Assembly: GCA_903862645.1 (NCBI GenBank) | Contig: CAIOZF010000132.1 | Coordinates: forward strand, 1 to 37,781 | DNA: 37,781 nt | Origin: an uncultured Gammaproteobacteria bacterium | GTDB lineage: Bacteria > Pseudomonadota > Gammaproteobacteria > Pseudomonadales > Pseudohongiellaceae | Direction: 5' to 3' | Part shown: positions 1-37,781 of the stretch, one piece after another | Layout: each line of letters begins with the position of its first letter | How positions within the stretch are numbered: the first letter of the stretch is position 1 | Translations under genes and position numbers: made by a program | The notes under the pieces: model-generated | Database searches by the model: none | What the model was told of the DNA's origin: nothing | What the model saw: the letters and a program-made list of their open reading frames with translations, nothing else

Positions 1-644
1 CCGGAATCTCGCAACGCAATCAAGTCATCAGCAGGCAGCTTGTTTAACGCAGGCTCATCAATGCGATACAGTCCCTCCAGGTTGAGAGGGCCGGCAGTTG
101 CTTGTACGCTGATTGGCCAAGGTTGCAGCAGCTGGTATTGATGCAGTTGTGTGCAGATTTGCGCGGTTGCCGGTCGAGTTGAAGCAATCTGCGTGAGGAA
201 AGTAATGATCTCAGACACCGCAGGTGTCGGGTTCCCCGCGTCGTCAAAGAATGGCTCACCTTCTTTGGTGTCAACAATCAGACCGCTATCTTCATTTATG
301 CAGAGAATCTGCTGGTTGTCAGCACTGGTCGCCAGCAGGAAAGGATAGCTGCGGTACTGAGCGGGAACATAGCCGGATCGCCAGCGACCATCTGCAGCCA
401 CCAGCAGATTCTTGCTTTGTCCAAGGCCTTGCAAAGCCACCAATGTGAAAGCGTCATCTTGCCGAATGAAGGCGATGGGAAGACTCAGCATCGCTTTTGT
501 CACTTCTGCAACGACCAGTGGGCAAACGGTATCGGCAGCGGTGAAGGAGTAACTTTTATAGCGGAGCCAGCGTTTGTTGGCATGAAGCTCTCGGGACAAT
601 GGGGTTATTACAGGCACAAATTTTCCTCTGGTAATGTTGAGCAT
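1..644 (-). CDS. SapC family protein, C-terminus cut off by the window edge
   Basis: Reading the minus strand from an ATG at 644 gives an open frame of about 214 codons that runs off the left edge, so the stop codon is not seen. The translation begins MLNITRGKFVPVITPLSREL and contains RSYPFLLA, INEDSGLIV and EGLYRIDEPALNKL, the arrangement typical of SapC family proteins (PF07277). That family is named after a Campylobacter S-layer locus, but its role in gammaproteobacteria is unknown. No signal peptide or membrane segment is visible. An in-frame ATG twelve bases upstream (656) is an alternative start, and neither has a strong ribosome binding site. The gene is divergent from the secreted-protein gene at 807. 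The family call is fairly sure; the function is not. Confidence 0.82.
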   Translation of the reverse strand, partial: MLNITRGKFVPVITPLSRELHANKRWLRYKSYSFTAADTVCPLVVAEVTKAMLSLPIAFIRQDDAFTLVALQGLGQSKNLLVAADGRWRSGYVPAQYRSYPFLLATSADNQQILCINEDSGLIVDTKEGEPFFDDAGNPTPAVSEIITFLTQIASTRPATAQICTQLHQYQLLQPWPISVQATAGPLNLEGLYRIDEPALNKLPADDLIALRDS

Positions 645-806
645 ACGACCTAGCATGATCGTGCAGAATGAGCGGCAGACTGTATTCAATCGGTGTCGGA
701 GTGTCCAGCTTGGGCGCTTAAGATGACCGCAAACAATTTTTGAAGCAGCACAGTCAAAGGAGTACCATGGCCCCTGCCGTGATTTATCCTTGACGAGAAC
801 AACTCC

Positions 807-1493
807 ATGACCAGGCAACTGACTTCCGCAATCACACTGATGACACTGCTGTGTACCTGCCCGCTGTTGAGCGCGCAGGACCTCACGCTGTTTGAGTCCG
901 TTGCTCAGGAAGAGCCTGGCAACATCGCTGAGCTGCAGAACAGCGCGCAGAATGCACTGCCTGGGGCGCCGTCGTTTACATTGGTCGGTACCAGCCGCAT
1001 TGGCAGCAAGTATTCCGCCACGCTGGCCGCGAGCAATGGTGCCATCGTGGTTGTGAGTGGTAGCCCCGGCACGGTGCAGGAAATTCCGGATCACCCGGGT
1101 TATCAGCTCGTCGATATTGGTTCCCAGAGGGTGTCGATCGCCGGCCCCAGCGGGGTACCTTGTGTCGCAGCTGCGGACAAAGGTGTGACCTGTGGCGCTA
1201 ATGGCGTCAGCTTACTGGGCCTCGCGACGGCTGCCCCAGTGGCAGTGGTGGCCGCACAGACAGCAACCAGTGTTGACGGAGCAGCAGCCGTGCCCGAAGG
1301 CGATGTCCCTCCCGACAACCCCTTTGCTGCAGCCTTGCGAGCGGCAGCCCAGAATGAGACCAGCGCCCGGACCGACGGGGACGGCTTCAACCGCGCAGAG
1401 CGTTTCCAGCCACGTCGCATAGCGCCGGAAGATGTGCCGCCGGGGATGCGTTTGGTGCGGACTCCGTTTGGCGACCGCCTCGTCGAGCAATGA
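807..1493 (+). CDS. Exported protein of unknown function, first gene before the polysaccharide block
   Basis: 228 residues. The N-terminus has a short basic stretch, a hydrophobic run (residues about 7-20) and a probable signal peptidase site after LLSAQ-type sequence near residue 23, so the protein is probably exported to the periplasm. The middle is rich in Ala, Gly and Val and has two cysteines (in VPCVAA and VTCGAN) that could pair. The C-terminus is charged and ends in a conserved-looking PPGMRLVRTPFGDRLVEQ. I do not recognise a named domain. It stops 13 bases before the probable start of the glycosyltransferase and lies on the same strand, so co-transcription with the polysaccharide genes is likely. 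A link to cell-surface assembly is inference from position only. Confidence 0.72.
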   Translation: MTRQLTSAITLMTLLCTCPLLSAQDLTLFESVAQEEPGNIAELQNSAQNALPGAPSFTLVGTSRIGSKYSATLAASNGAIVVVSGSPGTVQEIPDHPGYQLVDIGSQRVSIAGPSGVPCVAAADKGVTCGANGVSLLGLATAAPVAVVAAQTATSVDGAAAVPEGDVPPDNPFAAALRAAAQNETSARTDGDGFNRAERFQPRRIAPEDVPPGMRLVRTPFGDRLVEQ

Positions 1494-1506
1494 ACTGTCA
1501 ACTATA

Positions 1507-2358
1507 GTGACCAGCCTTCCTCCTTCCCTTTCCGTTTCCATTGTGGTCTACAGAACAGACCTCGCAGTGCTGCTCTCAGCACTGCATTCCCTGCTGGCGG
1601 CCATTCGTCTGGCCAGGGCTGCGGGCGACTTGCAGTCCGTGCAGCTGGATATTATCAACAATGGTGAGCCGGAATCCGGCCTCACGGCACTCATCAGCGG
1701 CCTCGGGCAAGAATTGAAGGAACAGGGTTTGAAGGAGAGTCTGGCGCTGCGGTTGCTGGAGGGGCATGGCAATGTCGGTTATGGGCGCGGACACAACCTT
1801 TCCATCCTTGCAGCGAATACCGATTACCATCTGATACTGAACCCGGATGTCACGTTGTCCCCCCAGTGTTTGCGCGCAGGGTTGAGTTACCTCGTAAAGA
1901 ATGCCGCGGTGGCTGCGCTCAGCCCGGCGGTGCGCGATGGGAAAGGCCACAAGCAGCATGTCTGCAAGCGTTATCCGTCGGTCCTCGATTTTCTGCTGCG
2001 CGGCTTTGCGCCGCAGGGCATCAAACGGGCTTTCAACAAACGCTTGGCGCATTATGAAATGCGCGAGCTTTCCGAGCAGGAGCCCAGTACGGATATCCCT
2101 ATCATCAGCGGTTGCTTCATGTTGTTTCGGACCGCTGTCCTGCGCAGCGTGGGCGGGTTCGATGAACGCTATTTCCTGTACTTCGAGGATTTCGACCTGT
2201 CGCTGCGGGTTCACGAAAAAGGCGCGCTGGTTTACCTGCCGGAGATGCACATCATTCATTTGGGCGGCGACACTGCCCGCAAAGGCTTACACCACATTAC
2301 GATGTTCGTGCGTTCCGGTGTCCGCTTCTACAACACGCACGGTTGGCGTTTCCTATGA
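1507..2358 (+). CDS. Family 2 glycosyltransferase, probable rhamnosyltransferase (WbbL-like)
   Basis: About 283 residues from a GTG at 1507. The frame is open further back (ATG at 1432), but that start overlaps the upstream gene by 62 bases and adds sequence unlike the family. The N-terminus SVSIVVYRTDLAVLLSAL is the nucleotide-sugar-binding strand of GT2 (GT-A fold) enzymes. LILNPDVTL carries the metal/sugar-nucleotide acidic motif near residue 115. GGFDERYFLYFEDFDLSLR holds the catalytic-base region, and HLGGDT lies near the C-terminus. The enzyme should move a sugar from a nucleotide donor to a lipid-linked or polysaccharide acceptor at the cytoplasmic membrane. The dTDP-rhamnose genes directly downstream make rhamnose the likeliest sugar, which is inference. 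The stop overlaps the next start in an ATGA. Confidence 0.88.
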   Translation: MTSLPPSLSVSIVVYRTDLAVLLSALHSLLAAIRLARAAGDLQSVQLDIINNGEPESGLTALISGLGQELKEQGLKESLALRLLEGHGNVGYGRGHNLSILAANTDYHLILNPDVTLSPQCLRAGLSYLVKNAAVAALSPAVRDGKGHKQHVCKRYPSVLDFLLRGFAPQGIKRAFNKRLAHYEMRELSEQEPSTDIPIISGCFMLFRTAVLRSVGGFDERYFLYFEDFDLSLRVHEKGALVYLPEMHIIHLGGDTARKGLHHITMFVRSGVRFYNTHGWRFL

Positions 2359-3326
2359 ACCTTCTCGATTCCCATCACACCGTGCTGGTCACAGGTGCCA
2401 CTGGTTTCATCGGCGTGGCGCTGACCCGACGCCTGCTGGCGCGCGGTTGTCAGGTGCGCACCCTGTCCCGGCGCCCGGCTGAAGCAGGGCCGGATGCGGC
2501 ACAGTGCGAGCATTTTCAGGGCGATCTGCGGGATGCGAACGTGTTGGTGTCAGCCTGCACGGGTGTTGATACCGTCTTCCATCTGGCCGCTTATGCCCAC
2601 GTCAATCAGCATGATCTGGAGGCAATGCGCGCCACCAATGTGGACGGAACGCGAGCGTTGCTGGCGGCGGCAGTGGCAGCGGGTGTTCGACGTATCGTGT
2701 TCTTCAGCAGTAGTCTTGCCGCTGACAAAATTGAATTGACTGCGTATGGCAGCGCCAAGCGGGACGCCGAAGAGTTACTGCTGGCGGCAGCACACGCTGG
2801 ACAGATCGAAGTCTCTTGCCTGCGCTCTGTGAGCGTCTATGGCCTGGGCATGAAGGGAAACCTGTTGACCATGATTCGCTTGATCAGCCGAGGCCTGTTG
2901 CCTCCCTTGCCCACGCCGAGTGCGACTTTGTCATTGGTGGGGCTCGGTGATCTTTGCGAGGCAGCGTTGCTAGCGGCGGTAGCCCCTGCCGCCAACGGCA
3001 GCATCTACACCGTTACGGATGGCCGCACTTACACAGTGAAAGGCATCGAGGTGAGCGTGAGGCGCGCGCTGGACCTTCGCCAGCCGCGCTGGCAAATGCC
3101 TTTGCCGCTGTTGTGGGCGGGGGCTGCCTGCCTGGAAGTGGTGGGCAAGCTGCTCCGGTTGCAAAATGCCCCAGGGCTGCGCTCCTACCGCGTGCTGACC
3201 ACCGACAGCGTTTTCTCCTGCGAGAAAATCCAGAATGAACTGGGCTATAATCCGGCGGCCACTTTCGCCGACGAGCTGCCGGGCATTCTGCAGCAGCTCC
3301 AGCGCAGCAGGCCCGGCCCGGCCTGA
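2355..3326 (+). CDS. NAD-dependent epimerase/dehydratase (extended SDR)
   Basis: 323 residues from the ATG at 2355, which shares ATGA with the stop of the glycosyltransferase, so the two are translationally coupled. The Rossmann motif GATGFIG sits at residues 14-20. The catalytic pair is Tyr131/Lys135 in YGSAK, preceded by FFSSS, which supplies the Ser/Thr of the triad. The family oxidises, epimerises or dehydrates UDP- or dTDP-sugars in the cytoplasm. The overall look (short C-terminal domain, central RSVSVYGLGMKGNL) recalls the NAD-dependent sugar dehydrogenases of O-antigen clusters (WbpV type), but the exact substrate cannot be read from sequence. It is followed by rfbC after 43 bases. 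Confidence 0.87.
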   Translation: MNLLDSHHTVLVTGATGFIGVALTRRLLARGCQVRTLSRRPAEAGPDAAQCEHFQGDLRDANVLVSACTGVDTVFHLAAYAHVNQHDLEAMRATNVDGTRALLAAAVAAGVRRIVFFSSSLAADKIELTAYGSAKRDAEELLLAAAHAGQIEVSCLRSVSVYGLGMKGNLLTMIRLISRGLLPPLPTPSATLSLVGLGDLCEAALLAAVAPAANGSIYTVTDGRTYTVKGIEVSVRRALDLRQPRWQMPLPLLWAGAACLEVVGKLLRLQNAPGLRSYRVLTTDSVFSCEKIQNELGYNPAATFADELPGILQQLQRSRPGPA

Positions 3327-3369
3327 CCTTATTGAACCCGACTAAACCTGAGAAGCAGAAGGCCTCCGT

Positions 3370-3924
3370 TTGAACATCATTCCGACCCGCATCCCCGACG
3401 TGCTTATCCTCGAACCCCGTCTGCACGGCGATCATCGTGGTTTCTTCATGGAAACTTGGCGCGCTTCCACTTTCGAGAGCATCGCGCCGGGTATTGCGTT
3501 CGTGCAGGATAACCACAGCAAGTCCGGTCGCGGCATCCTGCGAGGCCTGCACTATCAGCTGCAACAACCTCAGGGCAAGCTGGTGCGGGTGATCGCAGGT
3601 GAGATCTACGATGTCGCGGTCGACATGCGCCGCGATTCTCCTACCTTCGGGCAGTGGGTTGGGGAGTTTCTTTCTGCTGACAATCACCGCCAGCTGTGGG
3701 TACCGCCCGGCTTCGCGCACGGGTTCATCGTGACCAGTGAGAGCGCCGAGATGGTGTACAAGTGCAGCGATTACTATGCCCCGGCCGACGAACATTCGCT
3801 GCTGTGGAATGATCCGGCACTGGCCATTGACTGGCCACTGGAAAGGATCGGGGTGCCTGAGCCCGTGCTTTCAGACAAGGATCGCAACGGCCGACTCTTT
3901 GCTGAAGCACCAACCTATGAATAG
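3370..3924 (+). CDS. rfbC: dTDP-4-dehydrorhamnose 3,5-epimerase
   Basis: 184 residues, the normal length for RmlC/RfbC. It converts dTDP-4-keto-6-deoxy-D-glucose to the L-lyxo isomer, the third step to dTDP-L-rhamnose. The family signature is clear: DHRGFFMETW, then GILRGLHYQ with the catalytic His61, Lys70, Tyr130 in MVYKCSDYY, and the cupin strand VPPGFAHGF at residues 111-119. The start is TTG at 3370, supported by an AAGG seven bases upstream; no ATG fits the conserved N-terminus NIIPTRIPDV. The gene ends with TAG, which shows that amber works as a stop here. It lies between the epimerase and rfbD. Confidence 0.95.
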   Translation: MNIIPTRIPDVLILEPRLHGDHRGFFMETWRASTFESIAPGIAFVQDNHSKSGRGILRGLHYQLQQPQGKLVRVIAGEIYDVAVDMRRDSPTFGQWVGEFLSADNHRQLWVPPGFAHGFIVTSESAEMVYKCSDYYAPADEHSLLWNDPALAIDWPLERIGVPEPVLSDKDRNGRLFAEAPTYE

Positions 3925-3973
3925 TCCTCGCCGACAGCGGCGCCTACCCTGACCGGGAAACCCGAGCGAATCG

Positions 3974-4852
3974 ATGCAAAAGAGAATTGTCATTACCGGA
4001 GCCAACGGTCAGCTTGGCCAGACACTGGTGCGGGGTGAGTTGGCGGAGTCCAATATCCTGTTTCCACTCGGGCGGACTGAACTGGACATCACGGATCAGC
4101 CTAGCGTGGCCGCTACACTTGAGTCCCTCAGGCCTGAGATCGTCATTAACAGCTCCGCCTACACCGCAGTGGATGCTGCGGAGAGCAACGCGGCTGCCGC
4201 TTACTCGATCAATGAGCAGGGGGTCAGGAACCTGGCCCTGTGGTGCCAGCGCAGTGGTGCCCATCTGATCCACATCTCTACTGACTTTGTCTTCAGTGGC
4301 GAAAAGAACCAGCCCTACCGGGTCGATGATCCGGTGGGACCCTTGAGTGTCTACGGTCAAAGCAAGCTGGCCGGTGAGCGGGTACTTGCAAGCCTGTTAC
4401 CGAAGCAGTCTTCGATCGTCCGCACAGCCTGGCTTTACTCTCCCTACAACACGAATTTCATGTTGACCATGCTGCGTCTGATGCGTGAGCGCGAGTCATT
4501 GAACGTCGTAGATGATCAGCTTGGTACCCCCTGTTCTACTGCCACTCTGGCGCAGTGTCTGCACGCTTTGGTGCAAAGCGAACTGCCCGGCGGCATTTAC
4601 CACTGGGCCGATGCCGGGGTGGCCAGCTGGTATGACTTCGCCGTCGCAATTCAAGAAGAGGCGTTGGCGTTGTCGCTTCTGGATCGCGCCATTCCCGTAA
4701 ACCCGATTCCCACGATGCAATATCCGACGCCTGCGCGGCGACCCGTCTACAGCGTGCTGGACAAGTCGCGGGCGTTGATGGAGCTGGGTTGCCCGCAGCT
4801 GCATTGGCGTGCGGCACTGCGGGATGTGCTGAAGAGATTGAGCGAGCGCTGA
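3974..4852 (+). CDS. rfbD: dTDP-4-dehydrorhamnose reductase
   Basis: 292 residues, standard for RmlD/RfbD. It reduces dTDP-4-keto-L-rhamnose with NAD(P)H to dTDP-L-rhamnose, the last step. The cofactor motif GANGQLG is at residues 9-15. The catalytic residues are visible as STD (Thr103) and Tyr127/Lys131 in YGQSK. NSSAYTAVDAAE and GIYHWADAG are also typical of the family. The start ATG is 49 bases after rfbC, and the stop TGA directly abuts the region where rfbB begins, so this is part of one operon. Confidence 0.95.
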   Translation: MQKRIVITGANGQLGQTLVRGELAESNILFPLGRTELDITDQPSVAATLESLRPEIVINSSAYTAVDAAESNAAAAYSINEQGVRNLALWCQRSGAHLIHISTDFVFSGEKNQPYRVDDPVGPLSVYGQSKLAGERVLASLLPKQSSIVRTAWLYSPYNTNFMLTMLRLMRERESLNVVDDQLGTPCSTATLAQCLHALVQSELPGGIYHWADAGVASWYDFAVAIQEEALALSLLDRAIPVNPIPTMQYPTPARRPVYSVLDKSRALMELGCPQLHWRAALRDVLKRLSER

Positions 4853-4900
4853 ATGGCCCACCCAGTCCGCAACAATGTTCGACTATTGAGAATGGAAACA

Positions 4901-5983
4901 ATGCGAAACGTACTGGTCACAGGCGCGGCTGGCTTCATCGGCGCCAATTTCACGCACTACTGGCTGCAGCGCTACCCGCAGGACCGCCTGATTGCCTTGG
5001 ATGCCCTCACCTACGCGGGCAACACCTGGAATCTGCACGGCGTATGGGATAACCCGCGCTTCACTTTCGTGCAGGGCGACATCTGCGACCAGGCCCTAGC
5101 GGAACAGTTGCTCACGCAGCACGATATCAACACGATCATCCACTTTGCCGCCGAGAGCCACGTCGATCGCTCCATCACCGGCCCGGATGCGTTCATCAAC
5201 ACCAACATCGTCGGCACCCACAGCCTGCTGAAGGCGGCCAAGAAGTGCTGGCTGGATCAGCCCGAGAAGAAGCCCCACCACTTTCACCATGTCTCCACCG
5301 ACGAAGTGTATGGCACGCTCGGCCCCAAGGACCCAGCGTTCACGGAGACCACGCCCTACGCGCCGAACTCTCCCTACGCAGCGAGCAAAGCCGCGTCCGA
5401 CCATCTGGTGCGCGCGTATCACCATACTTTCGGTCTGCGGGTGACCACCAGTAATTGCTCCAACAACTATGGCCCGTGCCACTTCCCGGAAAAGCTCATT
5501 CCCCTGTGTCTGCTCAACATCCTGCATGGCAAGGCTCTACCGATTTATGGTGATGGACAGCAGATCCGCGATTGGCTGTACGTAGATGACCATGCCCGAG
5601 GCATCGATCTGGTGGTCAGTAAGGGTCGCCCCGGCGAGACGTACAACATCGGCGGCAACAACGAGTGGGCCAACATCGACACCGTGAAACTGCTGTGTCA
5701 GCTGGTGGATGAGTTGTTTGCCGCCGATGCATCATTGCGCGCGCGCTTCCCGGCCTGTCCGGCGGCCAGTGGCAAACCCGGCGCCAGCCTGATCACTTTC
5801 GTGACCGATAGGCCCGGCCACGACACCCGCTATGCCATCAATGCTGGCAAGATCATGAGTGAGCTGGGCTACAAGCCGCTGGCAGGATTCGATCAAGGAC
5901 TGCGCAAGACTGTGCAGTGGTATCTGGACAACGAGGGGTGGTGGCAGAAGATTCTGGATGGCAGCTACCGCCAAGGCTTTTAA
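4901..5983 (+). CDS. rfbB: dTDP-glucose 4,6-dehydratase
   Basis: 360 residues from the ATG at 4901 (MRNVLVTGAAGFIG), which matches the usual family start and length. In-frame ATGs at 4892 and at 4853, the latter directly after the rfbD stop, would add 3 or 16 atypical residues. It dehydrates dTDP-D-glucose to the 4-keto-6-deoxy sugar using bound NAD. The motif GAAGFIG is at residues 8-14. The catalytic set is Thr133-Asp134-Glu135 in STDEVYG and Tyr159/Lys163 in YAASK. SNNYGP and RDWLYVDDH are family hallmarks. It is the last gene of the polysaccharide block. The thymidylyltransferase rfbA, usually adjacent, is missing here. The convergent Calx-beta gene ends 33 bases downstream. Confidence 0.95.
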   Translation: MRNVLVTGAAGFIGANFTHYWLQRYPQDRLIALDALTYAGNTWNLHGVWDNPRFTFVQGDICDQALAEQLLTQHDINTIIHFAAESHVDRSITGPDAFINTNIVGTHSLLKAAKKCWLDQPEKKPHHFHHVSTDEVYGTLGPKDPAFTETTPYAPNSPYAASKAASDHLVRAYHHTFGLRVTTSNCSNNYGPCHFPEKLIPLCLLNILHGKALPIYGDGQQIRDWLYVDDHARGIDLVVSKGRPGETYNIGGNNEWANIDTVKLLCQLVDELFAADASLRARFPACPAASGKPGASLITFVTDRPGHDTRYAINAGKIMSELGYKPLAGFDQGLRKTVQWYLDNEGWWQKILDGSYRQGF

Positions 5984-6016
5984 CCCGACGCCGGCCCTGT
6001 GGGAGTGGCGATAAAT

Positions 6017-7699
6017 TCACTTCGGCGCAATATAAAAGAAGTCCTGCTCATCGCCATTGGAGTACACCATCCGGAAGTCGCCGCTGCCGTCTCCGTTCAG
6101 ATCACTCACACCGAATAAACCCGTTTTCAGCGTCGATCCGGCATAAGTCGCCGGGTTGACACGTCTCACGATCATATCCGCATACACATAAAGCTGGCGG
6201 CCATAGAATGTAAACGAGGTTACCCCGAACTCCTCAAGCCGGACTTTGGTTACGCCCGTCATTGCCAGCAACGCTGCGGTCAACTCCTCCGTAATTATTG
6301 GTGCCGAGGTCAACAGCTGCTGCCGTAGTTGATTTTCGCTGCTGTACACCAATCGCAGATAGACCTCATTGGGTAGCCTGGTGTTGGGATGCGCGTGCAT
6401 GTGAACGCCGACTTTAGAACCCGGCGTTGCCAGCGTCGACACGATCAGCGGGCGCAGGTTGAAGCGATCATAAAAGCTATTATTGATGACGAGCTTGCCA
6501 GTGCTGTCGACATCCAATTGCGGCGGACCCTGATTGCGTTGCACTGTGATATTGCCCTGGTCTGTCACGGTCAGTTTCGGCAGCTTCATTGCGGTCAGTT
6601 GTGTCTGCAGGACATCGACCGCCGCCAGCGCTGGCTGAAATACGACCTGCAGGCCCTCGTCTGTGATAATGCGACCGCTGCTGTCCTGATTCACGTAGAT
6701 CGCAGGTTTGGTGGAAGCGCTGACCTTCAAACCGCTGTAGGGATGGAGATGATAGGTCGCATCGCCAACTGCAATCGACACCATGCCCGTTGCGCTCTGC
6801 AACGCCGAGAGCGCGGTGATACTCAGTTCCGGGACACGGTTCACTGCCTGCAGCAGCGAACTTTTGGAGTTGAATGGCGAAGGCTGTGAGAGGTTGATGA
6901 GGGCGGGCTGGGTCACACCCGTGAGTGTCGGCGTGATCTTGGTCAAACCCGCTGTGAAGTCCGCGTCGTCGTTGATGATGGTCAGCGTGGCGGAGAGACG
7001 CTCACCCACAAGCGCCCCTCCACCGGGAGTGCTCAGGGTGAGACCAACGGTTCTGTCGAGCTCGCCGAGTGTGTTATTGACGATCGTTACTGCAAATGTC
7101 TGCGAAGTAACGCCCTCGGCGAAGGTCAGCGTGCCGGTCTTGGCCAGGTAGTAATCGGGTGCTGTTGCAGTCTTGCTGGTGGTCGCATAGTTGATCGTCG
7201 CGGTGCCATTGCTGCCGCCGCTGCGCTGCACGGTGATGGTCGCGGTGCCCCCGTCTTCATTCGCCTGATAGTCGGTCGCTGAGAATTGCAAGGTGCCCTG
7301 CTCGAAGTCGGCGATGGTGAGTGTAGTCTGAGCGCTGGCGCCGATGGTATCGCCGGTCACTTCGGAAAGGGTCAGTTTCAACGTCTCGCTCGCCTCGCTG
7401 ATCCTGTCGTCCAGAAGTGTCAGGCTGATGGTCTTGTCGGTGGCATCGCCGGCGGCCCACGCCAAGGTAGTGGTCAAGGCTGTGTAGTCTGCCCCTGCGC
7501 TTGCGGTAATGTCAGCAGACTTGACGACCACGGACGCGGCTGCCGTCACCGCCCCCGTTCGCTTGACGGTGATTGTCATCGGCGAGGTCGCTTCGACACC
7601 ACTGAAAGTAGTGGAGGTGAACTCAAGCACGCCCGCCTGAACGCTCAGACAGACACTCAGAAGGAGAAAGAAGCATATCTGGCGAAGCAAATGCAGCAT
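6017..7699 (-). CDS. Exported Calx-beta repeat protein with an unassigned C-terminal half
   Basis: 560 residues from the ATG at 7699 (MLHLLRQICFFLLL), which gives a clean signal peptide ending at SVQA; a TTG at 7747 in the same frame would only add 16 residues before it. Two Calx-beta domains follow. The first is at about residues 22-115, with FSGVEATSPMTITVKRTG, AGADYT and ISEASETLKLTL. The second is at about residues 133-240, with YQANEDGGTATITVQRSGG. These are calcium-binding beta-sandwiches common in adhesins and exported enzymes. The remaining 300 residues match nothing I know. They contain a peptide-like YHLHPYSGLKV stretch and end in DLNGDGSGDFRMVYSNGD, an acidic calcium-loop-like (FG-GAP/dockerin-type) repeat. 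No sortase or autotransporter anchor is visible. It is divergent from the gene at 7881. Confidence 0.82.
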   Translation of the reverse strand: MLHLLRQICFFLLLSVCLSVQAGVLEFTSTTFSGVEATSPMTITVKRTGAVTAAASVVVKSADITASAGADYTALTTTLAWAAGDATDKTISLTLLDDRISEASETLKLTLSEVTGDTIGASAQTTLTIADFEQGTLQFSATDYQANEDGGTATITVQRSGGSNGTATINYATTSKTATAPDYYLAKTGTLTFAEGVTSQTFAVTIVNNTLGELDRTVGLTLSTPGGGALVGERLSATLTIINDDADFTAGLTKITPTLTGVTQPALINLSQPSPFNSKSSLLQAVNRVPELSITALSALQSATGMVSIAVGDATYHLHPYSGLKVSASTKPAIYVNQDSSGRIITDEGLQVVFQPALAAVDVLQTQLTAMKLPKLTVTDQGNITVQRNQGPPQLDVDSTGKLVINNSFYDRFNLRPLIVSTLATPGSKVGVHMHAHPNTRLPNEVYLRLVYSSENQLRQQLLTSAPIITEELTAALLAMTGVTKVRLEEFGVTSFTFYGRQLYVYADMIVRRVNPATYAGSTLKTGLFGVSDLNGDGSGDFRMVYSNGDEQDFFYIAPK

Positions 7700-7880
7700 G
7701 TTGGTAAGGTAAAGCCTTAAGTGAGAGAGACGCCCTGTCAGCGGCAAAGGGCCGGAATACTTGAGCCGCGGCCAGACGCAACTTTTATCTTATCACTCTT
7801 TTGCCCGCACGACTGGCGAAATTTTGTGACATACTTGCCCGCACTCTTCGCCGTGGGCCGTTGTCCCAGAAATAAAAATT

Positions 7881-8528
7881 ATGCGCGCCATCTCGCTTCA
7901 TCTGCCGCTTTGCAGGCTCAGCGTTGCCATGCTGCTGATGCTTGTCGTCAATTTGAATGCTGCCGCCAGCACCCTGCTGCAGATGAGTTTCGGAGAGCTG
8001 GTCGGGGGTGCGGAATTGATCTTCGAGGGGCGCGTTGTTGCTGTGGAGCCTCGCCAGCAACCCGGAGAAATGATCAAGACCTGGGTGACGTTTGCCGTTA
8101 TCGATGTGGTCAAAGGTAACTTCGCAAAAGACGAGATTGAATTGAGTTTCCTGGGGGGGCGTTTGGGTGGTCGAAAGCTGGAAGTTACCGACATGGCCAT
8201 TCCCGAGATCGGAGAAACGGGTTTCTATTTTGTGGAGACCTTGCTTGAGGCTCAAGTCAATCCGCTCCTGGGCTGGGATCAGGGGCGGTATCTGATAGAG
8301 ACGCAGCCGGATGGCGACACGGTGGTGACAACCGCCGATCATGATCCTGTTCTCGCCCTGGACGTTGAAGCCCCCGCTGCTGCGAACGGCCAACCGATGA
8401 ATATCCTTGAGACTGGCAGAGCCGACGGCGTGCTAGTGCAGTCCTTTGGTACGGCCAGTTTTCTGAGCCAGCCAATGAGTGTCGAGGACTTCAAGACCTC
8501 TATTCTTTCAGTGCTGGCACGTCCATAG
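7881..8528 (+). CDS. Small exported protein paired with a matrixin protease, function unknown
   Basis: 215 residues. The N-terminus MRAISLHLPLCRLSVAMLLMLVVNLNAAAS is a typical signal peptide with cleavage near residue 30. The mature part begins TLLQMSFGELVGGAELIFEG, followed by beta-rich sequence with KTWVTFAVIDVVKG and GFYFVETLLEA. This pattern is seen in uncharacterised exported proteins of marine and soil gammaproteobacteria. There are no cysteines in the mature part and no catalytic motif. The stop is TAG at 8526-8528, and the protease start follows 19 bases later on the same strand. The pair is therefore probably co-transcribed, and a role as partner, inhibitor or substrate of the protease is possible. 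That is inference from position only. Confidence 0.72.
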   Translation: MRAISLHLPLCRLSVAMLLMLVVNLNAAASTLLQMSFGELVGGAELIFEGRVVAVEPRQQPGEMIKTWVTFAVIDVVKGNFAKDEIELSFLGGRLGGRKLEVTDMAIPEIGETGFYFVETLLEAQVNPLLGWDQGRYLIETQPDGDTVVTTADHDPVLALDVEAPAAANGQPMNILETGRADGVLVQSFGTASFLSQPMSVEDFKTSILSVLARP

Positions 8529-8547
8529 CGGGGAGATCGAGCGAGAC

Positions 8548-10023
8548 ATGAGCAGATGGATCGTCGCTGTCGTCCTGGCTGCGCTAAGTATTTCTACCCT
8601 GGGTTTCAATATCAACGGCGCCAAGTGGCCCGGCGCCAGGACGCATGTCTACACCTCCATTCCGGGGACGGCAGCGAGCGGTGTAACCTGGAGTCAGGCG
8701 TTACGTGATGCCGCGCAGGAGTGGACCGAAAAGACGGTCTTCATTTTCGAATCTAGAGGCGGATATCGAGACCCCTGTGTGGGGTATGGCAACAATCCCG
8801 CCAACAGCAACCGTCCTTCCGGCGAAGGTGATGGAATCAACGGTGCAGACTTTACCAGCGATGTGTGCGGCAACGCGTTCGGTACCAACGTCCTTGCCGT
8901 CACGCTGATTTCCACGGAACTCAATAAGCTCGGTGCATTCGATATCACCGAGGCAGACATGGTGTTCAACAAGGCCAGGAGTTTCGATGTCTACGACGGG
9001 CCGACAAATAGCACCACGGGCATTGATTTCAAACGCGTCGCCCTTCATGAGCTTGGTCATGTCATGGGGATGGGGCATGAGGATACCCGTGCCGCCATCA
9101 TGCGGCCCAGCATCGGCAGCACCTTTACGCTGCAGGCAGACGATATTGCCGGAGCCACCAAACTATATGGCGGCTACAGCAATTGCCCGGTGAAGACTCT
9201 GGGCTTCGGCGCAGTGGGCGGAGAGCTTTCCAGTGGTGATTGCGCCATCAAAGACTTGGTTGGTGGAGGCTCAGATACCAGCCTCGCCGATGTCTATGAA
9301 TTTGAGCTTCTGCAGACGACGTCCATAGTCTTGAACATGCAATCCAGTGCCGTCGATTCGGCACTCGTGCTTATGGATGCCCGGTCGGCCGTGATTGCCG
9401 AGTCCGGTGAGATGGGCGGGAGTTGCCACTCGCAGATTCGGACGACATTGTCGCCCGGTACCTATGCCGTACTCGCCAACACTTTTAGCGACTCTCCCAG
9501 TCCTGACTTCAACTCTACCTGCAAGAATTTCGGGGCCTACGGTCTGACCATGAGCTATACGAGCGCCGCGCCGCTTGCTCTCGGGCGTCCGGCGAGCTTT
9601 CTTGGTGGCACCGCAACAGCGGCGTTTTTCGGCGGGGTGACCACGGACAAAGGCAAGACCTTCGGAAACGGAGTAACGTCGAATCAGCGCTTCGACGTCG
9701 TCGGGCGCATCGACATCGATCCGTTGCATTACAACAAGGCTGGCTTTCTGGTGGTGGCCGCGCTGCTCGATAATGGCGAGATCCTGGTTAAGAACGCGCA
9801 GGGGCAGTTTCTGTCATTGAGCGCTCAGAGCTCCGCTGTGCCAATTACAACCGCCAAGGTGCTCGGCAGCAGTGAGACAATCACCATTCTTGGCGATACG
9901 GTGGCGGCACAACTGGGGCTCAGGCAGATCAATGTCAGGTTCCTGATCGGCTACGGCCTCAATGTTCAGCCCAATGAGTTGTATTTCCATAGAGAACCCA
10001 TCAGCTTGGTGATCACACCTTAA
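8548..10023 (+). CDS. Exported matrixin-type zinc metalloprotease
   Basis: 491 residues from the ATG at 8548 (MSRWIVAVVLAALSISTLG), which gives a signal peptide; the frame is open back to 8479 inside the preceding gene. The zinc site HELGHVMGMGH is at residues 167-177, followed by the Met-turn AIMRPSI. This is the metzincin/matrixin (peptidase M10-like) signature, with three His ligands and catalytic Glu168. The catalytic domain begins almost directly after the signal peptide (FNINGAKWPGARTHVY), so no classical cysteine-switch propeptide is visible. After about residue 210 a beta-sandwich resembling a pre-peptidase C-terminal (PPC) domain is suggested by SLADVYEFELLQTTSIVLNM and LSPGTYAVLANTF. 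The last 130 residues are unassigned. The protein is predicted to be secreted and to degrade proteins outside the cytoplasm. Confidence 0.88.
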   Translation: MSRWIVAVVLAALSISTLGFNINGAKWPGARTHVYTSIPGTAASGVTWSQALRDAAQEWTEKTVFIFESRGGYRDPCVGYGNNPANSNRPSGEGDGINGADFTSDVCGNAFGTNVLAVTLISTELNKLGAFDITEADMVFNKARSFDVYDGPTNSTTGIDFKRVALHELGHVMGMGHEDTRAAIMRPSIGSTFTLQADDIAGATKLYGGYSNCPVKTLGFGAVGGELSSGDCAIKDLVGGGSDTSLADVYEFELLQTTSIVLNMQSSAVDSALVLMDARSAVIAESGEMGGSCHSQIRTTLSPGTYAVLANTFSDSPSPDFNSTCKNFGAYGLTMSYTSAAPLALGRPASFLGGTATAAFFGGVTTDKGKTFGNGVTSNQRFDVVGRIDIDPLHYNKAGFLVVAALLDNGEILVKNAQGQFLSLSAQSSAVPITTAKVLGSSETITILGDTVAAQLGLRQINVRFLIGYGLNVQPNELYFHREPISLVITP

Positions 10024-10208
10024 TTGCAATTCAGGGCCAGAAGTCTAGTTCCAGCCACCGTGAATTACGGCTATACTGCCGCGCATCTCGCATCCACTAA
10101 AGTCCCGAAAAGCGGAATTTGCATAGCTGAAGGTTTTTTCGCGCCTGCGAGTGACGGTTTGCAGTCCAGACATGGGTTTTAAGTTGGTCAATTCAAGAGG
10201 ATTTTAGA

Positions 10209-10661
10209 GTGGCAGTTTTCAACAGCATTATCCGCTTCAGCATTGTTAAGCTCAGCCTGCTGGGTGTGAGCGTCGTGTTCGCAGGCTCTCTGGCGGCCCA
10301 GTCTTTGGATCAGCAGATTGCCGAGCGTCTTACTCCAATTGGTGAAGTCTGTCTGCAAGGGCAGGCCTGTGCCAGCGGCGGTGCGGCACCAGCTCAGGCT
10401 GCGGCAGCTACTGGCGAGTTCAGCGCTGAACAGATCTACACACAGAATTGCGCAATGTGCCACGCGACTGGCGTGGCCGGCGCGCCCAAGTATGGCGATG
10501 CGGATGCCTGGTCAGCCAGAATCACCGCCAAAGGTTTCGCGATGGTGGTGCAAAATTCTATCACTGGAATCAACGCGATGCCCGCCAAAGGAATGTGCAT
10601 GACCTGCACCGATGAAAACATGGCAGCGCTGGTTGAGTACATTTCAGGACAGGCTCAGTAA
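10209..10661 (+). CDS. Cytochrome c5-type monohaem protein (first of a tandem pair)
   Basis: 150 residues from a GTG at 10209, supported by AGAGGA about seven bases upstream. A signal peptide covers residues 1-30. The haem-binding motif CAMCH is at residues 81-85, the probable axial Met is Met124 in INAMPAKG, and a second cysteine pair (Cys130/Cys133, CMTC) forms the small disulfide characteristic of cytochrome c5. This copy has an extra 40-residue N-terminal segment with two more cysteines (Cys48, Cys54) and an Ala-rich linker. It should carry electrons in the periplasm. The second copy starts 89 bases downstream on the same strand. Confidence 0.88.
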   Translation: MAVFNSIIRFSIVKLSLLGVSVVFAGSLAAQSLDQQIAERLTPIGEVCLQGQACASGGAAPAQAAAATGEFSAEQIYTQNCAMCHATGVAGAPKYGDADAWSARITAKGFAMVVQNSITGINAMPAKGMCMTCTDENMAALVEYISGQAQ

Positions 10662-10750
10662 GGTCGTTCATTACTGGTTAAGGATGTAACGCATACACTA
10701 CTTTCGTAATCGTTAAGTTAAGTACTGGCAACAGTTAAAAGGAGCAAGAC

Positions 10751-11128
10751 GTGGTGACTTTTTCAAAAATGTTTAAATCTCGTGTAGCACAAATTGGTGT
10801 GGTTTCTGCTCTGGCCGTAATGGCTGGCTCCGTGTCTGCCGATGCAGGTAAGCAGGATCTGATGCAACTGGCAGCACTGTCTGATGGTTTCGTAGTAGAG
10901 ACTGCTTACATGCAGAACTGCTTCGCCTGCCACAGCAGCGGCGCGGCTGGCGCTCCGAAAGTAGGCACGGCAGCTGATTGGGCTCCACGTGTCGAGAAAG
11001 GCATTGATGCACTGCTTGCCAGCGCGATCAAGGGCGTTAACGCCATGCCTCCGAAAGGCTTGTGTTTCGCCTGTACTGATGACGATCTGAAAGCGATTAT
11101 TCAGTACATGGTAGACAGCAGCAAGTAA
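10751..11128 (+). CDS. Cytochrome c5-type monohaem protein (second of a tandem pair)
   Basis: 125 residues from GTG at 10751, with a strong AAAGGAG six bases upstream. The signal peptide ends at SVSA (residue 30). Haem motif CFACH is at residues 57-61, axial Met99 is in VNAMPPKG, and the c5 disulfide pair is Cys105/Cys108. It is the shorter, more canonical member of the pair and is closely similar to its neighbour from the haem motif onward, so the two probably arose by duplication. It acts as a soluble or loosely membrane-bound periplasmic electron carrier. A strong hairpin terminator follows within 25 bases. Cytochrome c5 genes lie close to rep in pseudomonads as well. Confidence 0.9.
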   Translation: MVTFSKMFKSRVAQIGVVSALAVMAGSVSADAGKQDLMQLAALSDGFVVETAYMQNCFACHSSGAAGAPKVGTAADWAPRVEKGIDALLASAIKGVNAMPPKGLCFACTDDDLKAIIQYMVDSSK

Positions 11129-11149
11129 TTGCGTTGATGCATGAATAAG

Positions 11150-11176
11150 AAAGGGCCCTGAGGGGCCCTTTTTTTT
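11150..11176 (+). terminator. Rho-independent terminator after the cytochrome genes
   Basis: The arm AAGGGCCC (11151-11158), the loop TGAG and the arm GGGCCCTT (11163-11170) form a perfect 8-bp stem followed by a run of T to 11176. It lies 22 bases after the cytochrome stop and 29 bases before the end of the convergent rep gene, so it also separates the two units. Confidence 0.93.
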
Positions 11177-11204
11177 GCGAGTAATTCTGTGGAAGCGGAC
11201 CAGG

Positions 11205-13250
11205 TTAGAAGCCGCCAAACAGATCCTTCAGTCCCGCCAGAGCTGCAGCGGCCTTCTCCTGTTTCTGTTCAGGCGTGGCATTGCCGCGCCCTTCCCAGTC
11301 CAGCAGATCCTGCGGGAGTTCGTCGAGAAAGCGGCTCGGAGTTGTGGTGACCGTCTCGCCAAATTGTTTGCGTTTGCGAGCCAGCGTGAAGGTCAAGCCC
11401 CTCTGTGCGCGGGTAATACCGACGTAGGCTAGACGCCGCTCCTCCTCGATATCACCGCTCTCGATGCTGTTGCGATGCGGCAGCAATTCCTCTTCCATGC
11501 CCATGATGAAAACATAGGGAAACTCCAGTCCCTTGGCTGCGTGCAAGGTCATCAGTTGTACCTGATTGTTGATGTCCTCTTCTTCCTGCCGTTCGAGCAG
11601 GTCGCGCAGAATCAGCTTGTTGATGGCGGTCTCTATATCCGCTTCCTCGTCGCCCTCCTCCTCGGCTTTGGTCAGGCTTTTCTGGAGCTGTTCGATGAGC
11701 GTACCGACATTGGCGATGGCACGCTCGGCAGCGTTTTGTGAGGGGCTGCTCTGGTGCAACCAACCTTCGTAATCCATGTCGCGGATCATCTCTTGAATTG
11801 CCGCAATGCTGTCGCCACGCTGCGACTGCTCGCTGATGTTGGACATCCATTGCGCAAATTTCACAACGCGCTCGCGCTTGTTTTCGGGGAGAAACTGCCC
11901 GAGACCGATTTCGTTGCAGGCACTGAGCAAGCTGATCTGTCGTTCACTCGCATAGTTGGCGAGGCCTTCGAGAATGGACGGGCCAATTTTGCGACGCGGA
12001 GTGTTCACCGCGCGCAGGAAGGCGTTGTCATCATCCGGGTTGATCAGTAGGCGGAGATAGGCCATGACGTCTTTGATTTCGGTGCGCGAGAAGAAAGAGG
12101 TGCCACCTGTAATCTGATAGGGAATCTGATTGGCTTGCAACTGAATTTCCAGCGCTTTGGCCTGATGGTTGCCGCGATAAAGCACGGCAAAATCCTTGAA
12201 GTGCAGGCGCTGATTAACGCACAGAGCGAGAATCTCCGTGGCGATCCGCTCCACTTCTGTTTCCTGATTGGGCGATGTGATGACACGTATCTGGTCGCCT
12301 ACGCCAAGTTGACTCCACAGCTTTTTCTCATACAAGTGCGGATTGTTGGCGATCAGCGTGTTGGCGGCTGTAAGAATATTGTTATTGGAACGGTAGTTTT
12401 GTTCCAGCTTGATGAGTTTGAGATTCAAATAATCTTTTTCGATCTGCACTATGTTCTCAGGGCGGGCACCACGCCACGAGTAGATCGACTGATCGTCGTC
12501 ACCCACCACGGTGAGCCCTGAGCGCGATCCCACCAGCAGCTTCACCATTAGATACTGCCCGGTATTGGTGTCCTGATACTCATCGACCAGCAGATAGTGA
12601 ATGCGATTCTGCCAGCGTTCCAACACGTCCGCATGGGTCTGGAACAGCGTGACGGGCAGCAGAATCAGGTCGTCGAAATCCACTGCGTTAAAAGCATTGA
12701 GGTGACGCTGGTATTGCGCATACACCCTTGCTGCAAAGACCTCTTCTGCCTCACTGGCAGTCCGAATCGCCTGCTCGGGCAACACCAGCTGGTTCTTCCA
12801 GTTGGAGATCGTCGTCTGGATGCGCTTGATCTGGTCATCACCCAACTCCCCCTCCTTGTGCAGCAGACTCTTCAATAGTGCCAGGCTGTCTTGGCTGTCA
12901 AAAATCGAGAAGCCGGATTTGAAACCCAGGCGTGCGTGCTCCTTGCGAATGATGGTCAGGCCGAGATGATGAAAGGTTGAGATTGTCAGGCCACGAGTGT
13001 TGTTTGATCCTTCCCGCTCGCGCGCGAGTTTGCCGACACGCTCTTTCATCTCGCGTGCGGCCTTGTTGGTAAAGGTCACAGCGGCGATCTTGTGAGCGGG
13101 GTAGCCACACTGATTGATCAGATAACTGATCTTCTGGGTGATCACACTGGTCTTGCCACTACCTGCCCCGGCCAGTACCAGCAAGGGGGAGCTGATATAT
13201 TTGACCGCCTCAAGTTGGCGCGGATTGAGTTTATTCACGGAGGGTTTCAC
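11205..13250 (-). CDS. rep: ATP-dependent DNA helicase Rep
   Basis: 681 residues (E. coli Rep is 673). This superfamily 1A 3'-5' helicase helps replication forks past protein blocks. Walker A is AGAGSGKT at residues 27-34; the Walker B box is VDEYQDTN. Motif III is DDQSIYSWRGA, motif V is MTLHAAKGLEFP and motif VI is AYVGITRAQ. The N-terminus LNPRQLEAVKYISSPLLVLAGAG and the short C-terminus (no long UvrD tail) favour Rep over UvrD or PcrA. The start is a GTG at 13250; a second in-frame GTG four codons in is equally plausible, and neither has a clear ribosome binding site. It converges with the cytochrome genes and is divergent from the GGDEF/EAL gene. Confidence 0.95.
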   Translation of the reverse strand: MKPSVNKLNPRQLEAVKYISSPLLVLAGAGSGKTSVITQKISYLINQCGYPAHKIAAVTFTNKAAREMKERVGKLAREREGSNNTRGLTISTFHHLGLTIIRKEHARLGFKSGFSIFDSQDSLALLKSLLHKEGELGDDQIKRIQTTISNWKNQLVLPEQAIRTASEAEEVFAARVYAQYQRHLNAFNAVDFDDLILLPVTLFQTHADVLERWQNRIHYLLVDEYQDTNTGQYLMVKLLVGSRSGLTVVGDDDQSIYSWRGARPENIVQIEKDYLNLKLIKLEQNYRSNNNILTAANTLIANNPHLYEKKLWSQLGVGDQIRVITSPNQETEVERIATEILALCVNQRLHFKDFAVLYRGNHQAKALEIQLQANQIPYQITGGTSFFSRTEIKDVMAYLRLLINPDDDNAFLRAVNTPRRKIGPSILEGLANYASERQISLLSACNEIGLGQFLPENKRERVVKFAQWMSNISEQSQRGDSIAAIQEMIRDMDYEGWLHQSSPSQNAAERAIANVGTLIEQLQKSLTKAEEEGDEEADIETAINKLILRDLLERQEEEDINNQVQLMTLHAAKGLEFPYVFIMGMEEELLPHRNSIESGDIEEERRLAYVGITRAQRGLTFTLARKRKQFGETVTTTPSRFLDELPQDLLDWEGRGNATPEQKQEKAAAALAGLKDLFGGF

Positions 13251-13421
13251 ACGTCGACATTTTCGGCGGCAATTATATACGAGCTCGGGCTTCCAGCCCG
13301 GCGCAAGCTGAGTATATTTCCGGCAAGAATTATTTATGTCACCAACTGGGTTTAACGTTGAAGAATTCAGCCCAGGGTGCCGATAAAACTATTCGAATTG
13401 TGTTTATTGTGGGGTCGCGCA

Positions 13422-14381
13422 GTGCGAATACTGCTGATTGCCGAACAGGATGCCGAGTTCAGGATGGTCGGAGACCTACTGAAAGGCATACCGGCAGAAG
13501 ATTACCAGTTGTCCTGGTGCCAGGCGGATGTCTCTGTCCTGGAGTCGACGGCTGTTAGCAGGTTTCAGTTGATTCTATGGGGTTCCATCTCCGACTCTCA
13601 CATTGCTCGCGACATTCTCACTGAGCTGGGGCGCCAACAGGCCACAGCCCCTATTGTCATGCTGGTCGATGAGGCTCCCGCCGGTGTTGACCTTGAAGCC
13701 GTTCGCAAAGGCGAGTCGGATGTACTTCTACGCTCCTGCCTTAATTCGGACATCCTGCACCGCTCCATTCGTCGTTTCGCGCGCCGGAGCTTGGAAGTAC
13801 CGCACCTGGAGCCCCCGACTTCCGACCCGCTGACCGGGTTGAGTAACCGCCAGGATTTCCGCGAGCAATTGTCGCGCATTCTCGCGGATGCCGAGACCCC
13901 GGAGTCCGTGGGTCTGCTGCTGATCGACGTCGACCAGTTCAAAAAAGTGAATGCTTCCTATGGGCAGGGCGCAGGCGATGCGCTGATTCAGTTTATCGCA
14001 GAGCGGGTTCGATCGAGTCTTTCCACCCACCAGCGGGTCGCCCGCATCGGCGGCAATGAGTTTGCTGTGGTATTCCAGAATGTCATGGGTTCGGTGGAGT
14101 CTGAGTGCCGGGTCAGCATTGAACGCATCATCCAGTCTATGTCCAGGCCTTTTCCGGTCGCTCAGCATGCCATCCGCATAAATGTCAGCATGGGCATCGC
14201 GATGAACAAGGACACCGGCGTGACGGTCGACGCCATGCTTGCCCACGCCGACATGGCCATGCGTATCTCCAAGCGCGAGAAGGGTTGCAACTATCAGTTT
14301 TATAGCAGTGACATGACTGATGCTGCCCAGACCATACTCAAGCTGGAGGCGGAGATCCGCCGTGGTATCCGCAGCGAATAG
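13422..14381 (+). CDS. Pseudo-receiver plus degenerate GGDEF domain, ended by an in-frame amber codon
   Basis: About 319 residues from a GTG at 13422, with GGGG seven bases upstream; a GTG at 13377 is an alternative. Residues 1-115 resemble a response-regulator receiver (VRILLIAEQDAEFRMV, then FQLILWGS where the phospho-acceptor Asp would be expected), so it looks unphosphorylatable. A GGDEF domain follows (DPLTGLSNRQDFREQL, LLIDVDQFKKVNASYG), but the signature is GGNEF (codons at 14049-14063). The loss of the acidic third residue makes cyclase activity unlikely. TAG at 14379-14381 stops translation just where the EAL domain should begin; the same frame continues with an intact EAL domain. 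As annotated it would be a non-cyclase fragment. See the next entry. Confidence 0.78.
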   Translation: MRILLIAEQDAEFRMVGDLLKGIPAEDYQLSWCQADVSVLESTAVSRFQLILWGSISDSHIARDILTELGRQQATAPIVMLVDEAPAGVDLEAVRKGESDVLLRSCLNSDILHRSIRRFARRSLEVPHLEPPTSDPLTGLSNRQDFREQLSRILADAETPESVGLLLIDVDQFKKVNASYGQGAGDALIQFIAERVRSSLSTHQRVARIGGNEFAVVFQNVMGSVESECRVSIERIIQSMSRPFPVAQHAIRINVSMGIAMNKDTGVTVDAMLAHADMAMRISKREKGCNYQFYSSDMTDAAQTILKLEAEIRRGIRSE

Positions 14382-15152
14382 TTCGAGCTGCATTATCAGC
14401 CGCGCATCGACATCAAGCAGAACCGGATTGTCGGTGCAGAATGCCTGGTGCGCTGGCGGCACCCCACCCGTGGATTGTTGGCTCCAAGCCACTTCATCGC
14501 GGTAGCAGAAGAAAGTGGTCTGATTGTGCCGCTCGGTTACTGGATCATTCAACACGCCTGCAAGGACCTGAACGAACTGGCCAGCAAGGGGCACCATGAT
14601 GTGCAGCTGGCGGTGAATGTGTCCTTCAAGCAGTTCCAGGACAAAAACTTCGTGCAGACAGTGGCCAATATCCTGAACAAGCAGGGGATTACGGCAGGTC
14701 GGCTGGAGTTCGAACTCACGGAGACGACGATGATGATCGAGGGTCAGTCTGTGGACCAAAGCCTGCGCAAACTGAGTGAACTGGGCATCGATATCTCGCT
14801 GGACGACTTCGGCACTGGCTACTCCTCCTTTGCCCATATCCAACGTCTGCCGATCTCGATTCTCAAGATCGACCGCTCATTTGTCAGCAGTGTCACCTCT
14901 AACGAAGATGATGCCACCATCGTCAAGGCCATCATCAATCTTGCCCACAGCTTGAGCATGCAGGTGATAGCAGAGGGAGCCGAGACCGCTGAGCAGGTAG
15001 AGTTCCTCTGCTTGAACAAATGCGATCAGGTTCAGGGTTTCTTCTTCAGTAAACCGGTCAGCTTCGACAATCTGAAGAAGTTGCTGGGACAGGAAGACTT
15101 TGTCGACCGACACATTCAGGCGATCCTTGCAAAGAACAGAGCGCTGACCTGA
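14382..15152 (+). pseudogene. EAL-domain half of the split GGDEF/EAL protein, in frame after an amber codon
   Basis: The reading frame of the preceding gene continues without any shift for 256 codons after TAG. It begins FELHYQPRIDIKQN, the standard start of an EAL c-di-GMP phosphodiesterase, where related proteins usually have Gln just before FELHYQP; CAG to TAG is the simplest change. The domain looks catalytically complete: ECLVRW (variant of EAL, Glu kept), NVSFKQF, ELTETTMM, DDFGTGYSS, KIDRSF, AEGAET and QGFFFSKP. An internal restart is possible only at a GTG (14448) lying after the EAL glutamate, which would give a crippled enzyme. Either the gene is a recent nonsense pseudogene, the base is a sequencing error, or amber is read through. 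The whole gene would be 13422-15152, a FimX-like layout. Confidence 0.78.
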
Positions 15153-15233
15153 TTCCTGACTCTACCTTGCATTCCGCCGTATCCTGAACTATTAGTTGAA
15201 ACAACCCCATGAATGAACTCCAAGGATGGAACC

Positions 15234-16799
15234 ATGTCACTGGCGATTGTTCACACCCGCGCCAATGTCGGCATTGAAGCACCGCTCGTGACCGTGGAGA
15301 CGCATATCTCCAATGGCTTGCCCAGTCTTGCCATTGTCGGCCTGCCCGAGGCGGCTGTACGGGAGAGTCGTGAGCGGGTTCGCAGCGCCATACTCAATGC
15401 CAATCTTGAATTACCCACCCGCCGAATTACCATCAATCTGGCGCCTGCCGATCTGCCCAAGAGCGGCGGACGCTTCGACCTTGCTATCGCCATCAGCATC
15501 CTCGCCGCCTCCGGCCAGATTCCTGCGGGGCGCCTGGTCGGCTATGAGATTCTGGGAGAACTGGCATTGACCGGCGCCGTTCGCTCAGTGCACGGTGTAC
15601 TACCTGCTGTGTTGGCAGCAAGGGACAGCGGGCGGGTGCTGATACTGCCTACCATGAACAGCGACGAGGCCTCGCTGGTGCGTGGGGTCAAGGCCTTTGC
15701 GGCGGCGACCTTGCTGGATCTGTGCAAACATCTGCTCGCTGGCAGCGGACTCATGCCCTGTCATTTCGAGCCAGCCGTGGCAATTCCTGAGGAATCTGGG
15801 CAACTGCGCGATCTCGGTGAGATTCGTGGCCAGCACACTGCCAAGCGAGCTTTGCAGATCGCTGCGGCAGGAGCTCATAACATCCTGTTCGTCGGTCCTC
15901 CCGGCACCGGCAAGACGATGCTGGCGAATTGCCTGCCCTCTCTGCTGCCGCCGCTGGACGAAAAAGAAGCGCTCGAGGCGGCGGCCATCAAGTCAATCTC
16001 GCGACAACGAATCGATACGAAGCGCTGGATGGAGCCGGTATTCCGGTCGCCTCATCACAGCGCCACCAGCGTCGCGCTGGTTGGTGGTGGCGCGCATGGT
16101 AGTCCCGGTGAGGTGACACTGGCGCATCGGGGCGTCTTGTTTCTGGACGAGCTGACAGAATTCAATCGCAGCGTACTCGATGTTTTGCGCGAGCCGCTCG
16201 AATCTGGCGTCATCACTATCAGTCGCGCTAACTATCGCATGCAGCTGCCAGCGAATTTCCAACTGGTGGCGGCGATGAATCCGTGCCACTGCGGATATTA
16301 CGGTGATCCGCAGGGCCGTTGCCGCTGCACACCAGAGAAGGTGCAGCGCTATCTGGACAAAATCTCCGGGCCTTTGCTGGATCGCATTGATCTGATCATT
16401 GAGGTGCCGCGAATTGCGCATCAGGACTTGCGTGCTGCCACTATGAGCAGTGTCTTAGTCAAAGCTGGGGTATCCGAAAACGATGTAGCACGCAGGAGGG
16501 TTTCGCAGTGCCGGGCATTGCAAAAAGAACGCTGCGGCAAGCTGAACAGCGACCTCGGCAACCCTGATATCGAAGTGTTTTGCGAACTGGACGACTCAAG
16601 CGAGAAACTGCTGTCAATGGCGGTCGAAAAGCTGCGTCTGTCCGCGCGAGGGTGTCACAGAATTTTGAAGATCGCGCGCACGATTGCGGACCTTGAGCAG
16701 CACACCTGCATTCAACAACGTGACCTTACGGAGGCCATCGCCTATCGCCGAATGGAAAAGTTCTTTCGTTTGGCGGCGCAGCCCGACGATTCGTTATAA
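15234..16799 (+). CDS. comM: YifB/ComM family Mg-chelatase-like AAA+ ATPase
   Basis: 521 residues from ATG 15234 (MSLAIVHTRANVGIEAP), with AAGGA seven bases upstream; the earlier in-frame ATG at 15213 has no such support. The N-terminal domain (VETHISNGLPSLAIVGLPE) has the Lon-protease-like fold of the family. The AAA+ core has Walker A GPPGTGKT at residues 221-228 and Walker B LFLDELTEF near 302-310. The Mg-chelatase insert contains AAMNPCHCGYYGD. In Vibrio and Haemophilus, ComM is a hexameric helicase that drives branch migration during natural transformation and recombination. Many non-competent bacteria also carry it, so competence cannot be concluded. It converges with ubiK, a neighbour also seen in pseudomonads. 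Confidence 0.93.
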   Translation: MSLAIVHTRANVGIEAPLVTVETHISNGLPSLAIVGLPEAAVRESRERVRSAILNANLELPTRRITINLAPADLPKSGGRFDLAIAISILAASGQIPAGRLVGYEILGELALTGAVRSVHGVLPAVLAARDSGRVLILPTMNSDEASLVRGVKAFAAATLLDLCKHLLAGSGLMPCHFEPAVAIPEESGQLRDLGEIRGQHTAKRALQIAAAGAHNILFVGPPGTGKTMLANCLPSLLPPLDEKEALEAAAIKSISRQRIDTKRWMEPVFRSPHHSATSVALVGGGAHGSPGEVTLAHRGVLFLDELTEFNRSVLDVLREPLESGVITISRANYRMQLPANFQLVAAMNPCHCGYYGDPQGRCRCTPEKVQRYLDKISGPLLDRIDLIIEVPRIAHQDLRAATMSSVLVKAGVSENDVARRRVSQCRALQKERCGKLNSDLGNPDIEVFCELDDSSEKLLSMAVEKLRLSARGCHRILKIARTIADLEQHTCIQQRDLTEAIAYRRMEKFFRLAAQPDDSL

Positions 16800-16838
16800 G
16801 CGCTGAGATGCAGACGTGCAGCCAAACTCTGGGATTTT

Positions 16839-17114
16839 TCAATTGCTGGCGGCGGAGTCCTGTTCATCGATTCCATCGATCATCTGCTCAAGCCTGGACA
16901 TCTCGGTCTCCAGATAAGCGATACGCTCCTCAGCCCGGGCCAAGGCTCTACGCTGACCATCGAAGTCCTCCCGTGTCACTAGATCCAGGCGCTCGAACCC
17001 TTTTTGTAGCGCAGAGTTGACCGCTTTGCGCACGTCCTCGCCCACGGCACCTGCTTGCGGCAGCAAGCGGCTGATCTGCTGGCTGAGATCCTCAAAAAAT
17101 TGTTTGTCTATCAT
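16839..17114 (-). CDS. ubiK: Ubiquinone biosynthesis accessory factor UbiK
   Basis: 91 residues from ATG 17114 (MIDKQFFEDLSQQISRLLP), with GGAG eight bases upstream; an earlier in-frame start at 17150 adds an atypical leader. This is the BMFP/DUF526 family (YqiC in Enterobacteria). The N-terminal amphipathic helix FFEDLSQQISRLLP is followed by VREDF-type sequence (LVTREDFDGQRRALARAEER) and a C-terminal coiled coil (about residues 50-80) that drives trimerisation. In E. coli and Salmonella it associates with UbiJ and lipids and is needed for efficient aerobic ubiquinone synthesis. The stop lies 39 bases from the convergent comM stop. Confidence 0.9.
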   Translation of the reverse strand: MIDKQFFEDLSQQISRLLPQAGAVGEDVRKAVNSALQKGFERLDLVTREDFDGQRRALARAEERIAYLETEMSRLEQMIDGIDEQDSAASN

Positions 17115-17545
17115 AAGCGTCGCTCCATTTGTGTCGGATGCCTCGGCCATTGCCGTGCTGATGCGATTGTAGCGCAGTGCACGAAGGGGCGGAATGTGGC
17201 ATTCCTGCTTACAGTCTGCTCAGAAGCGGTGCGTGAAATGTCGTGTTTGCGGCGGCAGTTTGGAAATTCATAGCCCAGACACGACTCAAAAGAGTGCAAG
17301 ACCGTCCTTTTGACGCGCGACGAAGTATGCACTGGTGAGTGAGCGGAGCGCCTTACGCAGCCTCAATATCTTGAAAACAAAGGGATTCAGCACATTGTCT
17401 TGAATTAATTCCAAAATGGGCACGCATCGTGCTTATTACCAATTCGAGCATTTGAGAGTGTGTCCACAGATCGACAACGCATCTCTTTAATGGTGCGTTA
17501 TGCACAGAATTGAAACTTTACTAAAACGTCAAGGAGCTACTTGAA
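17115..17545. other. 431-base intergenic region between ubiK and the TorF porin gene
   Basis: No gene is convincing here. The left part should hold the ubiK promoter. A perfect GGAATG-TGG-CATTCC palindrome lies at 17191-17205. The right part holds the sigma-54 promoter described separately (17418-17433) and a roughly 100-base leader with TGGTGCGTTATGCACA (17491-17506), a GTGC/GCAC inverted repeat. Short open frames here lack ribosome binding sites. Confidence 0.6.
17418..17433 (+). promoter_or_regulatory. Sigma-54 (RpoN) promoter of the TorF porin gene
   Basis: GGGCACGCATCGTGCT matches the RpoN consensus TGGCACG-N4-TTGCW at all but two positions. The invariant GG (17419-17420) and GC (17431-17432) are separated by exactly ten bases. 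The predicted transcription start near 17444 gives a leader of about 100 bases. A nearly identical element precedes glnK. Confidence 0.75.
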
Positions 17546-18229
17546 ATGAAAAAACTTACCACAGCATTGTTGGCCGCCGGATTGATGTCTGCAACTTTCG
17601 CAGCACAGGCGCAGGAAGGCCCGATTACTGGCAACGTCACGCTGACGACAGATTACATCTACCGTGGCGTCTCTCAGACCAGCGGTGGCTCGGCCATTCA
17701 AGGCGGATTCAACTGGGCTGCTGAGTCAGGCTTTTATCTGGGCACCTGGGCGTCAAGCATCACGTTTGACGACAGCATCGAGATCGACTATTTCGGTGGC
17801 TTTACGGGAGATCTGACTGAAGAAGTGGGCTACGACGTAGGTTTCCTGTACTACGATTATCCGGGCGCCAGCGGTGATGACTTCCTTGAACTGTACGGCA
17901 AGCTGATTTACGGCAGCTTGATCGGCACTGTTAACTATTCTGATGATTTCTTCGCCGGCGTCGGACCTGCGATGTATTACACACTAGACTACGGTTTCGC
18001 TCTGGGCAATGACGTATCACTGGGCCTGCACTACGGTCTGAGCGATTTCGATCAGGATGTATTTGGCACGGAAGACAGCTACTCCGAGTACAAGGTATCC
18101 CTGTCCAAGCCCTACGGTGGCGTGAATCTGCAGTTGATCTGGACGGATACGGATATCAGTGAGACCAATTGCTTCGCGTCTACAGACTGCGCCAGCACGA
18201 TCTCTTTCGCGGTTACCAAGAGCCTGTAA
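17546..18229 (+). CDS. TorF family putative porin
   Basis: 227 residues. The signal peptide MKKLTTALLAAGLMSATFAAQAQ is cleaved near residue 23. The mature protein is an alternating beta-strand outer-membrane barrel typical of the TorF/Gcw_chp family: GNVTLTTDYIYRGVSQTSGG, then GFYLGTWASSI, EIDYFGGF, YDVGFLYYDYPG and ELYGKL. The last residues SFAVTKSL form the final strand, although the very last residue is Leu rather than the usual aromatic. AAGGAG-like sequence precedes the ATG. The gene has its own sigma-54 promoter and terminator and sits directly upstream of glnK-amtB, so it is probably induced on nitrogen limitation and may pass ammonium or small organic nitrogen compounds. The solute is inference. 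Confidence 0.9.
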   Translation: MKKLTTALLAAGLMSATFAAQAQEGPITGNVTLTTDYIYRGVSQTSGGSAIQGGFNWAAESGFYLGTWASSITFDDSIEIDYFGGFTGDLTEEVGYDVGFLYYDYPGASGDDFLELYGKLIYGSLIGTVNYSDDFFAGVGPAMYYTLDYGFALGNDVSLGLHYGLSDFDQDVFGTEDSYSEYKVSLSKPYGGVNLQLIWTDTDISETNCFASTDCASTISFAVTKSL

Positions 18230-18273
18230 ATTACCGATCCTGAGTGCAGCGGCATTCAGAGCGGTTTAGACAA

Positions 18274-18310
18274 AGAAGGCCTGTCAGTAAATCGCTGACC
18301 GGCCTTTTTG
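18274..18310 (+). terminator. Rho-independent terminator after the porin gene
   Basis: The arm AAGGCCTGTCAG (from 18276) pairs with CTGACCGGCCTTTTT (ending 18309), giving an 11-bp stem with one mismatch and a short AT-rich loop, followed directly by the T run. It isolates the porin transcript from glnK, consistent with glnK having its own promoter. Confidence 0.88.
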
Positions 18311-18351
18311 CGTTTTCGGTCCAGGAATTCGCGGTGGTGACTGCATTGCAG

Positions 18352-18409
18352 AGACGCCTGTCTTTGGTGCGGGCATATCCAGAGCGCCTCTTTATGGTGC
18401 GAAATATCC
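18352..18409 (+). repeat. Two direct repeats upstream of glnK, candidate NtrC enhancer sites
   Basis: Two adjacent 29-base units share CGCCT-N6-GGTGCG followed two or three bases later by ATATCC. They lie roughly 100 to 160 bases upstream of the predicted glnK transcription start, the usual enhancer distance for a sigma-54 activator. GGTGC is the right half of the NtrC site (GCACC-N5-GGTGC), but the left halves match poorly, so assignment to NtrC is tentative. Confidence 0.5.
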
Positions 18410-18485
18410 CGCCGCACTTATCTCTGCGCCAGCCGGCTGTGCTGACCTACTCGTATCTCCTTGTTTATATTATGTTTTGCCGATA

Positions 18486-18501
18486 TGGCACGGGCCGTGC
18501 A
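18486..18501 (+). promoter_or_regulatory. Sigma-54 (RpoN) promoter of glnK-amtB
   Basis: TGGCACGGGCCGTGCA differs from the RpoN consensus TGGCACG-N4-TTGCW at one position. GG is at 18487-18488 and GC at 18499-18500 with the required ten bases between. The predicted start near 18512 leaves a leader of about 55 bases before glnK. In many proteobacteria glnK-amtB is transcribed by RpoN with phosphorylated NtrC under nitrogen limitation. Confidence 0.85.
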
Positions 18502-18552
18502 TCAGTGAGAACAGATGTATCTGCATCGAATCGGCGGAGCGGATATTAATAG

Positions 18553-18906
<354 letters not shown>

Positions 18907-18988
18907 GAACGCTGATCGAAACCGATCAGTTCTAAACAACTTTTCACGCTAATCAGGTCGCACTCGGAGCTGATTTTGAGGGAGCAAG

Positions 18989-20251
18989 GTGGAAGAACAA
19001 ATTTTTCAACTGCAGTACGCACTCGACACATTCTACTATCTGGTATGTGGCGCCTTGGTTATGTGGATGGCCGCAGGCTTCGCGATGCTGGAGTCCGGCT
19101 TGGTCAGAGCCAAAAACACGACAGAAATTCTGACCAAGAACATTTCTCTGTATGCGGTCTCCTGCATCATGTACATGATCTGTGGTTACGCATTGATGTA
19201 CGGTGGCAGCATTTTCCTGTCCGGCATCGCTGGTGGTGAAACGTTGGTGACAGATGTTCTGGCGGCAAAGGCCGAAGAGGGTTTTGAAGGTGGTGCTGTC
19301 TATGCAGATGCGTCGGACTTCTTCTATCAGGTAGTGTTTGCCGCAACCTGCATGTCAATCGTTTCTGGCGCTGTTGCCGAACGTATGAAGCTGTGGGCCT
19401 TCCTGGTGTTTGCGGTGGTGATGACTGGCGTCATCTATCCGATGGAAGGATCCTGGACCTGGGGCGGTAATGCAGTATTCGGCATGTACACGCTGGGCGA
19501 TCTTGGTTTCTCTGACTTCGCAGGCTCAGGTATCGTTCACCTGGCTGGCGCAACTGCCGCAGTGGTCGGCGTGCTTCTGCTTGGTCCACGCCAGGGTAAG
19601 TATGGCGCAGATGGAAGCGTCAGGGCATTCCCTGGTGCGAACCTGCCAATGGCAACACTCGGCACCATGATTTTGTGGTTGGGCTGGCTGGGCTTTAACG
19701 GCGGTTCAGTTCTGAAACTGGCTGACGTGACAAGTGCCAACGCGGTAGCGATGGTGTTTGTGAACACGAATGCTGCAGCTGCGGGCGGACTGGTTGCAGC
19801 AATGCTGGTGGCCAAAGCCTTGTTCGGCAAAGCTGATCTGACCATGATCCTAAACGGCGCCTTGGCAGGTCTGGTGGCTATCACTGCCGAACCTTCTACT
19901 CCGACAGCGCTGCAGGCAACCTTGTTCGGTGCTTTGGGCGGCGTGCTGGTCGTGTTCAGTATCATTTTCTTGGACAAGCTTATGATCGATGACCCTGTCG
20001 GTGCGATCGCTGTACACGGTGCCTGCGGTTTGCTGGGATTGTTGCTGGTGCCGATTACCAACGACGCGGTGTCAATCTCAGGGCAGATTATCGGTGCATT
20101 CACCATTATCGTCTGGGTTGGTGTAACCAGTTTCGTAGTCTGGATGATTATTAAGGCCGTTATGGGCCTGCGCGTATCGGAAGAAGAAGAGGCACAAGGT
20201 GTAGACATTTCCGAGTGCGGTTTGGCAGCGTACCCCGAGTTTACGAAGTAA
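18989..20251 (+). CDS. amtB: Ammonium transporter AmtB
   Basis: 420 residues from GTG 18989, with GAGGGAG just upstream. Eleven membrane helices are evident. The conducting pore has the twin histidines His184 (SGIVHLAGATA) and His343 (AIAVHGACG), and the family signatures DFAGSGIVH and LGWLGFNGGS are present. There is no cleaved signal peptide such as that of E. coli AmtB; the N-terminus EEQIFQLQYALDTFYYLVCG is followed directly by helix 1, as in many marine gammas. It brings ammonium into the cell and is gated by GlnK, whose gene precedes it by 82 bases in the same transcript. A terminator follows. Confidence 0.96.
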   Translation: MEEQIFQLQYALDTFYYLVCGALVMWMAAGFAMLESGLVRAKNTTEILTKNISLYAVSCIMYMICGYALMYGGSIFLSGIAGGETLVTDVLAAKAEEGFEGGAVYADASDFFYQVVFAATCMSIVSGAVAERMKLWAFLVFAVVMTGVIYPMEGSWTWGGNAVFGMYTLGDLGFSDFAGSGIVHLAGATAAVVGVLLLGPRQGKYGADGSVRAFPGANLPMATLGTMILWLGWLGFNGGSVLKLADVTSANAVAMVFVNTNAAAAGGLVAAMLVAKALFGKADLTMILNGALAGLVAITAEPSTPTALQATLFGALGGVLVVFSIIFLDKLMIDDPVGAIAVHGACGLLGLLLVPITNDAVSISGQIIGAFTIIVWVGVTSFVVWMIIKAVMGLRVSEEEEAQGVDISECGLAAYPEFTK

Positions 20252-20304
20252 TCGCAGGTCTTGCAGGAAGGTATTTACTAACTCTCTCACGTACACTTTT
20301 GACG

Positions 20305-20331
20305 TAAGCGCCCTTCGGGGCGTTTTTTTTA
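20305..20331 (+). terminator. Rho-independent terminator after amtB
   Basis: AAGCGCCC, loop TTCG and GGGCGTTTTTTTT give a stable stem (about 20306-20313 with 20318-20325) and an eight-base T run to 20330. The last bases overlap the stop codon of the convergent rsmE gene at 20329-20331. Confidence 0.9.
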
Positions 20332-21060
20332 CACGCGAAAATCTCCCCAGAGATAGTGTGCAAGAGCGATTGCAATAACCGGGGCAGTCTCGGTGCGCAG
20401 GACGCGCGGGCCGAGTCGCACAGATTGAAAGGAGTGCCTGGTTGCCTGCACTACTTCTTCGTCTGAAAGTCCGCCCTCCGGGCCTACCAACAGAGTGACA
20501 GCAGCGGGATTGATGGCGCCGGGATAGCCTTGTGAGCCGCGATGATCGAGAACAAAGCTGACCCCGCAACGCTCACGCACAAGCCACTCCTGCAGCGTGA
20601 CCGGTGTTTCTAGCGTCGGAACGATACAGCGACCGGATTGCTCGCTGGCGCTGATGGCAATTCTGTTCCAGTGACTCAATCGGTTATCGACGCGCTCACC
20701 CTTGAGTTTGACTTCGCAACGCTCCGTTAACAGTGGGGTGATGCTGCTCACACCTGCCTCTGTGGCTTTCTGGATCGCGTAATCCATTCGCTCGCCTCTA
20801 GAGAGCCCGAGCCCGAGATAAATCGGCAGCGCAGGATCGGAAGAATTTTGCACCACGCTGACGAGCTGCACGATAACTCCTTTCTTTTCCACACCGACGA
20901 TCTTGCAGAGATGTTCGCCATCATTGCCATTGAATAAGGCCAGCATCTCACCAGCACGAAGACGTAACACCTTGCCGACATAGTGTGCCGCATCGTCTGC
21001 GAGCTGCACGGTCGATCCGGTGATCAACGTTTGCGGCGTATGGATGCGCGACAGTCGCAT
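20329..21060 (-). CDS. rsmE: 16S rRNA (uracil-1498-N3)-methyltransferase RsmE
   Basis: 243 residues from ATG 21060 (MRLSRIHTPQTL), one base after the metF stop; a GTG at 21072 inside metF is the alternative. The N-terminal PUA-like domain has HYVGKVLRLRAGEMLALFNG. The SPOUT (trefoil-knot) methyltransferase core has LGLSRGERMDYAIQKATEAG, LLVGPEGGLSDEEV and LGPRVLRTETAPVIAI, which is the SAM-binding knot. It methylates N3 of U1498 in the 30S decoding centre with SAM as donor. The tight junction with metF suggests coupled translation in the SAM-cycle operon, an association also found in related bacteria. Confidence 0.94.
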   Translation of the reverse strand: MRLSRIHTPQTLITGSTVQLADDAAHYVGKVLRLRAGEMLALFNGNDGEHLCKIVGVEKKGVIVQLVSVVQNSSDPALPIYLGLGLSRGERMDYAIQKATEAGVSSITPLLTERCEVKLKGERVDNRLSHWNRIAISASEQSGRCIVPTLETPVTLQEWLVRERCGVSFVLDHRGSQGYPGAINPAAVTLLVGPEGGLSDEEVVQATRHSFQSVRLGPRVLRTETAPVIAIALAHYLWGDFRV

Positions 21061-21061
21061 T

Positions 21062-21907
21062 TCAGCGTTCACTCAGTCCGAGGTTGTTCCAGATGGTACT
21101 CACTGACGAGTACTGATTCATCGTGTAGAAGTGCAGTCCGGGTGCGCCACCGCTCAACAATGTTTCACACAGGCGTGAAACGACTTCGTTACCGAAATCG
21201 CGAATGCTGTCGGCGTCGTCGCCGAAGCCTTGCAGACGTTGACGAATCCATCGGGGAATTTCGGCGCCGCAGTTACTGCTAAACCGGGCCAGGTTGGCGT
21301 AATTGGTGATGGGCATGATGCCGGGCACGATCGGGACCTCGATGCCTAGATCCCGGCACTGCTCGACATAGCTGAAGTATGCATCCGCATTGAAAAAATA
21401 CTGGGTGATGGCGCTGTTGGCGCCCGCATCGATCTTCTTCTTGAAGTAGAACAAATCGCTCTCGTAGCTCTCTGACTTCGGATGGATCTCCGGATAGCAC
21501 GCTACCTCGATATGAAAATGATCACCGGTCTTGCGTCGGACCAGTTCGACAAGCTCATTCGCGTAGTAATAACTGCTGGTGGCGCCAGTGCCTGAGGGAA
21601 CATCGCCACGTAACGCGACCAGTCGCGAGATGCCCAGTTCCTTGTAGTACTGCAGCAAGGCGAGAATTTCTTCTTCGCTGGAGCCGCCGAAAGACAGGTG
21701 CGGGGCGACGTTGGACGCCGCATTGTGGATATTGGTCACGGCCTGGCGAGTGCCATCCCGCGTTGAACCCCCGGCTCCGTACGTAACAGAAAAGAAATCG
21801 GGCTTCAGCAGCGCGAGCTGACGGTGAACCTCCTTGAGCTTCTCATCACCCACTTCTGTTTTGGGTGGAAAGAACTCGAAACTGAAGCGAGCCGGTGTAT
21901 TTTTCAT
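21062..21907 (-). CDS. metF: 5,10-methylenetetrahydrofolate reductase
   Basis: 281 residues. The FAD-dependent TIM-barrel enzyme makes 5-methyl-THF for methionine synthase. Family marks are FSFEFFPPKTEVGDEKL at the N-terminus with the catalytic Glu, SVTYGAGGSTRDGT, LVALRGDVPSG, EVACYPEIHPKS, ITQYFFNADAYF and PGIMPITNYANL. GAGAA about eight bases upstream supports the start. It lies between ahcY and rsmE on the same strand; a long perfect hairpin occupies the ahcY-metF gap. Confidence 0.96.
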   Translation of the reverse strand: MKNTPARFSFEFFPPKTEVGDEKLKEVHRQLALLKPDFFSVTYGAGGSTRDGTRQAVTNIHNAASNVAPHLSFGGSSEEEILALLQYYKELGISRLVALRGDVPSGTGATSSYYYANELVELVRRKTGDHFHIEVACYPEIHPKSESYESDLFYFKKKIDAGANSAITQYFFNADAYFSYVEQCRDLGIEVPIVPGIMPITNYANLARFSSNCGAEIPRWIRQRLQGFGDDADSIRDFGNEVVSRLCETLLSGGAPGLHFYTMNQYSSVSTIWNNLGLSER

Positions 21908-21949
21908 TTCAAATTCTCATTCAGGGTTCGCAATAGCGATGTGTGGATT

Positions 21950-21978
21950 GTCGATCGCGGGCGAGGCCCGCGATCGAC
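21950..21978 (-). other. 13-bp perfect hairpin in the ahcY-metF gap
   Basis: GTCGATCGCGGGC and its exact reverse complement flank a 3-base loop. In the direction of transcription it lies just after ahcY and before metF. No T run follows on the minus strand, so it is not a standard terminator. It may stabilise or process the mRNA, or limit metF expression. Confidence 0.7.
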
Positions 21979-21990
21979 TCCCATCTCAAC

Positions 21991-23370
21991 TCAATACTTG
22001 TAGCTGTCGGCCTTGTAGGGCCCTTCCGGCTTCACGTTGATATACTTCGCCTGTACCGGTGTCAGTTTCGTCAGCACGCCGCCGAAACCACCTACCATCA
22101 GTGCAGCAACCTGCTCGTCGAGATGCTTGGGCAATACTTCCACGGTGATGCCGCTCTTCTTGAAATCCGCCGAGAGTGCCGCGAACTTCCTTTCGTAGAG
22201 ATACATCTGTGCAATTACCTGGTTGGCAAACGAGCCGTCCATGATGCGTGAAGGATGGCCAGTGGCGTTGCCCAGATTGATAAGGCGTCCTTCGGACAGC
22301 AGCAGCAGGTAATTGCTCTTGTCTTTCTGTGGATCCGCACGGTAGACCTTGTGCACCTGCGGCTTGATCTCTTCCCAGGTCCAGTTCTCGCGCATGAACG
22401 CAGTATCGATCTCGTTGTCGAAGTGACCGATGTTGCAGATCACTGCGCCGGACTTCACAGTCTGCAGCATGTTCTTGTCGCAGACATCGATGTTGCCGGT
22501 GGCGGTCACGATCATATCAAGCTTGCCGAGCAGTGCGCGGTCGATGTCTTCGATGCGGCCGGTGTTGTCACCGTTGAGGTAAGGAGACACGATTTCATAA
22601 CCGTCCATACACGCCTGCATCGCGCAGATCGGATCGATCTCGGAGATCTTTACGATCATGCCTTCCTGACGCAGACTCTGTGCAGAACCTTTACCCACAT
22701 CGCCGTATCCGACGACGAGCGCATGACGGCCAGACAGCAGCATGTCAGTGCCGCGCTTGATGCCGTCGTTGAGACTGTGGCGGCAACCATACTTGTTGTC
22801 GTTCTTGGCCTTGGTAACGGAATCGTTGACGTTGATCGCTGGTACTTTCAAGGTGCCCGCTTCCATCATCTCGATCAGACGGTGTACGCCTGTTGTGGTC
22901 TCTTCTGTGATGCCGTTGATCTTGTCGAGCATCTGCGGATATTTGTTGTGGATCATGCCGGTCAGGTCGCCGCCGTCGTCGAGGATCATGTTGCAGTCCC
23001 ATGGCGTGCCATCCTTGAGAATCGTCTGCTCGATGCACCAGTCACCCTCTTCCAGGGTCTGGCCTTTCCAGGTGTAAACGGCAACGCCCTTGGAGGCGAT
23101 GTACGCTGCCGCGTGATCTTGCGTGGAGAAAATATTGCAGGAAGACCAGCGTACTTCCGCACCCAACTCCACCAGCGTTTCTATCAGCACTGCCGTTTGA
23201 ATGGTCATGTGGATGCAGCCGATGATCTTGGCACCGGCCAGTGGCTTGCTACCGGAGTAACGTGTGCGCAGTGTCATCAGCGCGGGCATTTCCGATTCGG
23301 CAAGAATCACTTCCTTGCGACCGAATTCTGCCAGACCGATGTCAGTAACTTTGTAATCGTGTTTGCTCAT
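21991..23370 (-). CDS. ahcY: S-adenosyl-L-homocysteine hydrolase
   Basis: 459 residues, including the insertion typical of proteobacterial enzymes. It splits SAH to adenosine and homocysteine with bound NAD, removing the product inhibitor of methyltransferases. The N-terminus [17 protein letters not shown] and substrate-domain motifs ([21 protein letters not shown] broken by short gaps, [15 protein letters not shown]) are visible. The NAD fold has [16 protein letters not shown], and the C-terminus ends [13 protein letters not shown] with the conserved Lys and Tyr. AGGA eight bases upstream sets the start. It follows metK by 68 bases, and no SAH-riboswitch-like element was found between them. 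Confidence 0.97.
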
Positions 23371-23438
23371 TCTTGTGTCCTGTTTCTAATGTAGATAAAT
23401 CAAATGTTGTCGGTTCAATTAGGCCTTCGCCTCTATGC

Positions 23439-24599
23439 TTATTTCAGGCCTGCGGCGTCGCGCAATGCTTCGGCCTTGTCGGTTTTCTCCCAGGTGAAGT
23501 TTGGCTCTTCACGGCCGAAGTGACCGTAGGCGGCTGTGGCTAAATAGATCGGGCGAATCAGATCCAGCATGCGGATAAGGCCCTTCGGACGCAGTTCGAA
23601 GAACTCGCGAACCAGTTGCACAATGCGTTCTTCGGAAATCTTGCCGGTACCGAAAGTTTCCACGCTGATGGAGGTAGGTTCTGCTACTCCGATGGCGTAA
23701 GAAATCTGCAACTCGCAACGATCGGCGATACCGGCCGCTACGATGTTCTTCGCCACGTAACGCGCCACATACGCCGCAGAACGATCCACTTTCGATGGAT
23801 CTTTGCCAGAGAATGCGCCACCACCGTGACGCGCCATGCCGCCGTAGCTGTCCACGATGATCTTGCGGCCGGTCAGGCCACAGTCACCGAAGGGGCCACC
23901 GATGACGAAACGACCTGTCGGGTTGATGAAGTACTTGGTGTTCTTGTCCAGCCACTCGGCGGGCAGGACGTGCTTGATGATTTCTTCCATCACTGCCTCC
24001 TGCAGCGGCTTCAAGGCGATGTCCGGGCTGTGCTGGGTGGACAGCACCACGGCGTCCACGGCGACTGGCTTGCCATTCTCGTAACGGAAGGTAATTTGGC
24101 TCTTTGCATCTGGACGCAGCCACGGCAGGGTGCCGTTCTTGCGCACTTCGGCCTGACGCTGCACGAGGCGGTGGGAATAGGTGATCGGGGCGGGCATCAG
24201 CACACTGGTCTCGTTGCTGGCATAACCAAACATCAGGCCCTGGTCGCCCGCGCCCTGCTCGTGATCAGGTGTGTCATCTACACCTTGAGAAATATCCGGG
24301 GACTGCTTACCGATGGCATTGAGCACCGCGCAGGAGTTGCCGTCGAAGCCCTTGTCGGAGTGGTCATAACCGATGTCGCAGACTACTTTGCGGGCGATGG
24401 CTTCGATATCTGCATAGGCAGAGGTAGTGACTTCCCCGGCGACCACGACCATGCCGGTCTTGATCAGCGTCTCGCAGGCTACGCGGGCCTTGGGGTCCTG
24501 GGCCAGAAGTGCGTCCAGCACCGCATCGGAAATCTGATCCGCGATTTTGTCTGGATGTCCTTCGGAGACGGACTCAGAGGTAAAGAGTGATGAGGCCAT
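23439..24599 (-). CDS. metK: S-adenosylmethionine synthetase
   Basis: 386 residues, standard length. It makes SAM from methionine and ATP in the cytoplasm as a tetramer. Signatures are [18 protein letters not shown], the hexapeptide-type [12 protein letters not shown] and the phosphate loop [25 protein letters not shown] eight bases before ATG 24599 is a good ribosome binding site. It is preceded after 43 bases by the SahR-type regulator and followed by ahcY, so the SAM cycle genes form one transcription unit. Confidence 0.97.
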
Positions 24600-24642
24600 A
24601 GCTAGTTCCTTTCTCAGATCAGTTGGTTAATTTTTGGTATGG

Positions 24643-25626
24643 TTAATTGACTGGTTTGTGAAATACGCACATCTGAATCTGGAAGCCGTTGCGCAGCCCC
24701 AGATAAACACTTTGCCCGGGCTGCAGGCCTGCCTGTGACGCCCAGTCGTTCAATTCATCTTGATCGAAACCCAGCCACAGGTCGCCACAGGATTCTCTTG
24801 CCCAGTCCTGGTCGTGGTGGCAAAGGTCGACGATCAGCAGCAACCCGTCTTCGTTCAAGAGCGTCGTGGCGTGCAGGAAAGCCTCCTGCGGTGCAGGCAA
24901 GTGGTGCAGCACCATGTCGTACAGAACCAGATCGGCGCGGACATTGCGGGCCAGAGCGGTATGCGTATCGCCATGTATGAAGGTGGCATTGTGTAGTTGT
25001 TCGGCGGCCACCGACGCTTTTGCAAGATTCAGCATCTCCAGCGCGTTGTCGAGAGCGATGACGTTCTTGAACTGTTGCGCCAGACGCGCAAGCAGTTCGC
25101 CGGTGCCTGGGCCTACCTCCATGATAGTCAGCTGCTCGCTGAGTTCGAGGTCTCGCAAAAGATCGAGCAAGCTGCTCATGTACTGAGCGTGTTCGGCGAC
25201 GAGTCCCTGCTTTTCGCGGAACTTGTCGGCATGTCGCGTAAAAAATTGCAGCGACTGTTCGGAGCGTTCCTGCTGTGCGAGATCCAGGCGGGCGATCTGT
25301 TCCTGCCCCAGTGGAATTCTGTCGATTGCCTCGAATGCGCTCTTTTTCAGCGCGTGCAGCGGGTCGTCGCTGTGCAGCAAAGGGCGGCGATAGAAGATGG
25401 TGTTGCCTTCGCGGCGTGTGGTTGCGAGTCCCGCATTGGCCAGAATCTTCAGGTGGTGGCTGAGAGCTGATTGGCGTATATCGAGGATGCGGCAGATCTC
25501 CAGCACGCCAAAGGAACTGGTCCGCAGCAGGCGCAGGATTTCGAGGCGCAAGGTATCCGCGAGCGCTTTGCATAGGTGTGTCAGCGCGTCAGCGTCGTCG
25601 TCTTTCTTGATTGCCGTGACCGTCAA
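24643..25626 (-). CDS. sahR: ArsR-type regulator fused to a SAM-dependent methyltransferase domain (SahR-like)
   Basis: 327 residues from TTG 25626, the first usable start after an in-frame TAA ten bases upstream. Residues 10-85 form a winged helix of the ArsR family (LRLEILRLLRTSSFGVLEIC, recognition helix RQSALSHHLKIL, wing EGNTIFYRR). No metal-binding CxC motif is present. The remainder is a class I methyltransferase fold with motif I VGPGTGE at residues 171-177 and IALDNALEML. This fusion next to metK/ahcY is the layout of SahR, which senses SAH and represses SAM-cycle genes in Proteobacteria. The palindrome at 25683-25706 is its probable operator, so it should regulate its own operon. 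Confidence 0.88.
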   Translation of the reverse strand: MTVTAIKKDDDADALTHLCKALADTLRLEILRLLRTSSFGVLEICRILDIRQSALSHHLKILANAGLATTRREGNTIFYRRPLLHSDDPLHALKKSAFEAIDRIPLGQEQIARLDLAQQERSEQSLQFFTRHADKFREKQGLVAEHAQYMSSLLDLLRDLELSEQLTIMEVGPGTGELLARLAQQFKNVIALDNALEMLNLAKASVAAEQLHNATFIHGDTHTALARNVRADLVLYDMVLHHLPAPQEAFLHATTLLNEDGLLLIVDLCHHDQDWARESCGDLWLGFDQDELNDWASQAGLQPGQSVYLGLRNGFQIQMCVFHKPVN

Positions 25627-25682
25627 GCTCAGTTATTCCGAGATTATGTGAAAGTGGCGGCAACTATAGCAGGGCTTTTTAT

Positions 25683-25706
25683 CTATATCAAAAATATTTG
25701 ATATAG
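25683..25706. promoter_or_regulatory. Probable SahR operator, 24-bp perfect palindrome
   Basis: The arms CTATATCAAA and TTTGATATAG are exact reverse complements around AATA. The site lies 56 bases upstream of the sahR start, in an AT-rich stretch that stands out against GC-rich surroundings. Symmetry, size and placement fit an ArsR-type dimer site. I could not find a second copy before metK, ahcY or metF, so control of the whole unit probably acts here. Confidence 0.75.
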
Positions 25707-25733
25707 GTGGCCGGGGTTCTTGTTGGAGATCCC

Positions 25734-25868
25734 GGGAGTATGGCCTGTGCCCGCCAGCGCCGGGTCTGCGCCGCTCCGCGGTGCCCTCTCTGCGCAAAAA
25801 GCCCAGAGTCTTTTTGCTGCGCTCGGCGCTGACCCTGATTGTCGTTGGCGGGCACAGTCCATACTCCC
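25734..25868. mobile_element. MITE-like palindromic element, 135 bases, no coding capacity
   Basis: Terminal inverted repeats of 23 bases, beginning GGGAGTATGG on both strands, pair at 22 of 23 positions (25734-25756 with 25846-25868; the mismatch is 25744/25858). A second inner stem AAAAAG/CTTTTT (25791-25801 with 25810-25821, one bulge) closes an 8-base loop. The base composition is strongly GC-rich against the AT-rich operator 27 bases away. No transposase is encoded and no clear target duplication was found. The size and symmetry fit a miniature inverted-repeat element or a REP/BIME-like hairpin; the family is unknown. Confidence 0.68.
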
Positions 25869-26150
25869 TGGCGCGCTGCAGATACAACACACCTTTCTAA
25901 AACCAACTATGGCGAGTCTGAATTCAAGTTTACGGTCACCTCAGAAGTGGTAGGTCCGATGCCCTTTCCCAGCGAAATTGTCGCTTCCCCAGAATCTGCG
26001 AATCCATCCGTCTGGCCTCCCGCCACCGCTCGAAACTCCAGCCTGAAATCGAGACAAAATAAAAGATCGGTCGGGTAGTATATTCACCTGAGGTGCGGGA
26101 AAATGGGCGGCCTCGAAATTCAGCCAGCCAGAAACAGGAGCCAGTACCGT

Positions 26151-28157
26151 ATGTCCAGCCGTGTTCCCTCGCGCAGAGACTGTGCCAACGCCATCCGCGC
26201 CCTCACCATGGATGCTGTCCAGAAAGCCAATTCCGGACACCCCGGTGCGCCCATGGGCATGGCAGACATCGCCGAAGTCCTGTGGAATGACTTCCTGAGC
26301 CACAGTCCGATCCATCCTGGCTGGCTTAACCGCGACCGCTTCGTCATGTCCAATGGCCACGGCTCCATGTTGGTCTACTCGCTGCTACACCTGAGTGGAT
26401 ACGATGTTTCCATGGACGAAATCCGCAATTTCCGGCAGTTGCATTCCAAGACTCCCGGGCACCCAGAGTACGGCTACACGCCAGGTGTTGAAACCACTAC
26501 CGGGCCTCTGGGTCAGGGGCTGGCGAACGGCGTTGGTATGGCGATCGCCGAAAAGACGCTGGCTGCTCAGTTCAACCGCCTTGGACACACAGTAGTCGAT
26601 CACTCCACCTACGTTTTTGTTGGTGACGGCTGCTTGATGGAAGGTGTATCCCACGAGGTCTGCTCCCTGGCGGGCACGCTCGGTCTGGGCAAGCTGATCG
26701 TGTTCTATGACGACAATGGCATTTCCATTGATGGGGAAGTGGAAGGCTGGTTTACCGATGACACCGCCAAGCGTTTCGAAGCCTATGGCTGGCAGGTGCT
26801 GGCGGTGGATGGTCACGACGCAGGTCAGATTGCGAAGGCTATCAAGTCCGCGAAGGCCGACACCGCGCATCCCACACTGATCAAGTGCAAGACCATTATC
26901 GGCTTCGGGTCTCCCAACAAACAGGGCTCTCACAATGTCCATGGTGCGCCGCTGGGCGACTCTGAAATCGCGGCGGCCCGCACCGCGTTGGGTTGGAGCC
27001 ACGCTCCCTTCGAAGTGCCCGAGGATATCCGCAAGATTTGGGATGCGCGCGAGAAAGGCTTTGCCGCCGAGTCCGCGTGGAAAGAGGACCTGGTTCGCTA
27101 CGAGGAAGCGCATCCCGAGTTGGCCATGGAGCTGGTGCGCCGACTCAAGGGCCAGTTGCCAGGCCATTTTGCCGGCATCGCTGCCGATTACGTACGTGCA
27201 TGCCAAGACAAAGGTGAGGCTATCGCCAGCCGCAAGGCTTCCCAAAACTGTCTGGCCGCTTTTGGGCAGCACCTGCCCGAGATGATCGGCGGCTCTGCCG
27301 ACCTGGCTGGTTCGAATCTGACGGTCTGGTCGGGTACGACTCCAATCACCGAAAGTGCGGACGGCAACTATATCAACTACGGTGTCCGCGAGTTCGGTAT
27401 GAGCGCCATCATGAATGGCATCGCCTTGCACGGTGGCTTCATTCCCTTCGGTGGCACCTTCCTGATTTTCATGGAATACGCCCGTAATGCGGTGCGTATG
27501 TCCGCGCTGATGAAGCAGCACTGCGTGTTCGTGTACACCCACGACTCGATTGGTCAGGGCGAAGATGGCCCAACCCACCAGCCGGTTGAGCAGATCGCGA
27601 ACCTTCGCGTGACGCCGAACATGTCAGTCTGGCGCCCCTGCGATGCGGTGGAGACAGCCGTGTCCTGGAAGTTGGCGATTGAACGCAGCAGTGGCCCGAC
27701 GTCATTGGTGTTCTCGCGTCAGAACCTGCCCCACCAGCAGCGCAGTGCCGAGCAGGTCGACGCGATTGCACGTGGTGGGTATGTGCTGAAGGATTGCGCC
27801 GGTGTGCCCGAGGTCATCATTATCGCCACAGGCTCCGAGGTGGGGATCTGTGTCGATGCAGTCGCCCGTCTGCAGGAAAGCGGCGTGCGCGCCCGCCTGG
27901 TCTCCATGCCCAGTACCGATGTGTTCGAGGCGCAGGACGCCGGCTACAGAGAGCAGGTGCTGCCACGTGCGGTTCGTGCTCGCGTCGCGGTCGAGGCCGC
28001 TGCGGCTGATTACTGGTACAAATACGTCGGGTTGGATGGCAAGGTCATCGGTATGACGACCTTCGGGGAGTCTGCTCCAGGCCCGGTGTTGATGAAGGAG
28101 TTCGGATTCACTGTTGAAAATGTGGTGAGTACGGCGACTGCTCTGTGCGGGAAGTGA
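26151..28157 (+). CDS. tkt: Transketolase
   Basis: 668 residues from ATG 26151 ([21 protein letters not shown]), with CAGGAG eleven bases upstream; the frame is open back to 26103. The ThDP enzyme moves two-carbon units in the pentose phosphate pathway. The N-terminal [11 protein letters not shown] has the catalytic His, [13 protein letters not shown] followed by a conserved Asn in YDDNG binds the ThDP-metal, and the pyrimidine domain has [28 protein letters not shown] and SRQNLP are family hallmarks. It is followed by epd, pgk and fba on the same strand, the gene order found in many gammaproteobacteria. Confidence 0.97.
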
Positions 28158-28198
28158 GCGCCACACAAACTTGAGAACACTGTTTTCTGAGCCAACCT

Positions 28199-29215
28199 AT
28201 GTCTTACCGCATTGCAATTAATGGTTATGGACGCATAGGCCGCTGTGTGTTGCGAGCGTTGTACGAATCTGGCAAATATCCGAATTTGCAGATCATCGCG
28301 ATCAACGACCTGACGGATACCAACGCGCTGGTCTATCTGACCAAGTACGACAGCACGCACGGTCGCTTTCCGGGAACGGTCGGCAGCCGCGAGGGTGTGC
28401 TGCGTATCAACTCGGATGACATCAGCGTGTATTCGGAACCCGACATTACGAAGTTGCCGTGGGAAGCGCTGGGTGTGGATCTCGTCATGGAGTGCACCGG
28501 ATCATTTTCCGATCGGGCCACAGCGGCGCTGCACTTGCAAAGCGGTGCCAGACGAGTGCTGTTCTCGCAGCCAGCGCAGAGTGATGTCGATGCCACGGTA
28601 ATCTATGGTGTCAATGAAGGGTCTCTAAAGCTGACGGACAAGATTATTTCCAACGCCTCCTGCACAACCAACTGCGTGGTGCCAGTGATCAAGTGTCTCG
28701 ATGACAATTTCGGCATTGATCACGGGGTCATTACTACCATCCATTCTGCGATGAACGATCAGCCGGTGATCGACGCCTATCACCACTTCGATTTGCGCAA
28801 GACGCGCAGTGCCGTGCAGTCGATAATCCCGGTGAACACCGAAATCGATAAAGGCATCGGGCGCATTCTGCCGCATTTGGAAGGGCGCTTCGCGGCACAA
28901 GCCATGCGCGTGCCCACAATCAACGTCTCGGCCATCGATCTCACGGTCACCGTGCGTACAGACGTCACCCGCGACATGATCAATGCTGCGATCCGGCAGG
29001 GCGCGAAGGATTCTCTGCCGCAGGTCCTCGATTGCACTGACGAACCTCTGGCTTCCTGTGACTTCAATCATGATCCACGATCGGCTATTGTCGATCTGAG
29101 CCAGACGCGCGTCAGCGGGACGCGACTGATCAAGGTCTTGGCTTGGTTTGACAATGAGTGGGCATTCGCAAATCGGATGCTCGATGTGGCCGAAACTATC
29201 CGGAAAATGGAGTGA
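28199..29215 (+). CDS. epd: D-erythrose-4-phosphate dehydrogenase (Epd), GapA paralogue
   Basis: 338 residues. The Rossmann N-terminus is INGYGRIGR, the catalytic Cys155 is in SNASCTTNC, and the partner His182 is in TTIHSAMNDQPVIDAY. The HSAMNDQ stretch, HFDLRKTRSAVQSIIPV and FNHDPRSAIVD closely follow E. coli Epd rather than GapA, so the likely reaction is oxidation of erythrose-4-phosphate to 4-phosphoerythronate with NAD, the first step to pyridoxal phosphate. The position between tkt (which makes erythrose-4-phosphate) and pgk agrees. A glyceraldehyde-3-phosphate dehydrogenase role cannot be excluded by sequence alone; no other gap gene is in the window. Confidence 0.88.
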   Translation: MSYRIAINGYGRIGRCVLRALYESGKYPNLQIIAINDLTDTNALVYLTKYDSTHGRFPGTVGSREGVLRINSDDISVYSEPDITKLPWEALGVDLVMECTGSFSDRATAALHLQSGARRVLFSQPAQSDVDATVIYGVNEGSLKLTDKIISNASCTTNCVVPVIKCLDDNFGIDHGVITTIHSAMNDQPVIDAYHHFDLRKTRSAVQSIIPVNTEIDKGIGRILPHLEGRFAAQAMRVPTINVSAIDLTVTVRTDVTRDMINAAIRQGAKDSLPQVLDCTDEPLASCDFNHDPRSAIVDLSQTRVSGTRLIKVLAWFDNEWAFANRMLDVAETIRKME

Positions 29216-29230
29216 GGGAGAACTGACACT

Positions 29231-30409
29231 ATGACGATACTGAGAATGCAGGATCTGGCCCTGCGTGATAAACGGGTTTTGATTCGCGAAGATCTCAATG
29301 TCCCCGTCAAGAATGGTGTGATCGGCAATGACACACGGATCTGCGCTGCGATCCCGACGATTCGGCTGGCTTTGCAGGCTGGCGCGAAGGTAATTGTCAT
29401 GTCTCATCTGGGCAGGCCTGAAGAAGGCAAGGCGATTTCCGAACAACCCTCCTTGTCTCTCGCGCCAGTGGCAAAACGATTGGCAGAGCTGCTGCAAGTG
29501 AAAGTGGCATTGTCACAGAATTATTTCCAGAATCCAGCCGAGGCCGTTCCTGCCGCTGGTGAACTAGTCTTGCTGGAAAACGTCCGCATTAATGCTGGCG
29601 AAGAAGCGAACGACGAAGTTCTCTCAAAGTTTTACGCCTCGCTTTGTGATGTGTTTGTGATGGACGCCTTTGGCACCGCGCATCGCGCCCAAGCCAGTAC
29701 GCACGGCGTCGCCCGCTTCGCACCGATTGCCTGTGCAGGTCCGTTGTTAGCGGGTGAATTGGATGCGTTGGAGCTTGCTCTCAAGAAACCAGAGCGCCCG
29801 ATGCTCGCTATTGTGGGTGGTGCGAAAGTATCCAGCAAGTTGAAAGTGCTAGAGAGCCTGGCGACGATCGTCGATCAGCTGATTGTCGGCGGCGGCATAG
29901 CCAATACTTTCCTGCTGGCAGCTGGTTACAGTGTGGGCAAGTCACTGGTCGAGCGTGATCTGGTTGACACCGCCAAGGCACTCTTGCAGAAGACCAATAT
30001 TCCCTTGCCTATCGATGTCGTGGTGGCGAAGGAATTCTCGGCAAGTGCAGTGGCCACGATCAAGCACGTGAGCGAGATTGCCGACGATGACATGATTCTG
30101 GATATTGGCCCGCAGACCGCCAAAGCCTTTGCCGATATCATTGCGAAGATGAAGACCATCATCTGGAATGGGCCCGTGGGCGTGTTCGAGTTTGAAAGCT
30201 TCGCCAAGGGCACTCAGGCAGTAGCTGTCGCAGTCGCCGCGAACAAAGGCTTTTCCATCGCGGGTGGCGGAGAAACCATAGAGGCAATCGACAAATTTAA
30301 AGTGACAGCAGACATCTCTTACATTTCCACCGGTGGTGGTGCATTCCTGGAATTTGTCCAAGGAGAGACGCTGCCAGCAGTGCAAATACTGGATGAGATG
30401 GGAAGCTGA
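29231..30409 (+). CDS. pgk: Phosphoglycerate kinase
   Basis: 392 residues (E. coli 387). It interconverts 1,3-bisphosphoglycerate and 3-phosphoglycerate with ADP/ATP. Substrate-binding [15 protein letters not shown] and [14 protein letters not shown] are in the N-terminal lobe; [15 protein letters not shown] follows. The C-terminal nucleotide lobe has [17 protein letters not shown] and [15 protein letters not shown], and [15 protein letters not shown] carries the glycine-rich phosphate loop. It starts 15 bases after epd and is followed by fba after 62 bases, the classical epd-pgk-fba unit. Confidence 0.97.
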
Positions 30410-30471
30410 CATAGAGCAGTGGCGAGAACAGCAGAAATCTAAATCAACATGAATGGAATGCGAGGTTATAA

Positions 30472-31521
30472 ATGGCACTAATCAGTTTACGTCAGCTGCT
30501 GGATCATGCGGCTGAAAACAGCTACGGAGTTCCCGCCTTCAACGTCAACAACCTGGAGCAAGTGCGGGCGATCATGGAAGGCGCCAATGAGGTCAACAGT
30601 CCGGTGATTCTGCAGGCCTCCGCTGGCGCGCGCAAATACGCTGGCTCCAACTTCCTGAAGCATCTTATTCAGGCGGCCATCGAAGAATTTCCCCATGTTC
30701 CGATTGTGATGCATCAGGACCACGGCGTTTCTCCTGCTGTGTGCCAGCGTTCCATTCAGTCTGGCTTCTCTTCCGTGATGATGGACGGCTCCCTTGGCGA
30801 AGATGGCAAGACGCCCAAAGACTATGCGTACAACGTGCGCGTGACACGGCTGACTGTGGAAATGGCGCATGCTTGCGGAGTTTCTGTTGAAGGTGAAATC
30901 GGCTGCCTGGGTTCCCTGGAAACCGGTATGGCTGGTGAAGAGGATGGCATCGGCGCAGAGGGCATTTTGTCCATGCACCAGATGCTGACTGACCCCGAAG
31001 AGGCCGCCAGTTTTGTTGCCGACACCGGTGTCGATGCGCTGGCAATTGCAGTAGGCACCAGTCATGGGGCTTACAAGTTCAGTCGGCCGCCCACAGGCGA
31101 CATTCTGGCAATCGAGCGCATCAAGGAAATTCATCGCCGCATTCCCAACACTCACCTTGTGATGCACGGTTCATCCTCTGTTCCGCAGGATTGGCTGGCA
31201 ATGATCAACCAGTACGGCGGCGAGATTCCGGAGACCTATGGAGTGCCGGTTGAAGAGATTCAGGAGGGTATCCGCCATGGCGTGCGCAAGGTGAATATCG
31301 ATACCGACCTGCGTTTGGCATCCACTGCTGTGGTCCGCAAGTTCCTGGCCGAGAACCCCTCTGAATTTGATCCGCGCAAATTCCTGGCGCCGACTATCAA
31401 GGCCATGAAATCAGTGGTTGTGCAGCGTCTGGTGTCATTCGGTGCTGCGGGTCAGATTCCGAGTATCGGTCGAGTCTTCAGCCTTGAAGAGATGGCTGAG
31501 AGCTACGCCCGCAAGCGTTGA
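30472..31521 (+). CDS. fba: Class II fructose-bisphosphate aldolase (Calvin-cycle-type subclass)
   Basis: 349 residues. This is the zinc enzyme that splits fructose-1,6-bisphosphate. His81, Asp83 and His84 in MHQDHG include a zinc ligand and the catalytic Asp. [16 protein letters not shown], the zinc His in GTSHGAYKF, and [11 protein letters not shown] with the phosphate loop are clear. Length and [11 protein letters not shown] with the long C-terminal helix assign it to the fba subclass (class IIB) common in pseudomonads and autotrophs, not to E. coli FbaA. GAGG seven bases before ATG 30472 supports the start. Confidence 0.96.
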
Positions 31522-31640
31522 GCGCAAAGTTACCTGTCAACCCCGACGGCTCTCTTGGAGGGTGTCGGGCCTCCCGCTCACCTGTATATAGCCAGCACCT
31601 GGTGTGCACGCGACAGCAGTAGTATCACGGGGTGCACAGC

Positions 31641-32612
31641 ATGTTCAGAAATTCCGATATCAACGCCTTGCGGGAAAATCTGCCCGAATTCGATTTTCGC
31701 TCCCGAGAAACGGCGCCCGCCGGCATTGCGCGTCCGTATTTGCATTACTACGGACTCGCTGCAGACAATATCTTCACGCATCCTCAACCCGGCAGTTTTC
31801 ATCTGCTGGGACGTTACTCGAGCGCTGGATTTCATATCGCGTGCCAGTACTTCTCCCCTCCCCCGGAACAGGTGCGCGGCACCGCCTTCATCGTGCACGG
31901 CTACTATGACCACGCGGGACTCTATGGCCATCTGATCAAGTATTGTTTGCGACGAAATCTTGCGGTGGTGATCTTCGATCTGCCAGGGCATGGTCTATCC
32001 TCGGGTGAAATAGCGAGTATCGACTCCTTCGCACAATATCGTGAAGTCTTCAAGGAATGTCTGCGTATGGCGCAGAGGGCGGGGCTCAATAAGCCGTGGT
32101 TCGCTATTGGCCAAAGCACCGGCTCGGCGATCATCATGGACTATTGTCTGGCCAACTGCGCCGAGGCCAATCGCTTCGAGCGCATCATCCTTCTCGCGCC
32201 ACTGGTCAGGCCCTATCAATGGTCACGTGGTAAGTTGCTGCATGCGTTGTTGAATCCGTTTGTGCGCACCATCAAGAGAAATTTTGCGATCAACAGCAGC
32301 AACCAAGAGTTCCTGCGCTTTATACACGAAAGTGATCCGCTGCAAAGTCGACGTCTTTCGGCGCGTTGGGTGGAAGCATTAAAGACGTGGCTTGAAGAAT
32401 TTGAGAAGTACAGCCCCTGCCAATTCCCAGTGGCCGTCGTTCAGGGTGCGCTCGACACCACCGTGGATTGGCGTTACAACTTGCAGGTGATCAAGGACAA
32501 ATTTCCGCACGCAACCATCTCTATGATTGCGGATGCCAGACATCATATTGTCAATGAAAGTGTGTCAATTCGAGAACGTATGGTTTCGATACTGGACGGT
32601 GTACTGGGTTGA
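31641..32612 (+). CDS. Alpha/beta hydrolase of the serine aminopeptidase S33/lysophospholipase type
   Basis: 323 residues from ATG 31641, with GGGG eight bases upstream (a GTG at 31632 is also possible). The oxyanion-hole motif FIVHGYYDHAGLYGH is near residue 82, the nucleophile elbow is GQSTGS, the acid is in VQGALDTTVDW and the catalytic His is in ARHHIVNES. FDLPGHGLSSGE is typical of monoglyceride-lipase/lysophospholipase-like members. No signal peptide is present, so it is probably cytoplasmic. The substrate is unknown. It follows fba by 119 bases and ends 22 bases from the convergent serA stop. Confidence 0.88.
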   Translation: MFRNSDINALRENLPEFDFRSRETAPAGIARPYLHYYGLAADNIFTHPQPGSFHLLGRYSSAGFHIACQYFSPPPEQVRGTAFIVHGYYDHAGLYGHLIKYCLRRNLAVVIFDLPGHGLSSGEIASIDSFAQYREVFKECLRMAQRAGLNKPWFAIGQSTGSAIIMDYCLANCAEANRFERIILLAPLVRPYQWSRGKLLHALLNPFVRTIKRNFAINSSNQEFLRFIHESDPLQSRRLSARWVEALKTWLEEFEKYSPCQFPVAVVQGALDTTVDWRYNLQVIKDKFPHATISMIADARHHIVNESVSIRERMVSILDGVLG

Positions 32613-32634
32613 GTCGCCACCAGAAGTCGACCTG

Positions 32635-33864
32635 CTAGAAAAGCACTCTGCAGCGGATAGTGCCTTTGACGTCGTTGAGTTTATTGAGCGCAAGTGCGCT
32701 GTATTCAACATCGATGTCAGTGACGACGTAACCAATCTCATCATTGGTCTGCAGATACTGCGAACGAATGTTGATGCCGGTCGCCGAAAAAATGCCGTTG
32801 ATTTCCGAGAGCACGCCTGGAATATTCTTGTGAATATGCAGCAAACGGTGTTTTCCTGGATGCGCTGGCAACGCTACTTCGGGGAAATTGACGGCGGTAA
32901 ACGAGGAGCCATTGTCGCTGTATTTCACCAGCTTTTCGCTGACTTCCAGTCCGATATTTTCCTGCGCTTCCATCGTGCTTCCGCCCACGTGCGGGGTCAG
33001 GATGCAGTTGTCGAATTGACGCAGCGGCGATATGAACTCGTCTTCGTTGGAGCGAGGCTCCACCGGAAATACATCGATAGCAGCGCCGGACAGGTGACCG
33101 TTATGCAACGCTGTGGCGAGGGCGTCAATGTCGACCACGGATCCGCGCGACGCGTTGATCAGGATGCTGCCCTTCTTCATCCAGCTAATTTGTTCTGCGC
33201 CAATCATGTTGGCGGTTTGTAGGGTTTCCGGCACGTGCAGGCTGATGACATCGCACGTTTGCATGAGCTCTTTCAATGAGTGGATCTGAACTGCATTGCC
33301 TAGAGGCAGTTTGGTGACGATGTCGAAGAGATAAACTTTCATGCCCATGGATTCTGCGAGCACACTTAGCTGCGATCCGATATTGCCGTAACCGATCAGG
33401 CCGAGCTTTTTGCCACGCGCTTCGAAAGAGCCGGTTGCAATTTTCTGCCATACACCACGATGAGCCTGCGCATTCTTCTCGGGGACGCCTCGTAACAGCA
33501 AGATGGTTTGGCTAATCACCAGCTCAGCAACACTGCGGGTATTTGAGAATGGCGCATTGAAGACTGGAATACCACGGACCAAGGCAGCATCCAGATCCAC
33601 CTGATTGGTGCCGATGCAGAAACATCCGACAGCCTGCAGCTTTTCCGCTGCGGCAAATACTGCAGCGGTCAATTGAGTGCGTGAACGTATGCCGATGAAG
33701 TGCACATCGCGAATCTTTTCTATGAGATTCTCTTCCGAGAGCGATGTCTTCAGGTATTCGATATTGGTGTAGCCGGCGTTATGCAACGTGTCGACAGTGC
33801 TTTGATGAAGGCCTTCGAGTAGAAGAAACTTAATCTTGCTCTTTTGTAGTGATGTTGGATTCAT
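32635..33864 (-). CDS. serA: D-3-phosphoglycerate dehydrogenase
   Basis: 409 residues (E. coli SerA 410). It oxidises 3-phosphoglycerate to 3-phosphohydroxypyruvate, the first step to serine. The NAD motif GYGNIG is at residues 158-163, and the catalytic triad Arg240 (NASRG), Glu269 (PVEP) and His292 (LTPHVGGST) is intact. The C-terminal ACT domain (about 337-409, HIHKNIPGVLSEINGIF) is the serine-feedback site. Bacterial SerA of this type also reduces 2-oxoglutarate to D-2-hydroxyglutarate, which regenerates NAD. The gene is divergent from the flavoprotein at 33998, which can remove that product. Confidence 0.96.
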   Translation of the reverse strand: MNPTSLQKSKIKFLLLEGLHQSTVDTLHNAGYTNIEYLKTSLSEENLIEKIRDVHFIGIRSRTQLTAAVFAAAEKLQAVGCFCIGTNQVDLDAALVRGIPVFNAPFSNTRSVAELVISQTILLLRGVPEKNAQAHRGVWQKIATGSFEARGKKLGLIGYGNIGSQLSVLAESMGMKVYLFDIVTKLPLGNAVQIHSLKELMQTCDVISLHVPETLQTANMIGAEQISWMKKGSILINASRGSVVDIDALATALHNGHLSGAAIDVFPVEPRSNEDEFISPLRQFDNCILTPHVGGSTMEAQENIGLEVSEKLVKYSDNGSSFTAVNFPEVALPAHPGKHRLLHIHKNIPGVLSEINGIFSATGINIRSQYLQTNDEIGYVVTDIDVEYSALALNKLNDVKGTIRCRVLF

Positions 33865-33997
33865 GTGGATGTGATTTCTCTTTGCTTGGAACAGCAGGAA
33901 GACAGGCGAGCTATGTTACCATAAGCCACGCTTTACGGCTGTTGAAAACTATTGTGGTATTCAACATTACCTCTATCAATGACGGTTACCGAATCTG

Positions 33998-35395
33998 ATG
34001 AATCAATCCCAAGCAGAACTGATTGCAGCCCTCTCCGCTATTGTTGGTGAGGACAAAGTCAAAGCCGATGCAGAGTCCTTATCCACTTTTGGCAAGGATT
34101 GGACAAAAGTCTATGAGCCGCATCCCTCTGCCATCGTATTTCCTTCCTCGATTGCACAGGTTCAAGAGGTGGTGCGGTACGCGAATGCACACCAGGTGGC
34201 CCTGGTTCCCTCGGGGGGGCGAACAGGTCTCAGCGGGGGTGCAGTTGCCGCCATGGGTGAAGTTGTAGTGGCCTTCGACAGAATGAATAAGATATTGGAG
34301 TTTGATCCCACAGATCGCCAAGTGGTGTGTCAGTCTGGTGTAGTGACGGAGCAATTGCAGAATTTCGCAGAAGAAAAACAGCTGTTCTATCCAGTGGACT
34401 TTGCATCTTCTGGTTCGAGCCAACTGGGTGGCAATGCGGCTACCAATGCGGGTGGCATCAAGGTGATCAAGTACGGGCTGACCCGTGACTGGGTTGTTGG
34501 CATGAAGGTGGTGACGGGCAGAGGCGAGCTGTTGGATCTCAACAAGGGTCTAATCAAGAACGCTACAGGATATGACCTGCGGCACCTCTTTATCGGATCG
34601 GAAGGGACCCTCGGTTTTATCGTCGAATTGACCATGAAACTGGCGACGCCGCCTAAAGATCCGACAGTGCTGGTGCTGGCTGTCGATACGATGGAGTCGG
34701 CAATGCATGTTCTCCAGACGTTCCAGTCCAGGCTGCCGTTGATGGCCTTTGAATTTTTCTCAGAGAAGGCGTTGGTGCATGTGATTCAGGAGAAGGGTCT
34801 GCAACGCCCGTGCGAAACAACGGGTGATTTCTACGCGTTGATTGAATTTGAGAATGTCAGTGAGCACACTTTGGATCAAGCCATGGCAGCATTCGAATAC
34901 TGCGTAGACCAGGGCTGGGCGCTGGACGGGACCATTAGTCAGAACAGCAGTCAGGCGCGCGATCTATGGCGTCTGCGCGAGGATATTTCCGAGACCATTT
35001 CCCGATTCACACCTTACAAGAATGATATTTCCGTGAAAGTATCCAAGGTTCCGGCGTTTTTGAGAGAGGTGGACGAGATTGTGAATCGGCAATACCCTGA
35101 CTTCGAAATCATCTGGTTCGGACATATTGGCGACGGCAACGTCCACCTTAATATCCTTAAACCCGAAGATTTGGAAAAAGAGGTGTTTTTTGAGCAGTGT
35201 CACCGCGTCAGCTATGACATATTCGATTGCGTGAAGAGTTATGGCGGCAGTATCTCTGCTGAGCATGGCGTGGGATTGTTGAAGAAACCGTTCCTTTCTT
35301 ACAGCCGTGATGAGCCCGAAATCGAAATTATGAAAGCTTTGAAGAAAGTTTTTGATCCGAACAAGATCATGAATCCCGGGAAGATTTTCGATTAA
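33998..35395 (+). CDS. FAD-linked D-2-hydroxy-acid dehydrogenase, probable D-2-hydroxyglutarate dehydrogenase
   Basis: 465 residues. The N-terminal FAD-binding domain (VAO/GlcD family) has PSSIAQVQEVVRYAN, VPSGGRTGLSGGAVA and QLGGNAATNAGG at about residues 45-155, and RHLFIGSEGTLGFIVE further on. The C-terminal domain has the metal/substrate region with HIGDGNVHLNI and ends SISAEHGVGLLKK. Position beside serA is the arrangement reported for pseudomonads, where SerA and D-2-hydroxyglutarate dehydrogenase work as a cycle: SerA makes D-2-hydroxyglutarate and this enzyme oxidises it to 2-oxoglutarate. D-lactate or glycolate as substrate is the alternative. Confidence 0.87.
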   Translation: MNQSQAELIAALSAIVGEDKVKADAESLSTFGKDWTKVYEPHPSAIVFPSSIAQVQEVVRYANAHQVALVPSGGRTGLSGGAVAAMGEVVVAFDRMNKILEFDPTDRQVVCQSGVVTEQLQNFAEEKQLFYPVDFASSGSSQLGGNAATNAGGIKVIKYGLTRDWVVGMKVVTGRGELLDLNKGLIKNATGYDLRHLFIGSEGTLGFIVELTMKLATPPKDPTVLVLAVDTMESAMHVLQTFQSRLPLMAFEFFSEKALVHVIQEKGLQRPCETTGDFYALIEFENVSEHTLDQAMAAFEYCVDQGWALDGTISQNSSQARDLWRLREDISETISRFTPYKNDISVKVSKVPAFLREVDEIVNRQYPDFEIIWFGHIGDGNVHLNILKPEDLEKEVFFEQCHRVSYDIFDCVKSYGGSISAEHGVGLLKKPFLSYSRDEPEIEIMKALKKVFDPNKIMNPGKIFD

Positions 35396-35579
35396 GCGGG
35401 TTTTCATTGATCAGTTTTGTCTGAAAAATGCGAAAAATAATCAATTTTCCTCAGATTAACTGCAAAATCCGTATTCCATCCGCTAGGAGATAGGGGTACA
35501 CTTCAAGAGAATCCTAATGGATTCAAGGGTTGGCAGTGATGTTGGCCGTGTAACTAATTTTTAAGAACAAGAGAGAAAT

Positions 35580-35789
35580 ATGTCAGAGCAAGTAGAAGGT
35601 ACTGTTAAGTGGTTCAATGATGAGAAGGGCTTTGGTTTCATTGAGCAGGAAGGTGGAAAGGACGTATTCGTTCACTTCAGCGCAATTAACGGTTCCGGAA
35701 GAAAAACTCTTCACGAAGGCCAGAAAGTTACGATGGATGTGACCCAAGGTCAAAAAGGCCCGCAAGCAGAGAACGTAAATCCTCTGTGA
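35580..35789 (+). CDS. Cold-shock domain protein (CspA family)
   Basis: 69 residues forming one cold-shock (OB-fold) domain. The RNA-binding motifs are RNP1 KGFGFIE (residues 16-22) and RNP2 DVFVHFS (28-34). These proteins bind single-stranded RNA and act as RNA chaperones; some are cold-induced, others constitutive, and sequence does not tell which. A leader of about 180 bases precedes it, with AAGAGAG before the ATG and a small hairpin (GAATCC-TAAT-GGATTC near 35510). A bidirectional terminator follows. Confidence 0.96.
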
Positions 35790-35790
35790 T

Positions 35791-35828
35791 AAAAAACGCA
35801 GAATGCTTCAGGGCATTCTGCGTTTTTA
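35791..35828. terminator. Bidirectional Rho-independent terminator between csp and rpiA
   Basis: CGCAGAATGC (35797-35806) pairs perfectly with GCATTCTGCG (35813-35822) around a 6-base loop. TTTTT follows on the plus strand and AAAAAA precedes it, giving a T run on the minus strand too, so it can end both the csp and the convergent rpiA transcripts. Confidence 0.92.
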
Positions 35829-35904
35829 CTTTGCAGCTGCGGCTTGAGTCTTTCTATTCAATCCGTAGGATTTTGTTTCGTGTAGCTTAGCTAGAGCGTA
35901 GTAA

Positions 35905-36579
35905 TCAGGCTGCAGTATAAGTTCTGATGCCATCTCTTGTTCCCAGGATCAGCAGATCAGCCGGACGTATGGCGAAAAGGCCGTTAGTGACGACACCGGT
36001 AATTTGATTGAGCTGCTGTTCCAGTTCTCTGGGATCCACAATATGCATATTGTGGATGTCGATGATCTGGTTGCCGTTATCGGTGATAAACCCTTCGCGG
36101 TAAACCGGATCTCCTCCCAGCCGTACAATTGCTCTCCCCACATGACTTCTCGCCATCGGGATGACTTCCACAGGTAGTGGGAATCTTCCAAGCACGGGAA
36201 CGTATTTGCTCTGATCTGCAATGCAGACAAACTCTTTCGCAACCGCCGCTATAATCTTTTCGCGTGTCAGTGCTCCACCGCCGCCCTTAATCAAGTGCAG
36301 CTGTGCATTCGCCTCGTCCGCACCATCCACATAAAAAGTGACTTCGTCTACGCTGTTCAAATCAAACACTGGAATACCCAATGCCAGGAGCATTTTGCGG
36401 GTCTCTTCTGAACTTGCTACGGTACTGTGAATTCGGTTCTTGAAAGGGGCCAGACACTCAATGAAGTAATTCGCGGTAGACCCGGTACCCACGCCGATAA
36501 CTGTGTTTTCCTCCAGCCTTTCCTCTACATATTTGGCGGCTGCGGCGGCAACCGCCTTTTTCATTTCATTCTGATCCAT
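35905..36579 (-). CDS. rpiA: Ribose-5-phosphate isomerase A
   Basis: 224 residues (E. coli 219). It interconverts ribose-5-phosphate and ribulose-5-phosphate. The phosphate loop is [12 protein letters not shown] and TVASSEET follows. Active-site residues Asp85 and Asp88 (VDGADEAN), Lys98 (LIKGGGGA) and Glu107 (TREK) are all present. The C-terminus ends [12 protein letters not shown]. It is divergent from the ilvA remnant, as rpiA and ilvA are in many pseudomonads, and supplies the same pathway as tkt. Confidence 0.96.
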
Positions 36580-36668
36580 GCTAATTTTCCGGGTTGAAGT
36601 TAACTCCCGCCGATTATACGGGGTTGGATTGTGCCCTGCCCGGAATTTTCAGCGATAGAAGGTCAGCG

Positions 36669-37048
36669 ATGGAAAAGTACGTAAAAGATATTCTCTCTGC
36701 CACAGTCTAGATGTGGCGATAGAGACACCGATTCATCAGGCAGCGATTCTCTCACAGCGACTCGGCAATCAAGTCTTGCTCAAGCGCGAACACCTGCAGC
36801 CGGTGCACAGTTTCAAGTTGCGTGGCGCCTACAACAAGATGGCAGGGCTTTCCGAGGCTGAAGCGAAGCATGGGGTGATCGCTGCCTCGGGGTGTAACCA
36901 TGATGCCGACTACGGGCAGGTACTGGTTGCCACGCAGGTGCCGCGGAGCGAGATGAAGAAGTTCACCGAATGTCCGAAGACCATCGGTTACCGCTATTGG
37001 GATGAGACTGACAACGTCGCGTACGAAACCTTCCTGGCACCGGCCTGA
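36669..37048 (+). pseudogene. ilvA: Remnant of threonine ammonia-lyase, internally deleted and frameshifted
   Basis: The start region is intact (AAGG then ATG 36669): [13 protein letters not shown] is the usual IlvA N-terminus. After GTC the sequence reads TAGAT where TATGAT is expected, so one base is missing near 36709 and the frame shifts into a stop. In the +2 frame the protein continues [20 protein letters not shown] with the catalytic-lysine motif SFKLRGAY, up to [10 protein letters not shown]. It then jumps directly to the C-terminal end of the regulatory domain (DADYGQVLV, then [14 protein letters not shown]). Roughly 380 residues are lost, and the join lies in an Asn-His pair that occurs at both places in normal IlvA. 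The product cannot be active. Confidence 0.87.
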
Positions 37049-37070
37049 ATCTGTTGCGCGACAATCTGCA

Positions 37071-37259
37071 TCAGAACAGCTTGTTGTTCTTGTCATAGGT
37101 CATCGGCACCCGGGAGGATGCCGAGTACATGCCGATCACTATCATGGTCAGTGCAGTGCGCACTCTGGCAATCAGCGAGCGGTTCGGTTGCTGGGACTCC
37201 TCGATGCAAGTCTTTAGAGCGGCCTTCTGTTGATCATCCAGATTGAAGCCTTTACACAT
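37071..37259 (-). CDS. Small hypothetical protein, doubtful
   Basis: 62 residues from ATG 37259. GCGGGT five bases upstream is a weak ribosome binding site. The central part ARVRTALTMIVIGMYSAS could be a membrane helix, and the N-terminus is charged (KGFNLDDQQKAALKTCIEES). I do not recognise it. It sits between the ilvA remnant and ppnP, with no neighbour on its strand. Chance is possible. Confidence 0.35.
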   Translation of the reverse strand: MCKGFNLDDQQKAALKTCIEESQQPNRSLIARVRTALTMIVIGMYSASSRVPMTYDKNNKLF

Positions 37260-37381
37260 ATCGACCCGCCTTGTTTGTGCATGCTCTCGCGTGCGAAAAC
37301 GATTTACGACCCAAATGGGCTGCGTGCTAGAATCTTCGCCCGTTTTATCCGTCCTGAACCCTTTCTAACAGAGATCGCAGC

Positions 37382-37696
37382 ATGAGTAAATTTGAGAATG
37401 TCACCGTCGTGAAAGCGGCGAATGTTTACTTTGATGGAAAAGTCACCAGCCGCACTGTCATTTTTGCCAATGGTGAAAAGAAGACCCTTGGAATCATGCT
37501 GCCGGGAGAGTTCAAATTCTCGACTGCACAGAAGGAGATCATGGAGATCCTGTCTGGTACTGTCGAAATCCAGCTGCCAGGCTCACTGGCCTGGCAGACC
37601 GTCACTGGCGGCGAAAGCTTTGAAGTTGAAGCGAATGCGGCTTTCGGCATCAAAGTGCTGACGGTGACAGACTACTGCTGCTCCTACCTCGACTGA
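37382..37696 (+). CDS. ppnP: Pyrimidine/purine nucleoside phosphorylase PpnP (YaiE/DUF1255)
   Basis: 104 residues (E. coli 94), a small one-domain cupin. In E. coli the enzyme phosphorolyses several nucleosides to the base and ribose-1-phosphate. Family features are [65 protein letters not shown] and the C-terminus DYCCSYL. Sequence TAGAAT near 37328 could serve as a -10 box. Its product can enter the ribose-phosphate pool of RpiA and transketolase, but it lies in its own unit. Confidence 0.93.
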
Positions 37697-37781
37697 TATC
37701 TGATTGCAGGTGCGTACCCAAAGGGGATAAAGGCCTGCCCGCGAATGACTTTCTCTTTACGAGCTGTTCTTCCGGCGAAGA

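Follow-up and report, generated by a model that had tools for sequence, protein, structure and literature searches.

Is the amber codon that divides a c-di-GMP signalling gene in this stretch of DNA the mark of a gene that has just been lost, of one that is still translated in some form, or of an error in the assembly? The window, meaning the whole stretch of 37,781 nucleotides that was analysed, is contig C132 of an uncultured gammaproteobacterial genome (G000) of 3.1 Mb in 254 contigs, which is ~95% complete. By the GGDEF-EAL gene, its closest kin among named records are MAGs of uncultured gammaproteobacteria; of the isolates, Pseudohongiella nitratireducens comes nearest, and the lineage is probably Pseudohongiellaceae-like. 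The reading frame that begins at GTG 13422 and runs to 15152 holds two stops, the TAG at 14379-14381 and the terminal TGA at 15150-15152, with 319 codons before the TAG and 256 codons after it, and no frame change was found when the gene was aligned with its orthologues. An earlier note, made from the sequence alone, had described a single in-frame TAG splitting the gene with no change of frame, and had offered that the codon is recent, wrong or suppressed; both the description and this set of options hold up. The features of the locus are listed below.

Table 1. Features of the interrupted gene and its neighbours, in window coordinates.
Feature	Position	Strand	Remarks
Upstream neighbour, uninterrupted	11205..13250	-	Presumably a UvrD/Rep-type helicase
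GGDEF-EAL c-di-GMP gene with one in-frame stop	13422..15152	+	Continuous in 15 orthologues
Pseudo-receiver, (beta-alpha)5 receiver fold, without phospho-acceptor Asp (by eye)	13422..13811	+	Model of the first 130 residues: mean pLDDT 88.5; best PDB match PleD (E 1.3e-4)
GGDEF domain	13821..14282	+	Degenerate motif GGNEF (14049-14063); no RxxD I-site before it in the window protein (by eye)
In-frame TAG at the GGDEF-EAL junction	14379..14381	+	Glu (12) or Asp (3) in 15 orthologues
EAL phosphodiesterase domain, motif residues present	14382..15149	+	dN/dS ~0.02 against close relatives
First in-frame ATG, GTG or TTG after the stop (GTG)	14448..14450	+	Behind the EAL-motif Glu codon (14439-14441)
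Downstream neighbour, uninterrupted	15213..16799	+	Presumably a YifB-type ATPase

When the window was compared with the ORFs of the relative G013, 30 ORFs were covered over at least 80% and eight of the alignments contained a stop. In seven of the eight, judged by eye, the stops fall either within a 5' extension or within an ORF that lies antisense to an intact gene, which leaves the GGDEF-EAL gene as the only one in the comparison that is cut mid-gene. The same comparison revealed two differences in layout: at 36624-37042 a 520-codon ORF of G013 matches at its two ends only, with ~1.1 kb either missing here or inserted in G013, and at 16756-16874 the presumed YifB-type gene is followed after ~0.1 kb by its neighbour, whereas in G013 additional ORFs (C25:33665-38416) fill several kb of this interval.

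Both domains of the gene score above their Pfam family cut-offs, with GGDEF at 129 bits before the stop and EAL at 253 bits after it, the latter over profile positions 13-236 of 236; the first 12 EAL positions lie before the TAG or are unmatched. The EAL motif residues checked (ECL, NVS, ELTE, DDFGTG, KID, AEGAE and DQVQG) are all present in the window, as expected from the earlier claim of an intact catalytic set. Some of the metal-binding and catalytic ligands of EAL domains are given in PMC5301497. The EAL motif residues are invariant in an alignment of ten orthologues, and all ten share GGNEF with the window, so that neither the window nor any of the ten has the GG[D/E]EF motif of an active diguanylate cyclase. 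In the predicted receiver, a Trp-Gly pair (by eye) stands where the phospho-acceptor Asp usually is. A degenerate GGDEF motif and a receiver that cannot be phosphorylated had both been proposed previously, and these results agree with both.

By sequence and fold, the nearest solved proteins to the orthologue family are the tandem GGDEF-EAL phosphodiesterases MorA (4RNH) and PA0575 (5M3C) of Pseudomonas aeruginosa (E 7e-115 and E 9e-103 by sequence, respectively), which have the same GGDEF-linker-EAL order; unlike these two, the window gene has a pseudo-receiver in front, carries GGNEF and is cut by a stop. The receiver fold ahead of GGDEF is a likeness to PleD-type receiver-GGDEF proteins, PleD being the best fold match, but the orthologues of the window gene add an EAL domain, the acceptor Asp is missing (by eye) and the motif is GGNEF. 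The NCBIfam PleD model aligns to residues 2-286, far below its cut-off. The intact orthologue is predicted, from its sequence, to be of the c-di-GMP phosphodiesterase type. A GGDEF-EAL protein that binds GTP and has only phosphodiesterase activity in vitro is described in PMC10874727, and by analogy the intact form of the window gene may work in the same way.

With the EAL half as the query, some EAL match was found in 53 of 57 genomes, G000 included, and a true orthologue of the gene in 16 of the 35 genomes of the same family. Fifteen of the 16 carry both halves in one reading frame, as a single continuous polypeptide that the TAG denies to the window, and their EAL halves are 72-96% identical to that of the window. 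The idea that the two domains are naturally separate genes, which the earlier note had given as the finding that would overturn its reading, was therefore rejected, the sixteenth orthologue being one that is deleted internally. Where the window has TAG, 12 of the 15 continuous orthologues encode Glu and the other three Asp, never Gln and never a stop; Gln appears there only in more distant homologues, such as those of Rheinheimera. The earlier note had held that Gln normally precedes FELHYQPRID and had suggested a search of relatives for it; that search found Gln in none of the 15, and the proposed origin of the stop from CAG is unsupported.

The stop is thus private to G000, the 15 orthologues being unbroken, as expected of a nonsense pseudogene. 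The sixteenth orthologue, in G004, has been broken independently by an out-of-frame internal deletion, which took out the GGDEF domain together with most of the receiver and about fifty residues from the start of EAL, and left the gene start and both neighbours in place. The deletion is at L185 (G004:C35), at ~3738-4576, between uninterrupted neighbours. G010 has no match better than one of 42% identity, so that it seems to lack the orthologue. Together with the stop in G000, the deletion in G004 and the apparent absence from G010 indicate that the gene has been lost more than once in the genus. One database record encountered in these searches, CAMCRC010000058.1 (L033), is titled Klebsiella pneumoniae and matches G008, of the same genus (83% identity to the window in the EAL half); it is apparently a mislabelled MAG.

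The part of the gene behind the stop has not decayed. Against G013, dN after the TAG is 0.019 and dS is 1.09 (dN/dS 0.017), and dN/dS before the TAG is 0.093, so that selection after the stop shows no relaxation. Amino-acid changes private to G000 number 8 after and 35 before the stop, the other branches showing 3 and 14 respectively (Fisher P = 1). An unrelaxed EAL half is what is expected if the stop is very recent, is an error or is still translated through; given the strength of the constraint, a real stop must be very young, the other possibility being an assembly error. If selection on the EAL domain ended with the TAG, the stop would be younger than roughly 3% of the branch, a bound calculated with 596 nonsynonymous sites and with a dS for the branch that pairwise distances put at 0.76.

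This gene is not the only one in G000 that is broken. The genome gives 12 EAL matches, of which four are full-length without a stop, one is partial (a match of the same kind is present in six of seven relatives), two are full or nearly full with in-frame stops, and five are remnants that span 42 to 104 profile positions; among the remnants, one has a TAG and two score below the family cut-off. The two stop-bearing domains are those of the window gene and of a gene on contig C165 with the order EAL-GGDEF (L184, G000:C165:50000-57596, ~4102-5958), which has two in-frame stops, a TAG and a TGA, and is 77% identical over its whole length to a continuous counterpart in G013. That relative has 25 EAL matches, none with a stop, and in 20 the match spans 200 or more profile positions. 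In the seven relatives together, a stop occurs in 4 of 92 EAL rows, and otherwise readable EAL domains with a stop were found in G002 (TAG at L186, G002:C276, and TAA at L188, G002:C302) and in G006 (TAG at L187, G006:C70). Both are genomes of the same genus and are fragmented like G000 (254-430 contigs); G009, with ~360 contigs, has no stop in its six EAL matches.

When ~725 kb of G000 was scanned by codon usage with 60-codon flanks, 51 possible same-frame interruptions came up, the majority of which simply mark borders between genes. Those judged by eye to be mid-gene were in the two EAL genes, in motY (L151:9203, G000:C231) and pilQ (L148:3068, G000:C182), which have one in-frame TGA each and are open in all four relatives compared, and in the genes of a hybrid histidine kinase (L154:6409, G000:C173), an AMP-binding enzyme (L156:3121, G000:C165) and an NHL-repeat protein (L207:5020, G000:C235), each with one in-frame TAG; the AMP-binding profile runs on across its stop. 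Part of this first sample was chosen for its GGDEF/EAL hits and the mid-gene stops were sorted by eye, so the counts give a biased rate, and a few ambiguous candidates in both genomes (e.g., G000 C98:18481, C98:93982 and C22:64393) were left out. By the same visual judgement, there were no mid-gene interruptions in 480 kb of G013 (37 candidates) or in a further 371 kb of G000 (50-codon flanks, 25 candidates). Between the ORF samples of G013 and G000 there was little overlap (61 and 65 pairs); by eye, the mid-gene cuts in it are confined to the window gene and the one on C165, and the remaining flagged stops sit in 5' extensions or antisense ORFs. The eight interrupting stops comprise five TAG, three TGA and no TAA, which fits random nonsense in the codon usage of G000 (P 0.12) and not its usage of terminal stops (P 0.0016). 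A mutator phenotype through loss of mutY or mutM was rejected as a common cause, since both genes are present without stops in G000, and the junction did not turn up in the viral contigs scanned.

Of the explanations in which protein is still made, general reassignment of TAG can be rejected, as the earlier note had anticipated: the RF1 gene prfA is intact (540 bits, no stop), and in ~1.1 Mb of G000, 79 of the 612 ORFs with 250 or more codons have TAG as their stop. Within the window it terminates two of the 22 uninterrupted genes checked, rfbC (3922) and the gene at 32635; rfbC had been cited earlier as ending in TAG, correctly, along with the gene at 7881, but positions 7871-7895 contain neither TAG nor CTA. 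The suppressor tRNA whose search had been proposed did not appear, there being no CTA anticodon among those of the 36 tRNA matches that ARAGORN typed, one partial match at a contig end being untyped; in a genome ~95% complete, such a tRNA could be missed. That the stop is read through or suppressed, giving low amounts of full-length protein, would account for the strong constraint behind it, and constraint of this sort has led to the proposal that bacteria read through some in-frame stops (PMC7918605). That proposal, however, rests on stops shared between species, and here none of the 15 continuous orthologues has the TAG; with RF1 present, no CTA tRNA typed, and both TAG and TGA interrupting genes in G000, read-through is very improbable. 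Bolder still is the notion that the in-frame TAG and TGA codons of the surface-lifestyle genes (the two EAL genes, motY and pilQ) act as leaky valves, rare read-through letting out a trickle of product, such that attachment and motility are throttled at translation and not lost; this would explain why constraint after the stop is unrelaxed, and we consider it extremely improbable. It is also very unlikely that each half now yields a protein of its own, the front a receiver-GGDEF fragment and the back an EAL fragment made by re-initiation, in the manner of the nonsense-broken cyclases of Shigella. The stop is well placed for this, as in a modelled orthologue it falls between the linker helix leaving GGDEF (296-317) and the first EAL strand (321-330), and dgcE, dgcQ and dgcN of Shigella still make c-di-GMP despite nonsense codons, consistent with internal starts (PMC11327459). 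The front half, with GGNEF, is however unlikely to be a cyclase, and starting at the GTG after the stop would drop the EAL-motif Glu; only near-cognate codons (e.g., CTG 14388) would keep it, and an independent EAL start was rejected accordingly. A split functional protein is for this reason less likely than in Shigella flexneri, where, according to the same paper, the stop precedes GGDEF and alternative frames with a nearby Met encode that domain intact. What had been proposed of a live product thus stands in part: a phosphodiesterase-type protein with GGNEF and a receiver fold without its phospho-acceptor Asp is supported, but a live full-length protein is not, given the position of the EAL-motif Glu before the first standard start and the lack of any sign of suppression.

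The main rival to a real loss, and second to it in our judgement, is that a wrong base in the consensus of a metagenome-type assembly created the TAG and that the living gene is intact, which is possible but doubtful. Such an error would suit the almost perfectly conserved EAL half, an assembly of 254 contigs with other single-stop genes, and the fact that the fragmented G002 and G006 show stops where the more complete G013 has none; for one deposited genome, sequencing errors have been documented among its interrupted genes (PMC1852416). The stops in G002 and G006 count against a real loss to this extent, though G009 has none. Errors, on the other hand, would not be expected to favour surface or c-di-GMP genes, which are four of the seven interrupted (the two EAL genes, motY and pilQ), nor can they produce the EAL remnants of G000, and the relative G004 has lost the same gene by deletion. 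The ABC-transporter domains of G000 (58 matches) also argue against error, with no stop among the matches listed, at a power too low to exclude a low error rate. Considering that the TAG is private, the orthologues continuous, the EAL half constrained, signs of suppression absent, and other EAL genes, motY and pilQ broken, we favour with modest confidence the view that a single nonsense change put a GGDEF-EAL c-di-GMP phosphodiesterase out of action very recently in this lineage. Translation would then end at the TAG, leaving a fragment of pseudo-receiver and degenerate GGDEF without c-di-GMP turnover, and the loss may be tolerated in a lineage that is giving up the surface and motility functions under c-di-GMP control. 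Such a recent nonsense loss, in a lineage from which EAL, flagellar-motor and pilus genes were already disappearing, is the likeliest account, although some of the stops are in genes with no evident surface role (the AMP-binding enzyme and the NHL protein).

The kind of event is already known, as nonsense-broken GGDEF genes have been published for Shigella, and what is shared with S. flexneri is that otherwise near-intact c-di-GMP genes are cut short by a stop in a lineage from which many of their kind have gone (PMC11327459). The point that merits attention is how fresh losses by single stops cluster among surface-lifestyle genes within one genome; in the available parts of the literature on streamlining with c-di-GMP loss and on Pseudohongiella MAGs, nothing on the window gene was found. 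Should the TAG be a base error, then single in-frame stops in metagenome assemblies need to be checked against reads before pseudogenes or recoding are called. If the stop is real, it would be a snapshot of the first step of gene loss, being younger than any visible relaxation of selection, with c-di-GMP, flagellar-motor and pilus genes breaking together in one genome, and the order in which a free-living lineage dismantles its signalling network could then be asked.
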